This document shows, in pieces, positions 1 to 64,000 of a DNA stretch of 64,000 nt. The translations under genes and the position numbers were made by a program. Source of the stretch: Aquificota bacterium (GTDB lineage Bacteria; Thermosulfidibacterota; Thermosulfidibacteria; Thermosulfidibacterales; B14-G1); assembly GCA_015486015.1 (NCBI GenBank), contig WFSL01000024.1, positions 105,780-169,779 on the forward strand. Reading direction: 5' to 3'. Position 1 is the first letter of the stretch. Each line of letters begins with the position of its first letter. A model generated the notes under the pieces. That model saw nothing but the letters and a program-made list of their open reading frames with translations. It had not been told where the DNA came from and ran no database searches.

Positions 1-2
1 AT

Positions 3-155
3 CTACGCCTATGTTCTGAGCTTGCACAAATTTGTATTTACCACACAAAATCGTTCAGGTCAACAAATGACACGTTATTCATAGCTTGTACCTCTCTGTC
101 TATGGGTATCTACACTTATCCATGGGAGGGATATCAAGCGATGAGGCCCATTTAA
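3..155 (+). pseudogene. possible decayed 3' end of a macro-domain gene
   Basis: A reading frame open from the left edge of the window to a TAA at 153-155 encodes LRLCSELAQ followed about 25 residues later by FIACTSLSMGIYTYP. The second part resembles the conserved macro-domain motif IAFPxISTGxYGYP, with T changed to M and G to T. The spacing between the two parts is too long for an intact macro domain, and the frame stops soon after the motif where a real domain would continue with a helix. I read it as a degenerate remnant, but the gene start lies outside the window and chance resemblance is possible. Confidence 0.3.
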
Positions 156-204
156 GGATTGCACGGAATAAATTGGTAGGGTTAGTAAGGATCAGATGAA
201 TGTC

Positions 205-627
205 TCAACCCACCAGTTGGAGTACCAGGCGCCTCTTGCGGGGGCGGTTGTCACACTCGACAAATACGATCTGCTGCCATGTGCCCAGGATGGGTTTTCT
301 ATCGGTAAAGGGGAATGAAAACGAGGCCCCAAAGAGGGCAGATCGCACGTGGGAGAACCCATTCCCATCACCCCATGCACGGTCGTGGTGGTATGGTTGA
401 TCTCTGGGCACTAACCTCTCCATGGCCTCTGAGAGGTCCCTGAGCACCCCCGACTCGTACTCGATGGTGGTGACCACGCCAGTGGACCCTGGTAGGATGA
501 GGCAGGCAATACCAGATTCGATCCTCGAATGCTCCAGTATCTCCCTCACCTTTGGGGTAAGATCCACTATGTGGCCGCTCCCTTTGGTACTCAGTTCTAT
601 GGTGTGGGTCTCTACTGCCATACCCAT
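205..627 (-). CDS. YjbQ/UPF0047 family protein
   Basis: A protein of 140 residues, the normal size for the YjbQ (UPF0047) family, some members of which have weak thiamin-phosphate synthase activity. Family features seen are the N-terminal strand with [11 protein letters not shown], the [20 protein letters not shown] segment, the [22 protein letters not shown] core carrying the conserved histidines and aspartate, and the [20 protein letters not shown] end. The start is ATG at 627 or the in-frame ATG two codons later; no strong ribosome site separates them. The gene is divergent from the acetyltransferase gene with about 100 bp between them. The physiological role of the family is unsettled. 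Confidence 0.85.
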
Positions 628-725
628 CTTTTACTCATCTGGGCAGCAAAATTTCAACTGCCAGGTTGTTCGTTTGAAAATGGAAAGGTTTTCTTGAATA
701 AGGGATTCTGGATAGGTGGAATATA

Positions 726-1301
726 ATGGATGAGAGGATACTGAAGAGATATCCAAAGGATGTGGGGCTCCGTGACGGAGGCAAGGTGAGGTTGAGACCA
801 CTGAAGGAGGAAGATCTTGAGAAACTCTACGAGTTCTTCCTCACCAGCGTCACGGAGGATGACCATATGCTCCTCAGGGACAATGTGAAGGACTACTATG
901 TGTTGGAGAAGTGGTGCAAAAACATTGACTGCGACAGGGTCTTCCCTATTGTGGCTGAAGCGGGGGACGGCAGAATCATTGGCAATGCCACTCTTCACAA
1001 GAGGGAGTTTGGGTGGTCCAGGGCAGTGGCCAAGATCAGGGTGGTCACCTGCTCCGAGTGTAGGGGGATGGGGCTGGGGACGGCCATGATCAGAGAACTA
1101 CTCGATGTTGCTCGTCTAATAGGGGTGGAAAAGGTGATGGCTGAGGCACTATCCAGCCAGAAAGGGGCAATGGATGCATTGGAGAAGCTGGGTTTCCAAA
1201 AGGCTGCCTGTATCCCTGGGCTCGCTAGCGACTATATGGGGCACAGCCACGATCTCTGCATATTCATTTATACAGTAAACCCGGAATGGGATGCCTTCTG
1301 A
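726..1301 (+). CDS. GNAT family N-acetyltransferase
   Basis: A 191-residue GCN5-related acetyltransferase expected to transfer acetyl from acetyl-CoA to an amine on an unknown substrate. The N-terminus has the usual GGKVRLRPLKEEDLEKLYEFF opening. The acetyl-CoA-binding motif is seen as CSECRGMGLGTAMIRELLDVA around residues 115-135, followed by the C-terminal ALEKLGFQKA strand-helix typical of the fold. The ATG at 726 follows a GGTGG about 10 bases upstream. The 3' end overlaps the convergent coaE end by 34 bp, so neither transcript has a terminator in between. The substrate cannot be inferred. Confidence 0.85.
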   Translation: MDERILKRYPKDVGLRDGGKVRLRPLKEEDLEKLYEFFLTSVTEDDHMLLRDNVKDYYVLEKWCKNIDCDRVFPIVAEAGDGRIIGNATLHKREFGWSRAVAKIRVVTCSECRGMGLGTAMIRELLDVARLIGVEKVMAEALSSQKGAMDALEKLGFQKAACIPGLASDYMGHSHDLCIFIYTVNPEWDAF

Positions 1302-1903
1302 GCCAGAGCTGCCAGTTTCCCGTATATCTTTTCCACCTGCTTTCTGGTCTCTTGTAGGGTACCGGAGTTATCCACTACATAGTGGGCAAAAGGGAGTTTC
1401 TCATTTAAGGGCATTTGGTTCCTTAGCCTCTGTTCAGCACCTTGAAGATCCAGCCCATCTCTATCCATAAGGCGGGCGATCTGGACTTCTGTAGGCACCC
1501 ACACCACAATCACCCTGTCCATGTTCTTATGGAGCCCTGACTCTATGAGAAGGGGCACGTCAAAGATGATCAAGGCCCCTGGGTCCTCTCTTAGGATCCC
1601 TTCGGTAATCTCTCTCCTGAGTTGGATCACCTTAGGGTGAATGATGGCCTCTAAACGCCTCTTTGCATGATAATCGCGAAACACCAATCCTGCCAGCCGC
1701 TTCCTGTCTATATCCCCATCAGGGGTGAGGTAACCCTCACCGAAGGTCTCTACCACCTCCCTCCATCCAGGGGTGCCTGGTGCCACCACCCTCCTTGCCA
1801 GTTCGTCCGCATCGATCACGTAGGCCCCCAACTCTTGAAAGATGCGGGCCACCGTGGACTTTCCACTGGCTATTCCCCCTGTAAGGCCTACAATCAGCGC
1901 CAT
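1268..1903 (-). CDS. coaE: dephospho-CoA kinase
   Basis: This enzyme phosphorylates the 3'-hydroxyl of dephospho-CoA, the last step of coenzyme A synthesis. The 211-residue protein begins MALIVGLTGGIASGKSTVAR with a P-loop at residues 8-16, followed by the DADELARRVVAPGTP dephospho-CoA-binding segment and the IIFDVPLLIESGL motif near residue 115. Length and motifs are normal. The ATG lies one base after the polA stop, so it is almost certainly translated from the polA transcript as the last gene of the lipoprotein-NMO-polA-coaE operon. Its end overlaps the convergent acetyltransferase gene. Confidence 0.95.
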   Translation of the reverse strand: MALIVGLTGGIASGKSTVARIFQELGAYVIDADELARRVVAPGTPGWREVVETFGEGYLTPDGDIDRKRLAGLVFRDYHAKRRLEAIIHPKVIQLRREITEGILREDPGALIIFDVPLLIESGLHKNMDRVIVVWVPTEVQIARLMDRDGLDLQGAEQRLRNQMPLNEKLPFAHYVVDNSGTLQETRKQVEKIYGKLAALAQKASHSGFTV

Positions 1904-1904
1904 C

Positions 1905-4547
1905 TCAATGTGCCTCTTCCCAGTTCCTTCCCATCCCTACGTGGACCACCAGGGGGACACCTATGGGATACACCCCTTCCATGATTTCCCTCACGTTCTC
2001 CTTTAACTGCTCCAGCTCGTTTGGGGGAACTTCAAAGAGAAGCTCATCGTGAACCTGAAGGATCATCTTGCTTTTTAGTCTGTGCTCTCGGATGTACCTG
2101 TCTATGCGGATCATGGCAAGCTTGATGATGTCTGCAGCAGAACCCTGAATAGGTGTATTTATGGCATAGCGCTTGCCCAACTCTCTGGTGTTGCGGTTAG
2201 AGCTGAAAAGCTCTGGGATGAAGCGTCTTCTCCCCATGATGGTGGTAACGAACCCTTTTTCCTGGGCCTCTTTCACTAAGAAGTCAATGTAGTTCTTCAC
2301 CCCTGGATAGCGCTGGAAGTACCTCTCAATATAATCCGCCGCCTCTTCCACTGGAATCTTGAGCTCCTGAGAGAGGCCATATGGGCTCATCCCATAGATG
2401 ATGCCGAAATTCACCACTTTGGCTTTCCTCCTTAGCTCAGGTGTCACCGCCTGAGATGGCACATCGAAGATCTCGCATGCGGTACGGGTGTGGATATCCT
2501 CACCCTTTTTGAAGGCCTCTATAAGCTTTTCGTCCTTGGAGAGGGCTGCCATGATCCGCAGCTCTATCTGGGAGTAGTCCGCGGAGAGGAGCAAACAGCC
2601 CCCCTCTGCCACAAAGGCCTCCCTGATCATGCGCCCTAACTCAGTGCGGATGGGGATGTTCTGGAGATTAGGATCAGAGCTGGAGAGTCTACCCGTGGCC
2701 GTTACTGCCTGGTTGAAGGAGGTATGGACCCTACCCGTCCTTGGATTGATCATCTTGATCAGCCCCTCCGCATAAGTAGACTTAAGCTTGGCAAGCTGGC
2801 GGTACTCCAAGACCTTTGCAGGCAGGGGGTGCTCCAAGGCAAGCTGGGCGAGGACCTCCACATTGGTTGAGTAACCGGTCTTGGTCTTTTTTGTGGGCTT
2901 CAGTTTCAACTTGTCAAAGAGTACCTGGGCCAATTGACGTGGGGAGTTTATGTTAAAAGGTTCACCTGCAAGGCGATGGATCTCTCCCTCGAGGCGCTCT
3001 ATTTCTCCTTCAAGGAATCTGGCTATGGTCTCCAACCTTTCCTTGTCTACCTTGATTCCTGCAAGTTCCATCCTGGCCAGCACGGGAACTAAGGGCATCT
3101 CCAGGTCTCTGAAGAGGTCTATGAGCCCCTCTGCCAGCAACTGTTCATTTAGGATGTGCTTCAGCCGCAAGGTGATGTCCGCATCTTCACAGGCATAGTC
3201 CCTTGCCACTTCAGGGGCTACCTGGACAAAAGGGATCTCCCTTTTCCCCCTGCTCGTCACCTCCTTGTAGGTGGTGGTCCTGTACCCTAAGTACTCCAAA
3301 GCCAGTTCATCCAGGCCGTGGGAACGCTTCCCTGGGTTCAGGAGATAAGAGGCCACCATAGTATCAAAGATGGGTCCATCCACATGGTAACCCCTGGAGA
3401 ATAGGATGACCAACTCGTATTTGATATTCTGGCCTACTTTTTCCTGATGGGGATCCTCGAGGAGAGAAGCGAGACCCATTAATGCCTCCTTCTCTTTGAG
3501 ATTTGTTCCCTTGGAATGACCGAAGGGTACGTACCAACCTGCCTTCTCTTGAGAGGTGAGGGCCAATCCTACAAGCTTAGCCTCCACTGGTGAGAGGGAG
3601 TCTGTTTCAAAGTCAAAGGAGAACTCTGGTGAGCTTCGAATACGTTGGAGCAGCTCCCGGTACTCATCCATAGAGCTCACCAACTGATAATCCCCTTTAT
3701 CTTCTTCGCCCTGGGGCAACTCCCTGAAGAGGGTGGTGAACTCCAGTTCTCTAAAGAGCTCCCTCAGTCTATTATAGTCTGGCTCTTGGAGTTTTAGCTC
3801 TTCCCATGGGATCTGAATGGGGAGGTCCTGACGGACCTTCACCAAGTCTTTACTCATTTTGGCTATTTCTTTGGCATCTTCCAGCTTTTTTTTGAACCGC
3901 GTTGGCACCCCGTTGAGGTGTTCAAAGATCGCCTCCACAGTCCCAAACTCCCGCACCAGCGTCTGGGCGCTCTTGAGGCCTATCCCCTTAACGCCTGGGA
4001 TGTTATCTATGCTGTCTCCTGAAAGGCCTAATAGATCGGGTATCTGATGCGGGGCCACGCCCAAACGTTTCTCCACCTCTTTGGGACCATAGAGGGCATC
4101 CTTCATAGGGTCATAAACCTTGATCCTTTCTGAAACCATCTGGAGCATATCTTTGTCACCCGTGACTATCACGACATAGAACCCGCTGGTCTCTGCCTTC
4201 TTTGCCAGGGTAGCTATCACATCGTCCGCCTCATAGTTCTCCAGCTCCAGGATGGGTATCCTCATGGCTTTCACCACTTCCCTGAGATAGGGGATCTGAA
4301 CAGCAAGCTCGTCAGGCATGGGTGGGCGCTGGGCCTTATACTCTTTGTAGGCGTCCCTCCTGAAGGTCTCCCGGCTCACGTCAAAGGCGATTGCCATATA
4401 GTCTGGCCTTTCCTCTCTGATGATCTTGAGGAGCATCCGGGTGAATCCGTATGCAGCATGGGTAGGCATGCCCTTGGAGTTTGAGAGAAAGGGGAGGGCA
4501 AAATAGGCACGATAGAGGTAGGAGGAACCATCTATAAGATAAAGCAT
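1905..4547 (-). CDS. polA: DNA polymerase I
   Basis: A three-domain DNA polymerase I of 880 residues for Okazaki-fragment processing and repair. Domains in order are the 5'-3' nuclease (about 1-290, beginning MLYLIDGSSYLYRAYFA, with GDKDMLQ and GLSGDSIDNIPGVKGIG), the 3'-5' exonuclease domain (about 300-490) and family A polymerase. Motif A is ADYSQIELR and motif C is VHDELLFEV. Proofreading ExoI (D312, E314) and ExoIII (Y451, D455) are present, but the ExoII aspartate of NxxYD is Glu at residue 378. I chose ATG 4547, preceded by GAGGGGG, over an in-frame GTG at 4583 inside the upstream gene. Translation is probably coupled to that gene. Confidence 0.97.
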   Translation of the reverse strand: MLYLIDGSSYLYRAYFALPFLSNSKGMPTHAAYGFTRMLLKIIREERPDYMAIAFDVSRETFRRDAYKEYKAQRPPMPDELAVQIPYLREVVKAMRIPILELENYEADDVIATLAKKAETSGFYVVIVTGDKDMLQMVSERIKVYDPMKDALYGPKEVEKRLGVAPHQIPDLLGLSGDSIDNIPGVKGIGLKSAQTLVREFGTVEAIFEHLNGVPTRFKKKLEDAKEIAKMSKDLVKVRQDLPIQIPWEELKLQEPDYNRLRELFRELEFTTLFRELPQGEEDKGDYQLVSSMDEYRELLQRIRSSPEFSFDFETDSLSPVEAKLVGLALTSQEKAGWYVPFGHSKGTNLKEKEALMGLASLLEDPHQEKVGQNIKYELVILFSRGYHVDGPIFDTMVASYLLNPGKRSHGLDELALEYLGYRTTTYKEVTSRGKREIPFVQVAPEVARDYACEDADITLRLKHILNEQLLAEGLIDLFRDLEMPLVPVLARMELAGIKVDKERLETIARFLEGEIERLEGEIHRLAGEPFNINSPRQLAQVLFDKLKLKPTKKTKTGYSTNVEVLAQLALEHPLPAKVLEYRQLAKLKSTYAEGLIKMINPRTGRVHTSFNQAVTATGRLSSSDPNLQNIPIRTELGRMIREAFVAEGGCLLLSADYSQIELRIMAALSKDEKLIEAFKKGEDIHTRTACEIFDVPSQAVTPELRRKAKVVNFGIIYGMSPYGLSQELKIPVEEAADYIERYFQRYPGVKNYIDFLVKEAQEKGFVTTIMGRRRFIPELFSSNRNTRELGKRYAINTPIQGSAADIIKLAMIRIDRYIREHRLKSKMILQVHDELLFEVPPNELEQLKENVREIMEGVYPIGVPLVVHVGMGRNWEEAH

Positions 4548-4554
4548 GGCCCCC

Positions 4555-5649
4555 TCAGAGGTCAGGAGAGGCGTCTGGGCCACTTTGATACTCCTCCATA
4601 AGGTGCTTAAGGAGCTGAGGCACAGTGGTGATCTCCCTTACCTCAGCCACCCTGGCCCCAGCGAAGATAAGCCCCTCTTCTATGTCCCCCCGCTTTGCCA
4701 GGAGGAGGGCCTGGGCAATGCAGTAAGGCACATTTAGGGGGTCACATGCCCTCAAACAGCGATAAGGACAGGTTACCGGCCTCTTTTCACCCCTAAGCAT
4801 GGCCTCTAAGAAGGGGTTCCTCAAGGCGCGGCCAGGCATACCCACTGGGCTCTCGATAATGAGTATATCCTCCTCTTTTGCCTTGACATATGCCTCCTTG
4901 AAACTTGGGGCTGCATCACATTCCTTGGTGGCTACAAAGCGGGTGGCCATCTGAACTCCCTGAGCGCCGGCCTCTATAGCCCTCCTTATCTCCCATCCAT
5001 AAAAGATCCCCCCACCCACTATGAGGGGGATAGGGCTGTCCTTCTCATAGGGCCTGAGTGCTTCCCTTGTCTCCCTTAAGATGGTGAGGAGAGGCGTGTA
5101 TGTGCCTTTTACCAGCTCATCGTATTTGAACCCCAGGTGCCCCCCCGCCTTGGCCCCCTCTATCACAAAGGCATCGGGTAGCCTATGATATTTCTTCAAC
5201 CAGTTTTTCGTGATAAGCACACCCGCCCTGGCAGAGGATATAATGGGCACTAATTTTGTGGGGGATCCATTGGCAAGCTTGGGGAGGTTCATGGGAAGGC
5301 CTGCCCCTGAGAATATAATGTCTGCCCCCTCCTCAATCGCTACCCCCACTAAATTCCTGTAGTCACTCTGGGCTACCATAATGTTTACTGCCACAGGTCT
5401 TTTCCCCACTATCTCCCTGGTCTTTCTTATCTCCCTTCTGAGTGCCCTCAGGTCAGCCTGGGGAAGATTGCGAAACGCATCTGCCTCCTCCAGTCCTATG
5501 GCTGCAGCAGCAATGGTACCTATCCCACCATGGAGAGAGACTGCAGAAGCAAGTCCGTGTATGGAAATTCTCACCCCCATGCCCCCTTGGATTATGGGGT
5601 GGGGGACCTCTATGTCCCCTATGCGGAGCGATGGCCAGGGAGCCTTCAT
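4555..5649 (-). CDS. nitronate monooxygenase-like flavoprotein (2-nitropropane dioxygenase family)
   Basis: A 364-residue TIM-barrel flavoprotein of the nitronate monooxygenase/2-nitropropane dioxygenase family, which also includes FabK-type enoyl reductases. Seen are the N-terminal HPIIQGGMGVRIS motif, FVIEGAKAGGHLGF with the catalytic-region AGGH, PLIVGGGIF near residue 213, and AGAQGVQMATRFVATKECDA, all flavin-phosphate-binding features. A Cys-rich C-terminal segment (CPYRCLRACDPLNVPYC) is found in a subgroup of this family common in anaerobes. The ATG directly follows the stop of the lipoprotein gene, and its end precedes the polA start by 7 bp. The true substrate is unknown. Confidence 0.85.
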   Translation of the reverse strand: MKAPWPSLRIGDIEVPHPIIQGGMGVRISIHGLASAVSLHGGIGTIAAAAIGLEEADAFRNLPQADLRALRREIRKTREIVGKRPVAVNIMVAQSDYRNLVGVAIEEGADIIFSGAGLPMNLPKLANGSPTKLVPIISSARAGVLITKNWLKKYHRLPDAFVIEGAKAGGHLGFKYDELVKGTYTPLLTILRETREALRPYEKDSPIPLIVGGGIFYGWEIRRAIEAGAQGVQMATRFVATKECDAAPSFKEAYVKAKEEDILIIESPVGMPGRALRNPFLEAMLRGEKRPVTCPYRCLRACDPLNVPYCIAQALLLAKRGDIEEGLIFAGARVAEVREITTVPQLLKHLMEEYQSGPDASPDL

Positions 5650-6087
5650 CTATTTGGTGTATGCCTCCGGTGCCTTTGTACCCGTCCTTATAGTGAGTAT
5701 GGTGCTGAAGGGCTTTTTATCAATGGAGATCTGGCAGGTTTTGTTGGGTGCATTAAAGTCCAGGAGGGCCTCGTCCCCATACTGATAGGAGGAGACCAAA
5801 GTCCAGCCATAGGTAGGCATCTGTTGCTTGTAGAAGTTTACCATATCCCCCACCTTGGCCTTCCCCTCAAATACCAGCACCCCAGCCTTCACCCCGTTAG
5901 ATTCGAAGAAGAAACTCTTGTCCGGTTGGTAGGTAAATTTGGGATAGAGGGGGATATTGTTGGCGAGCCTTTGGACTGCATTTGCCTCTTTCTTGGGTGT
6001 CTTAGCGGCCTTTTTCCTTGATAGAGTAGCGCACCCTGCCATCAATACCACCGCCATCGCCACCGCTATAAACTTGAAGCTCTTCAT
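5650..6087 (-). CDS. predicted outer-membrane lipoprotein, function unknown
   Basis: A small lipoprotein of 145 residues. The first 19 residues form a lipoprotein signal (MKSFKFIAVAMAVVLMAGC) with Cys19 as the acylation site, so the mature protein is membrane-anchored in the periplasm. The rest is a basic, Lys-rich linker followed by one compact domain of about 100 residues. The motif KVGDMVNFYKQQMPTYGWTL resembles a recurring pattern in uncharacterised bacterial lipoproteins. A strong ribosome site (GGAGGGGG) precedes the ATG. It is the first gene of the operon leading into polA and coaE; the context gives no functional clue. Confidence 0.75.
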   Translation of the reverse strand: MKSFKFIAVAMAVVLMAGCATLSRKKAAKTPKKEANAVQRLANNIPLYPKFTYQPDKSFFFESNGVKAGVLVFEGKAKVGDMVNFYKQQMPTYGWTLVSSYQYGDEALLDFNAPNKTCQISIDKKPFSTILTIRTGTKAPEAYTK

Positions 6088-6168
6088 AACACCCCCTCCT
6101 TCTCCTTTTAATTGGTTGCAGTTTAGAATACCAATATAGAGATAATCAAGGGTAGGAGGATCCTAATA

Positions 6169-7122
6169 ATGATGGAAGAAGGGCATGCTGGAGGGAAGGG
6201 AAGAAAGGGGTTTGCATTCAGTGAGATGTGCCTATTGCACGAGACGGGTGGGCATCCAGAAAGCAAGGGGAGGCTGAGGGCCATTGTTGATGCTATCGAG
6301 GGGACCAGATTTTCGGGCCCTCTGGAAATGCTAAGGTGTAGGTCCGCCTCTGTGGATGAAGTGGCGCTGAATCATGCAGTGGATTACATTGACCAGGTGA
6401 AATCCCTCTGTGAGGCAGGAGGAGGCTACCTTGATCCAGACACGGTGGTCTCTCAGGGTTCTTTTGAGGCTGCCATGTGGGCTGTGGGGTGTGTACTCGA
6501 TGCTGTCACTGCTGTAATGGATGGAAGGTGCTCTTCCGTCTTTTGTGCTGTACGCCCCCCTGGGCACCACGCATTACGGTCCAGGGGCATGGGGTTTTGT
6601 CTCTTCAACAACGTGGCCATAGCTGCGAAGTATGCAAGGAAACGGGGTATAGGCAGGGTCTTGATAGTAGACTGGGATGCCCACCACGGCAATGGGACCC
6701 AGGAGGCCTTTTACGAAGATCCTACAGTTTTCTATTTTTCTACCCATCAATCCCCTCTCTATCCTGGTACAGGAATGGCCCATGAAACTGGCAAAGGACC
6801 AGGCTTAGGCTATACCCTCAATTGTCCCCTTTCTCCAGGCAGTGGAGACGAGGAGTTCTGTCGTATATACGATGAGGTCTTTCTACCTAAGGCCCATGCC
6901 TTTAGGCCTGAGCTCATCCTTATATCCGCAGGATACGATAGCCATCGCTTGGACCCATTGGCATCTCTAAGGCTTTCCACTCAGGGTTTCCAGGGTCTGG
7001 CTTCGAGGATTGCTGAGCTAAGCAAGGAGGTTGGGGCACCAATAGTAGCCGTACTTGAGGGGGGGTACAACCTCTCTGCATTAAGAGACTCTGTGATTGC
7101 CACTATAGAAGCCTTTCCGTAG
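6169..7122 (+). CDS. histone deacetylase family / acetylpolyamine amidohydrolase-like protein
   Basis: A 317-residue zinc hydrolase of the arginase/deacetylase fold. The catalytic motifs are intact: RPPGHHA (His133-His134), DWDAHHGNGT with the zinc ligands Asp170 and His172, and ISAGYDSH carrying the third zinc aspartate, followed by LEGGYN at the C-terminus. Bacterial members act on acetylated small molecules or on acetylated proteins such as acetyl-CoA synthetase (AcuC type); the sequence alone does not choose between these. The ATG is preceded by GGAGG nine bases upstream. It stands alone on its strand, divergent from the lipoprotein operon and separated from mgtE by about 300 bp. Confidence 0.9.
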   Translation: MMEEGHAGGKGRKGFAFSEMCLLHETGGHPESKGRLRAIVDAIEGTRFSGPLEMLRCRSASVDEVALNHAVDYIDQVKSLCEAGGGYLDPDTVVSQGSFEAAMWAVGCVLDAVTAVMDGRCSSVFCAVRPPGHHALRSRGMGFCLFNNVAIAAKYARKRGIGRVLIVDWDAHHGNGTQEAFYEDPTVFYFSTHQSPLYPGTGMAHETGKGPGLGYTLNCPLSPGSGDEEFCRIYDEVFLPKAHAFRPELILISAGYDSHRLDPLASLRLSTQGFQGLASRIAELSKEVGAPIVAVLEGGYNLSALRDSVIATIEAFP

Positions 7123-7427
7123 GCAATCTATCCAGAGGGGTTTCCCCAGAGATTTCACTGATGGACTGATGTTTCCTTGATAATCGAGAACTTTTACTTC
7201 GTTTTCTAAAGCCAAAGAAGCAGGGAACCCCTGTCTATCCAGGGTTGATTTATATTGCCTCATTCTTCTATTCTATGTCGCTTTCCTTAGTGGAGCGAAG
7301 TGGGAGAGCTGTGAAAGAGGAAGGTGTTGTAAAAGACTTCGGTTCGCGTGGAGGAGACATTGAACTTTTGGCATCGGTGAACAGGTCTAAAGGGGATTTA
7401 TGCCCTTGAATATCAAGGTGAGATGGG
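7123..7427. other. intergenic region without recognised gene
   Basis: About 305 bp between the deacetylase gene and mgtE. I see no M-box (Mg2+ riboswitch) core, no clear terminator and no convincing promoter. A 44-codon frame (ATG 7275 to TGA 7409) exists but has no ribosome site and no recognisable similarity. Confidence 0.5.
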
Positions 7428-8765
7428 ATGCCAGTGAATTATCATCATAGGCTTGCAATGGAGTCGGCGAGGCGACTCTTGAGGAAGGAGGCTTATGCGC
7501 ATTTAAGGAAGGTGTTGGAGAAACTCCACGCAGCCGATATCGCCCTCCTCATGGGTCAGTTGAGTCGCAAGGAGAGGCAGGTCCTTTTTAATCTGCTTGC
7601 ACCCCCAAAGTCGGCACAGGTAGTGGTAGAGATGGACTCCCTCTTGCAGGTAGAGGTGCTGGAGAACCTTGAGCCCCAAGAAATCCTCAAGATCCTCATC
7701 CACCTTCCCTCAGACAAGACCGTGGAGATATTAGAGACTCTTTCAGAGGATAAGAGGGAGGAACTCCTCCCATTCCTGAAGGAGAAGGACGTTGACCATC
7801 TCCTCAGCTATCCAGAAGAGACGGCTGGACGTATCATGTCCACGGACTATCTGGCCTTGCCAGAGAATATGACCGTAGAGGAGGCCATAGAAGAGATCCG
7901 CCGTTCTAAGGAGAAAGAGGTCTTCTACACTTATGTAGTGGATGCCAGAAACCATTTAGTAGGGGTGGTCTCCTTGAGACAACTTATCCTCCATGACCCT
8001 ACAGCCACCCTTGGCGAGGTGATGAATCCCGATGTGGTCAAGGTGAGGGCGGATATGGACCAGGAGGAAGTCGCCAGGATAGTGGCCCGTTATGACCTCC
8101 TTGCTGTACCTGTGGTGGATGAGAGCAATAGACTTGTAGGTCTCGTGACGGTGGACGATGTGATAGACATTATACAAGAGGAAGCCACAGAGGATATCTA
8201 TAAGATGGTGGGGACCTCCGAAGAGGAACTGTGGGAGGCGTCAACCCTCAAGATCGCTGGATACCGGCTCCCTTGGTTGTCATTCACCTTGGTAGGGGAG
8301 ATGATCTCTGGGCTGGTGATCAAGCATTACCATCACACCATCTCTACCTTTGTTTCGGTAGCCTTTTTTGTCCCCCTCATTATGGCCCTTACGGGGGCCG
8401 TAGGGAACCAAACTCAGACTATCATCGTACGAGGGATGGCCACCGGGAGGATGGAGGGTATGGCATGGAGGATCCTCAGGAGGCAGCTCGGTGTGGGTTC
8501 TATCATGGGCCTGGTGGCGGGGGCCTTGGCTATGGGTCTGGTGATCCTGGTCCAGAAAAACGTAATGCTTGGGGCGACCGTAGGGGTATCCCTTTTAGTC
8601 TCCATGAGCATCTCGTCTGCCATTGGGGTCCTTGTCCCCATATCTTTCAGACGGGTAGGGGTAGATCCTGCCCTTACCGTTCCCTCTATTGCCACCCTCA
8701 GTGATATCACGGGGACCTTCATCTACTTAAGCCTGGCTACCTATCTCTTTCTCCAGATGGGGTGA
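7428..8765 (+). CDS. mgtE: MgtE family magnesium transporter
   Basis: An inner-membrane Mg2+ channel/transporter of 445 residues. Domains in order are the N-terminal superhelical MgtE_N domain (about 15-120), two CBS domains (about 120-260, with MSTDYLALPENMTVEEA and VARYDLLAVPVVDE), the connecting plug helix, and five membrane helices containing the pore segment FVPLIMALTGAVGNQTQT and the helix rich in small residues VGVSLLVSMSISSAIG. Mg2+ bound between the CBS and N domains closes the pore in characterised homologues. The ATG at 7428 has a GGTGAG upstream. Length is typical. It is followed 68 bp later by secA. Confidence 0.92.
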   Translation: MPVNYHHRLAMESARRLLRKEAYAHLRKVLEKLHAADIALLMGQLSRKERQVLFNLLAPPKSAQVVVEMDSLLQVEVLENLEPQEILKILIHLPSDKTVEILETLSEDKREELLPFLKEKDVDHLLSYPEETAGRIMSTDYLALPENMTVEEAIEEIRRSKEKEVFYTYVVDARNHLVGVVSLRQLILHDPTATLGEVMNPDVVKVRADMDQEEVARIVARYDLLAVPVVDESNRLVGLVTVDDVIDIIQEEATEDIYKMVGTSEEELWEASTLKIAGYRLPWLSFTLVGEMISGLVIKHYHHTISTFVSVAFFVPLIMALTGAVGNQTQTIIVRGMATGRMEGMAWRILRRQLGVGSIMGLVAGALAMGLVILVQKNVMLGATVGVSLLVSMSISSAIGVLVPISFRRVGVDPALTVPSIATLSDITGTFIYLSLATYLFLQMG

Positions 8766-8833
8766 GGTGGGGTTGGTTTTGGCTGCCATCGGGTATATAT
8801 AGCTTTTGAAATGATCAGAAGGGGCGAACAAGG

Positions 8834-11566
8834 ATGATAGTGAAATTGATGGAGAAGGTAGTGGGCACAAAGAACGAGAGGGAGCTGAAGAAGCTCTGGC
8901 CCATTGTCCACCAGGTAAATGAAAGAGAGGAAGAAGTGATGGGCCTCTCTATGGAAGGCCTTACCGCTAAGACTCAGGAGTTCAAGGAGAGACTGGCAAA
9001 GGGTGCTTCTTTGGACGATCTCTTGGTGGAGGCTTTTGCAGTGGTGAGGGAAGTGGCCAAGCGAACCGTGGGTATGAGGCCATTTGATGTCCAAATCCTG
9101 GGGGGCATTGTGCTTCACCAAGGTAAGATTGCAGAGATGAAGACAGGTGAGGGGAAGACGTTAGTGGCTACTATGCCTATATATCTCAATGCCTTGGAAG
9201 GAATGGGTGTGCATCTCGTTACTGTGAATGACTATTTGGCAAAGAGGGATGCCTTATGGATGGGCCCCATATACCTCACATTGGGTCTCACTGTGGGGGT
9301 AATCCAGCACGATGCTTCCTTCTTAGTGGAGTGGGAGGATCCCCGGGTTTTCAAGACAAAGCTGGTGCCCTGTTCCAGGAGGGAGGCCTATCAAGCCGAT
9401 GTCACCTATGGTCAGAACAATGAGTTTGGTTTTGATTATCTTAGGGACAATATGGCCTGGGATATGTCCGAGTGTGTTCAGAGAGAGCTGAACTACGCCA
9501 TTGTAGATGAGGTGGACTCTATCCTTATTGATGAGGCCCGTACCCCCCTCATCATTTCAGGGCCCTCTGAGGAGTCTACAGAGCTCTATCATGTAGCGGA
9601 CAAGGTGGTGCGTCAACTTAAAGGGAACCTCCATTACGAGGTGGATGAAGAAGAGAGGGCCGTTACCCTTACCGATGAGGGCGTGACCAAGGTGGAGGAC
9701 CAACTCAGGAGGATGAAGGTCTTAAGGGGTGAGAGCCTATATGATCCCTCCAATATAGATGTGCTCCACCACGTGGAGCAAGCCCTCAAGGCCCATGTTC
9801 TCTTCAAGAGGGATGTAGATTACGTAGTGAAAGAGGGGAAGGTGGTGATTGTTGATGAATTCACGGGCCGCCTTATGCCTGGACGACGTTGGAGTGATGG
9901 CCTCCACCAAGCTGTAGAGGCCAAGGAGGGTGTGAGGATAGAGAGTGAAAACCAGACCTTGGCCACCATCACCTTTCAAAACTATTTTAGAATGTATAAC
10001 AAGCTTGCAGGTATGACAGGAACCGCCGCCACTGAGGCGGGGGAGTTTGTGGAGATTTATGGCTTGGAAGTCATAGAAGTGCCCACCTACAAGCCCATGA
10101 TAAGGGTGGACTATCCCGACCTGGTCTTCAAGACCCAAAAAGAAAAGTTCGAGGCGGTGGTGAAGGAGATAGAAGAGCTACACAGGCGAGGTCAGCCTGT
10201 GCTGGTTGGTACTACCTCTATCGAAAACTCCGAGAGGCTTTCCGCCATGCTGAAGAAGCGCCGGATCAAACACCACGTGCTTAATGCCAAGCATCATGAG
10301 AAGGAGGCGGAGATTGTGGCGCAGGCGGGCAGATTGGGGGCTGTGACCATTGCCACCAACATGGCTGGGAGGGGGACAGACATCCTCTTGGGTGGAAATC
10401 CCCAGTTTTTGGCAAAGGATATCTTAAATAGGCGCTTTCCTAAGGGGAGCGAGATACCGCCTGAGGAATGGAAGAAGGCCTTGGCAGAGGCCCAGGCCAT
10501 CACTGAAAAGGAGCACGAAGAGGTGGTTAGCCTCGGGGGGCTTCACATCATAGGTACCGAGCGGCACGAGTCTCGCCGTGTAGATAATCAGTTGAGGGGA
10601 AGGTCTGGGAGGCAGGGAGACCCTGGTTCCAGCCGGTTTTATCTCTCGTTGGAAGATGATCTATTGCGCATATTTGGGGGAGACAAGCTCCTTAAAGTGA
10701 TGGATAAACTGGGAATGAAAGAGGGGGAACCTATAGAGCATAGGATGGTGACTAAGGCCATAGAGAATGCCCAGAAGAAGGTAGAAGGGCATAACTTTGA
10801 GATTAGGAAGCATCTGTTGGAATATGACGATGTGATGAACAAGCAGCGTGAAGTGGTCTACACCCAGCGGCGTGAGATTTTGGAGGGTAAGGACCTGAAA
10901 GAGGACATCCTTTCGATGGCACAGGATCTCCTTGACGCTGCCATAGAGGTATTTCTCCCTGAAAAGAGCAGGCCTGAGGAGTGGAATCTCGATGGGGTGG
11001 CGAAGGAGATGGAGAGGCGTTTTGGCATAACCATCGAATCTACCGCACTTCAAGGCCTCTCGAGAGAAGAGATTAGGGAGCTTCTCAGTGCTCGGGTCGC
11101 CGAGGCGTATCAGAGGAAAGAGGAAGAGGTGGGCACAGAGCAACTGAGGAACCTGGAGAGGATGGTCACCCTCTATATCCTGGATAACCTTTGGAAAGAC
11201 CAACTCCTGGCCATGGACCATCTGAGAGAAGGGATAGGTCTCAGGGGCTACGGCCAGAAGGATCCCCTCAATGAGTATAAGAGGGAGTCTTATGATCTCT
11301 TTATGGACATGATAGATCGTCTAAAGGGCCAGGTAGTGGAAACCCTCTTTCGCCTCCAGGTTCGGGAGGAGAGTACCTCAGCTCGTCCACTCACCAGGAG
11401 GGAGAGGAGGATGTATAGGGAACACCGGGGTGAAATGGCTGCAGCTGCTGAGGCAGGGGAGGCCCTCCAACCTTATAGGAGGGAAGGGAGAAAGATTGGA
11501 AGGAATGAACCTTGCCCTTGCGGCAGTGGCAAGAAGTACAAACATTGCTGTGGGAAGAGGGTTTAA
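8834..11566 (+). CDS. secA: preprotein translocase ATPase SecA
   Basis: The motor ATPase that drives unfolded preproteins through SecYEG. The protein is 910 residues. Walker A is [14 protein letters not shown] near residue 105 and the DEAD-like box is [17 protein letters not shown] near 220. The preprotein cross-linking domain follows, then the second helicase lobe with [16 protein letters not shown] and the [14 protein letters not shown] motif, the scaffold and wing domains, and a C-terminal zinc-binding SEC-C motif ([16 protein letters not shown]) that contacts SecB or phospholipid. All parts are intact. The ATG at 8834 follows AAGGGGCG. The stop is embedded in the terminator of the convergent HU gene. 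Confidence 0.98.
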
Positions 11567-11593
11567 AAAGGCCGGGGCCCCTTAAGGGCCCCG
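11565..11593 (-). terminator. rho-independent terminator of the HU gene
   Basis: A perfect 8-bp GC stem (CGGGGCCC, 11573-11580, pairing with 11586-11593) around a 5-base loop. On the minus strand it is followed within three bases by TTTTT (complement of 11565-11569), so it terminates the HU transcript. On the plus strand it may also slow transcription leaving secA, but there is no U-tract on that side. Confidence 0.7.
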
Positions 11594-11611
11594 ACAACAA
11601 TAAAAAAACGC

Positions 11612-11887
11612 CTATCTGTTTACCAGGTCCTTCAAGGCCTTCCCGGGTTTGAACTTTGGTACCTTGCTGGCAGGGATGACAATTTCTGCTTTGGTTTGGG
11701 GGTTGCGCCCTCTCCTCTGTGCCCTCTCAGCCACCATGAAGGTGCCAAATCCCACCAGGGTTACCTTCCCCCCCTTGGCCAGGGAATCCTTTACACCTTC
11801 GATGAAGGCGCCCAGGGCCTTCTCCGCAGCTGACTTTGTGATGCCCGCCTCCTTGGCCATGACAGCCACCAACTCTGCCTTTGTCAT
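11612..11887 (-). CDS. hup: HU family DNA-binding protein
   Basis: A 91-residue nucleoid protein that bends and compacts DNA as a dimer. It has the N-terminal helical dimer region [20 protein letters not shown], the conserved [24 protein letters not shown] with the arm that enters the minor groove, and [15 protein letters not shown] at the end. It is the full normal length. The ATG has a strong AGGAGGGGAG ribosome site. It is a single gene, convergent with secA and divergent from proC, with its own promoter and terminator visible. Confidence 0.95.
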
Positions 11888-11959
11888 ACTCCCCTCCTTT
11901 CGCTTTTTGACTTCCTCTATGCCCCTTCGGTCTTTTTCTTTAAGAGAGGTAACAACAAA

Positions 11960-11989
11960 GTTATAAAAATGTCAAGGGCTAATTCTCAA
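11960..11989 (-). promoter_or_regulatory. candidate sigma-70-type promoter of the HU gene
   Basis: Read on the minus strand, TTGAGA (11989-11984) is followed after 18 bases by TATAAC (11965-11960), about 70 bp upstream of the HU start. A second perfect -35 hexamer, TTGACA (11975-11970), lies between them and could work with a poorer -10 further downstream. Position and sequence are suggestive only. Confidence 0.35.
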
Positions 11990-12111
11990 ATTAGGTATGT
12001 GAAAATGTGAGGATGAATCTTTCACATATTATGATATTCTAATAACATGGTTCTTTATACATGTGTAGCACAGGTAATTATTTGATAAAATAGGGATTAT
12101 GGAGGTGTGCT

Positions 12112-12924
12112 ATGAAATGTAGCATCATAGGGGTCGGAAAGATGGGGGAGGCCATCCTAAGGGGCCTCTTATCCCTCGCTGAGGAGGGGGGGATCTCTCT
12201 CACCGGATACGAGGTTTCACCCCAAAGGAGGGGCGAAATAAGCAAGAAATATCATGTCCAGTTGGCCTCCTCTCTGGAAGATGCTATTGAGGAAAGCGAT
12301 GCGGTGATCGTCGCTGTAAAGCCTCAGCAGATGGAGGCCCTCCTGAATAATATGGGGCCCCTTGTGGGGGGGAGGCTCCTGATCTCTGTGGCTGCCGGCA
12401 TCACCAGTGCATTCATCCACGCCAGGGTCTCTCCGGAGGCTCGGATAGTAAGGGTGATGCCTAATACCCCTGCCCTGGTAAGGGAAGGGGCACTAGCCTA
12501 TGCCTTGGGGCCTAATGCCCAAGAGGAGGACAGGAGATGGGTAGAGGCGCTTCTTAGCCCATTGGGGAAAGTAGTTGAGGTTGAAGAAGGTCTCATGGAT
12601 GCAGTCACTGCCCTCTCGGGGAGTGGGCCTGCCTATGTCTATCTCTTCATGCAGTCCCTGTCGGATGCAGGGGTGAGGGTAGGCTTGCCCAGGGAATTGG
12701 CCAATCTCTTGGTTTTTCAGACTGTGAAGGGAAGCCTGAAACTCATGGAGGAGACGGGAAGTCATCCGGCTCAGTTGATGGAGATGGTTACCTCCCCTGG
12801 AGGGACAACCATTGCTGCCCTTCATGCTATGGAGAGGGCTGGGATCAGAGGCATTGTAATGGATGGGGTCAGGGCGGCGGAGTCCCGTGCTCGAGAGCTT
12901 GCAAAGGAAAAGCAGCAGACCTAA
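12112..12924 (+). CDS. proC: pyrroline-5-carboxylate reductase
   Basis: It reduces pyrroline-5-carboxylate to proline with NAD(P)H, the last step of proline synthesis. The 270-residue protein starts with a Rossmann motif (IIGVGKMGEAILRGL), then VIVAVKPQQM, VRVMPNTPALVREGA and the C-terminal helical dimer domain with TALSGSGPAYVYLFMQSL and the P5CR signature TVKGSLKLMEETGSHPAQL...VTSPGGTT. Length is typical. The ribosome site GGAGGT precedes the ATG. It is followed by uvrA 24 bp downstream, probably on the same transcript. Confidence 0.95.
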   Translation: MKCSIIGVGKMGEAILRGLLSLAEEGGISLTGYEVSPQRRGEISKKYHVQLASSLEDAIEESDAVIVAVKPQQMEALLNNMGPLVGGRLLISVAAGITSAFIHARVSPEARIVRVMPNTPALVREGALAYALGPNAQEEDRRWVEALLSPLGKVVEVEEGLMDAVTALSGSGPAYVYLFMQSLSDAGVRVGLPRELANLLVFQTVKGSLKLMEETGSHPAQLMEMVTSPGGTTIAALHAMERAGIRGIVMDGVRAAESRARELAKEKQQT

Positions 12925-12948
12925 TCTTCCCTTTGTCAGGGGGAGGTG

Positions 12949-15780
12949 ATGGGTGAATCCTGGATATATGTGAAGGGTGCCAGGCAGCACAATTTAAAGA
13001 ACATCGATGTTCAGATACCCCGCAATGCATTGGTGGTGATCACTGGCCTGTCTGGCTCTGGAAAGTCGAGTCTGGCCTTCGATACCATCTATGCAGAGGG
13101 GCAGAGGAGGTATGTGGAGTCCTTGTCTGCATATGCCCGTCAGTTCTTGTCTCTCATGGAGAAGCCTGATGTGGATGCCATAGAGGGCTTATCCCCTGCA
13201 GTGGCCATAGACCAGAAAAAGGTGACCAGAAACCCTCGTTCCACGGTGGGAACAGTGACAGAGATATACGATTACCTCAGGCTCCTCTTTGCCCGCTTAG
13301 GTACCCCTTACTGTCCCTCATGCAACGGGCCTATTACCTCTATGTCCCCCCAAGAGATGGTGGAAGAGGTGCTATCATGGCCTCGGGCTATGAAGATACA
13401 GGTGCTCTCTCCGTTGGTGCGAGGGAGGAAGGGGGAATTCAAGGAGCTATTTTCGGCCCTGAAGAGGGAGGGTTTTGTGAGGGTAAGGGTGGACGGAGAG
13501 GTCTATCGTTTTGATGATCTCCCTCCCTTAGAGAGGAACAAGAAGCACACTATTGATCTTGTGGTGGACAGACTGGTGGTGATGGAAGGGGCCCGAGCAC
13601 GGCTGGCAGATTCCCTTGAGCTGGCCCTTTGTAAGGGAGATGGGCTTGTGATCGTATGGAGGGAGGATGGGAGAGAAGTGCTCTTCAGCGAAAAACTGAG
13701 CTGTCCCATCTGTGGAATAAGCCTGCCCGAGATCTCCCCCCGAATATTCTCCTTCAACTCCCCTTATGGAGCGTGCAGCAGATGCGATGGGTTGGGATTC
13801 AGAAGGGAGATTGATCCTGAAAGGGTCGTGGATCCCTCCCTCTCTATCGCTGAGGGGGCTGTGATTCCATGGCGGGACTCCGATTATTACACCCAGTTGC
13901 TTTTCAAGATGGCCAGCCATGTAGGCATTCCTCTTCACGTCCCATTTCACGATCTCTCCCAGGAGCAACAGAAGGCTGTCCTCTATGGGACATCAGAGCG
14001 GTTTTCTTTCAGGTATCGCTGGAGGGGCAGAAGTAGGGGATTCAATACATACTTTGAGGGGGTGATACCCAATTTAGAGAGGCGCTATCGGGAGACGGAA
14101 TCTGAGAGGGTAAGAGAGGAAATTGAACAGTACATGAGGGAGATCCCCTGTCCACAATGTGGCGGTACCCGCTTGAAGCGCGAAAGCCTCTGCGTGAAAG
14201 TCCAGGGGTACAATATCGCCCAGGTGGCTGCCCTTTCCGTAACTGAGGCCCTAAATCTTTTCTCAAGGATGGAGTTTTCAGGGGAAAAGGCCTCTATAGC
14301 AGAGAGGATTCTCAGGGAAATTATCGTTCGTTTGAGGTTTCTCCAGGAGGTGGGCCTGGGCTATCTCACCTTGGACCGGCCCTCATCTACCTTGGCTGGA
14401 GGGGAGAGTCAGCGCATCAGATTGGCTACCCAGATAGGCTCTGGGTTAGTAGGGGTTACCTATGTCCTGGATGAGCCCAGTATAGGTTTGCATCCCAGGG
14501 ATCAACACCGCTTGTTGGAGAACCTGAAGCGACTCAGGGATCTGGGCAACACAGTGATTGTGGTGGAGCATGATGAGGCCACCATTAGGACGGCCGACTA
14601 TGTGGTGGACCTGGGGCCGGGGGCAGGGCGTGATGGGGGATATGTCGTGGCTGCAGGCCCCCCATCTGCAATAGAGGAAGAGCCATCCTCCATTACAGGC
14701 ATGTATCTGAGGGGAGAAAAGAGGGTACCAATGCCTTTGAAACGGCGCTCTCCGAAGGCCTGCCTCACCATCGAAGGTGCTACTCTACACAACCTCAAGG
14801 GCATAGATGTCACCATCCCGTTGGGGTGTCTTGTGTGTGTAACCGGGGTCTCGGGCTCGGGTAAGTCTAGCTTAGTGATAGAGACCCTTTACCCGGCCCT
14901 AAGGAATAGGCTGTCCGGGACCAGACTCCCTGCAGGGCCCCATAAAAGGATCTCAGGGGCCGAGCACCTGGACAAGGTGGTTATGGTGGACCAGTCCCCC
15001 ATTGGGAGGACCCCACGCTCCAATCCAGCCACCTATACTGGCGTGTTCACTCCCATCAGGGAGGTGTTTGCACGTCTTCCCGAAAGTAGGGCAAGGGGGT
15101 ACAGACCCGGGCGGTTCAGCTTCAATGTAAAAGGGGGGCGTTGCGAACACTGTCGTGGAGAGGGTGCGATCTTAGTGGAGATGCACTTTCTCCCAGATAT
15201 GTATGTGACCTGCCAGGTGTGCAATGGCAAGCGGTACAACAATGAAACCCTGGATATACGTTACAAGGGGAAGAACATCCACGATGTATTGGAGATGACC
15301 GTGGATGAAGCATTGACCTTTTTCCAGCACATACCGGCCATAAGCCGGAGACTGGAGACCTTGCAGCAGGTAGGGTTGGGATACATCAAGTTGGGTCAAT
15401 CTGCTACCACCTTATCCGGTGGAGAGGCCCAGAGGGTGAAGCTGAGCCGAGAACTCTCTCGTCGATCCCATGGGAGTACGCTTTACATATTGGATGAGCC
15501 TACCACGGGGCTCCATCTCGAGGATGTGTGCCATCTCCTGAAGATACTGCATCGTCTGGTGGATATGGGTAATACAGTGGTTGTAATTGAACACCATCTG
15601 GATGTCATTAAGAACGCCGATTGGGTGATAGATCTGGGCCCAGAAGGGGGAGAGGAGGGAGGATATGTGGTGGCCCAGGGCCCCCCAGAACAGGTAGCAG
15701 CTTCACCTGCCTCTATCACGGGCAGTTTTCTGCGCCCTATTCTTGAAAAGAATGTATTATCAGTTAGTTATGGCCGATAA
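12949..15780 (+). CDS. uvrA: excinuclease ABC subunit A
   Basis: The damage-recognition ATPase of nucleotide excision repair, 943 residues, with two tandem ABC ATPase modules. Walker A sequences are GLSGSGKSSLAFD near residue 31 and GVSGSGKSSLVIE near 637. Signature motifs are TLAGGESQRIRLA and TLSGGEAQRVKL. Zinc module one is CPIC...CSRC in the region around residues 245-280, and zinc module two is CEHC...CQVC with VEMHFLPDMYVTC between. I chose ATG 12949; an in-frame GTG immediately before it (12946) is equally close to the GGGGGAGG ribosome site. All functional motifs appear intact. Confidence 0.97.
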   Translation: MGESWIYVKGARQHNLKNIDVQIPRNALVVITGLSGSGKSSLAFDTIYAEGQRRYVESLSAYARQFLSLMEKPDVDAIEGLSPAVAIDQKKVTRNPRSTVGTVTEIYDYLRLLFARLGTPYCPSCNGPITSMSPQEMVEEVLSWPRAMKIQVLSPLVRGRKGEFKELFSALKREGFVRVRVDGEVYRFDDLPPLERNKKHTIDLVVDRLVVMEGARARLADSLELALCKGDGLVIVWREDGREVLFSEKLSCPICGISLPEISPRIFSFNSPYGACSRCDGLGFRREIDPERVVDPSLSIAEGAVIPWRDSDYYTQLLFKMASHVGIPLHVPFHDLSQEQQKAVLYGTSERFSFRYRWRGRSRGFNTYFEGVIPNLERRYRETESERVREEIEQYMREIPCPQCGGTRLKRESLCVKVQGYNIAQVAALSVTEALNLFSRMEFSGEKASIAERILREIIVRLRFLQEVGLGYLTLDRPSSTLAGGESQRIRLATQIGSGLVGVTYVLDEPSIGLHPRDQHRLLENLKRLRDLGNTVIVVEHDEATIRTADYVVDLGPGAGRDGGYVVAAGPPSAIEEEPSSITGMYLRGEKRVPMPLKRRSPKACLTIEGATLHNLKGIDVTIPLGCLVCVTGVSGSGKSSLVIETLYPALRNRLSGTRLPAGPHKRISGAEHLDKVVMVDQSPIGRTPRSNPATYTGVFTPIREVFARLPESRARGYRPGRFSFNVKGGRCEHCRGEGAILVEMHFLPDMYVTCQVCNGKRYNNETLDIRYKGKNIHDVLEMTVDEALTFFQHIPAISRRLETLQQVGLGYIKLGQSATTLSGGEAQRVKLSRELSRRSHGSTLYILDEPTTGLHLEDVCHLLKILHRLVDMGNTVVVIEHHLDVIKNADWVIDLGPEGGEEGGYVVAQGPPEQVAASPASITGSFLRPILEKNVLSVSYGR

Positions 15781-15864
15781 GGGTGGGAGCTTAAATTTCA
15801 TGCAAGGCTACTCTCCCTCCCAAAACCTGTGTAGATAGAGACAAAACTCACACGATTTTCCCCA

Positions 15865-15891
15865 GCATTTCCCCAGGCAATGGGGAAATGC
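15865..15891. terminator. hairpin between convergent uvrA and gcvH-like genes
   Basis: A perfect 10-bp stem (GCATTTCCCC, 15865-15874, with 15882-15891) and a 7-base loop in the 132-bp gap between two convergent genes. There is no clear U-tract on either side, so it is a plausible but unproven bidirectional terminator. Confidence 0.5.
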
Positions 15892-15912
15892 AGAAATAAT
15901 ACAAACTAAGTT

Positions 15913-16332
15913 CTATTCTTCTCCCTCCTCAAGTGGAAGGGTCTCCAGCTCCCTCTCAATTAGGGCTTGGTAGTCGCTGGCATCCATAAGCCTCTTGAGT
16001 TCCTCTGGGTCTTCCATCTCTATCACAGCAATCCATCCTTCCCCATAGGGGTCGTCATTTATGATGGATGGGTCATCCAGCAAGAAGCTATTAACCTCGG
16101 TCACTCGCCCAGATAGGGGCGCATAGATCTCTGTAACGCCTCGGATGGACTCCAAGGATCCTATCACTTCCATCTGTTGTACCCTCATGCCTACCTCAGG
16201 CAACTCCACATAGGATATCTCTCCCAGCTCATTCTGGACGAACTCGGTAACACCCATTACCACTTGGCCTTCCCCCTCTTGCCTCACCCACGAGTGCTCC
16301 CGTGTGTACAATAAATCCTCTGGAAACTCCAT
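15913..16332 (-). CDS. GcvH-like protein lacking the lipoyl lysine
   Basis: By fold and length (139 residues) this is a glycine-cleavage H protein: LLYTREHSWV, VMGVTEFVQNELGEISYVELPEVG, IYAPLSGRVTEVN, NDDPYGEGWI and the C-terminal LMDASDYQALIE all match. The lipoyl-attachment segment, normally ESVKA, reads ESIRG: residue 64 is Arg (codon at 16143-16141), not Lys. Lipoylation at this site is therefore impossible, and it cannot act as a classical H protein. No gcvT or gcvP is nearby. The start was set at ATG 16332, which has GAGGAGG upstream; an ATG at 16398 would add an unrelated 22-residue leader. The function is unknown. Confidence 0.88.
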   Translation of the reverse strand: MEFPEDLLYTREHSWVRQEGEGQVVMGVTEFVQNELGEISYVELPEVGMRVQQMEVIGSLESIRGVTEIYAPLSGRVTEVNSFLLDDPSIINDDPYGEGWIAVIEMEDPEELKRLMDASDYQALIERELETLPLEEGEE

Positions 16333-16453
16333 TGGCCACCTCCTCAGTTTCCCAAGGCCTCTGTTCTTAATACATACCACGCCCTTTTCCTGGGCCATTA
16401 GAGCTGAGCTAAATATAAGTATATCCCTTGAATAGAGGCTTCAAGGGGCGTAC

Positions 16454-17836
16454 TCACAGCCTTGTTATGAATGCCACGGCCTCCTCTCTGTTTCTTACCT
16501 TTCCTTCCTCCTGAGCCTCTACCAGTGCCTTCAGGATTTCGCCCACCTTGGGGCCGGGAGAGAGACTCAAGATCTTCATCACCTCTTTTCCATTGAGCAG
16601 TGGACGCTGCATCCTCTCGTCGGAGAGGAAGGTGGTGTAATAAAAGGATAGCAGCTCTTCTACCTTGGGGAGGAAATAGAAGAAACCCCTCTCTCCACTA
16701 CTTGCCAAGGTGTCAGCCAGGGAGAGGAGGGCCACCAACACCCCCTTGTCGCCCAACCGACGGAAGAATCGTCCCTTGGCCTTAGGGGTTATTACATCCT
16801 GTCTGGCAAGCAGATGTATCCACATGTGGTGTGCGATCAAGAGGGAGAGGAGGGTAGAGGCGTTTGTGCCAAGGCCTAATCTCCTCCCTATCCCTTTCGC
16901 TATGACCCCACCCTCCCTGTCGTGTCCCCAGAAGGTGAGATCCTCTCCCCTCTCTGCCATGGTTGGTGGCTTGCCTATATCGTGTAAAAGGGAGGCCAAC
17001 TTGAGCACAACCCCCATAGAGATGCCTCCCTCTACTTTCTTCTTCAAGATGCCTTTCATCCTGAAGGTGTGGTTGGGAAAGAGGTAGCTTAGGAAAGGGA
17101 GTATCCGTTCCAATGCCTTGAGGGTCCCCAAGAGGTGGCCTTTAAGGTCTGTACCACACCACTTCCCCTGAAGGATGCCCCGTCCTTCCTCTACCTCAGG
17201 GAGGAGGTGCGAGAGCGCACCACAGGCATCCATTGCATAGAATGCCTTTGAAGACAGGGGGTGGCTCAGGATGAGGGATAGCTCCTCCCTGATGCGTTCA
17301 GGGGCTGCCTGGGGAAGCAGGTGGGCATCTCGTCTCAGCATCTCTAAGGTATCAGGGGTAGGGGAAAAGCCCAGTAAGAGGGATAAACGGTAGGTCCTGA
17401 GCAACCTAAGTGGGTCTTTTTTGAAGGTCCACGGTGTCAAGGCCCTTAGCCTCCTCAACCTCATGTCCCGTCTCCCCCCCCACGGATCCGCCAGTTGCTT
17501 TTGAGAGAGGGAGTAGGCCATGGCGTTAACGGTGAAATCCCTCTCTTGAAGGTCCTCTTCCAGTGTGGGAGCCTTGGGAGCCGAGATGTCTACCTGATAC
17601 CCACCGCATATAGCCCGATAGATGCCTCTCAGGGGGTCCAAAGGGAACCATGGGCAAGGCATCCCCTCAAGGAGATCCAAAGGATTGCCAAAGTACAAGA
17701 GATCCATATCCTTGGAGTCCCTCCCCAATAGAAGGTCTCTTAGGAACCCCCCTACCAAGAAAAGGTCCCCTTTAGATCTGGCCTGAAAGGAGGCCAAGAT
17801 CCTCCATGCCTCTTTTGGTATCCGGTCTTCCATCAT
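16454..17836 (-). CDS. CCA tRNA nucleotidyltransferase / poly(A) polymerase family protein with HD domain
   Basis: A 460-residue class II nucleotidyltransferase. The head motif is FLVGGFLRDLLLGRDSKDMDLLYF (residues about 25-48), with the G-G-RD pattern and the DxD metal aspartates. ERDFTVNAMAYSL and DPLRLLRTYRLSLLLGF are the ATP/CTP-recognition and neck motifs. A C-terminal HD phosphohydrolase domain is seen as ASLLHDIGKPPT, FWGHDREGG and LIAHHMW. CCA-adding, A-adding and poly(A) polymerase activities share this layout, so the exact activity is not fixed. It is divergent from kdsC with a 56-bp gap. Confidence 0.85.
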   Translation of the reverse strand: MMEDRIPKEAWRILASFQARSKGDLFLVGGFLRDLLLGRDSKDMDLLYFGNPLDLLEGMPCPWFPLDPLRGIYRAICGGYQVDISAPKAPTLEEDLQERDFTVNAMAYSLSQKQLADPWGGRRDMRLRRLRALTPWTFKKDPLRLLRTYRLSLLLGFSPTPDTLEMLRRDAHLLPQAAPERIREELSLILSHPLSSKAFYAMDACGALSHLLPEVEEGRGILQGKWCGTDLKGHLLGTLKALERILPFLSYLFPNHTFRMKGILKKKVEGGISMGVVLKLASLLHDIGKPPTMAERGEDLTFWGHDREGGVIAKGIGRRLGLGTNASTLLSLLIAHHMWIHLLARQDVITPKAKGRFFRRLGDKGVLVALLSLADTLASSGERGFFYFLPKVEELLSFYYTTFLSDERMQRPLLNGKEVMKILSLSPGPKVGEILKALVEAQEEGKVRNREEAVAFITRL

Positions 17837-17892
17837 GGTTTGACTGGGAATATATCCTAAGGGTAACCTAAGACAACAGCAGGAGACAGGGC

Positions 17893-18405
17893 GTGGAGAG
17901 ATTGAAGAGAGTAAGATTGGTGGCGATGGATGTGGACGGTGTACTCACCGATGGGGGGATCATTTTGGGCACCCATGGGCAGGAAATCAAACGCTTCCAC
18001 GTGAGGGACGGCCATGGCATGGTGCTCTTGCACCGGGTGGGAATCAGGACCGCCATTATTACAGGCAGACACTCTCAAGTGGTAGAGAGGAGGGCACAGG
18101 AGCTGGGAATAACCTTCCTCTTCCAGGGGAGCATGGATAAGCTTGCTACTTACGGCGAACTGAAGAGTCAGGCAGGGGTCCAGGATGAGGAGGTGGCTTA
18201 TATTGGTGACGACCTGGTAGATATCCCTATCATGATGAGGGTAGGTGTGGCCGTTGCTGTTGCTGATGCCCATCCTATGGTCCGTGAGGTAGCCCATTTT
18301 GTGACTAAGGTCCCCGGTGGTCATGGTGCCGTGCGAGAATTTGCAGAGGCGCTCCTCAAGGCCCAAGGAAAGTGGGAAGAGGCCACGAGGCAGTATAGGG
18401 GATGA
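17893..18405 (+). CDS. kdsC: 3-deoxy-D-manno-octulosonate 8-phosphate phosphatase
   Basis: A HAD-family phosphatase of 170 residues that releases phosphate from KDO-8-phosphate, giving KDO for the LPS inner core. The nucleophile motif is AMDVDGVLTDGGIILG, followed by IRTAIITGRHSQVVERRA and the acid motif YIGDDLVDIPIM with AVADAHP. The short, cap-less size is typical. Start is GTG at 17893, eight bases after AGGAG. It is the first gene of a seven-gene run through rapZ and ends in a four-base ATGA overlap with lptC. Confidence 0.92.
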   Translation: MERLKRVRLVAMDVDGVLTDGGIILGTHGQEIKRFHVRDGHGMVLLHRVGIRTAIITGRHSQVVERRAQELGITFLFQGSMDKLATYGELKSQAGVQDEEVAYIGDDLVDIPIMMRVGVAVAVADAHPMVREVAHFVTKVPGGHGAVREFAEALLKAQGKWEEATRQYRG

Positions 18406-18947
18406 AGAAGGTTACCAAAGGCAGGCTTATCCTCTTTCTGGGCTTGGTGGTGCTGGGATTGACGGCCTGGGTTCTGTGGAGGGGGGTTTCTTTTTACAGG
18501 GAGGAGGGAAAGAGGGCTGTGCATGAGAACGAGACAATGGAAAAGGGTTTTATGAAACACATCCATCTCACCAGCACACGAGGGGGGCAAGTGATATGGG
18601 CATTAGACGCTGTGAAGGCCCAGTTGGTGGGGGACGAGGTACACCTGTGGGATGTGCGGATCACCTACTATCTCAAGTCCAGGAGGCCCCTTCTTATCTA
18701 CGGTAGAGAGGGACTGCTGAACAGGAGACAGAAAAAGGGAGAGATATGGGGGGACGTACGTATGATGCTTGGCTCTGAGTGCCTCACAGTTAATAGGCTC
18801 TACTGGGATACCAAGAGGAACCTTGTGAGCAGTCCCCTTCCCTTTCATGTGCGGGGGAGGTATCAGGTTGATGGGGTGGGTTTTGTGGCTCAACCATCCG
18901 CCGAGTGGGTAAAGGTGAGGACACTGAAGAAGGCGGTGTTTCGATGA
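18402..18947 (+). CDS. lptC: LPS export protein LptC
   Basis: A 181-residue bitopic inner-membrane protein. A membrane helix lies at about residues 9-26 (LILFLGLVVLGLTAWVLW), followed by a periplasmic beta-jellyroll domain with the repeating pattern typical of Lpt proteins (HLTSTRGGQVIWALDAVKAQL, GREGLLNRRQKKGEIWGDV). LptC links the LptBFG transporter to the LptA bridge. The sequence family is poorly conserved, so the call rests on the helix plus jellyroll layout and its position between kdsC and lptA. It starts in an ATGA overlap with kdsC and ends in another with lptA. Confidence 0.85.
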   Translation: MKKVTKGRLILFLGLVVLGLTAWVLWRGVSFYREEGKRAVHENETMEKGFMKHIHLTSTRGGQVIWALDAVKAQLVGDEVHLWDVRITYYLKSRRPLLIYGREGLLNRRQKKGEIWGDVRMMLGSECLTVNRLYWDTKRNLVSSPLPFHVRGRYQVDGVGFVAQPSAEWVKVRTLKKAVFR

Positions 18948-19477
18948 AGAGGGTACTGACGTTTATCTGCTTTATGGTTATTGTGCTTGCCTGGACGGGT
19001 TGGTGTTCGGGGAAGGCGAAGGGGGGCCCTGGTGCGAAGAAACCCATCACAGTCACATCTCAGAAGATGGAGGCTCACGCTAAGGAGGGATGGGTCCTGT
19101 TTATCGGCAAGGTGAGGGCGGTACAGGGGGATCTCACCCTCTACACTGACAGGTTGCAGGTCTTCATAGCCCGCAAAGGCGGGAAGGTAGAGAGGATCCT
19201 TGCCCAGGGCCATGTAAAGGTGGAGAGGGGAGATAAGGTGATCCTCTCAGACAGGGCAGAATACAGACTGAAGGATGGTGTGGTGGAGTTTACGGGCCAC
19301 CCAAAGGCCTGGGAAGGTAAGAACCTGGTCTTGGGAGAGAAGATGCTTTACTATCCTAAGGAAGACAAGAGCGTTGTGGTTGGTGGGAAGGGCCGGGTCA
19401 ATGCAGTGATCTATCCAGAGGGGGAGTTGAAGCATGAAGTTAAGGGCCCAGGGCCTGGAAAAAAGCTTCAAAAATAG
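18944..19477 (+). CDS. lptA: LPS transport periplasmic protein LptA (OstA-like)
   Basis: A 177-residue periplasmic protein. It begins with a signal peptide, MKRVLTFICFMVIVLAWTGWCSGKA, in which a Cys might also allow lipid attachment. The OstA-like domain follows: ITVTSQKMEAHAKEGWVLFIGKVRAVQGDLTLYTDRL and AEYRLKDGVVEFTGHPKAW. LptA polymerises into the bridge that carries LPS to the outer membrane. I place the start at ATG 18944, overlapping the lptC stop by four bases, because the signal peptide begins exactly there. The last 44 bases overlap lptB in another frame. Confidence 0.9.
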   Translation: MKRVLTFICFMVIVLAWTGWCSGKAKGGPGAKKPITVTSQKMEAHAKEGWVLFIGKVRAVQGDLTLYTDRLQVFIARKGGKVERILAQGHVKVERGDKVILSDRAEYRLKDGVVEFTGHPKAWEGKNLVLGEKMLYYPKEDKSVVVGGKGRVNAVIYPEGELKHEVKGPGPGKKLQK

Positions 19478-20153
19478 GAAGGTGGTAAATAAGGTCTCCT
19501 TAGAGGTAGCCACGGGGGAGGTGGTGGGCCTTTTGGGTCCTAACGGCGCGGGGAAGACCACTATATTCTACATGATCACTGGTCTCATATCCCCTGATGC
19601 CGGCGCTATATACATGGGTGATATGAACATAAGCGATCTCCCCATGTACAAGAGGGCGCGACTGGGTTTAGGGTATCTTCCCCAGGAACCCTCTGCCTTC
19701 AGGAAACTCACAGTGTGGGAAAATGTGATGGCGGTGCTGGAGCTTCTTGATGTCCCCGTTGGGGAGCGTGAGGCCAGGACCCGTCGCCTCTTGCGAGACA
19801 TGGGCCTGGAAAAGGTGAAGGATAACCTCGCTTACACCCTTTCAGGTGGAGAGAGACGCAGGGTGGAGATTGCCAGGGCCTTGGCACTCGCCCCGAAGTT
19901 TATCCTTTTAGATGAACCCTTTGCTGGCATTGACCCCATTGTAGTGGGGGAGCTCCAAGGAGTGATCACATCCATGAAAGAGAGGGGGATAGGCGTGATC
20001 ATAACTGACCACAACGTGCGGGAGACCCTTCATATTACAGACAGGGCGTATGTGATAAATGAAGGGGAGATCGTCGAGGCAGGGCCACCCCAGGTGATTG
20101 CCTCCAGTGAAAAGATCAGGAGCATTTACTTAGGGGAGGGATTTTCCCTTTGA
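19434..20153 (+). CDS. lptB: LPS export ABC transporter ATPase LptB
   Basis: The cytoplasmic ATPase of the LptBFGC transporter, 239 residues. Walker A is GLLGPNGAGKTTIFYMI near residue 33, the signature is YTLSGGERRRVEIARALA near 138, Walker B is KFILLDEPFAGIDPI, and the switch histidine is in ITDHNVRETL. Length and motifs are fully conserved. It starts inside the end of lptA. In many Proteobacteria rpoN follows lptB; here the next gene, 27 bp on, is hpf. Confidence 0.96.
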   Translation: MKLRAQGLEKSFKNRKVVNKVSLEVATGEVVGLLGPNGAGKTTIFYMITGLISPDAGAIYMGDMNISDLPMYKRARLGLGYLPQEPSAFRKLTVWENVMAVLELLDVPVGEREARTRRLLRDMGLEKVKDNLAYTLSGGERRRVEIARALALAPKFILLDEPFAGIDPIVVGELQGVITSMKERGIGVIITDHNVRETLHITDRAYVINEGEIVEAGPPQVIASSEKIRSIYLGEGFSL

Positions 20154-20180
20154 ACCAATGCCAGGATTAGGAGGGATAAT

Positions 20181-20708
20181 ATGCAGGTGAGGATAACGGG
20201 AAGGAACATTCAGCTTACAGAGGCCATGAAGAATTACGTGGACAAAAAGATTAAACGTTTAGAAAAGTACCTGGATGAGCCCATTGACATCCAGGTGATA
20301 CTCAATGTGGAAAAGTTCCGTCAGATAGCGGAAGTGAATGTATCTTCAAAGTCCGGGAGCTTTTACGGATCGGAGGAGTCTCACGATATTTACGCATCTG
20401 TGGACATGGTGGTGGATAAGTTAGAGGAGCAGGTGAGAAGGAAGAAGGAGAGGTTGCAGCAGCGCTCCAGGGAGCTTAGGGGAGAAGAGATGGCTTTCTC
20501 TTCTGAGTCCCCTGAACATAGCGAAGACACCCACGTGGTTGAAGTGCAGAGATACGCTATAAAGCCCATGTCATTAGACGAAGCGGTACTTCAGATGGAC
20601 CTCTCCGACGACCACTTTATGGTCTTCCTCAATGCGGTGACTAACAGAGTAAACGTGCTCTACCGGAGGAAGGATGGTAGATACGGCCTCATAGACCCTC
20701 AATACTGA
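20181..20708 (+). CDS. hpf: ribosome hibernation promoting factor, long form
   Basis: A 175-residue long-form HPF. The N-terminal S30AE/YfiA domain (about 1-100) opens MQVRITGRNIQLTEAMKNYV and includes the ribosome-binding basic stretch EEQVRRKKERLQQR. The C-terminal dimerisation domain (about 115-175) reads IKPMSLDEAVLQMDLSDDHFMVF...RVNVLYRRKDGRYGLIDP. Long HPF joins two 70S ribosomes into inactive 100S particles during stress. AGGAGG precedes the ATG by six bases. It overlaps ptsN by one base (TGATG). Confidence 0.93.
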   Translation: MQVRITGRNIQLTEAMKNYVDKKIKRLEKYLDEPIDIQVILNVEKFRQIAEVNVSSKSGSFYGSEESHDIYASVDMVVDKLEEQVRRKKERLQQRSRELRGEEMAFSSESPEHSEDTHVVEVQRYAIKPMSLDEAVLQMDLSDDHFMVFLNAVTNRVNVLYRRKDGRYGLIDPQY

Positions 20709-21178
20709 TGAAGATCACCAACCATTTAACAGAGGAGGACGTGATGGATATAGGGGAGATGAAGGGGGTCTCTAAGGAGGAGGTGCTTAGCAGGCTCCTG
20801 GAGCCCCTTGTGGAGAGGGAAAGGCTTCCTGACAAAGAACCTTTCCTTAGTGCCCTTGTGGAGAGGGAATCTCTGGGCACCACAGCAGTGGGGGGTGGCA
20901 TTGCGGTCCCCCATGCGCGGGTAAAGGGCTTGGAGTCACCGGTGTTGGCGTTATTTAGATCCAGGGAGGGGATCCCGTTTGGTGCCGTGGACAATGCCCC
21001 AGTGCATCTCATATTTCTTGTGCTCACACCTGAGGAGGCCACGGAGATGCACCTGAGGACTTTGGCCCGTGTAGTTTCCCTCCTTCGGGACCAGGATATT
21101 AGGGGAAGACTCCTACAGGCGTCGGGCAGTAAGGAGATGTATCGGGTGTTATTGGAGGAGGATGAAGGTGAGGAGTGA
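20708..21178 (+). CDS. ptsN: PTS-type EIIA protein (PtsN/EIIANtr family)
   Basis: A 156-residue EIIA domain protein. The phosphorylated histidine lies in GTTAVGGGIAVPHARVKGLE at about residue 68, in the canonical context, and the rest of the fold is seen as VHLIFLVLTPEEATEMHLRTLARVVSLL. EIIANtr proteins act as regulators of potassium transport, nitrogen or carbon balance rather than sugar uptake. No ptsH or ptsI is in the window. It overlaps hpf by one base and rapZ by 17 bases, so it is translationally coupled to both. Confidence 0.9.
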   Translation: MKITNHLTEEDVMDIGEMKGVSKEEVLSRLLEPLVERERLPDKEPFLSALVERESLGTTAVGGGIAVPHARVKGLESPVLALFRSREGIPFGAVDNAPVHLIFLVLTPEEATEMHLRTLARVVSLLRDQDIRGRLLQASGSKEMYRVLLEEDEGEE

Positions 21179-22034
21179 TCCCTCAACCCCGTTTTTCCTC
21201 ATTGTAACTGGCCTCTCAGGCGCAGGGAAGAGCACAGCCCTCAAGGTGTTGGAGGATATAGGATACTACTGCATAGACAACCTTCCCATTTCTCTGATGG
21301 AGGTCTTTGCCCAGCTCTGTCTTGCCTCCTCCCAACCCATCAACAAGGTAGCACTAAGCATTGATATCAGAGAGGGTGACACCTTAAGGACCCTCCCCAG
21401 TGTTGTAAAGAGGATAGAGAAAGAAGGAATCCAAGTAGAGATACTCTTTCTTGAAGCAGGCACAGAGTATCTCATTAGAAGATTCAAGAGGACCAGACGT
21501 CCCCACCCCCTGAAAGGTTCGCCTCTCGAGGAGAGCATAGAGGAGGAGAAGAAGGTGTTGGAGCCCTTGAGGTCTATGGCAAAGCACATCTTAGACACTT
21601 CCCACATGACTCCCCATACATTCAAGGCCACCCTTTTAGACCTCTTTGGTGAGGGGGAAAAAGAGATGCCTGTTTTTATCTACTCCTTTGGCTTTGGAAA
21701 GGGGCTACCCAGCCAATTGGACCTTGCGCTGGACGTACGCTTCCTTCCTAATCCCCATTTTGTGAATGGGCTAAGAGAGAAGAATGGATTGGATGAAGAG
21801 GTTAGGGACTATGTGCTTGCACAGGAAGAGACACAGCGTTTCTTGAAACATCTGAGGGCTTTTCTCCTCTATCTTCTCCCACTTTACAAGAAGGAGGGGA
21901 AGCCTTCCCTTTCTGTAGGAATAGGCTGTACTGGTGGGATTCACAGATCGGTGGTGATCAGTGAGTGGCTGGCAGAGACCCTCAGGGAGATGGGCTATAC
22001 AGTAAAGGTGAAGCACAGGGAACTGATTCCTTAG
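21162..22034 (+). CDS. rapZ: RNase adapter protein RapZ (YvcJ/YhbJ family nucleotide-binding protein)
   Basis: A 290-residue P-loop protein. Walker A is VTGLSGAGKSTALKVLEDIGYYCIDNLP at the N-terminus. The C-terminal phosphosensor half carries FSFGFGKGLP-like YSFGFGKGLPSQLDLALDVRFLPNPH and the signature VGIGCTGGIHRSVVISEWLAE. In enterobacteria RapZ directs RNase E to GlmZ; in other bacteria the role differs. Start is ATG 21162 inside ptsN or GTG 21168, which sits at a better distance from the GGAGGAGG ribosome site. It is the last gene of the kdsC-lptCAB operon and ends 8 bp before convergent ligA. Confidence 0.95.
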   Translation: MKVRSDPSTPFFLIVTGLSGAGKSTALKVLEDIGYYCIDNLPISLMEVFAQLCLASSQPINKVALSIDIREGDTLRTLPSVVKRIEKEGIQVEILFLEAGTEYLIRRFKRTRRPHPLKGSPLEESIEEEKKVLEPLRSMAKHILDTSHMTPHTFKATLLDLFGEGEKEMPVFIYSFGFGKGLPSQLDLALDVRFLPNPHFVNGLREKNGLDEEVRDYVLAQEETQRFLKHLRAFLLYLLPLYKKEGKPSLSVGIGCTGGIHRSVVISEWLAETLREMGYTVKVKHRELIP

Positions 22035-22042
22035 CCCTTAAG

Positions 22043-24052
<2,010 letters not shown>

Positions 24053-24070
24053 TCACCTCCCGGTGGCTTT

Positions 24071-24745
24071 CTAAAGAAACATGCCTCCTCTTATCATCAT
24101 AATACCAAGCCCTATCAAGACAAGTCCGCTCGCAATTTCCACAAAGCGAAACCACCTCTTGAAGCGCTGCACGGTTTTTATGGCGTAGCTGAAGAGGAGG
24201 GCAAAAAGGAGAAAAGGTACGGCCAGGCCTATGGAGTAAGCGGCCAGGAGTGCGATCCCTTTAGCCACGTGCTGCTGGGTGGAGGCATAGGCCAGAATGG
24301 AGGCCAGTATGGGTCCTGTACATGGGCTCCAGCCTAAAGCAAAGGCCATACCGAGGATCAGTGAGCCCACCATCCCCCCTTTTGTCTCTACCCCCTTGAA
24401 TTGGAGGCTCCTTTGCAGAAAGGGGAGGCGGAGTATTCCCATGATGTGGAGGCCCAGGATAACCACCAACCCCCCAAGGACCTTGGTCAGCACATGCAGG
24501 TATCTGTTGAGCAGATCCCCTATCCAGGTAGCCGATGCCCCTAAGGTTACAAACACTAAGGTGAATCCTGTGATAAATGCGAGGGTAGGGATCAGTATCC
24601 TTAGGGGGGATGACCTCCCTTCCTTCAGTTCCTGCACAGTGTAGCCAGTGATAAAGGAGACATAGACAGGCATGAGGGGAAGTACACATGGGGATAGAAA
24701 GGAGAGGAGCCCCCCTCCAAAGGCAGCCATGATGGAGACCCTCAT
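24071..24745 (-). CDS. CcdA/DsbD-type transmembrane thiol-disulfide transporter
   Basis: A 224-residue membrane protein with six predicted helices that moves reducing equivalents from cytoplasmic thioredoxin to periplasmic thiol proteins, for example for cytochrome c assembly. The two conserved redox cysteines are in FLSPCVLPLMPVYVSFITGY (first helix) and FALGWSPCTGPILASIL (fourth helix), each beside the expected proline. The length matches CcdA rather than full DsbD. It starts in an ATGA overlap with fmt. A TlpA-like lipoprotein at the right end of the window is a possible but unlinked partner. Confidence 0.87.
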   Translation of the reverse strand: MRVSIMAAFGGGLLSFLSPCVLPLMPVYVSFITGYTVQELKEGRSSPLRILIPTLAFITGFTLVFVTLGASATWIGDLLNRYLHVLTKVLGGLVVILGLHIMGILRLPFLQRSLQFKGVETKGGMVGSLILGMAFALGWSPCTGPILASILAYASTQQHVAKGIALLAAYSIGLAVPFLLFALLFSYAIKTVQRFKRWFRFVEIASGLVLIGLGIMMIRGGMFL

Positions 24746-25674
24746 CTCTTCCCCCAGAGCTCTCCAGGCTGCGGCAAGTACCCCCTGACAAAGCTGGCGC
24801 CGTCCATCTTCCTCCTGCCTGCTGGCTGGACCTGGAGTGCCTCAATTCCACCCTCACCGCAGGCTATCACCAAGCGCCCCTTTCGGGGATCTGCCTCCAC
24901 TACCTCACCGGGCCTTCCCTCAGCCCCCTCCACCACCCTGCTCTTTAGTATCTTGATGGAGGAGGTCCTCCAGGGGGTGAAGGCCCCCGGTGAAGGGCTG
25001 AGACCCCGGATCAGGTTGTGGACCTTCCAGCAGCCCTCCTCCCATGGGATGTTTGTCTCACCCTTCTCTATAGGGGGAGCGTATGTGGCCTTATCCTCAT
25101 CTTGAGGGATGGCCCTCTTCTCTCCTCTCCTTAGGGCATTCAGGGCATCCAGGAGTAGATTGGCCCCCATAGAGGCCAATCTGTTATGGAGTTCACCATA
25201 GGTATCGTTGGGACCTATATCAATGGGCTCTTGAAGGAAGATGTCTCCCTTATCCAGCCCCTCGTTCATCCACATGATGGTTACCCCAGTCTCCCTTTCT
25301 CCATTGATTAACGCCCTTTGAATAGGCGCCGCACCTCGATATCTTGGAAGGAGTGATGGGTGAACATTGAGGCAACCTATGGTGGGGATCTGGAGGAGAG
25401 AAAGGGGGAGTATCTGGCCATAGGAGACTACAATAAAAAGGTCAGGCGAAGCTGCCTTAAGGATAGGTTCTGCATCCTTGATCCTTTCTGGGGTGAAAAC
25501 AGTGAGCCCCAACTCCAAGGCCTTCAACTTCACAGGGGTAGGTTGCCTTTCTCTTCCTCTTCCCCTATGCCTGTCTGGCTGTGTTATCACCAAGGGGATC
25601 AGGTAATGGGAGCTGGCGAGTGCCTCCAGGCAGGGGAGTGCGAATGGGGAGGTACCCATAAAGATTAGTCTCAC
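24742..25674 (-). CDS. fmt: methionyl-tRNA formyltransferase
   Basis: Formylates the methionine on initiator tRNA from 10-formyl-THF. The 310-residue protein begins (V)RLIFMGTSPFALPCLEAL and has the catalytic region GCLNVHPSLLPRYRGAAPIQRALINGE with Asn and His, then TGVTIMWMNEGLDKGDIF with the catalytic Asp, and a C-terminal OB domain. I chose GTG 25674, which overlaps the stop of the GH57 gene in a GTGA and has GGGAG eight bases upstream; the in-frame ATG at 25695 would add seven residues the family does not have. No def gene is adjacent. Confidence 0.95.
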   Translation of the reverse strand: MRLIFMGTSPFALPCLEALASSHYLIPLVITQPDRHRGRGRERQPTPVKLKALELGLTVFTPERIKDAEPILKAASPDLFIVVSYGQILPLSLLQIPTIGCLNVHPSLLPRYRGAAPIQRALINGERETGVTIMWMNEGLDKGDIFLQEPIDIGPNDTYGELHNRLASMGANLLLDALNALRRGEKRAIPQDEDKATYAPPIEKGETNIPWEEGCWKVHNLIRGLSPSPGAFTPWRTSSIKILKSRVVEGAEGRPGEVVEADPRKGRLVIACGEGGIEALQVQPAGRRKMDGASFVRGYLPQPGELWGKR

Positions 25675-27374
25675 TGCTTCATCTCCCAAGACCATGGGTC
25701 CAGCTCAGGAAAGAGGCAATCCTTTTCTTGCAGACCTTTTAAGAGGCGCAGGCCCTGGGGTGACATCTCCCCCTTTATAAGGCCTTCTTCTATGGCTTTA
25801 TAAAGGTCCATGAATGCCTCGAAGTGCTCAACAACCCTGGCCTCTGCATAGTCCCTGGCACTCCATGTGGTGATCAGGAAGGGCCAATCGGAACCCTGGA
25901 GGAGGAGGAGTTCCCTGGCCAACTGGGCGATGGCCTCAGCAAAAAGGGGTGGAAGGTCTCTTCCTCTGGTGGCCCCCAGCAGGGGGAAGAAAAGGTCCTC
26001 TGCCTTGTATTCCTTTTCCCATACCCACTGGGTCCACTCGTTTAGCCATATGTAGTGGAACCCTCCTTCTCCCCATGAGCCCTCTGGGATGGTAATCACC
26101 TCCATAGGAGGATGCTCCTCTATGTACTCGCTTAAGGTAATGGTGCTTATAGTGTTATCAGCGGCAGCTGCCTCCATGACCTTCTCGAGCCAAAGCGGTC
26201 CCTCAAACCACCAATGTCCGAAAAGCTCCGCGTCATAGGGGGCCACCAGGACGCCGCCTTGCTGGCCTTGGAGGGCCTTCTTTATGAGAGACACAAAGTG
26301 GCTGGCATGCTCCTGTACTGCTTGAAGGGCCTTTTCAGGCTCATAGAGTCTCTTTGAGGCCAAGTCCGTCTTGGCCCCCGTGATACTCCAGTATCTGATT
26401 CCTCCAGGGTAGTGCTTTTTGTGGAATTCTAAGTACCTGAAGTCTCCGGGGTAGCCGTGCTCACCGCTCCAGACCTGAAGGGCTGTTAGAGGATCCCTTC
26501 CAAAGGCGATAGCCCCCTTCTCCCTCCCCTCTGAGACTACGTAGTATGGATGGTAGATACTTCTCTCCTCCTGAGGAAGTGAGTACTCTTTTTGAAACCG
26601 TTCCCAGAGAAGCTTTAAGGCCTCAAAACGTGCCATATAAGTGCCAACGGCCCTTCCGCCCTTCAGCATGTGGGTATCCACTATGAAGTATTGGATACGG
26701 TTCTCGTAAAGGAATTCTTCTATCCCCTTCCTGAGGTGGGGCCTTTCCTCCCCTATAGGAGGCCTCCAGGAGTAAGAGGGGCGATACCCGCACTCTGGAA
26801 GCCAGATGCCCCTGGGTTCTCTTCCAAAATGCTTTTCGTATGCCTCTATTCCAGTGCGAATCTGGGCGTCCACCGATTGATCGCGTTTCAAGAGAGGAAG
26901 GTATCCATGGGTAGCGGCAGAGGTGATGATCTCTATCTCCCCCTCGTCTTGGAGCGTCTTGAGTCCCCATAGGATATCCCTCTCCCATTGAGACACAAAC
27001 CCTTTTAATAATCCCCTATAAAAGTCGAACCACATGTCAGCCAGGTGGGCCATCTGCATCTGCCCCTTTTCCCTGAACTCCTTTGCGTTCTCTCGAGCGA
27101 CCCTTATCTTCAGGTTGAGGTAGTCTAAAAGGTTCTCTTTGAAGGAATCATGGGACAGTTGCTCTGCCAGTACCGGGGTGATCCCCACCACCACCTTTAT
27201 GGGGATCTCTCTCTCCCATAGTCGGTAGAATGCTTCCAGGAGGGGAAGATAGGTCTCTGAAGCGGCTTCATATAACCAGTCAGTGCCATGAGGCCATGTG
27301 CCATGGGACAAAACATATGGAAGGTGTCCATGGAGCACCAATGTAAAGTGGTTTCTTGATCCCTTTCCGTTCAT
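25671..27374 (-). CDS. GH57 glycoside hydrolase, probable 1,4-alpha-glucan branching enzyme
   Basis: A 567-residue GH57/DUF1957 protein. The N-terminal motif is LVLHGHLPYV. The nucleophile glutamate lies in GIWLPECGYRPSY near residue 200 and the acid/base aspartate in VAPYDAELFGHWWFEGP near residue 385. A C-terminal helical domain of the branching-enzyme subgroup follows (WEKEYKAEDLFFPLLGA...ARELLLLQGSDWPF). The subgroup, well studied in thermophiles, makes alpha-1,6 branches in glycogen-like polymers. GGAGGA precedes the ATG. It is first in a minus-strand operon with fmt, ccdA-like and ligA; no glycogen synthase is in the window. Confidence 0.88.
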   Translation of the reverse strand: MNGKGSRNHFTLVLHGHLPYVLSHGTWPHGTDWLYEAASETYLPLLEAFYRLWEREIPIKVVVGITPVLAEQLSHDSFKENLLDYLNLKIRVARENAKEFREKGQMQMAHLADMWFDFYRGLLKGFVSQWERDILWGLKTLQDEGEIEIITSAATHGYLPLLKRDQSVDAQIRTGIEAYEKHFGREPRGIWLPECGYRPSYSWRPPIGEERPHLRKGIEEFLYENRIQYFIVDTHMLKGGRAVGTYMARFEALKLLWERFQKEYSLPQEERSIYHPYYVVSEGREKGAIAFGRDPLTALQVWSGEHGYPGDFRYLEFHKKHYPGGIRYWSITGAKTDLASKRLYEPEKALQAVQEHASHFVSLIKKALQGQQGGVLVAPYDAELFGHWWFEGPLWLEKVMEAAAADNTISTITLSEYIEEHPPMEVITIPEGSWGEGGFHYIWLNEWTQWVWEKEYKAEDLFFPLLGATRGRDLPPLFAEAIAQLARELLLLQGSDWPFLITTWSARDYAEARVVEHFEAFMDLYKAIEEGLIKGEMSPQGLRLLKGLQEKDCLFPELDPWSWEMKQ

Positions 27375-27520
27375 ATCTCCTCCGCTTTGTATAGTGTTTA
27401 TAGAGATGCACTTTTGCCTTTTAATCCCTATCTTGCAAATACACTATCAGCATTCTAAAGAAAGGTGAAGGGGGAATTAATAAAACCTTGCCTTGGTATC
27501 TTTGCTTAAGGAGGAGCAAG

Positions 27521-28501
27521 ATGGCATTTCCAGTACAGAGGCCCAGGAGGCTGAGGCAGCGGGAACCTATAAGGCGTATGGTAAGGGAGACCAGGCTCTC
27601 TGTGGACCAACTCATTCAGCCGTTTTTCGTAATTTATGGGAGGGACGTGGCCAATCCAGTGCGTTCTATGCCGGGTGTCTTCCAACTTTCCATAGACAGG
27701 CTCGTCCCTCAGGTGGAAGAGACCTATAGGATGGGCATCCCCGCTGTGCTGCTATTTGGGATACCCGAGCGTAAGGATCCCTTGGGCTCGGGGGCGTATG
27801 ATCCAGAGGGTATAATTCAAAGGGCTGTGAGGGCTATCAAAGAGAAGGTACCAGAGATTGTGGTGATTACCGATGTGTGCCTATGCGAGTATACGGATCA
27901 TGGCCACTGTGGCGTGGTAAGTGAGAAAGGGGAGGTGCTGAACGATCCTACCTTGGAGCTTTTGGCAAAGGAGGCCCTCTCCCATGTGGAAGCGGGTGCC
28001 GATATAGTGGCCCCTTCGGACATGATGGATGGTAGAGTAGGGGCCATTCGTCGGGCGCTGGACGAGTCGGGCTACAGTCATATCCCCATCCTCTCTTATG
28101 CTGTAAAGTACGCTTCTGCGTTCTATGGCCCCTTCAGGGACGCTGCTGAATCTGCTCCCCGCTTTGGTGATCGTCGGTCGTACCAAATGGATCCATGCAA
28201 CGTGCGGGAGGCCATTAAGGAGGCCCAACTCGATTTAGAAGAAGGAGCAGACATCCTTATGGTGAAACCAGCACTTCCTTATCTTGATGTGATTCGGGTG
28301 GTTCGGGACGCCTTCCCCCAAGTGCCTCTTGCAGCCTATAATGTGAGCGGAGAGTATTCACTGGTGAAAGCAGCCGCCCAATTGGGATGGGTGGATGAGG
28401 GAAAGATCATGATGGAGATGCTCCTATCTATCAGAAGGGCAGGTGCCGACATCATCATTACCTACTTTGCCAGGGATATTGCCCCTGTGCTGGGATCCTG
28501 A
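27521..28501 (+). CDS. hemB: delta-aminolevulinic acid dehydratase (porphobilinogen synthase)
   Basis: Condenses two 5-aminolevulinate molecules to porphobilinogen for haem, sirohaem and corrinoids. The 326-residue protein has both Schiff-base lysines: [20 protein letters not shown] and [18 protein letters not shown] zinc-type metal site is suggested by the three cysteines of [28 protein letters not shown] is also present. I start it at ATG 27521, which has AAGGAGG upstream; an ATG at 27488 would add an unlikely 11 residues. It is divergent from the GH57 operon and lies about 230 bp before nuoA. Confidence 0.95.
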
Positions 28502-28729
28502 GGCCAAGCGGTGTGAAGTGCAAGGTGGCCGATATAGGGCAAAATAAAGGTTCAGATAAACGTAACTTTTGGTACCTTAAATTTTTTTGCGCTTGTTTCA
28601 GGGGGAGAAACAGGCAGTAACGGTGTATCATAAAGGCAAATATTACTCGATAGGCAAAAAGAAGGGTTGAAATAACAATCACAATATGCTAACCCATGCC
28701 CCGGCTTGAATCTTGGCAGGGGGTGGAGG

Positions 28730-29095
28730 ATGTATCAGCACATCAGTCAATACACACCGGTGCTTCTCTTCTTCGTCCTGGCCATCGGTTTTGGGGTGGG
28801 TGCCCTTATACTGGCATATCTGGTGAGACCCGATAAGCCCGATCCGGAAAAGCTCTCACCGTACGAATGCGGTATTCCCCCGTTAATGTCTGTAAAGGAG
28901 AGGATCCCTGTGAGGTTTTTCATTATTGCGCTGTTGTTTTTGCTCTTTGATGTTGAAGCGGTGTTCATGTACCCTTGGGCAGTGGTTTACAATTACATAG
29001 GCTGGTGGGGCTTCATTGAGATGTTCCTTTTCATTGTGATCTTGCTGGTGGGTTATGTATACGCTTGGGCAAAAGGAGCTCTGGAATGGGAATAG
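28730..29095 (+). CDS. nuoA: NADH-quinone oxidoreductase subunit A
   Basis: A 121-residue membrane subunit of complex I with three helices. The conserved loop is [14 protein letters not shown], carrying the Cys of the quinone-channel loop, and [19 protein letters not shown] forms the second helix with the conserved acidic pair. The start is ATG 28730 with AGGGGG six bases upstream. It is the first gene of the eleven-gene nuo operon; the 228-bp leader region upstream is AT-rich and holds a small TGTTTC/GAAACA hairpin but no promoter I can defend. It overlaps nuoB by 10 bases. Confidence 0.94.
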
Positions 29096-29562
29096 TGGAG
29101 AGAAAACTACCAGACAATGCCTTAACTCGGCTCGTTGATAAGGTGGTGAATTGGGCAAGGCGGTCTTCCCTTTGGCCTATGACCTTTGGTTTGGCCTGCT
29201 GTGCCATTGAGATGATGGCTGCCGGGGCGTCCCGTTATGACTTTGACCGCTTTGGAGTGATATTTAGGGCCACGCCCAGACAGTCTGACGTGATGATCGT
29301 GGCAGGCACTGTTACTGTGAAGATGGCCCCTGTCCTCAGGAAGGTTTACGACCAGATGCCAGAGCCCAGATGGGTCATATCCATGGGTACATGTGCCAAC
29401 ACGGGTAAGAACTTTAACACCTACCACGTGGTTCAAGGGGTGGATCAGATTGTCCCAGTAGATGTGTATGTGCCTGGGTGTCCCCCAAGGCCAGAGGGGC
29501 TGATGTACGGTGTAATTAAGCTCCAGGAGAAGATTGACCGGATGAAGGTCTTTAGGAAGTGA
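29086..29562 (+). CDS. nuoB: NADH-quinone oxidoreductase subunit B
   Basis: The 158-residue peripheral subunit carrying iron-sulfur cluster N2 next to the quinone site. All four ligand cysteines are present: the tandem pair in [19 protein letters not shown], one in [13 protein letters not shown] (more often GSCA), and one in [11 protein letters not shown]. The start ATG 29086 lies inside the end of nuoA with AAAGGAG eight bases upstream, so the two are probably translationally coupled. Confidence 0.96.
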
Positions 29563-29571
29563 GGCCGTACT

Positions 29572-30165
29572 ATGGATGAGGAGAAAGAGAAGAAGGGCAA
29601 GGAAGCGAGTAAGGAGACCCCTAAGAGGGAGGTTCCTCAGGAACCCCAGGTGGATGTAGAAACCCTACCCTTGGTTAGGAGGGTTAAGGAAGCGAAGGGA
29701 GAGTTCATAGATGATGTGAGCTACTTTAGGGGCGAGATCACCTTTTTGGTGAAAAGGGAGCATATCTTGGATGTCTGCCGGTTTCTCAGAGATGATAGTG
29801 AGACCAGCTTTGACTTTCTCACTGAGGTGATAGGGGTTCACTATCCCCAAAGGGATAAGCCCTTTGAGGTGGTCTATCACCTGTATTCCACTTCAAAGAG
29901 ACACCGGGTAAGGCTTAAGGTGCGTTTGGCAGAGGGCGAGGAGGTGGAGAGCGTGTACCCCGTGTGGCGATCGGCATCATGGTATGAGCGGGAGGCGTAT
30001 GACATGGTGGGCATCAGATTTGCAAACCATCCTGGCCTCAAGAGGATACTGTTGCCTGAGGATTGGGAAGGTCATCCCTTGAGGAAGGACTATCCACTGC
30101 AGGGGCCTGAGGGATACAGGGAGGAGTGGCTTCGCTCTCACTGTGCAAGCACCAATAAACTCTGA
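29572..30165 (+). CDS. nuoC: NADH-quinone oxidoreductase subunit C
   Basis: The 197-residue 30-kDa-type subunit of the peripheral arm. The family signature is complete: [40 protein letters not shown]. The first 30 residues are a highly charged Lys/Glu extension ([15 protein letters not shown]) without similarity to other NuoC proteins. It is separate from nuoD rather than fused. It lies 9 bp after nuoB. Confidence 0.95.
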
Positions 30166-30174
30166 GGGATGCCC

Positions 30175-31332
30175 ATGTTAGAGAGGGGTGTTGTAGAAGG
30201 TCGGGTCAGTGAGGATCTCATGAGAGAGACCCTCAAGACCAAGGAGATATGGATCAACATGGGTCCTCAGCATCCCAGTACCCATGGGGTGCTTAGGCTT
30301 GTTCTTGCGTTAGAGGGTGAAAGGATTGTAGACACAGAGGTGGTGATAGGTTATCTTCACCGGGGGATGGAAAAGCTGGCAGAATCCCTTACCTATCCCC
30401 AGTTCCTCCCGTACACAGATCGCTTAGATTACATATCATCTAATGCCATGAACTTCGGGTATGTTCTGGCCATGGAGAAGCTTATGGGGATAGAGGTTCC
30501 TGAGAGGGCTCAGTACATTAGGGTAATGATGGCAGAGCTCACAAGGATCTCCAGCCACTTGGTCTGGCTGGCTACCCACGCCTTGGATATTGGAGCCATG
30601 ACGGTCTTTCTCTACTGTTTCCGTGATAGGGAGGCCATATTGGACCTATTTGAGATGGTATGTGGCGCCAGGCTAACTACCACCTACTTCAGGATAGGGG
30701 GTGTGGCTAACGACTTACCAGAGGGCTTCATTGAGCAGGCGAGGGAGTTTTGTAAGGTATTCCCTAAGAAGGCTAAGGATTACGATGACCTCATATTAAA
30801 GAACAGGATGTGGTTAAGCAGAACGGTGAATGTGGCCAAGATATCTGCGGAAGATGGGCTCAACTTGGGTCTGTCTGGGCCAAGCATCAGGGGTTCGGGG
30901 GTCTATTGGGATATCCGTAAAGATGAGCCTTACTCCAATTACGACAAGCTGGACTGGGAGATCGCGGTGGAGTCCGGCTGTGATGTATATGCCAGGTATT
31001 TGGTGAGGCTCAAGGAGATGAGGGAGTCCTGTAAGATCGTTTCCCAATGTTTGGACATTTTGGAAAAGACCAATGGCCCCGTAATGGGCAAGGTCCCCAA
31101 AGTGATAAGGCCTCCAGAGGGGGAGGTCTATGCTTCGGTAGAGGCCCCAAAGGGAGAATTGGGGTTTTACATCGTGAGTGATGGATCCCCTAAGCCTTAT
31201 CGACTTAAGATCCGGGCGCCCTCTTTTGCCAATCTCATTTCGCTTCCTGTCATGATCAAAGGACACTTGGTGGCCGATGTGATCGCTGCCATTGGAAGTA
31301 TAGATGTGGTCTTGGGAGAAGTAGACAGGTAA
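30175..31332 (+). CDS. nuoD: NADH-quinone oxidoreductase subunit D
   Basis: The 49-kDa-type subunit, 385 residues, forming the quinone-binding site with NuoB. Conserved stretches are [18 protein letters not shown] with the quinone-site histidine, [31 protein letters not shown] and [28 protein letters not shown]. The C-terminal segment is [20 protein letters not shown]. Of two ATGs (30169, 30175) I prefer the second because GAGGG sits six bases before it and directly abuts the first. Confidence 0.96.
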
Positions 31333-31342
31333 GGGGGGTAAG

Positions 31343-32296
31343 ATGGGACAAGAGTTAGTGATAGCGATCATCAAGATGATAGTGGTCTTTGCTCTGGCCC
31401 TATTGGTGGTAGCTTACCTCACCTATTTAGAGCGAAAGATCATAGGCCATATGCAGTTGAGGCTTGGACCTATGAGGGTGGGTCCTCATGGACTTCTCCA
31501 GCCTATCGCTGATGGTCTGAAACTGTTTGTTAAAGAGGATATTGTCCCCCGCGAGGCCGATAAGTGGACCTACTACTTTGCCCCTGTCTTTGATTTGGTA
31601 TGTGCATTGGTGCTCCTTGCAGTAATACCTTTTTCTTATCACTTCATGGTCACCAGGCTCAACATTGGGGTGCTCTATATCCTATCTATAGCTTCGGTGG
31701 GTTCAATTGCGATCCTTTTGGCTGGTTGGGCTTCTGGATCCAAGTACCCCATCTTAGGAGGGCTGAGATCTGCAGCTCAAATGTTTTCATATGAGATATT
31801 CCTGGGTTTCTCCATCATAGGGGTACTTATGATCTCAGGGTCCTTGGATTTGGTGAAGATCGTAGAGGCCCAGAGTAGGGTGTGGAATATCGTGTATCAG
31901 CCTGTAGCCTTTGTCATCTATATCATTGCTGCCTTGGGCGAGCTTAAGAGGATTCCTTTCGATCTGCCCGAGGCTGAGAATGAATTGGTGGCTGGGCATC
32001 ATACCGAGTACAGTGGTTTTAAGTTTGCTTATTTCTTCTTAGCAGAATACGCCCATATGATAATTATCTCTTGTATGGCAGTGATCCTCTTTTTGGGGGG
32101 GTGGAAGGGGCCAGTACTCCCTGGGATAGTTTGGTTTCTCATAAAGATATGTGCATTTTTCTACTTCTTTATATGGGTAAGGGGGACGTTTCCCAGATAC
32201 AGGTATGACCAGTTTATGGCCATTGGGTGGAAGATTATGTTGCCTGTGGTTCTGGCCAATATCGTAGCCACAGGCGTGGTAATGAGGTTGGTTTAG
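31343..32296 (+). CDS. nuoH: NADH-quinone oxidoreductase subunit H
   Basis: The 317-residue membrane subunit that joins the peripheral and membrane arms, with about eight helices. Conserved motifs are [40 protein letters not shown] near the start, the acidic loop [40 protein letters not shown], and [18 protein letters not shown] near the end. The gene directly follows nuoD where nuoE, F and G would sit in a 14-subunit operon. Confidence 0.95.
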
Positions 32297-32307
32297 GAGG
32301 TATTAAG

Positions 32308-32760
32308 GTGGGGCTGGTGAGCAAGATATTGATGAAAGACTTGGCCATAGGCCTGAGACGTACCATCACCTATAACTACCATAAGGCCATTACCATGCAG
32401 TATCCCAAGGAGAAGTGGACCCCTTACCCTGCCTTTAGGGGTATAATCCGGCTCCTTCATGACGAAGAAGGGAATCTGAAGTGCATTGCATGTGGTATGT
32501 GCGCCAGGGCCTGTCCCGTGGGCTGTATCACGGTTAAGGGGGAGGGAAAGGGGAAGGAGAGGAAACCGGTAGAGTTTACCATAAATTTTGGTCAGTGCCT
32601 CTTTTGTGGTCTTTGCGTTGAGGCATGCCCTGTAAAAGGGAAGGCGATTGAGATGACCAGTTACTATGAGGCAGCAGCGTACGACAAGGAGGAGTTCATA
32701 TTCGATATTCAGAAGCTCCAGGCTGACTACAAGGCTTGGGAAAGGACATTTAGAAAGTGA
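32308..32760 (+). CDS. nuoI: NADH-quinone oxidoreductase subunit I
   Basis: The 150-residue ferredoxin-like subunit with two [4Fe-4S] clusters (N6a, N6b). Both motifs are intact: [16 protein letters not shown] and [18 protein letters not shown], the latter with the CxxCxxCxxxCP pattern. The start is GTG 32308, seven bases after AGGAGG; a longer frame extends into nuoH but has no ribosome site. It lies 11 bp after nuoH. Confidence 0.94.
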
Positions 32761-32773
32761 AAGGGGTTGAGCC

Positions 32774-33286
32774 ATGAGTTGGGCACAGCTTTTCTTTTAT
32801 GTCTTTGCAATCCTCGCAGTGATCATGGCCCTCATGGTGATCACCAGGAGGAAGGCTGTTCACAGTGCCATCTTCCTCATCCTTGCCTTCATATGCTTCG
32901 CTGCTACCTATGTGATCATGAACGCCGAGTTACTGGCGGCTATTCAAGTCCTGGTCTATGCAGGGGGTGTGGTGGGTCTCATCATCTTTGTGATCATGTT
33001 GGTGGGGGCAGAGGAGGGCGAGGTGAAGCAGACCCATGGACAATGGCTCATCGCTGGATTTGTAGCCCTCCTGTTAGTGGTGGAAGTGGCTTTCATCTTG
33101 TTGGGCACTTTGTTCAGGCCTACAGGTGCCTTAGCTTCCAAGATGGTCCCTGCTGGAGGGAACACAGAGGCCTTGGGGGTGGTCCTTTATACCAAATATC
33201 TCTTTCCATTTGAGGTTGCCTCTGTACTCCTGCTGGCGGCTATGATCGGGGCCATTGTACTGGCCAAGTATAAACTGAAGAGGTGA
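32774..33286 (+). CDS. nuoJ: NADH-quinone oxidoreductase subunit J
   Basis: A 170-residue membrane subunit with five helices. The family pattern is visible as [62 protein letters not shown], including the helix with a pi-bulge and the conserved Glu and Tyr. Length is typical. It is 13 bp after nuoI and 4 bp before nuoK. Confidence 0.94.
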
Positions 33287-33290
33287 AGAG

Positions 33291-33593
33291 ATGATCCCCT
33301 TGAGCCACGTAATAATCTTTTCCCTGGTGATATTCTTCATCGGGGTGGTGGGGGCTTTGAGCCGAAGGAATGTATTTATTGTGTTGATGTCCATTGAGCT
33401 TATGCTCAACGCAGTGAACATAGCCCTGATAGGCATATCCTCTGCTGTTGGGAACCTGATAGGCCAGGTTTTGGCCATCTTTATCATTTGCGTTGCGGCG
33501 GGTGAGGCAGCTGTAGGCATGGCTATCGTGGTTGCCCTTTACAGAAACCGGTTTACCGTGAACGTGGATGCCTTCAACCTGATGAAGTGGTGA
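33291..33593 (+). CDS. nuoK: NADH-quinone oxidoreductase subunit K
   Basis: The 100-residue three-helix subunit. [34 protein letters not shown] carries the conserved proton-pathway glutamate (IELMLNA), and the second conserved glutamate is in [22 protein letters not shown]. Size is normal for NuoK. Confidence 0.95.
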
Positions 33594-33606
33594 GGGAGGA
33601 GAAGAG

Positions 33607-35661
33607 ATGGTGAAATACGCTTGGTTGGTTCCCGCCTTCCCATTGGTGGGTTTTGTGATCAATGGTCTCTTTGGGATCAGATTCATAAAGAAGAAGGCTC
33701 ACCTTGTTGCTGTGCCTGCCTTAGGGCTCTCTTGGATATTTTCCCTTTTGGTGCTGTGGGATGTGATTTGTGGCAAAACCGCCTATATCCATCTCTTCGA
33801 TTGGATTACTGCGGGGAGCTTTACCATAAAAGCGGCCTTCCTGATTGATCCCCTCTCAGCGGTGATGATGGCCGTTGTGACCACGCTCTCTTTCTGGATC
33901 CATGTGTATTCCATTGGCTATATGGAGCATGATCCAGGGTTTCCGCGGTTCTTTACTTATCTAAACCTCTTTGTCTTCTTCATGCTCATCTTAGTAATGG
34001 GCAGCAATTACGGGTTCATGTTTGTGGGTTGGGAGGGTGTAGGCCTCTGTTCGTATCTCTTGATAGGCTTTTGGTATGAGAGGGATACTGCTTCCAACGC
34101 GGGAAAGAAGGCCTTTCTCACTACAAGGACAGGGGACCTCGGCTTCATACTCGGCATGATCGCGTTGTGGTACTACCTTGGAAGTGTAGAATACAACGTG
34201 GTTTATGAGAAGGCCCACATGCTCTCTCCACAGGTAGCAACCATAATAACCTTATTGTTGTTCTTAGGCGCTGTTGGAAAATCTGCCCAGATCCCTCTTT
34301 ACGTGTGGCTTCCTGATGCTATGGAGGGTCCAACTCCTGTCTCAGCGCTTATCCATGCTGCCACCATGGTGACTGCTGGTGTCTACATGGTGGCGCGGAG
34401 CAATGTGCTCTACAACATGGCCCCCTTCTCTATGGAAGTAGTGGCCATTATAGGGTGTCTCACTGCATTCTACGCCGCCACCATTGGTACAGCTCAATAT
34501 GACCTGAAGAGGGTCCTGGCCTATTCCACTATCAGTCAGTTGGGTTACATGTTCTTGGGCTGTGGTGTTGGGGCCTACGCTGCCGGGATCTTTCATCTTA
34601 TGACCCATGCCTTCTTTAAGGGACTGCTCTTTCTTGCGGCCGGCTCTGTGATGCACGGCATGATTGATGTTTTGGACATGCGGATCATGGGAAACCTCAA
34701 AAAGTGGCAGCCCATTACCACAATCACCTTTGTGGTGGCAGCCCTTGCCCTGGCTGGGATTCCACCGTTTGGTGGGTTTTGGTCCAAGGATGAAATCCTG
34801 GCCCGTACCTTTTATACAGGCCACTATTTTCTCTGGTTTCTGGGGACCTTTACTGCTTTCCTTACCGCTTACTACACCTTCAGAGCGGTCTTTATGACCT
34901 TCTTTGGGAGGGAGAGGGTCCCACATGAAATTCAGCATCACCTTCACGAGTCTCCAAAGGTGATGACTATTCCCCTTATATTCCTCGCGTTTGGTGCAGC
35001 TTTTGCTGGATTCTTTGGTTTGAAAAACGCAGAGCACAAGCCTTATTTTGATGCCTTCTTGGCCCCAGTGATTCAGGAGTATCATCCAGTCCACCACGAG
35101 GCCTATCGAGAAACCAAGGAGGTGGTTCATAGGGCCAAGCCCAGTGGAGAGGAGGTGAAGGCCGGTGCCGCCCAGGAGGCAGAAGGGGAGTTTCCGGAGA
35201 TGTTGCTTGTGCTTATCTCTGTTGTAGCTGGTTTGCTGGGTATCCTTATTGCTTACCTCACGTTCTTGAAGAAGACGTTTGATCCTGTACGAATCATCAA
35301 GAAAACGTGGGCGTTACACAAGCTCCTTTATCATAAATACTGGGTGGATGAGATATACAATCTGCTTGTGGTTCATAGGGTGCTCGATCTTGCCTATGGC
35401 AGTTGGAAATTCGATCAATGGATCATTGATGGGGCAGTGAATGGGGCCTCTTGGCTTACCAAGACAGCTGCATGGCTTACCAGGGTATGTACGGAGCCCT
35501 TCATAATAGATGGGGCAGTGAATGGATCGGCTGAGTTGGTGAGGTTGGGGTTCAGAACTTTAAGGAGGATACAAACAGGCTTAATAGAGAGCTATATGTT
35601 TTATATAGTTTTAGGACTATTTGCGATGGTTAGTGTGTATATATTCGCACACATTCTGTGA
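33607..35661 (+). CDS. nuoL: NADH-quinone oxidoreductase subunit L
   Basis: The 684-residue antiporter-like subunit with the long lateral helix. Key residues are in NYGFMFVGWEGVGLCSYLLIGFWYERDTA (Glu), GAVGKSAQIPLYVWLPDAMEGPTPVSALIHAATMVTAGVY (Lys, His) and FHLMTHAFFKGLLFLAAGSVMH. Between the core and the C-terminal helices is a charged cytoplasmic-type linker (ETKEVVHRAKPSGEEVKAG). The last 80 residues carry a short duplication, IIDGAVNG, twice, encoded by an exact DNA repeat. Confidence 0.95.
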   Translation: MVKYAWLVPAFPLVGFVINGLFGIRFIKKKAHLVAVPALGLSWIFSLLVLWDVICGKTAYIHLFDWITAGSFTIKAAFLIDPLSAVMMAVVTTLSFWIHVYSIGYMEHDPGFPRFFTYLNLFVFFMLILVMGSNYGFMFVGWEGVGLCSYLLIGFWYERDTASNAGKKAFLTTRTGDLGFILGMIALWYYLGSVEYNVVYEKAHMLSPQVATIITLLLFLGAVGKSAQIPLYVWLPDAMEGPTPVSALIHAATMVTAGVYMVARSNVLYNMAPFSMEVVAIIGCLTAFYAATIGTAQYDLKRVLAYSTISQLGYMFLGCGVGAYAAGIFHLMTHAFFKGLLFLAAGSVMHGMIDVLDMRIMGNLKKWQPITTITFVVAALALAGIPPFGGFWSKDEILARTFYTGHYFLWFLGTFTAFLTAYYTFRAVFMTFFGRERVPHEIQHHLHESPKVMTIPLIFLAFGAAFAGFFGLKNAEHKPYFDAFLAPVIQEYHPVHHEAYRETKEVVHRAKPSGEEVKAGAAQEAEGEFPEMLLVLISVVAGLLGILIAYLTFLKKTFDPVRIIKKTWALHKLLYHKYWVDEIYNLLVVHRVLDLAYGSWKFDQWIIDGAVNGASWLTKTAAWLTRVCTEPFIIDGAVNGSAELVRLGFRTLRRIQTGLIESYMFYIVLGLFAMVSVYIFAHIL
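35428..35525 (+). repeat. direct repeat inside nuoL 3' end
   Basis: Two identical 17-base copies (GATGGGGCAGTGAATGG) at 35428-35444 and 35509-35525, 81 bp apart and in the same frame, each encoding part of IIDGAVNG. The spacer length is a multiple of three, so loss or gain of one unit would keep the frame. Confidence 0.7.
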
Positions 35662-35685
35662 AAAATTTGGAGGAGGTAGGGACCA

Positions 35686-37287
35686 ATGTATAGCAACTTT
35701 GGATCGAATGTGTTTGGCTTTCCCATCTTGTCCCTCGTCTTGTTTCTTCCATTGTTGGGTGCCATAGTAATTTTATTCATCAATAAAGAGAAAACCACCT
35801 TTATCAAATACTTCGCTTTTGGCGTCTCACTATTAGATCTTCTGCTGTGTGTTCCATTGTGGTTTGCCTTTGACAGGGCAACATGGCACTTTCAATTTAT
35901 CGAAAGGTTCAGTTGGATCAAGGCCTTAGGCGTTGAATACTACTTGGGGGTTGACGGGATAAGCTTACTACTTGTTTTACTTACCTCCTTCCTTAGCGCA
36001 ATAGCTATTCTTTCATCGTTCAACTATATTCAAGAGAGGGAAAAAGAATATTACATTGCGATGCTTGTATTGGAAACGGGTTGCCTTGGCGTTTTTGCAT
36101 CGCTGGATATGTTTCTCTTTTATGTCTTTTGGGAAGTAATGTTGGTTCCTATGTACTTTCTCATTGGTGTGTGGGGCTACGATAGAAAACTTTATGCTGC
36201 CATTAAGTTCTTCCTTTATACTTTGTTTGGCTCTATATTTATGTTGATTGCTATTATTTGTATGTACTTCTTGTACCACCATATTACTGGGGAATGGTCC
36301 TTTAACTTCGTAAATTGGGTGAACAATATGCATATCTCACCAAGCCTGCAGTTTTGGCTCTTCCTTGCATTCTTCTTGGGCTTTGCCATAAAAGTTCCCC
36401 TCTTCCCCTTCCATACGTGGCTCCCCGATGCTCACGTAGAGGCCCCAACCGCAGGATCGGTGATACTGGCAGGCATCTTACTGAAGATGGGAACTTATGG
36501 ATTTGTAAGATTTAGCCTTTCCTTCTTCCCTGAGGCCTCGAACTACTTCATACCCTTTATGGCTCTCCTTGCGATTATAGCCATCATCTACGCATCGCTC
36601 TGCTGCTTAGCGCAGGAGGACATGAAGAAGCTGGTGGCTTACTCTTCTGTAGCCCATATGGGCTTGGTAATATTGGCCATGTTTGCCCTCAACCCCATAG
36701 GGATTGAGGGAAGCATCCTTCAAATGGTGAATCACGGATTATCAACAGGGGCCTTGTTCCTTATTGTGGGTATCATTTACGAGAGGAGACATACCAGACT
36801 TATAAGAGAGTTTGGTGGCTTATCTAAGGTGGTGCCCGTCTTTGCAGCCTTCTTCATGATAACGATGCTCTCCTCTATAGGTCTCCCTGGCCTTAACGGT
36901 TTCATTGGAGAGTTTACCTGTTTGGTAGGCATATTTAGGCATTACTGGGTGTACGCTGCCTTTGCTGTCTTAGGCGTAGTATTAGGTGCAGCCTATATGC
37001 TTTGGCTCTACCAGAGGACTATGTTTGGTAGGATCACTAATGAGAAAAATCTTCACATCACCGATATGAACCTCAGAGAGTGGATTTATATGACTCCCAT
37101 AGTGCTTTGCTATATCTGGATAGGCATTTATCCCAAGCCTTTCTTTAATATTATGAAGGTGAGCGTACATCACTTGGTAGAGAGGGTGAATCCCAGCTAC
37201 TTTGAGCAGAAGGCTCAACACGAGGCTAAACTGAGGGCAGCTCTGCTGAAGGTCAAGACCACAAAAAAGGCTGACGTATTGAACTAA
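35686..37287 (+). CDS. nuoM: NADH-quinone oxidoreductase subunit M
   Basis: The 533-residue antiporter-like subunit M with 14 helices. Conserved residues are seen in LFYVFWEVMLVPMYFLIGVWGY (Glu), GFAIKVPLFPFHTWLPDAHVEAPTAGSVILAGILLKMGTYG (Lys, His) and MVNHGLSTGALFLIVGIIYERRHTR. Its base composition, especially in the first half, looks more AT-rich than the flanking nuoL and nuoN genes. It is preceded by GGAGGAGG. The C-terminal tail is short and basic (KVKTTKKADVLN). Confidence 0.95.
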   Translation: MYSNFGSNVFGFPILSLVLFLPLLGAIVILFINKEKTTFIKYFAFGVSLLDLLLCVPLWFAFDRATWHFQFIERFSWIKALGVEYYLGVDGISLLLVLLTSFLSAIAILSSFNYIQEREKEYYIAMLVLETGCLGVFASLDMFLFYVFWEVMLVPMYFLIGVWGYDRKLYAAIKFFLYTLFGSIFMLIAIICMYFLYHHITGEWSFNFVNWVNNMHISPSLQFWLFLAFFLGFAIKVPLFPFHTWLPDAHVEAPTAGSVILAGILLKMGTYGFVRFSLSFFPEASNYFIPFMALLAIIAIIYASLCCLAQEDMKKLVAYSSVAHMGLVILAMFALNPIGIEGSILQMVNHGLSTGALFLIVGIIYERRHTRLIREFGGLSKVVPVFAAFFMITMLSSIGLPGLNGFIGEFTCLVGIFRHYWVYAAFAVLGVVLGAAYMLWLYQRTMFGRITNEKNLHITDMNLREWIYMTPIVLCYIWIGIYPKPFFNIMKVSVHHLVERVNPSYFEQKAQHEAKLRAALLKVKTTKKADVLN

Positions 37288-37300
37288 AGGGGGATAAGAG

Positions 37301-38776
37301 ATGAAAATCTTAGTGCCTACGCCTGACTTAACCCTTCTCGGACCCGAAATACTGGTGCTAGTACTTGCGTGTGGGCTTCTCTTTGTAGACCTCTTCATTC
37401 CGAGGGACCGCAAAGGGGTTGTGGGGGTGTTGGCCCTTATAGGGGTTGTAGCAATTGGATTGATTACGGCTGCCTACTGGCCGGGATTATCTAACCCTGT
37501 TACTACCTTTTCTGGCACCTTTGTGATGGATAGGTTTGCCTTGATGTTTAAAGAGGTGTTCCTCTTCTGTGCAGCCATCACTATTTTGCTCTCTCTCAGA
37601 TACTTGGAGATCGAAGGCATAAGCCTTGGGGAGTACTATGTACTCATGCTCTTCTGTACCCTGGGTATGATGATCATGGTTTCTGGCGCCGACCTTATCG
37701 TCATCTACTTAGGCATAGAGACCATGGCCCTTTCTGTCTATGTCTTGGCTGGATTTATGCGCTTTGACAAAAAATGCAACGAGGCGGCCTTGAAATATTT
37801 TCTGATGGGAGTCTTCGTGTCGGGGATTCTGCTTTACGGGATAGCCCTGATTTATGCGGCTACTGGATCTACGCAGCTGTCCCAAGTCGCTCAGGTGATA
37901 AAGGAAAGGGGCCTGCTAAATAATCCATTACTCATGCTTTCTATATTCCTTTTGGCTGCTGGTTTCGGGCTGGAGATAGCTATGGTCCCCTTCCACTTCT
38001 GGGCCCCAGACGTATACGAGGGGGCGCCTACCCCCATCACTGCTTTCATTTCAGTTGCCCCCAAAGCAGCGGCCTTCGCGGCCTTGATACGTGTCTTCTA
38101 CTATGGCATTCAATTGTTGATGCCCCATTGGCAGTTGCTCCTCTGGATCATATGTGCTGTCACTATGACTATAGGGAACGTGACTGCCCTACTTCAGAAG
38201 AATTTCAAACGGATGTTGGCATACTCCAGCATCGCGCATGCCGGATATATCCTCTTAGGGGTGGTGGCTGCCAATCAGATAGGCATTCAGGGGATTATAT
38301 TTTATTTCTTTGCTTATGCCTTCATGAATATGGGGGCCTTTGGTCTTGCGATATACCTGAGGAGGGCTGATATCGTTGGAGATCAGGTAGATGATTTTAC
38401 TGGGCTCGCTCAAACTCACCCGGTGGCAGCAGTGGCTATGGTGATATTTCTCCTCTCGTTAGCAGGCATACCTCCCACAGCAGGCTTTGTTGGAAAATTT
38501 TTGCTTTTTGCCGCTGCAATAAAGGCGGGTTTCTATTGGTTGGTGGTCATCGCAGCTCTTAATTCTGTGATTGCCCTCTTTTATTATTTCAGGGTAGCTA
38601 AAGTCATGTATATGCAAAATCCCGAACCCCTTCCACAGCCTGTGCCTGGGAGAGGATTGGCTTTGGCCTTAGCGGTGGTTTGCGTCCTCACACTCCTCTT
38701 TGGCATCTATCCCCAGCCTCTCATGGCTTTGGCAAAGGGTACAGCCCATACCTTCATGATGGCCTTTATATCGTAA
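37301..38776 (+). CDS. nuoN: NADH-quinone oxidoreductase subunit N
   Basis: The 491-residue antiporter-like subunit N, the last gene of the operon. Conserved features are YLGIETMALSVYVLAGF (Glu), FGLEIAMVPFHFWAPDVYEGAPTPITAFISVAPKAAAFAALIRVF (the lysine region) and KRMLAYSSIAHAGYILLGV. Length is typical. A strong hairpin follows five bases after the stop and ends the operon. Confidence 0.95.
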   Translation: MKILVPTPDLTLLGPEILVLVLACGLLFVDLFIPRDRKGVVGVLALIGVVAIGLITAAYWPGLSNPVTTFSGTFVMDRFALMFKEVFLFCAAITILLSLRYLEIEGISLGEYYVLMLFCTLGMMIMVSGADLIVIYLGIETMALSVYVLAGFMRFDKKCNEAALKYFLMGVFVSGILLYGIALIYAATGSTQLSQVAQVIKERGLLNNPLLMLSIFLLAAGFGLEIAMVPFHFWAPDVYEGAPTPITAFISVAPKAAAFAALIRVFYYGIQLLMPHWQLLLWIICAVTMTIGNVTALLQKNFKRMLAYSSIAHAGYILLGVVAANQIGIQGIIFYFFAYAFMNMGAFGLAIYLRRADIVGDQVDDFTGLAQTHPVAAVAMVIFLLSLAGIPPTAGFVGKFLLFAAAIKAGFYWLVVIAALNSVIALFYYFRVAKVMYMQNPEPLPQPVPGRGLALALAVVCVLTLLFGIYPQPLMALAKGTAHTFMMAFIS

Positions 38777-38780
38777 ATAA

Positions 38781-38812
38781 CAGGGCCGCCAGAGCTGTCT
38801 CTGGCGGCCCTG
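38781..38812. terminator. bidirectional terminator hairpin between nuoN and groEL
   Basis: A perfect 14-bp stem (CAGGGCCGCCAGAG, 38781-38794, pairing with 38799-38812) with the 4-base loop CTGT, placed exactly between the convergent nuoN and groEL stops. There is no long U-tract, but stem strength and position support a shared terminator. Confidence 0.75.
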
Positions 38813-38825
38813 CCTGGGTTACGTT

Positions 38826-40460
38826 TTAGTACTCTGGTGGCATTGGGGGTGCAGGCTTTTCCTTTTCGGGTACTTCCACTACACCACACTCAGTGGTAAT
38901 CATGAGGCCAGCTACACTGGCTGCATTTTGGATGGCAGAGCGGACCACCTTGGTGGGATCAATGATTCCTGCCTCCATCATATCCGCAAACTGTAAGGCG
39001 GCAGCGTCGTAGCCCTTTTTCTCCTCAAGCTTCCTGGCCTCTTCCACGATTACTGATCCCTCAACGCCAGCATTGTTGCAGATCTGCTTCATGGGTTCTT
39101 CTATCACCCTCCGCACAATGTTGACACCAATGATCTCATCCTCGTCAGAGCCATCTGCCTTCATCTTCTGGATGAGCTCGTCTACAGCCTTTTGACTCCT
39201 CAGCAACGCCACACCACCACCAGCCACGATGCCTTCCTCCACTGCAGCCTTTGTGGCATTGAGGGCGTCCTCCACTCTGGCCTTCTTCTCCTTCATCTCT
39301 GTCTCAGTGGCGGCTCCCACCTTGATGACCGCTACCCCGCCCACCAACTTGGCCAAGCGTTCCTGGAGCTTTTCCCTGTCGTAGTCGGATGTGGTCTTCT
39401 CAATCTGGGCCTTGATCTGGGTGATCCTACCCTCAATCGCCTTGGTATCACCAGAGCCACCAATGATAGTGGTGTGCTCTTTATCAACCACGACCCTCTT
39501 GCACTTACCCAAATCGGAGAGTTTCACGTTCTCCAGCTTAATGCCGAGCTCCTCGGAGATTACTTGCCCGCCGGTAAGAATAGCAATATCCTTAAGCATC
39601 TCCTTCCTTCTGTCGCCAAAGCCAGGAGCCTTGACTGCGCAGGCGTTCAAGGTGCCCCTAAGCTTGTTCACCACCAAGGTGGCTAAGGCCTCCCCTTCCA
39701 CATCCTCGGCTATCACCAAGAGGGGCTTGCCAGTACGGGCTACCTCTTCAAGAAGAGGGAGCATGTCCCTGAGATTTGAGATCTTCTTCTCATGAACCAG
39801 GATATAGGGCTCCTCAAGGCTGGCTTCCATCTTTTCAGGATCTGTGACGAAGTAAGGGGAGAGGTACCCCCTGTCAAACTGCATTCCTTCTACCACTTCT
39901 AAGGTGGTCTCCAGGCCTTTTGCCTCTTCGACTGTTATGACACCATCCTTGCCCACCTTCTCCATGGCATCAGCGATAAGCTCTCCTATTTCCCTATCGT
40001 TATTCGCAGAGATAGCGGCTACCTGAGCGATCTCTTTTCTGTCCTGGACCTCCCTGCTCATATCCTTGAGGTGCTCCACTACTGCGCTAACTGCCCTGTC
40101 AATACCCCTCTTGAGGCTCATAGCATTGGCTCCAGCGGTCACATTCTTCATGCCCTCTTTGAAGATGGCCTGAGCCAGCACAGTGGCAGTGGTAGTCCCA
40201 TCACCGGCCACATCGGAGGTCTTGCTGGCTACCTCCCTTACCAACTGGGCCCCCAAATTCTCGAACTTGTCCTCAAGCTCAATCTCCTTAGCCACTGTTA
40301 CCCCGTCTTTTGTGATCACCGGTGGGCCAAACTTCTTCTCAATCACCACGTTTCTTCCCCTGGGCCCTAAGGTGGCCTTCACTGCCTCCGCCAAGAGGTC
40401 TACACCCTTGGCGATCTTTCCCCTAACCTCGTCTCCAAATAAAAGGTCCTTCGCTGGCAT
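38826..40460 (-). CDS. groL: chaperonin GroEL (Hsp60)
   Basis: The 544-residue chaperonin subunit forming the 14-mer folding chamber. It starts [20 protein letters not shown]. The ATP-site motifs are [25 protein letters not shown] and [32 protein letters not shown] is the chaperonin signature. The C-terminus ends [14 protein letters not shown] and lacks the usual flexible Gly-Gly-Met repeats. The start ATG 40460 has GGAGGTGAGGAG before it; an in-frame GTG nine bases earlier is less likely. It is co-transcribed with groS from a CIRCE-controlled promoter. Confidence 0.98.
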
Positions 40461-40483
40461 GCTCCTCACCTCCCTTTCGTTGT

Positions 40484-40777
40484 CTATTCTTCGATAATGG
40501 CGTAGATATCGTCTTCTCTCATGACCAAGTACTTGTCACCGTCAATATTTACCTCGGTGCCCGCATACTTCCCAAAAATCACCTTGTCACCCACCTTTAC
40601 ACACATAGGTATTTTCTCACCACTGTCCAGGATCCTGCCATCCCCCACGGCCATCACCTCCCCTTTCTGGGGTTTCTCCTTAGCCGTATCAGGGATGATG
40701 ATTCCTCCTTTGCTTTTCTCCTCCTCCTCCTCAAAGGGCCTCACCAGTACTCTGTCATGTAGGGGCTTCACCTTCAT
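40484..40777 (-). CDS. groS: co-chaperonin GroES
   Basis: The 97-residue cap of the GroEL chamber. It reads [37 protein letters not shown], with the mobile loop that binds GroEL, then [17 protein letters not shown] and [11 protein letters not shown]. The ATG at 40777 follows AAGGAGGAG. It is first in the groSL operon, 23 bp before groL, and the CIRCE operator lies 33 bp upstream. Confidence 0.97.
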
Positions 40778-40809
40778 ACCACTCCTCCTTCCACCTAGTT
40801 TTGAAAGTA

Positions 40810-40836
40810 TTAGCACTCACCTGAATAGAGTGCTAA
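40810..40836. promoter_or_regulatory. CIRCE operator (HrcA binding site)
   Basis: A perfect match to the CIRCE consensus: TTAGCACTC at 40810-40818, a 9-base spacer, and GAGTGCTAA at 40828-40836. It lies between the promoter and the groS start, the standard position for repression by HrcA, with release on heat shock. No hrcA gene is in the window. Confidence 0.95.
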
Positions 40837-40848
40837 TTTCGGGTGAAT

Positions 40849-40877
40849 TTAATAGGACGGGTAGGATAGATTGTCAA
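40849..40877 (-). promoter_or_regulatory. sigma-70-type promoter of groES-groEL
   Basis: On the minus strand a perfect -35 (TTGACA, 40877-40872) is followed after exactly 17 bases by TATTAA (40854-40849). The CIRCE element begins 12 bases further downstream, overlapping the expected start of transcription. Confidence 0.8.
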
Positions 40878-40962
40878 GGGGGAAGACGAAAAAATTTGAG
40901 GGGGCCATTATCCCTTTATCTCTAAATCGGCATCCTATGGAAGAGTCCATCGATACTCTTCT

Positions 40963-41151
40963 CTATGGATTTCCCTTCTTTTCCCTAAGATCAGTTCTAT
41001 GGCCCTGACTCTCCACAAGGCCGTCTATGAATGTCCAATCAAAAGGTTCCTTGCAGACCCAACACCTCACCTTCCTCTCCCTATGTTGCAAACGCTCCTC
41101 AGACACAAGGTTCTGCGCCCCACAGTTTGGACAATAAAAGACCAGGGCCAT
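40963..41151 (-). CDS. small zinc-ribbon protein
   Basis: A 62-residue protein with one zinc ribbon: FYCPNCGAQN (CxxC) and, 19 residues later, VRCWVCKEPFDW (CxxC), of the MJ0042/zinc-ribbon type. The remainder is short and charged. A strong AAGGAGGA ribosome site eight bases before the ATG argues that it is a real gene despite its size. Such domains bind DNA, RNA or protein partners; no target can be inferred. It lies downstream of a decayed feoB segment on the same strand. Confidence 0.7.
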   Translation of the reverse strand: MALVFYCPNCGAQNLVSEERLQHRERKVRCWVCKEPFDWTFIDGLVESQGHRTDLREKKGNP

Positions 41152-41225
41152 ATAGATTCCTCCTTCGGCTTTTTATGGGCAATAGCATCCTATCTCCCGA
41201 TGGGCAAGTTATCGAGGGTGCTGGT

Positions 41226-41312
41226 TCACAGCACAGCCATGCCCACGATGCGGGCTGCAGAGACCAGGGCCAGAAGGAGTTTATTACAATGGGGGCAAGG
41301 GTCACCCTTCAT
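41226..41312 (-). CDS. very short Cys-containing ORF, possibly truncated zinc-finger gene
   Basis: A 28-codon frame, [20 protein letters not shown] and 8 more residues, with a GGAGAG seven bases before the [11 protein letters not shown] resembles the first half of Com-like single zinc fingers, whose second CxxC half is absent here because the frame stops. It may be a broken small gene next to the feoB remnant, or noise. Confidence 0.3.
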
Positions 41313-41354
41313 CCCACTTCTCTCCATAACACCGCTACAGAGGTAAGGCAGGGT

Positions 41355-41376
41355 ATAAAAAGGTGGCAAACACCTC
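41355..41376 (-). terminator. rho-independent terminator within the feoB remnant
   Basis: On the minus strand AGGTG (41375-41371) pairs with CACCT (41365-41361) around a 5-base loop, followed directly by TTTTTATA. A short but classical intrinsic terminator that would end transcription coming through the feoB fragment. Confidence 0.45.
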
Positions 41377-41400
41377 TAAGGCAATAGATCCTATTAGGGT

Positions 41401-41572
41401 ATGGGCCAAGCATAAATGGCAGGGTCCTTGAGGCGGTACAGCAGAGAGGATAGAGCCCGCTGTACCCAGCACCAGGACGTTCATCACTTACCGGCACATT
41501 GCACCCATACCCCAAGACAAAGGGAATAACAGATTTGCCATGCAGGCCGATTCTGTGCATGAGGCCGTAAGC
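41401..41572 (-). pseudogene. remnant of feoB (ferrous iron transporter B)
   Basis: From about 41572 the minus strand encodes [19 protein letters not shown] followed by YGCNVP, a close match to the conserved gate segment of FeoB (LMHRIGLxGKSFIPxxxGFGCNVP). After it comes [14 protein letters not shown], resembling the FeoB sequence LIPFMSCSARLPVY but with the segment between shortened. No FeoB G-domain, no upstream membrane region and no feoA can be found; a terminator lies just downstream. It is a fragment of about 57 codons in an otherwise gene-free stretch from 41313 to 41640. An 8-bp inverted repeat (GGTACAGC, 41435-41442 and 41459-41466) lies inside it. Confidence 0.6.
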
Positions 41573-41640
41573 AGGTTATAGGGATTGCCCTTTTCTATTG
41601 CGGGTCTTATCATGTGTCTATCACGTTGTTGGAGGGAGGT

Positions 41641-41889
41641 TTGAGAGCAAGGATCATCATTACCCTGAAGAAGGGGGTGCTGGATCCCCAGGGTAAGGCA
41701 GTCAAGGAGGCTTTGGAGAACTTGGGTTTTGACCAGGTGAAGGGGGTGAGGGTAGGCAAAGTGATTGATGTCACCCTTGATGGAATAAGGGAACGGGAAG
41801 AGGCGGAGCGCACTGTTGAAGAGATGTGTCGCAGGCTTTTAGCCAACCCCGTAATAGAGGAATTCACCTATGAAGTGATGGGGGATTGA
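41641..41889 (+). CDS. purS: phosphoribosylformylglycinamidine synthase subunit PurS
   Basis: The 82-residue small subunit of the three-part FGAM synthase (PurS-PurQ-PurL) of purine synthesis. It reads [29 protein letters not shown], then [11 protein letters not shown] and [17 protein letters not shown], the whole family pattern. I take TTG 41641 as the start because GGAGGGAGG lies just before it and it matches the family's N-terminus; a GTG at 41614 would add nine residues without a ribosome site. It is one base from purQ. purL is not in the window. Confidence 0.9.
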
Positions 41890-41890
41890 A

Positions 41891-42592
41891 GTGATCTTTG
41901 GAATTGCTGTCTTTCCAGGATCCAACTGCGATCATGATTGCCATTGGGTGATTTCGAGGGTGATGGGAGTAAAGGCAGAATATGTATGGTACCAAGAGAG
42001 AAACCTCGAAGGCCTCGATTGTCTCATTTTACCAGGTGGTTTTTCTTATGGGGACTACCTTAGGGCTGGCGCACTGGTGCGCTTCTCTCCAGTGATGGAG
42101 GCAACAAAGGAGTATGTAGATAAGGGGGGGCTCGTCCTGGGCATTTGCAATGGGTTTCAGATCCTCCTCGAGGCAGGGCTTCTACCAGGTGCGATGATGC
42201 GTAACAGGGGCCTGAGGTTCGTTTGCCAGTATGTGCATATCAGGACTGAGCGAACAGACACTCCTTTTACCTGCCTTCTCAAGCCAAAGGAAGTGCTGAA
42301 GATACCCATAGCACACATAGAGGGAAACTACTTTGCCGACAGCGATACCCTTAGGGATCTCAGGGCACATTCTCAGATTGTGTTTCGCTACTCTTCACCC
42401 TATGGGGAAGTGGATGATGCTTATAATCCTAATGGTTCCATAGAAGGTATTGCTGGTATTTGCAATGAGCGGGGTAATGTATTGGGTATGATGCCTCACC
42501 CTGAGAGGTGTTGCGAGGCCATTCTGGGTAGCGACCACGGGAAGAGGATATTTGAGTCTATCATCGCTCATCTACAAGGGTTAAGGGGGTAA
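41891..42592 (+). CDS. purQ: phosphoribosylformylglycinamidine synthase subunit PurQ
   Basis: The 233-residue glutaminase subunit, supplying ammonia from glutamine to PurL. The class I amidotransferase triad is present: nucleophile Cys86 in [21 protein letters not shown], and His/Glu in [14 protein letters not shown] near the C-terminus. FPGSNCDHD and [23 protein letters not shown] are PurQ-specific. The start is GTG 41891, one base after the purS stop. Confidence 0.95.
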
Positions 42593-42703
42593 GGGCATTC
42601 AAAGACGCTGCCTGAAAGGGGAATACAGAAGAGTGGTGGCGAACTCCCAACGAGAGAATGCGACATCACAGTTCAATTATATCTTAAACCGGTGAGGTGG
42701 GAC

Positions 42704-43267
42704 ATGGCTTTTCGCATCTGGTCTGAGGAAGAAGGAGAGGAGATGGAAGAGGCCATAGAACTGGTGGCACAGCTCATGATGCTCTCAGCCAGGACAGCTC
42801 CAAAGGGGAAGGGAGACGATTTTTTGGTGATGGAGTTAATAACAGGCAAGCGTTTAAAGAGGTTGGGAGAGGCCATGATAGAGTATGGGGAAGAGGTGAA
42901 AGACAGGTTTTACGTGAGGGACGGAAAGAGTGTCTTGGCTTCTCATGCGGTGCTGCTCATAGGCCTAAAGGATGCTGAGCCTGTGGGCCTTAACTGTGGG
43001 GGGTGCGGGTTTGAACGCTGCATCAGGCCAGAGGACGTGAAAGAGTTCAGGGATTTCAGGGCTCCCATATGCATGATACGCCTATTGGACTTGGGGATAG
43101 CAATAGGCTCTGCCGTGAAGACTGCCTCCCTTCACAACGTAGATAACAGGGTTATGTATCGGGCGGGGGTGTTGGCCAGGAAATTAGAGATGATAAGCGC
43201 AGACGTGGTTATGGGCATCCCATTGAGTGCTAAGGGGAAGAGCCCTTACTTTGATCGCGAGGTATAG
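42704..43267 (+). CDS. DUF2148 (ferredoxin-domain) protein
   Basis: A 187-residue protein of the DUF2148 family, common in anaerobic bacteria and archaea. It has AQLMMLSARTAPKGKGDDFL near residue 25, a cysteine cluster NCGGCGFERCIRP near residue 108 that could hold an iron-sulfur cluster, and APICMIRLLDLGIAIGSAVKTASLHNVDNRVMYRAG. No function is established for the family. The ATG 42704 follows GTGAGG; a GTG four codons earlier is possible. The PBP1A gene starts directly at its stop codon. The 111 bp between purQ and this gene hold nothing I recognise. Confidence 0.85.
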   Translation: MAFRIWSEEEGEEMEEAIELVAQLMMLSARTAPKGKGDDFLVMELITGKRLKRLGEAMIEYGEEVKDRFYVRDGKSVLASHAVLLIGLKDAEPVGLNCGGCGFERCIRPEDVKEFRDFRAPICMIRLLDLGIAIGSAVKTASLHNVDNRVMYRAGVLARKLEMISADVVMGIPLSAKGKSPYFDREV

Positions 43268-45598
43268 ATGAAGGTACTCAAAAGGATTCTCATAGTATCC
43301 ATTCTCTGCCTGGTAATAGGCGGAGGATTAGGGGGAGGGCTCCTATGGAAATGGAGCAGGGAACTCCCAAATATCCAGAGGATAAGAGAGACCATAAAGG
43401 CGGGTTTGAATCAGGTCACTCAGGTGTATGATGTTCATGGCCAGCTTATCTCCCAGTTATTCATCGAACGCCGCATATGGGTACCCCTTGAGGAGATCCC
43501 TATCTCCTTGAGGCAGGCCTTCATAGCTGCAGAGGATAATCGGTTCTATAAACACGGTGCCTTGGACATCCGAGGTATCTTTAGGGCGGCTTGGAAGGAT
43601 CTTATGGCGGGGAGGGTGGTGCAGGGGGGATCCACTATTACCCAACAGGTGGCCAAGCTGCTCTTTCTTACTCCGAAGCGTTCTATAAAGAGGAAAGTGA
43701 AGGAAGCGCTCTTGGCTTTAAAATTGGAAAAGCTTCTTTCAAAAGATGAAATTTTAGAGCTTTACCTCAACCTCATCTATTTCGGCCATGGGGCCTATGG
43801 TGTGGAGGTGGCAGCCCAGACCTACTTTGGAAAACACGTAGGGGAATTGAACTTGGTGGAGTGCGCTGCTCTTGCGGCTATACCCAGATCGCCTGCCTAT
43901 TACTCCCCTTTCAACCACCCTGATAAGAACGCAGCGAGGAGAAATTACGTGCTGAAACGCATGATGGAAGAGGGGTACATCACCTCTCAGCAGTACCTCC
44001 AGGCCGTCCAGGAGAAGCTTAAGCTTGCGAAGGTCCCTACTGGGAAGGGTATAGATAAGGCTCCTTACTTTACTGAGCTTGTGAGGCAGTACCTCATGAA
44101 GAGGTATGGTGCCGAAGAGGTGTATCATAAAGGTCTTAAGGTCTACACCACCCTGGACCTTAATTGGCAAATTGCTGCCCAGGCTGCACTTAGGCAAGGG
44201 CTCAGAGACCTGGACAAGAGGGAAAATCCTTATAGAGGCCCCCTCTATCATTTAGGGAAGGGTGAGAAGCCTCCTGTGCCTCCTCAACTTCTGATACCCG
44301 GAGAGGTATACAAAGGTGTTGTGGAACACGTGAGCAATAAGGGTGTTACAGTGTGCATAGGCAAAAGGAAGGGAATTATTACGTATCAGGATATGGCATG
44401 GGCTTTCAAGGGGGAGTTGGCGGGCAAAGGGCCTAAGGATATCTTACAGGCGGGGGATGTAATCCTGGTGAAGTACATAGGGGACTTCCAAAATGGCGCC
44501 CTGCATTTGGCCTTGGAGCAAGAGCCTAAGGCGGATGGTGGCCTTATTTCCATAGATCTGGCTACAGGGGGCATCAGAGCCCTGGTGGGGGGATACGATT
44601 TTACCCGTAGCCAGTTTAATCGTGTGATCCAGGCCATGCGTCAGCCTGGGTCAGCTTTCAAGCCCATTATTTACACTGCAGCTATGGACACCGCCTTTAC
44701 ACCTGCATCCATTATAATTGATGCCCCCATCACCTTTGAGATGGAATCTCCTCAGGAATCAGCCAGGCTGAAGCTGTGGAGGCCGGAGAACTACACAGAG
44801 CACTTCTACGGTCCCACGCGGCTCAGGGTGGCGCTGGCCCATTCCAGAAACGTGGTGACCGTCAAGCTGCTCCAGAAGATAGGGGTAAAGACTGCCATCA
44901 AATATGCCAGAAGACTTGGGATCACCACCCCCCTCAGGGGTGATCTCTCTCTGGCGCTTGGTGGATCCGAAGTGACCCTCTATGAGCTTACCAGGGCTTA
45001 TGCTGTCTTCCCCACAGGAGGCATGCTTATAGACCCCATATTTATTACTAAAGTAGAGGACAGAAATGGAGATGTGCTTGAGGAGAACAAGGCCACCTTT
45101 ACCCCTGTCCTCTCGCCGGCCACTGCCTACATCATGACCTCTATGCTGGAAAGCGTGGTGAAAGAGGGTACAGGATGGAGGGCCAAGGCATTGAAGGTAC
45201 CCTGTGGTGGAAAGACAGGGACTACCGATGAGTACAGGAGTGCCTGGTTTATAGGCTTCACTACCAGAACGGTAACAGGGGTGTACGTGGGGAATGACGA
45301 TCACACCCCCTTAGGAAAGGGTGAGACAGGGTCAAGGGCTGCTGCTCCTATATGGGTTGACTTTATGAAAACGGCCACAGCCCTGGATCCATCGGAGCCC
45401 TTCCTTCCACCACCTACGGTGGTATTTGCGCGTATAGATCCCAAGACGGGGCTCTTAGCACCCCCTACTGATGATGAGGCCTTTTATGAGGTCTTTAGGG
45501 AGGGGAGTGAGCCAAAGGCGTTTGCCCAGGGGGAGGAAGATCGGGAGCAACTCCTCAACCGAGAATTGGAGGGTATGGGACCCTCTGGTGAAGAATGA
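43268..45598 (+). CDS. penicillin-binding protein 1A (bifunctional transglycosylase/transpeptidase)
   Basis: A 776-residue class A penicillin-binding protein that polymerises and cross-links peptidoglycan. An N-terminal membrane anchor (residues about 7-25) is followed by the GT51 domain with EDNRFYKHGALDIRGI and GGSTITQQVAKLLFL. A PCB/OB-like insertion follows (KGVVEHVSNKGVTVCIGKRKGIITY). The transpeptidase has SxxK in RQPGSAFKPIIYTAAM, SxN in AHSRNVVTVK and KTG in GGKTGTTDEYRSAWFIG. All catalytic residues are intact. It overlaps rlmN by four bases. Confidence 0.95.
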   Translation: MKVLKRILIVSILCLVIGGGLGGGLLWKWSRELPNIQRIRETIKAGLNQVTQVYDVHGQLISQLFIERRIWVPLEEIPISLRQAFIAAEDNRFYKHGALDIRGIFRAAWKDLMAGRVVQGGSTITQQVAKLLFLTPKRSIKRKVKEALLALKLEKLLSKDEILELYLNLIYFGHGAYGVEVAAQTYFGKHVGELNLVECAALAAIPRSPAYYSPFNHPDKNAARRNYVLKRMMEEGYITSQQYLQAVQEKLKLAKVPTGKGIDKAPYFTELVRQYLMKRYGAEEVYHKGLKVYTTLDLNWQIAAQAALRQGLRDLDKRENPYRGPLYHLGKGEKPPVPPQLLIPGEVYKGVVEHVSNKGVTVCIGKRKGIITYQDMAWAFKGELAGKGPKDILQAGDVILVKYIGDFQNGALHLALEQEPKADGGLISIDLATGGIRALVGGYDFTRSQFNRVIQAMRQPGSAFKPIIYTAAMDTAFTPASIIIDAPITFEMESPQESARLKLWRPENYTEHFYGPTRLRVALAHSRNVVTVKLLQKIGVKTAIKYARRLGITTPLRGDLSLALGGSEVTLYELTRAYAVFPTGGMLIDPIFITKVEDRNGDVLEENKATFTPVLSPATAYIMTSMLESVVKEGTGWRAKALKVPCGGKTGTTDEYRSAWFIGFTTRTVTGVYVGNDDHTPLGKGETGSRAAAPIWVDFMKTATALDPSEPFLPPPTVVFARIDPKTGLLAPPTDDEAFYEVFREGSEPKAFAQGEEDREQLLNRELEGMGPSGEE

Positions 45599-46650
45599 AG
45601 AGGCACATTAAAGAACTTCCGTTGGAAGAGCTGCAAGCCTGGCTTGAGAAGGAGGGAGAACCTCCTTACAGGTTGAAGCAGATTCAGGGATGGGCTTATA
45701 GGAAGTGTGCCCCCTCCTTTTATGCGATGACCAACCTCTCCAAAGGGTTGCGAGAGGCACTGGACGACGCCTTTTATCTCTACTCTCTGGTAGAGGTAGG
45801 GAGAGAGATGGCCCTTGACGGGACCACGAAGTTCCTCTTTGAGGCCAGGGATGGGGAAAGGGTGGAATCTGTGCTTATACCTGATAGACAACGCCTCACC
45901 CTCTGCATCTCTACGCAGGTGGGATGCCGCATGGGCTGCCGTTTCTGCTTAACGGGTCAAGAGGGATTCCGTAGAAATCTCACCCGAGGAGAGATACTGG
46001 ATCAGGTAACCTTGGTCAGAAGGGCAGTGATGACCCAGGGAAGGGACTTAACCAATGTGGTACTCATGGGAATGGGAGAGCCCTTGGACAACTACACAGA
46101 GACCATTTCTGCCTTAAAGGTGCTCATATCAACTGAGGGTCTGGGTTTTTCACACAGGAGAGTGACCCTCTCCACAGTGGGTCTCATACCCCAGATGAGG
46201 AGGCTATCTTCAGAGGGTCTGGACGTCACAATGGCTGTGTCCCTAAACGCCACAGACAATGAGACCCGCAGTGCCCTTATGCCCATCAATCTCCTGTACC
46301 CATTAGAGGACCTTATGAGCACCCTCAGAGAGTATCCTCTACCACCCAGAAAGCGCTTTACTTTAGAATATGTGGTCCTCAAGGGCATAAACCATCGTAA
46401 GGATGATGCTGTGAGGTTGGCAAAGTTGATTCAGGGGCTCCGGGTAAAGATTAATCTTATACCCTTCAATCCATTTCAGGGATCCCCTTTTCAACGCCCC
46501 TCGGAGAGGGAGGTGTTAGAGTTCCAGGCCTGTCTCAGGCAAAGGGGCATCTCCACTTTCATTAGGGAGAGCAGGGGTTACGAGATCTCTGCAGCCTGCG
46601 GCCTTCTTCGATGGAGAAGTAGATCGAAACCAGGGCTCATGAGGTTTTAA
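45595..46650 (+). CDS. rlmN: 23S rRNA (adenine2503-C2)/tRNA methyltransferase RlmN
   Basis: A 351-residue radical-SAM methyltransferase modifying A2503 in 23S rRNA and A37 in some tRNAs. The SAM-cluster cysteines are in VGCRMGCRFCLTGQEGF. The two further cysteines of the ping-pong mechanism are the one in LTLCISTQVG and the methyl-carrying Cys in YEISAACGLLR at the C-terminus. VVLMGMGEPLDNY and LIPFNPFQGSPFQRP are family motifs. It begins in an ATGA overlap with the PBP1A gene. Confidence 0.95.
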   Translation: MKRHIKELPLEELQAWLEKEGEPPYRLKQIQGWAYRKCAPSFYAMTNLSKGLREALDDAFYLYSLVEVGREMALDGTTKFLFEARDGERVESVLIPDRQRLTLCISTQVGCRMGCRFCLTGQEGFRRNLTRGEILDQVTLVRRAVMTQGRDLTNVVLMGMGEPLDNYTETISALKVLISTEGLGFSHRRVTLSTVGLIPQMRRLSSEGLDVTMAVSLNATDNETRSALMPINLLYPLEDLMSTLREYPLPPRKRFTLEYVVLKGINHRKDDAVRLAKLIQGLRVKINLIPFNPFQGSPFQRPSEREVLEFQACLRQRGISTFIRESRGYEISAACGLLRWRSRSKPGLMRF

Positions 46651-46704
46651 CCCGGGAGAGTATGAGACAACCTCAACAAATACCCTGTCCTTTTGCCTCC
46701 CAAA

Positions 46705-48096
46705 TCAAATAGCGTGCTCCTCTATATAGGCTTTCACCTTGATCACATCGGCAGGGAGGACTTCAAAGTGGCGCTTTCTCCCCTCTAACTCTGCAATGCG
46801 CATCGGCTTGGGTGGTTCTTTGCCTATGGCCTTCTTAACTGCCTTTGGGAATTTGGCAGGGTGGGCTGTGGCTAAGCAGACCATGGGTACCCCTTCTTCC
46901 TTCGATGCCAGGGCTGCTGCCATCCCCACAGCGCTATGAGGGTCAAGGATATACCCCGTTTCTCTGTAGATTTCACCTATAGTCTTCAGGGTTAGGGATT
47001 GGTCTACCCTAACAGAATCGAAGTCCTCCTGCACCCGTTTCAGCTCCCCAGCGGTAAATGTGAGCCGCCCCGTCTTCTTGAACTTATCCATGGCCCTTCT
47101 TACCTTCATTGGGTCCCTGTCCCAGAGATAGTAGAGGTAACGTTCGAAGTTGCTGGCCACCTGAATGTCCATGCTGGGGCTAATGGTGGGTACAACGCGT
47201 CCTAAGGAGTAATCACCCGAGGTGATAAAGCGATGCAGGATGTCGTTCTCGTTGGTGGCCAAGACCAGGCGTCTTATGGCCCCATGCGGCAACATCCTTT
47301 TAGCCAGTACGCCGGCAAAGATGTTACCAAAGTTGCCTGTGGGCACAGTGAAGGTCACTTCATTCATGCCTTTCTCTCTTAATCGTAAGAATCCCCATAT
47401 GTAATAGACTACCTGTGCCAAAATCCTGGCCCAGTTTATAGAGTTTACAGCCCCTAAACGATGACGGTCTTTGAACCTTAGGTCTCCAAATATCTCTTTC
47501 ACGATGGCCTGACAATCATCGAATGTCCCCTCGATGGCCAGGTTATAAACGTTTGCATCGGTGACAGTGGTCATCTGAAGTTCCTGCACGGGGGATATCC
47601 TGCCATGGGGGTGCAGGATAAATATGGCCATGTTCTTTCTGCCCTTGATCCCATAGATGGCGGCACTCCCTGTATCACCCGAGGTGGCACCCAAGATGTT
47701 CATCCGCTCTCCCCGTTGGGAGAGGAGATACTCAAACAGGTTTCCCAAAAACTGCAAGGCAACATCCTTGAAAGCGAGAGTAGGCCCATGGAATAGCTCC
47801 ATCACTGAAACGCCATCCACCTTGACAATGGGCACCACCTGGGGATGATCAAAGGAGGTGTATGCATGCTCAATCAGAGTCCAAAGGTCCTTACGTGGGA
47901 TATCACCCACAAAGAACTCCATCACCTCCAATGCCAACTGGGGATAGGAAAGCCCTTGCCAATCCTCTATCACTGAGGGGGGCATCCTGGGCACCCCCTG
48001 AGGCAGGAGTAGGCCTCCATCGGTCGCCAAACCCATCGTTACTACCTGGGAAAAGGGAATGGGCTCAACCCCTCCCCTTGTGCTGATATACTTCAT
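46705..48096 (-). CDS. thrC: threonine synthase
   Basis: PLP enzyme converting O-phosphohomoserine to threonine, 463 residues. It starts MKYISTRGGVEPIPFSQVV, the N-terminal pattern of the yeast/E. coli-type enzyme. The PLP lysine is in FHGPTLAFKDVALQFLG near residue 110, and ILGATSGDTGSAAIYG and PTGNFGNIFAG are the phosphate-binding loops. AGGAGG precedes the ATG. It is a single gene, convergent with rlmN and divergent from the hydrolase gene. Confidence 0.95.
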   Translation of the reverse strand: MKYISTRGGVEPIPFSQVVTMGLATDGGLLLPQGVPRMPPSVIEDWQGLSYPQLALEVMEFFVGDIPRKDLWTLIEHAYTSFDHPQVVPIVKVDGVSVMELFHGPTLAFKDVALQFLGNLFEYLLSQRGERMNILGATSGDTGSAAIYGIKGRKNMAIFILHPHGRISPVQELQMTTVTDANVYNLAIEGTFDDCQAIVKEIFGDLRFKDRHRLGAVNSINWARILAQVVYYIWGFLRLREKGMNEVTFTVPTGNFGNIFAGVLAKRMLPHGAIRRLVLATNENDILHRFITSGDYSLGRVVPTISPSMDIQVASNFERYLYYLWDRDPMKVRRAMDKFKKTGRLTFTAGELKRVQEDFDSVRVDQSLTLKTIGEIYRETGYILDPHSAVGMAAALASKEEGVPMVCLATAHPAKFPKAVKKAIGKEPPKPMRIAELEGRKRHFEVLPADVIKVKAYIEEHAI

Positions 48097-48247
48097 TACT
48101 TTCCTCCTAAGGGCCCGTTCGTCTCGGACACTCTCACCCGTCTTTTTTTAATTTATACGTACCTTCCTGAAAAGGAAATGTTTTATTAGTTTGACTGAAA
48201 GCAAAGGTAGATTTAAAAGGTCATCAAGGAATATCTGGAGGGCCTTA

Positions 48248-49012
48248 ATGCAAAGGAAGCGAGCGCTTATGGATTGGGGTTATATGAGCTATTTGGAAGG
48301 GGGTAATGGGGATCTTCCCTTGGTGCTCATTCATGGTGCAGGGGGTAATGCTAAGATCTGGGAAAGGGCTATGGGCCTTCTGAAGGACGATTTTCGCATC
48401 ATTGCATTGGACATGCCAGGGCATGGGAATTCGAGTTGCCTCCTCCACAGGCATATAGAGGATGTGGCTTGCTGTCTTGTTGATTGCCTCCAGGCCTTAG
48501 ATCTCCAAGGGCCCATCCTAATGGGTCACTCTATGGGTGGGGGCGTTGTAATAAATGCTGCTTCTCGGGCTTCCCAGGTGAGGGGGTTGGTACTGGTGGG
48601 CACGGGGCTGAGACTCGAAGTCAATCCAAAATTGATCAAAGGCTTGCAGGAGGACTTTTTGAGTACGGTGGAGACCATGGCCAGGTGGTGCTTGCGCAAA
48701 GAGGCACCATCAAAGCTTGTGGATGAGGTAAGGGACATGATGCTCCAGGCCGGGAAGGCCATATTGCATGCGGATTTGCTTGCCTGCTCTAACTATGCCG
48801 GAGAAGAGAGTGCGGGGCGCCTCAATGTGCCTACTTTGGTGATTTTTGGTGATAGGGACGTTATGACTCCCCCACAGCTTTCTAAGGAATTGTTAACCCA
48901 TATCAGAGGTGCCAGGCTCAGGATCATTCCCGATAGCGGCCATATGGTCCAACTGGAGCAGCCGAAGGCCCTATGTAAGGCCGTGATCGATTGGTGGAGA
49001 AACCTCCCATAA
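48248..49012 (+). CDS. alpha/beta hydrolase
   Basis: A 254-residue alpha/beta-fold hydrolase. The oxyanion region is LVLIHGAGGNAKIWE, the nucleophile elbow is MGHSMGGGVVINAA (Ser in GHSMG), and the acid and base are in IFGDRDVMTP and IPDSGHMVQLEQP. A four-helix lid lies between about residues 125 and 190. The substrate is unknown. I start it at ATG 48248 with GGAGGG upstream; the frame continues 19 codons further upstream without a ribosome site. The stop is 207 bp before ino1. Confidence 0.85.
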   Translation: MQRKRALMDWGYMSYLEGGNGDLPLVLIHGAGGNAKIWERAMGLLKDDFRIIALDMPGHGNSSCLLHRHIEDVACCLVDCLQALDLQGPILMGHSMGGGVVINAASRASQVRGLVLVGTGLRLEVNPKLIKGLQEDFLSTVETMARWCLRKEAPSKLVDEVRDMMLQAGKAILHADLLACSNYAGEESAGRLNVPTLVIFGDRDVMTPPQLSKELLTHIRGARLRIIPDSGHMVQLEQPKALCKAVIDWWRNLP

Positions 49013-49060
49013 GCTCCCATTTTTCTATCAGGATTGGGGGACTTTTGGGGAAATGCTTAC

Positions 49061-49089
49061 TTGACAGAGAGGGAGCCCCTTTTTATATT
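49061..49089 (+). promoter_or_regulatory. sigma-70-type promoter upstream of ino1
   Basis: A perfect -35 (TTGACA, 49061-49066) and TATATT (49084-49089) separated by exactly 17 bases. It lies about 130 bp before the ino1 start, implying a leader of roughly 120 bases. Confidence 0.7.
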
Positions 49090-49107
49090 AGGGTTTGAGT
49101 TTATATT

Positions 49108-49136
49108 TTGACTTTGAGTAATTTCAAGCGTAAACC
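49108..49136 (+). promoter_or_regulatory. possible second promoter upstream of ino1
   Basis: TTGACT (49108-49113) followed after 17 bases by TAAACC (49131-49136). The -10 is weak, so this is a tentative downstream partner of the stronger promoter 20 bp upstream. Confidence 0.3.
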
Positions 49137-49219
49137 TCGGGATTTTGCATTAAATAACATGTCAAATTTAAAAGGGGGTATAGGCCCCTCTATAAAGAAA
49201 TGATGGAGGAGGCAGTATC

Positions 49220-50326
49220 ATGGACAGAATCAAGATTGCCATTGTTGGTGTGGGGAACTGCGCAAGTGCTCTCGTACAGGGTATAGAATATTACAGATAT
49301 AAGGGGGAAAACGATGCTGTAGGATTTATGCATTGGGACATAGGTGGATATACACCAGGTGATATTGATATTGTAGCAGCATTCGATATTGACAGGAGGA
49401 AAGTGGGAAAGGACATATCAGATGCTATATTTCAACTACCTAACTGTACCAAGACTATCTTTAAAAACATACCCCCAAAAGGTGTGAAAGTAAGGATGGG
49501 GAGGATCCTTGATGGAGTAGCTCCTCACATGGCGAAGTATGATGAAAAGTACACCTTTGTTGTTGCTGATGAGGAGGAACCTGAAGAGGATAAAGTGGTT
49601 GCTATTCTCAGAGATAGTGGCGCTGATATGCTTATAAACTACTTACCAGTGGGGTCAGAGGAGGCAACAAAGTTCTATGCAAATTGCGCTCTTCAAGCAG
49701 GCATCGGATTCATAAATTGTATACCCGTATTTATTGCAAGCGATTCATATTGGGCAAATAAGTTCAAAGATAAAAACATACCTATCATTGGAGACGATAT
49801 AAAATCACAAGTAGGGGCCACCATTGTACATAGAGTATTAGCGAATCTATTCAAAAGCAGGGGAGTGAAACTGGAGAGAACATATCAGCTCAATACAGGA
49901 GGAAACACCGATTTCCTTAATATGCTTGATAGAGGTCGATTACTATCGAAGAAGAGATCGAAAACCGAGTCGGTTCAGTCCCAGCTTGGTGAACTGCGGT
50001 TAGAGGATGAAAACATCCACATCGGTCCCAGCGATTGGGTAGCATGGCAAAAAGACAATAAAATATGTTTTATACGCATGGAGGGAAAATTGTTTGGAGA
50101 TGTAGCCATGGACCTTGAGCTCCGTCTATCTGTGGAGGATTCTCCAAATTCAGGCGGCGTAGTTATTGACGCCATCAGGTGCCTGAAGCTTGCGCTAAAC
50201 AGGGGGAAAGGAGGTGTTCTTTATTCTCCATCGTCCTACTTTATGAAGCATCCGCCAAAGCAGTTCACAGATGATGAGGCACGTAGAATGACAGAAGAGT
50301 TCATAAATGGCATAAGGGAATCGTAA
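49220..50326 (+). CDS. ino1: myo-inositol-1-phosphate synthase
   Basis: Converts glucose 6-phosphate to L-myo-inositol 1-phosphate with bound NAD+. The 368-residue protein starts with a Rossmann motif, IKIAIVGVGNCASALVQGIEYY, and has DGVAPHMAKY, LINYLPVGSEEATKFYANCALQAGIGFINCIPVFIAS, the catalytic-lysine region PIIGDDIKSQVGATIVHRVL, and LNTGGNTDFLNM. It is the short prokaryotic/archaeal type. It overlaps the next gene by one base (TAATG), tying it to di-myo-inositol phosphate synthesis. It looks more AT-rich than most genes in the window, which may reflect transfer. GGAGGAGG precedes the ATG. Confidence 0.95.
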   Translation: MDRIKIAIVGVGNCASALVQGIEYYRYKGENDAVGFMHWDIGGYTPGDIDIVAAFDIDRRKVGKDISDAIFQLPNCTKTIFKNIPPKGVKVRMGRILDGVAPHMAKYDEKYTFVVADEEEPEEDKVVAILRDSGADMLINYLPVGSEEATKFYANCALQAGIGFINCIPVFIASDSYWANKFKDKNIPIIGDDIKSQVGATIVHRVLANLFKSRGVKLERTYQLNTGGNTDFLNMLDRGRLLSKKRSKTESVQSQLGELRLEDENIHIGPSDWVAWQKDNKICFIRMEGKLFGDVAMDLELRLSVEDSPNSGGVVIDAIRCLKLALNRGKGGVLYSPSSYFMKHPPKQFTDDEARRMTEEFINGIRES

Positions 50327-51660
50327 TGAATGTCACTGAGTGCCTCATCTTGGCTGCTGGAAAGGGAAGCAGAATCTCAGAGAAAGGGCAGCCAAAACCC
50401 CTTATTCGGCTTTTAGGGTTAGCACTTATAGAGCGGGTCATCACCAGTGTTTATTCATGCGGTATACAGGAATTCACCGTTGTCACGGGATATAGAGGAA
50501 AGGAAGTTAGGAGATTTTTGGATGAGCTTGGCAAGAGGAGGGATTTGGTCATCAAACATGTGATTAATGATGAGTGGGACAAAGAGAATGGTCTCTCTGT
50601 CCTGAAAGCTAAGGATGCAATAGATGCCCCTTTCTTGTTGGTAATGAGCGACCATGTAATACAGGAAACGGCCATAGAAAAGATGGTATCTTCCAACATT
50701 GCTGGGGATCAGGTGCTCATGTGTGTGGATTATAGGATTAGCAGTAACTCGAATGTCCGCTTATGTGAGGCAACGAAGGTATATGTTAAGGGGGATGTGG
50801 TCACCAGTATTGGGAAGCATCTTGATAGGTTCAATGCGTTGGATACAGGCCTCTTTGTGTGTACCCCCATTATATTTGATGCTATTGAGGAAAGATTAAG
50901 GCAAGGTGACAGTACCCTGAGTGGCGCTATTAGGACTTTATCTTCTCAGGGGAAGGTAAAGGCGGTTGATATAGGGGATGCCTATTGGTACGATATAGAC
51001 GATGAAGCATCCTACAAAAGGGCTAAGGACGGACTTCTCTCGTCCTTAGGGAAAAGTGCAGACGGACCAATATCTAAATACATCAATCGCCCCATCTCCA
51101 TCAGGATTACAGAAAGGATGGTCAATACTCGGGTATCCCCAAATGCTGTTTCTATGGTCTCTTTCCTATTCGCCATTGTTGGTGCTATTTGCTTTCTCTT
51201 TCCCGGGTACCTGCCTCTCTTACTGGGTGCCATACTTTCTTATTCTTCCTCCATCTTAGACGGTTGCGATGGGGAAGTTGCAAGACTGAAATACCTGCAA
51301 ACAGACCTTGGGGCTTGGCTCGATGCAGTACTGGACCGGTATGCTGATGCCCTCCTGATCCTTGGGCTCTCTATACACTCCATGGCGAAAGGCCAAGTCT
51401 TACTGGTAGTCCTGGTCGGTTATCTTGCCCTTGCAGGGTCCCTCATAAATAGCTACACCGCGGACAAATACGACAGATTCATGGAGAAGAGGCTCCAGGG
51501 AAAGGTGGCCCCTTTTAGGATCGGGAGGGATTTGCGCATTATGCTCATCTCCGCAGGAGCGCTTCTGAATATACCTGTAATTGCACTTGCGCTCATAGCC
51601 ATTGTGATGAACATAGAGAACATCAGGAGAGTGATCCTCCTATATACCCATCAGCCTTAA
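50326..51660 (+). CDS. bifunctional CTP:inositol-1-phosphate cytidylyltransferase / di-myo-inositol-phosphate-phosphate synthase (IPCT/DIPPS)
   Basis: A 444-residue two-domain protein. The N-terminal nucleotidyltransferase (about 1-235) opens CLILAAGKGSRISEKGQPKPLIRLLG and has FLLVMSDHVI. It is joined to a C-terminal CDP-alcohol phosphotransferase membrane domain (about 245-444) with the full signature DGCDGEVARLKYLQTDLGAW followed by LDAVLDRYAD. This combination is known from organisms making di-myo-inositol 1,1'-phosphate: inositol-1-P is activated by CTP and joined to a second inositol-1-P. The final phosphatase is not recognised here. The Ino1 gene directly upstream supplies the substrate. 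Confidence 0.92.
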   Translation: MNVTECLILAAGKGSRISEKGQPKPLIRLLGLALIERVITSVYSCGIQEFTVVTGYRGKEVRRFLDELGKRRDLVIKHVINDEWDKENGLSVLKAKDAIDAPFLLVMSDHVIQETAIEKMVSSNIAGDQVLMCVDYRISSNSNVRLCEATKVYVKGDVVTSIGKHLDRFNALDTGLFVCTPIIFDAIEERLRQGDSTLSGAIRTLSSQGKVKAVDIGDAYWYDIDDEASYKRAKDGLLSSLGKSADGPISKYINRPISIRITERMVNTRVSPNAVSMVSFLFAIVGAICFLFPGYLPLLLGAILSYSSSILDGCDGEVARLKYLQTDLGAWLDAVLDRYADALLILGLSIHSMAKGQVLLVVLVGYLALAGSLINSYTADKYDRFMEKRLQGKVAPFRIGRDLRIMLISAGALLNIPVIALALIAIVMNIENIRRVILLYTHQP

Positions 51661-51720
51661 CCATTAGGCCAGGGTGATTCGGTTTACTTTACCGTTCTTT
51701 TCTCCTATAAATGGATTACC

Positions 51721-53391
51721 ATGCGTAACAAGACAAAGTCCACACGCCCTCTGGCCGTTATACTGCTGTTGGCTATTACACTGGGGACGCTTCTCCCCAC
51801 ATTGGGGAAGGTCTCATTCTGGGACTCTGATGAGGCAAGGTACGCTGAGTGCGCCAGGAATGCCATTGAACACGGTCACTGGATCATTCCATACTATAAC
51901 GGCCATCCAAGGATAGTGAAGCCTCCACTTATGGTGTGGTTGGTGGCCCTTTCGAGCATGGTGATCAATGGGGGACAAGTGACAGAGTTCTCTGCACGTC
52001 TCCCCTCCCTCTTGGCAGGCGTGGGGACGGTCCTAATTACGTATCTATTGGCTTATTCCCTCCTAAGCTCCGAGGTGCTGGCCTTTTTGTCTGCCTTCAT
52101 CCTGGCCACCACCTATCTCTTTTATAAGCAGGCCCGATTCTCGATAACAGATATGGTACTCACATTCTTTTTTACCTTGGCCCTCTACTGGTTTTATCAA
52201 TTCTATAGAGGAGGGAGAGGGCTATACGTGCTGGGCATGTATGGTGCCCTTGCAATGGCCACTATGGATAAGGGACCTGCTGTGGGTTTTGTGCTCCCAG
52301 TGCTCATCATCATCCTCTTCATTTGGATGCAGGGTGATGTGCGAAAGATAAAAGGGCTCATTCATCCAGTCGGGATACTCATATACATAGCCCTTGTGCT
52401 ACCTTGGCCCCTCTTGGTGGGCAAGGCTTACCTGGTGAAGTTTTTATGGAGGAGCAACGTAAGGCGTTTCGCCAACAATCCAGCCTGGAGGACCCCCTTT
52501 TGGTTTTATTTGTGGAATTTTCCTGTGCACTTCACCCCTTGGGCGGCCTTTTTGCCACTCACCGCTGCCACAGTGAGGAAGGTGAGGGGGCGCATGGGCC
52601 CAATATCCTTCCCACTTATCTGGTTTGCTGTGGTATTTGTGCTCTTTTCCCTTTCGGACACCAAGAGATCCAGCTATATCCTACCACTCTATCCAGCCGC
52701 CGCTCTTATTACTGCTTGGAGTATAGGGAAGGGGATAGAGATGAAAGAGGAGCTGGTGGGCCCGTGGCGTGCCTCCTTGGGGCTCTTTGCCCTTGTCATA
52801 ATGGGATATGTGGTGGCGCTGGTGCTTGCATTTTCCCGTCATGTCCCCCTTTACACCCCCACGGCCACGGCCTCCTTGGGGCTGGCCCTCATCATAGGGG
52901 GCTTCATCGCTTTTATAGCCAAATTGAAGAACTTCCAAGAAGGGACCTTGCTGGCATGCGCGGGTGCACTGGTCCTGACTATAGGATACACTGGCTTTTA
53001 CCAACCCTTGTTCGATCAATATTATAGATCCCCCAAGCCCTATTGCGCGGACATTAAAAAGACCGTGGGCTCACTACCACTCTATCACTATGGCTCCATA
53101 AGGGCCCATGACCTGTTTTATATAGGGAAGGGAAGGATTCCCTCTCTTCCCGATGCCAAAGAACCAAAGGGCCCCTATTTTGTCATGACCAGGGGAAAGA
53201 AGCTGAAGTCCCTAAGGAGGGAACGCCCTTATCTTAAGATAATAAAGAGATACCCTTTCAGGGACATAGTGATAGTCCTTTTAAGGAGTCCAAAGGAAAA
53301 GCATTCTGGAAAAGGGGGTGCACATCCTATAGAAAGGAAAGAAGATGGCGAAGAGACTTTCTATTATCATACCCACCTTCAATCGGCTTAG
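51721..53391 (+). CDS. ArnT/PMT-family (GT83-like) membrane glycosyltransferase
   Basis: A 556-residue multi-helix GT-C glycosyltransferase using a polyprenyl-phosphate sugar donor. The first periplasmic loop carries the catalytic-type motif FWDSDEARYAECARNAIEHGHWIIPYYNGHPRIVKPPLMVW, including the DE pair and the PP segment. TKRSSYILPLYPAAALI matches the ArnT family. About 11-12 membrane helices are followed by a small soluble C-terminal part. It probably adds a sugar to lipid A, LPS core or a protein in the periplasm. The ribosome site is weak. It begins 60 bp after the DIPP synthase gene and overlaps the next gene by 47 bp. Confidence 0.87.
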   Translation: MRNKTKSTRPLAVILLLAITLGTLLPTLGKVSFWDSDEARYAECARNAIEHGHWIIPYYNGHPRIVKPPLMVWLVALSSMVINGGQVTEFSARLPSLLAGVGTVLITYLLAYSLLSSEVLAFLSAFILATTYLFYKQARFSITDMVLTFFFTLALYWFYQFYRGGRGLYVLGMYGALAMATMDKGPAVGFVLPVLIIILFIWMQGDVRKIKGLIHPVGILIYIALVLPWPLLVGKAYLVKFLWRSNVRRFANNPAWRTPFWFYLWNFPVHFTPWAAFLPLTAATVRKVRGRMGPISFPLIWFAVVFVLFSLSDTKRSSYILPLYPAAALITAWSIGKGIEMKEELVGPWRASLGLFALVIMGYVVALVLAFSRHVPLYTPTATASLGLALIIGGFIAFIAKLKNFQEGTLLACAGALVLTIGYTGFYQPLFDQYYRSPKPYCADIKKTVGSLPLYHYGSIRAHDLFYIGKGRIPSLPDAKEPKGPYFVMTRGKKLKSLRRERPYLKIIKRYPFRDIVIVLLRSPKEKHSGKGGAHPIERKEDGEETFYYHTHLQSA

Positions 53392-54142
53392 GACCATGAG
53401 AGCCATTCTCCGGGCCCTTGAGGGACAAACCCTTTCGCCAGAAGAGTTTGAGGTGATCACTGTGGATGATGGCTCCACCGATGGCACATTGGCGATGCTC
53501 CGGGACTATCAGGGCCCTTTGACCCTGAAGGTAGACACCACAGGCCTATCCCCTGGTGTGTATGGATACCATGTGGCCATCAATAAAGGGTTAACCCTGT
53601 CCCAGGGGAAGTATCTGGTTTTTATGGATTCAGACATGGTGCCAAGGCACGATGCTTTAGAGGAGCTTTTGAAGGCCCACAGCCAATGGGAAGGGGAAGG
53701 GGAGAGGGTCCTTATCAGGGCCTGGTGGACCAGAAGGCGTCACCCGCTAAGGATGTGGCTCAAGGGTACTACCTTGAAAGGTTACTCTCCAGAGAAGGCC
53801 CTGAAACGGGATAAGAAGTTCCAGAAACTCTACCGAAAGAAGGAAAATTTGCGACCTAAAGACGCCCCAAGTGCCTTCATCTCTGTGAGGAGAGACCTGG
53901 CAATAGCTGTGGATGGCTTTCCCTCTCATGCCTATTGTTATGGTATGGACTACGAATTCCAGAGGAGGCTGGTAGAGATTGTGGGTGTGAGGATAGTATT
54001 CGAGCCAAAGGTATATGCCATTCATGGTCCCTTACCGGGGGATGTAAAAGCTGACAGCTACAGGTGGACCAGAAAATTTCAAAGTAGATACTCGAAGGAG
54101 AGATGGGAAGGGATATCCAGCATCAGGGGGACCCCAAAATAG
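53345..54142 (+). CDS. family 2 glycosyltransferase
   Basis: A 265-residue GT-A fold enzyme with nucleotide-sugar donor. It begins RLSIIIPTFNRLRTMRAILRALEGQ, then FEVITVDDGSTDGT with the donor-binding aspartates, GKYLVFMDSDMVPRHDALEEL with the DxD metal motif, and a galactosyltransferase-like C-terminal part with GMDYEFQRRLVE. The product is probably an LPS or exopolysaccharide step. Its start lies inside the preceding gene and GGAAAG precedes the ATG. Confidence 0.85.
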   Translation: MAKRLSIIIPTFNRLRTMRAILRALEGQTLSPEEFEVITVDDGSTDGTLAMLRDYQGPLTLKVDTTGLSPGVYGYHVAINKGLTLSQGKYLVFMDSDMVPRHDALEELLKAHSQWEGEGERVLIRAWWTRRRHPLRMWLKGTTLKGYSPEKALKRDKKFQKLYRKKENLRPKDAPSAFISVRRDLAIAVDGFPSHAYCYGMDYEFQRRLVEIVGVRIVFEPKVYAIHGPLPGDVKADSYRWTRKFQSRYSKERWEGISSIRGTPK

Positions 54143-54144
54143 CT

Positions 54145-55341
54145 ATGTTAGAGGTCAGTTGGAGTAATGCCGTTTTCTGGGTTTATACCCTCTATCTGTT
54201 TACCATTCCCTTCAAAGTTCCAAATACCCTTTCATCACTCATGCTATTGATACTCGTCATTCCAGCCATGAAGGGGTTGGCGGGAATTAAGAGGAGAGGC
54301 AGAGACCCCTTAGAGGCTGGTGTACTTCTCTTTTCTGGAATCGTTCTCCTCTCCACTATCACCTCTGTAGATCCCACCTTAACCCTCAAATATTTTAAGA
54401 AAGATATCCTAATAGGTTTAATTCTTTTCTTTTCCACTCTTTATCTGACAAAACCGGAAAACACCATCCATATATACAGAACTCTCCTCCTTTCGTTCCT
54501 TTTGGCAATGATATGGGGCATCAATATCTATGATTCACCTGGTGGAAGGCTCGCTGGTGTGATAGGTCATAGTACCCGCTATGGGAAATTTTTGGATCTT
54601 GTTTTACCAATTGCTATTTCCGGGTTCTTTGTAGAAAAAATCCCCTGGCTCCTTCTACCTTTGGCAACCTTTTTCTTGGGGACTTACAGCTTAGTCCGCA
54701 CTATGACCAGGGGGGCTTGGGTGGGGGTCTCCTTCGCAACGTTGACCCTTTTCATTTCGGCTAAAAGGTGGTATATGTTTTTAACTTTTGGGATTGCTAT
54801 TGTTCTAATTTTACCTTTTGTTCCCTCGAAGGGCCAGCTTCTCCACAGAGTAGCATCTGTGGTTGAAGTTAATAAAACCCTTAAAACTGATCCATCTTTA
54901 TTAAAACGACTCCAATTTTATAAGACGGGCATAGATCTGATTAAAGAGAGGCCTGTCTTGGGATGGGGTTACGGTAGAAAAATCCCAAGAAAAATCAAAA
55001 AGAAGCTGGGGCATGGGTGGTTCTTAAAGAGGAAACTTAAACCTTTTACTCATCATTGCCATGATTCTTACATGGAACTCGCTTTAGAAACTGGAATTAT
55101 GGGACTGATGGCCTTTCTTTTCTTTTTAGGGGCGTTTTTCTATGATGGAATAAGGGTTTATAGAAAAGCTTCACCTTCAGAACTTCAGCTAATCGCTTTG
55201 GGGATCATGGCAGGTATACTGGCTTTAATGATCCATGGATTTGTAACTGATGTTTTTCAAAAACCCTTCATTTCATACATGTTCATTCTTTCAGCTATCT
55301 TGTACTCAATGGAGAGGTCCCTTGGGGATCAGGGTTCTTAG
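54145..55341 (+). CDS. O-antigen ligase/polymerase family membrane protein (Wzy_C domain)
   Basis: A 398-residue protein with about 11 membrane helices and a large periplasmic loop before the last helices. In that loop are RPVLGWGYGRK and, about 35 residues later, HHCHDSYMELALETGIMGL, the conserved Wzy_C region of WaaL ligases and Wzy polymerases with the catalytic-type histidine. It attaches or polymerises O-antigen-like chains. I prefer ATG 54145, right after the preceding stop, over ATG 54103 whose ribosome site is only two bases away; neither is certain. The 3' end overlaps the next gene by 20 bp. Confidence 0.83.
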   Translation: MLEVSWSNAVFWVYTLYLFTIPFKVPNTLSSLMLLILVIPAMKGLAGIKRRGRDPLEAGVLLFSGIVLLSTITSVDPTLTLKYFKKDILIGLILFFSTLYLTKPENTIHIYRTLLLSFLLAMIWGINIYDSPGGRLAGVIGHSTRYGKFLDLVLPIAISGFFVEKIPWLLLPLATFFLGTYSLVRTMTRGAWVGVSFATLTLFISAKRWYMFLTFGIAIVLILPFVPSKGQLLHRVASVVEVNKTLKTDPSLLKRLQFYKTGIDLIKERPVLGWGYGRKIPRKIKKKLGHGWFLKRKLKPFTHHCHDSYMELALETGIMGLMAFLFFLGAFFYDGIRVYRKASPSELQLIALGIMAGILALMIHGFVTDVFQKPFISYMFILSAILYSMERSLGDQGS

Positions 55342-56395
55342 AGTCGTCTCCAACTTGGGAATTGGGGGAGTTCAAAGACAATTACTCTGTCTTCTTAAGT
55401 ACTTAGACTTCAACAGGGTCTCCACGGACATATTGGCTATAAGAAGATCTGGAGAGCTTGAAGAAGAGTTCTCAAGGTACTGCACAGTAAAGGTCCTGGG
55501 ACTCAAAGGAAAGTACAATCCCTTAGACATTTACAGACTCACCCGTGAGATAACAAAAGGGGGCTATCAAGTGGTTCACGTCCATAGAACAGAAGATATC
55601 GTTTTTATGACGGTATTGGCCAGCCTTCTTGCTGGTGTGAATGCGATAGTGATCCACCACCATTTTCCTTATAAGTGGATGAGCAAGAGGAAGCTTTTAT
55701 TAGAAAAGGTAGCTACTCAAAGGGCCAAGAGGCTCATAGGGGTTTCCCAATTTGTGGCAAGGCACACTGTAAAAAGCATGAAAATAGAGATGTGCAAGTG
55801 CTCCGTTATTTATAATGGAATAGCTTTGAATGATTCTTTTTCATCTGCCAGGGCAAACAAAGTAGGTCTGGTTGCCAGATTGGTAAACTTCAAAAGGATT
55901 GGCGACTTTATAGATGCATCCCAGATCGTTCAAGAGGCCAAAAGGGATGTTAAGATCCTGGTAGTTGGAGATGGAGAAGAAGAAACCAGGAAAGGGCTGG
56001 AGGGGAGGGCCCAAGAGAAGGGGATAAAAGTGGCATGGTTGGGCCAGATGAAGGACCCAAGAAAGTTTATGGAACAATTAAAGATAGGTGTCCTTTCATC
56101 TTCCAAAGAGGGCTTGCCCAATGTGGTTCTCGAGTATATGGTTTCGGGAGCCTTGGTTGTGGCCACCAAGATACCCCCTGTGGAAGAGATCGTTATAGAG
56201 AACAGAGTGGGGTATCTCGTTTCACCCAAGAACCCGTACGCATTGGCCAGAGCCATCTTGAAAGGGCTTGATAATTGTGCACATAGGAAAGAAATAGTGA
56301 TCCTGGCCTCAAAAAGGATGGCACAATTCTCCATAGAGGAGACAGCCCAAAAAACCATGGAGCTTTATGAAAACCTGGTAGGGGTCAGGTCTTGA
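55322..56395 (+). CDS. family 4 glycosyltransferase
   Basis: A 357-residue GT-B enzyme. The N-terminal acceptor domain opens IRVLRVVSNLGIGGVQRQL and has VVHVHRTEDIVFM. The donor half has VGLVARLVNFKRIGDFIDA, ILVVGDGEEE and the retaining-GT4 EX7E motif in SSSKEGLPNVVLEYMVSGALVVAT. The start is TTG 55322, five bases after GGAGAGG and inside the end of the ligase gene; an ATG at 55250 would add a 24-residue stretch that does not belong to the fold. It ends the envelope-glycan block. The following 205 bp show nothing I recognise. Confidence 0.87.
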   Translation: MGIRVLRVVSNLGIGGVQRQLLCLLKYLDFNRVSTDILAIRRSGELEEEFSRYCTVKVLGLKGKYNPLDIYRLTREITKGGYQVVHVHRTEDIVFMTVLASLLAGVNAIVIHHHFPYKWMSKRKLLLEKVATQRAKRLIGVSQFVARHTVKSMKIEMCKCSVIYNGIALNDSFSSARANKVGLVARLVNFKRIGDFIDASQIVQEAKRDVKILVVGDGEEETRKGLEGRAQEKGIKVAWLGQMKDPRKFMEQLKIGVLSSSKEGLPNVVLEYMVSGALVVATKIPPVEEIVIENRVGYLVSPKNPYALARAILKGLDNCAHRKEIVILASKRMAQFSIEETAQKTMELYENLVGVRS

Positions 56396-56600
56396 ATTTG
56401 GTAAATTTCTATGATTGCCAGACGCCATGGCTTTATAATTGAGGAGGTTGGGGTTTTGGGTATCGGGAATTAGGATCGGTGCCTCCTATTCGATAGTTGG
56501 CAAGGCCTTGTAGGCCAGGGAAATTGCCAAATTCAAGATCTGACCCCTGCTGGCGGCGATGTTTTATGGTAAATATGTGTGAGATCTTCAGGAGGTTTAG

Positions 56601-57122
56601 ATGATAGGGTGGTTTAAGGATGCCTATCCGAGGATAGCTCCATCCGCATTTGTGGCATTGAACGCTACGGTCATTGGTAACGTAGAGATAGGCGATCACT
56701 CCAGTGTATGGTTTGGCGCTGTAGTGAGGGGGGACGTGAACTACATAAAAATAGGCTCTTTCAGCAACCTCCAAGACAATTCCGTGGTCCATGTCACTAC
56801 TGCCAAGTACCCCACCGTGATTGGTGATGAGGTGACCATGGGTCACCGGGTAATGATCCACGGATGTGTAGTAGGCTCCCGTTGTCTCATAGGTATGAGC
56901 GCCATCATCTTAGACGGCGTGGAGATAGGGGATGAATGCTTGGTGGCTGCGGGGGCCTTGGTACCGCCGAATACGAAGGTGCCGCCCCGTTCCCTATTGA
57001 TGGGTTTCCCTGCCAGAGTGGTGAGGAAACTCACGGATGAAGATATTGCAGAGATTGAAAGGGTGGCCAGGCACTATGCCAATCTCGCTGCCTGGTACCG
57101 GGATGAATACGGAGAGCGATAA
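56601..57122 (+). CDS. gamma-carbonic anhydrase-like hexapeptide protein
   Basis: A 173-residue left-handed beta-helix protein of the gamma-carbonic anhydrase/PaaY group. Hexapeptide turns run from about residue 15 (NATVIGNVEIGDHSSVWFGAVVRGDVNYIKIGSFSNLQDNSVVH). The zinc histidines are in NSVVHVT and in MGHRVMIHGC, and a C-terminal helix follows. Whether it hydrates CO2 or is a structural or metal-binding relative is not clear. AGGAGG precedes the ATG. It overlaps the MscS gene by one base. Confidence 0.87.
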   Translation: MIGWFKDAYPRIAPSAFVALNATVIGNVEIGDHSSVWFGAVVRGDVNYIKIGSFSNLQDNSVVHVTTAKYPTVIGDEVTMGHRVMIHGCVVGSRCLIGMSAIILDGVEIGDECLVAAGALVPPNTKVPPRSLLMGFPARVVRKLTDEDIAEIERVARHYANLAAWYRDEYGER

Positions 57123-58363
57123 TGCAGGTCTCTCATCGGGTAATGCTGATAGCAGAGAAACTGACAGCCTCCCCCATTATAAGGGTGATCTTTGTGGTGT
57201 GTCTGGCAGGGTTTTCCTACTGGATTGCGAGGAAAATTTTTGTATACACCGCCGTCAAGCTTGCCAGGAAGACCAAGAACGAGTTGGACGATATATTGAT
57301 ACAGCACAAGGTTATAGATCTACTCGCCTTCCTTTTTCCCATCTTTGTGATCCACTATGGGGAGTTCCTGGTGCCCTCCTTTGCCGGTGCCTTGGAGAAG
57401 GCGGTCTCTGTGGGTTGGGTGGCGTTTCTTGCCCTCCTTGCAGATCGCCTTCTCTCCGTGGGACTCACCATTTATGATAGACATCCCATTGCCAGGAAGC
57501 GGCCCCTCAAAGGGTATGTTCAAATACTCAAGATCTTTATTTATTTGACAGCTATCATTGTGGGGCTCTGCGCCCTATTGGGGAAATCCCCCTGGGGCCT
57601 TATCAGTGGCTTGGGTGCCCTCAGTGCCGTACTCATCCTTGTCTTTCGTCACACGATTCTCTCCTTTGTGGCGAGCTTTCAGGTGGTTTCTCAGGAGCTT
57701 ATCAGGGTGGGTGACTGGATAGAGATGCCTCAATACGGAGCAGATGGGGAAGTAGTAGATATAGCGCTTCACACCATCGAGATCCAGAACTGGGATAAAA
57801 CGTACGTGGTGATCCCCACATACAGGCTACTGGAGGAGTCCTTCAAAAATTGGAGGGGTATGCAGGAGGCTGGGGGAAGACGCATCAAACGCTTCCTTCA
57901 TGTGGATAAATCCACAGTCAGGTTTTGCGATGATGAGCTCATTGAGAGATTCAAAAAGATCCATCTTATTGCGTCATATGTAGAGGAGAGGATCAAAGAG
58001 ATTGAGGAATATAACAAGAAGCATGGGATAGACGCCTCGGCTTCCCCTGTGAACGGACGTAGGATGACTAATCTGGGAACCTTTAGGGTTTACATAGAAG
58101 AATATCTAAGGCACCACCCAAAAATACGGAAGGATTTGACCCTCATGGTTCGTCAGCTTCAGCCTGCCCCAGAAGGCATACCCTTGGAGGTTTACTGCTT
58201 TGTGGCAGACACCCGTTGGGTCCAGTATGAAGGGGTGCAAGCCGACATCTTTGATCATCTCTTGGCGGCAGCAAGGGAGTTTGATCTAAGGGTTGTCCAG
58301 ATACCTACGGGTAGTGACTTGAAGGATGCTATTGCGGCTTTGAGCAACAAGTTATCCTCTTAA
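57122..58363 (+). CDS. MscS family mechanosensitive channel
   Basis: A 413-residue member of the MscS superfamily with about five N-terminal helices. The pore helix and beta domain are seen as GLISGLGALSAVLILVFRHTILSFVASFQVVSQELIRVGDWIEMPQYGADGEVVDIALHTIEIQNWDKTYVVIPTYRLLEESFKNW. The segment near residues 285-310 and the VPLEVYCF-like IPLEVYCFVADTRWVQYEGVQADIFDHLLAAAREF region match the YbdG subgroup, which responds to milder osmotic stress. It shares a transcript with the hexapeptide gene. Confidence 0.87.
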   Translation: MQVSHRVMLIAEKLTASPIIRVIFVVCLAGFSYWIARKIFVYTAVKLARKTKNELDDILIQHKVIDLLAFLFPIFVIHYGEFLVPSFAGALEKAVSVGWVAFLALLADRLLSVGLTIYDRHPIARKRPLKGYVQILKIFIYLTAIIVGLCALLGKSPWGLISGLGALSAVLILVFRHTILSFVASFQVVSQELIRVGDWIEMPQYGADGEVVDIALHTIEIQNWDKTYVVIPTYRLLEESFKNWRGMQEAGGRRIKRFLHVDKSTVRFCDDELIERFKKIHLIASYVEERIKEIEEYNKKHGIDASASPVNGRRMTNLGTFRVYIEEYLRHHPKIRKDLTLMVRQLQPAPEGIPLEVYCFVADTRWVQYEGVQADIFDHLLAAAREFDLRVVQIPTGSDLKDAIAALSNKLSS

Positions 58364-58388
58364 CCTCTTCAGTGGGTAAAGAGAGGGT

Positions 58389-58445
58389 GGAGGGGGTGGG
58401 TAAAGATTGGATCACTGAATTTATAGACCCCCTCCTGATCTAAGC
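58389..58445. terminator. possible long-loop terminator hairpin between mscS-like and crotonase genes
   Basis: A perfect 9-bp inverted repeat (GGAGGGGGT, 58389-58397, with 58437-58445) separated by 39 bases in the 89-bp gap between convergent genes. The long loop and lack of a U-tract keep confidence low. Confidence 0.35.
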
Positions 58446-58452
58446 TATGTTG

Positions 58453-59235
58453 TTACTTGCCTTGGAAGCTGGGTTTCCTCTTTTCTAAGAAGGCCTTGGT
58501 GCCTTCGATTTTGTCTTCCGTTGAACAGCAGAGGCCGAAGAGGTCTGCCTCGATGCAAAGGCCCTCCTCCAAGCTCACCTCTATGCCCCTGTTCACTGCC
58601 TCCATGGCTAATCTCACAGCCACAGGGCCTTTGCTCATTATGGTCTTAGCCAGCTTCTCTGCCTCTTCTATGAGCCTTTCTGGCTCCACCACCTTGTTGA
58701 CCAGTCCTATTTGATAGGCCTCCTGCGCATCCACCATCCGGCCTGTCAAGATCAGCTCCATGGCCCTCCCCTTGCCTACGAGGCGGGAAAGCCTCTGGGT
58801 ACCCCCATAGCCGGGGATAATGCCCAGATTCACTTCAGGCTGTCCCAGCTTTGCATTGGTGGAGGCCACCCTCAAGGTACAAGCCATGGCCAGTTCACAG
58901 CCTCCCCCCAAGGCAAAACCGTTAATGGCAGCGATCACAGGTTTGCCTAAGTGCTCGATGGCACGGAAGACCTCTTGGCCTTTTCTGGCGAAGCCCTTGC
59001 CCTGTAAGGTGTCAAGGTTTACCAGGTGGGTGATATCAGCCCCTGCAACAAAGGCCTTCTCCCCTGCGCCTGTGATAATCACAGCCCTCACCTCGTTATC
59101 GTCCCTTGCAGCGGCAAAGGCATGTTCCAGCTCATTGATCACCGTGTCGTTTAAGGCGTTTAGCACCTTCGGCCTATTGATAGTGATATAGGCTATTCCC
59201 TCCTTTACCTCATACATTAACGTTTCATAGGCCAT
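58453..59235 (-). CDS. enoyl-CoA hydratase/crotonase
   Basis: A 260-residue crotonase-fold enzyme, most likely 3-hydroxybutyryl-CoA dehydratase. It starts MAYETLMYEVKEGIAYITINRPKVLNALN. The oxyanion loop is GEKAFVAGADITHL, and both catalytic glutamates are in GGGCELAMACTLRVAS and GQPEVNLGIIPGYGGTQRL. Strong AAGGAGGT upstream. Directly upstream on the same strand is 3-hydroxybutyryl-CoA dehydrogenase, so the pair catalyses consecutive steps of acyl-CoA turnover (beta-oxidation or butyryl-CoA pathway). No thiolase or acyl-CoA dehydrogenase is in the window. Confidence 0.9.
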   Translation of the reverse strand: MAYETLMYEVKEGIAYITINRPKVLNALNDTVINELEHAFAAARDDNEVRAVIITGAGEKAFVAGADITHLVNLDTLQGKGFARKGQEVFRAIEHLGKPVIAAINGFALGGGCELAMACTLRVASTNAKLGQPEVNLGIIPGYGGTQRLSRLVGKGRAMELILTGRMVDAQEAYQIGLVNKVVEPERLIEEAEKLAKTIMSKGPVAVRLAMEAVNRGIEVSLEEGLCIEADLFGLCCSTEDKIEGTKAFLEKRKPSFQGK

Positions 59236-59246
59236 TATGCACCTCC

Positions 59247-60116
59247 TTATACCCTCTCGGTGTAATCAAAGAACCCCTTCCCTGTCTTCCTCCCCAATCT
59301 GCCTGCCCGCACCATCTGCCTCAGTATAGGGGCTGGGCGGAACTTGGGGTCGCCGAATTCCCTGTAAAGCACCTCCAGCACATCCAAGGCTACATCGATA
59401 CCCACCAGGTCGAAGAGCGCCAGGGGGCCAATAGGCATATTGGCCCCCCACTTCATGGCCTGATCTATCTCCTCGGCCGAACCTACACCCTCCATATAGG
59501 CGAAGGCTGCCTCGTTCATATAAGGTACAAGAATCCTATTCACAATGAATCCAGGCTGGTCTTTAGTCTTGATGGGGGACTTACCGAATCTCTTGGCCAC
59601 CTCATATGCCAACTCCACCGTCTCGTCAGAGGTAGTAAGCCCTTGGACAATCTCCACTAATGGCAAGACCGGTACAGGGTTAAAGAAGTGCATACCCACC
59701 ACCTTTTCAGGTCTGGAGGTGGAGGCAGCGATCTCTGTAATAGAGAGGCTAGACGTGTTAGAGGCCAAGACCACATCGGGCCTGCATATCTTGTCCAATT
59801 CCCCGAATATCTCCTTTTTTACCTCCATCTTCTCGAAGGCTGCCTCTATCACATAGTCGGCCCTCTTCATCTCTTGGAGATCTAAGGTCTTGCTGATCCT
59901 TTTGAGGATTCCACTGGCCTCCTCTTCTGAGAGTTTACCCTTCTTGGTAAGTTTCCCCAAGCTCCTCTCTATAATCTTTATTCCCCTGTCTAAGGCTGCA
60001 TCGGATATATCTCTGAGGACCACCTTGAATCCTGCCGTAGCTGCTACTTGGGCTATGCCGGAACCCATGGTTCCTGCACCCACCACTCCTACAGTTCCAA
60101 TGTCCCCTATCTCCAT
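59247..60116 (-). CDS. 3-hydroxybutyryl-CoA dehydrogenase
   Basis: A 289-residue NAD(P)-dependent dehydrogenase. The Rossmann motif is VGVVGAGTMGSGIAQVAATAG near the start. The catalytic region is VVLASNTSSLSITEIAASTSRPEKVVGMHFFNPVPVLPLVEIVQG with the catalytic histidine in GMHFFNP, and the C-terminal helical domain has KDQPGFIVNRILVPYMNEA. The start ATG 60116 follows AGGAGGT; an in-frame start at 60170 would add 18 residues lacking family similarity. It is first in a two-gene operon, 11 bp before the crotonase gene. Confidence 0.93.
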   Translation of the reverse strand: MEIGDIGTVGVVGAGTMGSGIAQVAATAGFKVVLRDISDAALDRGIKIIERSLGKLTKKGKLSEEEASGILKRISKTLDLQEMKRADYVIEAAFEKMEVKKEIFGELDKICRPDVVLASNTSSLSITEIAASTSRPEKVVGMHFFNPVPVLPLVEIVQGLTTSDETVELAYEVAKRFGKSPIKTKDQPGFIVNRILVPYMNEAAFAYMEGVGSAEEIDQAMKWGANMPIGPLALFDLVGIDVALDVLEVLYREFGDPKFRPAPILRQMVRAGRLGRKTGKGFFDYTERV

Positions 60117-60224
60117 AACCCACCTCCTGGATTTTAAGCCTTGCTTAACACTTTTGAGTTGAGCTTTCAACTTGTATAGTTAACCTATGTTGAAAGTCCT
60201 TTATTCTTTTTTATTTTACTTAAT

Positions 60225-61017
60225 GTGAGGCAGAGGCTGATAGAGGCCATAGGGCTTGTCGGAACGGTGGTAAGGGACAAAGAGCGCGAAATTCATGTAT
60301 CTATGGCTCCATTACTTGCCGGTGGGCACCTCCTTATTGGGGGGTCTCCCTGGGACTGGCAAAACCAGCCTTGCTTTGACTCTTGCCAGGCTCACGGGAT
60401 GCACCTTTGCCCGGGTCCAGTTTACCAATGATCCTATGCCCTCTGACGTGGTGGGCACTGAGGTATTCTTACCCAGAGAGGGGGGTTTCCAATTCAGGCC
60501 AGGTCCAGTATTTCACAACATCCTGCTGGCGGACGAGATCAATAGGGCCACACCCCGGACACAGAGCGCCCTCTTAGAGGCTATGGGCGAGGGGAAGGTT
60601 TCTGTTGGTGGTGAGACCTATCCACTGCCAGAGGCCCAATTGGATCGTCCTATTACAGGATAGGGTGGTAGAGGTGGATGTGTCTTTAAGGATCATGGAT
60701 TACATTATGGAGATCACGCATCATTCCAGGATTGGGGAGCACTTCCGAACAGTGATAGGGCAGGAGGGAGGGTTGCAAGGTCTGGTTTTGAGGATAGTGT
60801 AACCCCTGGATCATCGGGAGAAACCCTCTTGGAGATGGCCCATAGGATATCCAGCGATCAACCTCGGTTAGGTAGGAAGATGCATGAGGCCGTCGTCCTC
60901 TACTACCACATGGAGTTTGGGAAAAAGCGGATGGATGCTATGCTCCTGGAGCGTATGCTGAGGGAGATTAAGGCATTAGCTTTCCATGCTGCCAGAGATA
61001 GGCTACGGGGGCAATGA
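60225..61017 (+). pseudogene. collapsed moxR (AAA ATPase) locus with a probable transglutaminase/DUF4129 C-terminal tail
   Basis: The region carries fragments in several frames. First comes a MoxR start ([19 protein letters not shown] to LLIGG). Then, after a one-base shift in a run of six G (60339-60344), [17 protein letters not shown] and the Walker B region [41 protein letters not shown] shows that the normal stretch between two YPLPE copies, including the sensor-1 region, is missing; the frame stops at 60663. A third frame has VEVDVSLRIMDYIMEITHHSR, like the MoxR C-terminus. A fourth, ETLLEMAHRISSDQPRLGRK and on to 61017, resembles the end of DUF4129/transglutaminase proteins often encoded near moxR. 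The usual DUF58 gene between is gone. Confidence 0.8.
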
Positions 61018-61102
61018 AGGTCCCAGGGTGGGGTTTGATTTTTCTTCCCCCTAAGGTCTAACATTGAAAAATTGATTCTATCCGATGCTGAGGAGGCGCT
61101 TG

Positions 61103-62521
61103 ATGTTCACGCATCCCCTAATAGAGCGTTATACCAGCAAGGAGATGGTGGAGATCTTTTCTGAGGAGCACAGGTTCTCCACCTGGAGGAGGCTATGGGT
61201 AACCCTGGCAGAAGCAGAAAGAGAACTTGGACTCCCCATCAGCCAGGAACAGGTACAGGAGATGAAGGTCTACATAAGTGACTTGAACCTGGAAGTGGCC
61301 CGGCAGTACGAGCGGGAGATCCGTCACGATGTAATGGCTCACATCAAGGCGTATGGGGACCAGTGCCCCAAAGCTAAGGGCATCATTCATTTAGGGGCTA
61401 CTAGTTGCTTCGTTACTGATAACACTGATGTGATCCTTATGAGGGAGGCCATAGACCTTCTCATAGTGAAGACAGCAAATGTGTTGGATCATCTTGCCTC
61501 TTTTGCTGAGAGGTATCGAGACCTGCCTACCCTTGGATACACCCATTTTCAGCCTGCCCAGCCCGTGACGGTGGGTAAGAGGGCCTGTCTCTGGGCTCAG
61601 GATTTTTTGATGGACCTGAAGGAATTGGAGAGGAGAAGGGAGGAGTTACACTTTCGGGGTGTTAAGGGCGCAACAGGCACACAGGACAGCTTCCTCAAGC
61701 TGTTTGATGGGGATGAGGAGAAGGTAGAGGCGTTAGACAGGGCAGTTGCGGAAAAGATGGGCTTTGGGAAGGTTTTCTTGATTACTGGCCAGACTTATCC
61801 CCGCAAACAGGATGCCTTGGTTCTGTGTTCCCTGGCAGGGCTTGCACAGTCTGCCCACAAGTTCGCTACAGATCTACGTCTCCTCCAGCATCTCAGGGAG
61901 GTAGAGGAGCCCTTTGGGGAGAAACAGGTGGGTTCCTCTGCCATGCCTTACAAAAGGAATCCCATGCGCAGCGAGCGCATCTGCGCCCTTTCACGGTTCC
62001 TACTCTCGTTGGCCCAGAACTTGCCCTATACAGCCTCCATCCAGTGGATGGAACGGACACTTGATGATTCAGCAAATAGAAGGATCGTGATACCCGAGGC
62101 GTTTTTCACGGCGGACGCTATACTGGAGCTCTTGATAGATGTGACATCTGGGATGGTAGTCTACCCCAAGGTAATTGAAAGACACCTCCAAGAGGAGCTT
62201 CCATTTTTGGCGTCTGAGGAGATTATGATGAAGGCAGTGAAGAGGGGAGGTGATAGACAAGCCTTGCACAATAGAATCAGGAGATATGCCATAGAGGCGT
62301 CCAATGCCGTGAAGAATGGCAAATCAAATCCGTTCATAGGGCTTGTCGCCTCTGATCCCCTCTTTGGTTTGGATAGGGAGGAGTTGGTAGAGATTTTGCA
62401 GCCATCCCGTTTTGTGGGACGTGCGCCTTCGCAGGTTTCAGCGTTCCTCCAGGAAGAGCTTTACCCTGCATTGAGACCTTACAAGGAGAGACTTGGCCTG
62501 AAGAGCCAAGTACAGGTGTGA
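61103..62521 (+). CDS. purB: adenylosuccinate lyase
   Basis: Cleaves SAICAR and adenylosuccinate, acting twice in purine synthesis. The 472-residue protein has [16 protein letters not shown], the histidine motif [22 protein letters not shown], the [11 protein letters not shown]-like [14 protein letters not shown], and the fumarase/aspartase-superfamily signature [19 protein letters not shown] with the catalytic serine. The start ATG 61103 has GGAGG seven bases upstream; an ATG at 61085 lies before that ribosome site. No other purine gene adjoins it here; purS-purQ are 20 kb away. Confidence 0.95.
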
Positions 62522-62552
62522 TGAAAGGCCATTCTTTCCCAAGGGTTCCAAC

Positions 62553-63230
62553 ATGAGAGCCAAAACCTTGCATCCATGGGACCTTAGATATCAAGATGCT
62601 ATGGAGATACAGAGGCATCTTGCAAAGTTGGTAAAGGAGTCTCCGTTACCATTAGAGGAGTTGAAGCTTATAGCCGGGGTTGATGTATCCTCCTCTCGGA
62701 GATCTCCAATAGGCTTCGCCGCAGCAGTGGTGATGGAGTATCCTACCTTCAAGATAGTAGAGGTAGGAAGTGCGAAGGGGCTACTCAACATGCCTTACAT
62801 ACCAGGCCTCCTTTCTTTTAGGGAGGCGCCCCTCATCCTGAGGGCTTTGAGTGAGCTTAAGAGGGACCCACAGGTGATCCTGGTTGATGGCAACGGTGTG
62901 GCCCATCCCAGGGGGTTAGGCATCGCCTCCCACCTTGGGATACTGCTGGATTGGCCAACAGTTGGATGTGCCAAGAGCAGGTTGTTGGGGGAACATGGAG
63001 AGCCTGGGCCCTTTAAGGGTAATTGGGTACCCTGGAGCTACAAGGGGAAGCCCATTGGGGCCGTTGTGAGGACCAGAGAAAGGGTAAAACCTGTCTATAT
63101 CTCTGTTGGTTATAGGGTTACTCTTAGGGATGCCATACACTTAGTCCTCAAGTGCTGTCAGAAGTACCGACTCCCTGAACCCATCAGGGCAGCCCACAGA
63201 GAAGTAAACAGGCTGAGGGAGGAGAATTGA
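62553..63230 (+). CDS. nfi: endonuclease V
   Basis: Cleaves DNA one base 3' of deaminated bases such as hypoxanthine, a lesion favoured by heat. The 225-residue protein has the family motifs IAGVDVSSSRR (first metal aspartate), YIPGLLSFREAPLILRAL (PYIP wedge), VILVDGNGVAHPRGLGIASHLGIL (second aspartate) and TVGCAKSRLLG. The length is typical and the active site is intact. It ends in a TTGA overlap with the next gene. Confidence 0.95.
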   Translation: MRAKTLHPWDLRYQDAMEIQRHLAKLVKESPLPLEELKLIAGVDVSSSRRSPIGFAAAVVMEYPTFKIVEVGSAKGLLNMPYIPGLLSFREAPLILRALSELKRDPQVILVDGNGVAHPRGLGIASHLGILLDWPTVGCAKSRLLGEHGEPGPFKGNWVPWSYKGKPIGAVVRTRERVKPVYISVGYRVTLRDAIHLVLKCCQKYRLPEPIRAAHREVNRLREEN

Positions 63231-63685
63231 AGAGAGGGGGTCCAAAGGCTATCGGAGAGATCATCGCCTCCATCACTACTCAGAAACAGTGGAGGAGAGG
63301 TGCCCAGGTGATCCGGTGGAGAGAGGCGTGGAGGAAGGCTGTCGGTCCATATATCTCTAAGCGTACAGAGATAGTAGGAGCAAGGGGGAAGAAAGCTATG
63401 GTTGCAGTTGCAGACAGCGTTTTGGCCTCTGAGCTTGCACTCCAGAAGCCCCTAATTATAGAGAAGCTTAAGGAGTTGGCTAAGGGGAAAGCCCCCCAAG
63501 ACCTCCTCTTCCAGGTTGACCCTGATCTCCCCCTTAGTGAAGAGCCAGATGCCTTTCCCCCTTGTCTTGAGCCCAAATCATCGGGTGAGATAGAGGAAAT
63601 GGTGAAGACGTTGCAAGACGATGAGTTGAAGGAGAGCTTTAGGAAGATATTGGCCAACTGCATGACTGAGGAAGAGGAGCAATGA
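63227..63685 (+). CDS. DUF721/DciA-like protein
   Basis: A 152-residue protein with an N-terminal DUF721 domain: IGEIIASITTQKQWRRGAQVIRWREAWRKAVGPYISKRTEIVGARGKKAMVAVADSVLASELALQKPLIIEKL. DciA members of this family load the replicative helicase in bacteria lacking DnaC. The C-terminal third is acidic and of unknown role. Start is TTG 63227 with GGGAGGAG just upstream, overlapping the nfi stop; its stop overlaps the next gene's ATG. Confidence 0.75.
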   Translation: MKRGGPKAIGEIIASITTQKQWRRGAQVIRWREAWRKAVGPYISKRTEIVGARGKKAMVAVADSVLASELALQKPLIIEKLKELAKGKAPQDLLFQVDPDLPLSEEPDAFPPCLEPKSSGEIEEMVKTLQDDELKESFRKILANCMTEEEEQ

Positions 63686-64000
63686 GGTTCAGGGCAGCAG
63701 TAACAGTGGTAATGCTTCTGGCCCTTGTGGCCTGCGGAGGGGTAAAGAAGAAGGGAAGGGCCAAGGCTCCCTATTTCTCTCTTGAAGACCTCACCGGGAA
63801 TACTGTGACTATTGAAGCCTTTAGAGGAAGGCCCTTCCTCTTGGTCTTTTGGGCTACCTGGTGTCCCGCGTGCCGCAGTGAAGTCCCCACACTCAACAGG
63901 CTGACAAAGGAAGGCCTCACTGTGGTAGCTGTGGCTATGAACAGAAGCAAGGAAGAGGTAAAGGAATTTGTGAAGGAACATCACATCCACTATCAGGTGC
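63682..64000 (+). CDS. TlpA-like thioredoxin-fold lipoprotein, partial (cut by window end)
   Basis: The first 106 residues of a periplasmic thiol-disulfide oxidoreductase. The start is MRFRAAVTVVMLLALVACGG, a lipoprotein signal with Cys18 as acylation site. It is followed by the AhpC/TSA-type domain (APYFSLEDLTGNTVTIEAFRGRPFLLVFWATWCPACRSE) with the redox motif CPAC at residues 61-64. Such proteins reduce periplasmic cysteines, for example of apocytochrome c, and take electrons from CcdA-type membrane proteins such as the one at 24.1-24.7 kb. The ATG overlaps the preceding stop by four bases (ATGA). The 3' end is outside the window. Confidence 0.88.
   Translation, partial: MRFRAAVTVVMLLALVACGGVKKKGRAKAPYFSLEDLTGNTVTIEAFRGRPFLLVFWATWCPACRSEVPTLNRLTKEGLTVVAVAMNRSKEEVKEFVKEHHIHYQV

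Follow-up and report, generated by a model that had tools for sequence, protein, structure and literature searches.

Here, we identify the only H-protein (GcvH) of a bacterial lineage as a protein that has lost its lipoyl lysine while the H-protein fold has been kept under strong purifying selection. The gene lies in the window, i.e., the whole 64,000-nucleotide stretch of DNA analysed here, which comes from a genome of 1.62 Mb that is 97% complete. A familiar carrier protein thus seems to have taken on a new task for which no cofactor is needed. We tentatively suggest, with somewhat more doubt than conviction, that the lipoate-free H-protein fold was kept to serve as a non-catalytic partner of another protein, perhaps in connection with tRNA maturation. 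The H-protein is regarded as a lipoyl carrier, and proteins such as these are still given the name "glycine cleavage system protein GcvH" by annotation profiles; the presence of a gcvH gene is not evidence of glycine cleavage. Strong selection on the fold after loss of both the pathway and the lysine, together with similar losses in other lineages where lipoylation enzymes were not detected, implies that the H-protein scaffold has a function for which lipoate is not needed. The open-access literature searched, outside of which most subscription journals lie, yielded no published account of a lipoate-free GcvH clade or of a link between GcvH and the CCA-adding enzyme.

The gene and its immediate surroundings comprise the following features:

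15913 to 16332, minus strand (complement, stop codon included): gcvH-like gene encoding 139 amino acids, with matches to PF01597 and TIGR00527.
16141 to 16143, minus strand: codon 64 at the lipoyl-lysine position, CGA (Arg64), reading TCG on the plus strand.
16333 to 16453, minus strand: spacer of 121 nt separating the stop of cca from the start of gcvH.
16338 to 16345, minus strand: likely ribosome-binding site of gcvH, GAGGAGGT, from direct reading of the DNA.
16454 to 17836, minus strand: cca, CCA-adding tRNA nucleotidyltransferase/poly(A) polymerase family with an HD domain, assigned by PolyA_pol, PolyA_pol_RNAbd and HD matches and by synteny.

The original prediction of a full-length GcvH match at 15913 to 16332, which did not mention the minus strand, agrees with both profiles: Pfam GCV_H (PF01597) scores 137.9 bits over profile positions 1 to 121 of 122, and NCBIfam gcvH (TIGR00527) scores 145.8 bits against a cut-off of 115.85. 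The start at 16332 is favoured because it has the ribosome-binding site GAGGAGGT and a conserved N-terminus; an ATG further upstream, at 16398, would add 22 residues that the relatives do not share. The lipoyl site reads ESIRG versus the canonical ES[V/I]KA/T. Reading of the codon confirms the predicted Arg64, and the accompanying claim that at least two base changes separate CGA from AAA or AAG is correct.

The fold around the site is intact. An AlphaFold2 model of the window protein, based on an alignment of 26 window and locus proteins, has a pLDDT of 92.7, and this predicted model superimposes on the Thermus H-protein (1onl) with 0.7 Å over 127 columns. In the model, Arg64 occupies the turn of a hairpin (strands 56 to 62 and 66 to 70), the place of the canonical lipoyl lysine. 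All 71 of the GcvH rows that were compared from other phyla have Lys in the lipoyl column, in a set that left out two Lys-less proteins (L074 and L077), an atypical one (L095) and a split one (L075). Compared to these rows, the lipoyl column is the striking change in the phylum, and most of the remaining differences are conservative substitutions. Residues that are structurally invariant have been preserved (including H13, W15, G27, G37, E61, P72, N81, N92, G99, W100, L115 and Y121), in line with the prediction that the surrounding fold residues are conserved. As for the two Lys-less proteins left out, one (L074:5989-6393) is from a Syntrophaceae genome and has Ala at the site while its close relatives have Lys, and the other (L077:5995-6390) is from a Bacillota genome and reads ESLDGE.

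Multiple observations indicate that the window protein is lipoate independent, and we consider this highly probable. First, the protein (P0001) contains a single lysine, K113, and no cysteine; K113 is located toward the C-terminus, well away from the hairpin, and is unconserved in the other genomes of the phylum. Second, the partner enzymes of glycine cleavage were not found: the window's genome has no GcvT and, in searches covering it, no GcvP (GDC-P), and GCV_T is above the cut-off in none of the nine phylum genomes. Third, the same is true of lipoylation. LipA is not above the cut-off in searches of the window's genome, the LplA/LipB domain (PF21948) is missing from that genome and above the cut-off in none of the nine, and the 2-oxoacid dehydrogenase E2 acyltransferase is above the cut-off in none of the nine either. 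Some further matches were set aside. The other PF01597 match in the window's genome (L002) is a biotin carboxyl carrier-type protein and not a second GcvH; by sequence reading, a weak LipA match in that genome is a BioB-like (biotin-synthase-like) radical SAM protein, and weak LplA/LipB matches in two genomes of the phylum (G007 and G008) are BirA-like biotin ligases. The original prediction noted that gcvT, gcvP and lplA are not nearby; this stands and extends to the whole of the window's genome, where family searches detected none. Its suggestion of a partner of a lipoyl ligase is unsupported because no such ligase was found. Given the single lysine, the lack of cysteine, and the missing pathway and ligases, a role as a lipoyl carrier is very unlikely, and the phylum apparently lost both glycine cleavage and lipoate attachment, as far as gene content tells.

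These genome-wide absences rest on family searches, which can miss divergent ligases. A divergent LplA/LipM-like (lipoate ligase/octanoyltransferase-like) protein is encoded beside a Lys-bearing gcvH in an outside genome (G173; L119:4301-5080), and PF21948 missed it, which calls for caution on absence claims. Together with the Lys at the site in one relative (G008), such escapes are what would speak for a protein that still bears lipoate or a similar group, attached at another lysine or by an unrecognised ligase. We regard this as very improbable in view of the position and poor conservation of K113 and of the absence of E2, GcvT and LplA/LipB above the cut-off in nine genomes.

The lipoate-independent reading is reinforced by how the site has evolved within the phylum. 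Our sample comprises nine genomes from three families; the public records that match them describe metagenome-assembled genomes filed under Aquificota, Thermodesulfobacteriota or "bacterium", and the names of some suggest that they come from hydrothermal sites. Eight of the nine encode one GcvH each, and the ninth genome is 71% complete. At the lipoyl site, six of the eight proteins have Arg, one has Trp (TGG, in G005) and one has Lys (AAA, in G008). The window's family contributes five of the Arg codons (CGA, AGA, AGG, AGA and AGA), and G006 contributes the sixth (AGG). Thus, non-Lys residues are clade-wide in the phylum bar G008, whose Lys counts against the lipoate-free reading. In a tree of 91 rows that is short and weakly resolved, seven of the phylum proteins form one starred clade with the long-branched G005 protein nearby. 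A Lys-bearing second gcvH was sought in the window's genome and not found.

Two further explanations can be judged from these data. One is that codon 64 is a sequencing or assembly error, a concern that arose while Arg was reported from a single genome. The original prediction held it unlikely; it is now excluded because six genomes carry Arg, the independent ones using different codons (CGA, AGA and AGG), and we give it practically no credence. The other is that gcvH is left over from a glycine cleavage system that was lost and is now itself decaying, as the loss of the pathway and of the acceptor lysine and the presence of Trp in one relative and Lys in another might suggest. However, among the closest genomes (genus g2), NG86 gives a dN of 0.036 to 0.071 and a dS of 1.13 to 1.75, i.e., a ratio of ∼0.03 to 0.05, figures that come from close pairs only, YN00 being saturated for many pairs; in comparisons with the other members of the window's family, saturation is reached at synonymous sites, whereas protein identity is 76 to 79%. 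The gcvH frames are intact in all eight gcvH-bearing genomes, and the structural invariants are kept. The low dN/dS and the preservation of Arg through different codons argue for purifying selection rather than decay; pseudogene decay is rejected on dN/dS, and the relic explanation has hardly any chance of being correct. Altogether, the clade-wide non-Lys state, the low dN/dS, the lack of a second GcvH and the failure to detect GcvT, GcvP, LipA, LplA or LipB bear out the original proposal of selection for a lipoate-independent role.

Lys-less GcvHs also recur in unrelated lineages, a point that the original prediction missed. Among 290 genomes, 41 have no LplA/LipB match. A GcvH search of 29 of these, all from outside the phylum, gave some Lys-less proteins, with Arg (G251), Glu (G283 and G191) or Ser (G154), and others that have Lys. 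By contrast, in the 39 comparison genomes where LplA/LipB is matched, the best GcvH has Lys without exception. Counted by family, Lys-less proteins occur in 7 of 13 families without LplA/LipB and in none of the 39 that have it (Fisher p = 1.3e-5, for families that are not fully independent and a sample drawn for other purposes). In the weakly resolved tree of 91 rows, the state changes between Lys and non-Lys at least seven times.

The neighbours of these genes vary. In G154, the Ser-bearing gcvH lies 21 nt downstream of sepS (O-phosphoserine-tRNA ligase; 451.8 bits, cut-off 380.65) and is followed by moaC (L116:5768-7678); in G251, the neighbours are transaldolase-like and AMP-ligase-like genes. 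G283 and G290 belong to one class of another phylum; the two GcvHs found there carry Glu at the lipoyl position in by-eye and program alignments, and the gene order is efp-gcvH-TPR-cca (the name efp in G290, like uvrA, kdsC and lpt below, being from sequence reading or similarity to window genes). A tRNA theme among the neighbours (cca and sepS), spotted post hoc, is suggestive. Two side observations concern further GcvH-type proteins. In family f110, the site is Arg (ESDRM) in one genome and Lys (KSDKA) in its relative (L113:6718-7146 and L114:6515-6913); both have the same transaldolase-like and AMP-ligase-like neighbours and no LplA/LipB match. Moreover, three loci (L120:4520-8828, L121:5309-7690 and L122:133-5283) each encode two or three clustered proteins with a GcvH domain that are longer than usual (∼210 to 410 amino acids), in the vicinity of response-regulator and ferredoxin-like genes. 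Most of these proteins have a hydrophobic stretch at the N-terminus, and several carry a QDGG(L/M)P-type motif at the C-terminus and no clear ES-K lipoyl motif.

A clue to what the retained H-protein does may lie in its neighbour. The original account of the gene's context missed a conserved pairing: in eight of eight gcvH-bearing phylum genomes, from three families, cca immediately precedes gcvH on the same strand. The two frames overlap in G005, G006 and G008 (two of the three families) and are separated by 46 to 155 nt in the other five genomes, which form the window's family. In the window, the neighbourhood consists of uvrA, cca, and kdsC-like and lpt-like genes. On the far side of gcvH, uvrA is found in the window's family and other genes in the other families; upstream of cca lies a divergent kdsC-like gene, or an unrelated gene in G005. 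Because the flanks differ, cca-gcvH is the only adjacency common to all three families. At a first set of gcvH loci from outside the phylum (flanks of 1.5 to 6 kb), no cca was convincingly found beside gcvH, with one partial match of 26.6 bits at L012.

The constant pairing makes the CCA-adding enzyme the leading candidate partner, and the acidity of the window protein (pI ∼4.05) favours protein-protein contact over direct tRNA binding. We suggest that an ancestral H-protein, which docked onto several partners, would have been retained after loss of the lipoyl arm and of the pathway, and that it may now be a small, very acidic, non-catalytic binding protein. Its partner could, with less certainty, be the CCA-adding enzyme. 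Co-transcription, in some species with overlapping frames, would provide the two proteins in a fixed ratio, and the H-protein would bind or regulate the CCA enzyme in tRNA 3'-end maturation or repair. Judged from gene order, this cca link is suggestive only. A more specific version, in which the CCA-adding enzyme has the lipoate-free H-protein as its dedicated accessory subunit or regulator and the same recruitment occurred at least twice in unrelated lineages after loss of lipoylation, strikes us as unlikely; if true, a fold known from a metabolic carrier would act in tRNA maturation.

Alternatively, the H-protein fold was repurposed without lipoate for a function unrelated to the CCA enzyme, and the pair is a two-gene transcription unit that has stayed together for the sake of expression or, the phylum being small, by chance. 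This explanation has nearly as much for it as against it. Operon neighbours may be paired for expression alone, the phylum sample is nine genomes, the spacers of 46 to 155 nt fall in five of the eight genomes, a TPR gene separates gcvH from cca in G283 and G290, and other Lys-less GcvHs adjoin other genes (sepS in G154; transaldolase-like and AMP-ligase-like genes in G251). Conversely, cca-gcvH is the sole adjacency retained across all three families, with overlapping frames in two, and a second, unrelated class has cca in an operon with a Lys-less gcvH. The suggested non-catalytic partner role has the merit that it names the CCA-adding enzyme as a testable candidate.

The window protein differs from the known proteins closest to it. 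It is not a biotin carboxyl carrier protein, having ESIRG and no MKM biotinyl motif, and the BCCP-like protein of the genome is the separate gene L002. NCBIfam names two GcvH-related sets that are not the standard H-protein, TIGR03077 "not_gcvH" and NF045810 "GcvH_rel_desulf"; membership is rejected at 68.8 bits (cut-off 144.05) and 43.7 bits (cut-off 150), respectively. The GcvH-L system of SirTM/macrodomain operons is lipoylated and encoded with LplA, sirtuin and macrodomain genes. GcvH-L (PDB 5A35; Mol Cell 2015; PMC4518038) is likewise encoded outside a glycine cleavage operon and has the same fold but far weaker similarity (23% identity), and we reject this identity because the neighbours in the window are uvrA, cca, and kdsC-like and lpt-like genes and the genome has no LplA domain. 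LbpA of the sHdr sulfur-oxidation system is a GcvH homologue reused outside glycine cleavage, with a strictly conserved lipoyl Lys and two conserved Cys, although some archaeal ones are without the Cys pair (eLife 2018; PMC6067878). The window protein is not an LbpA, having no Lys at the site and no Cys; seven of the eight phylum proteins are without Cys, and the immediate neighbours of the window gcvH are cca and uvrA. The protein is most like GcvH itself (Thermus 1ONL and E. coli 3AB9), with which it shares full-length homology, fold and structural invariants and from which it differs in having Arg64 for the lipoyl Lys and in a genome where the P and T proteins and the lipoylation enzymes were not found. 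Altogether, the sequence comparisons identify the window protein as a GcvH by descent and fold, yet one that departs from GcvH in its acceptor residue, its partner enzymes and its lipoylation enzymes.
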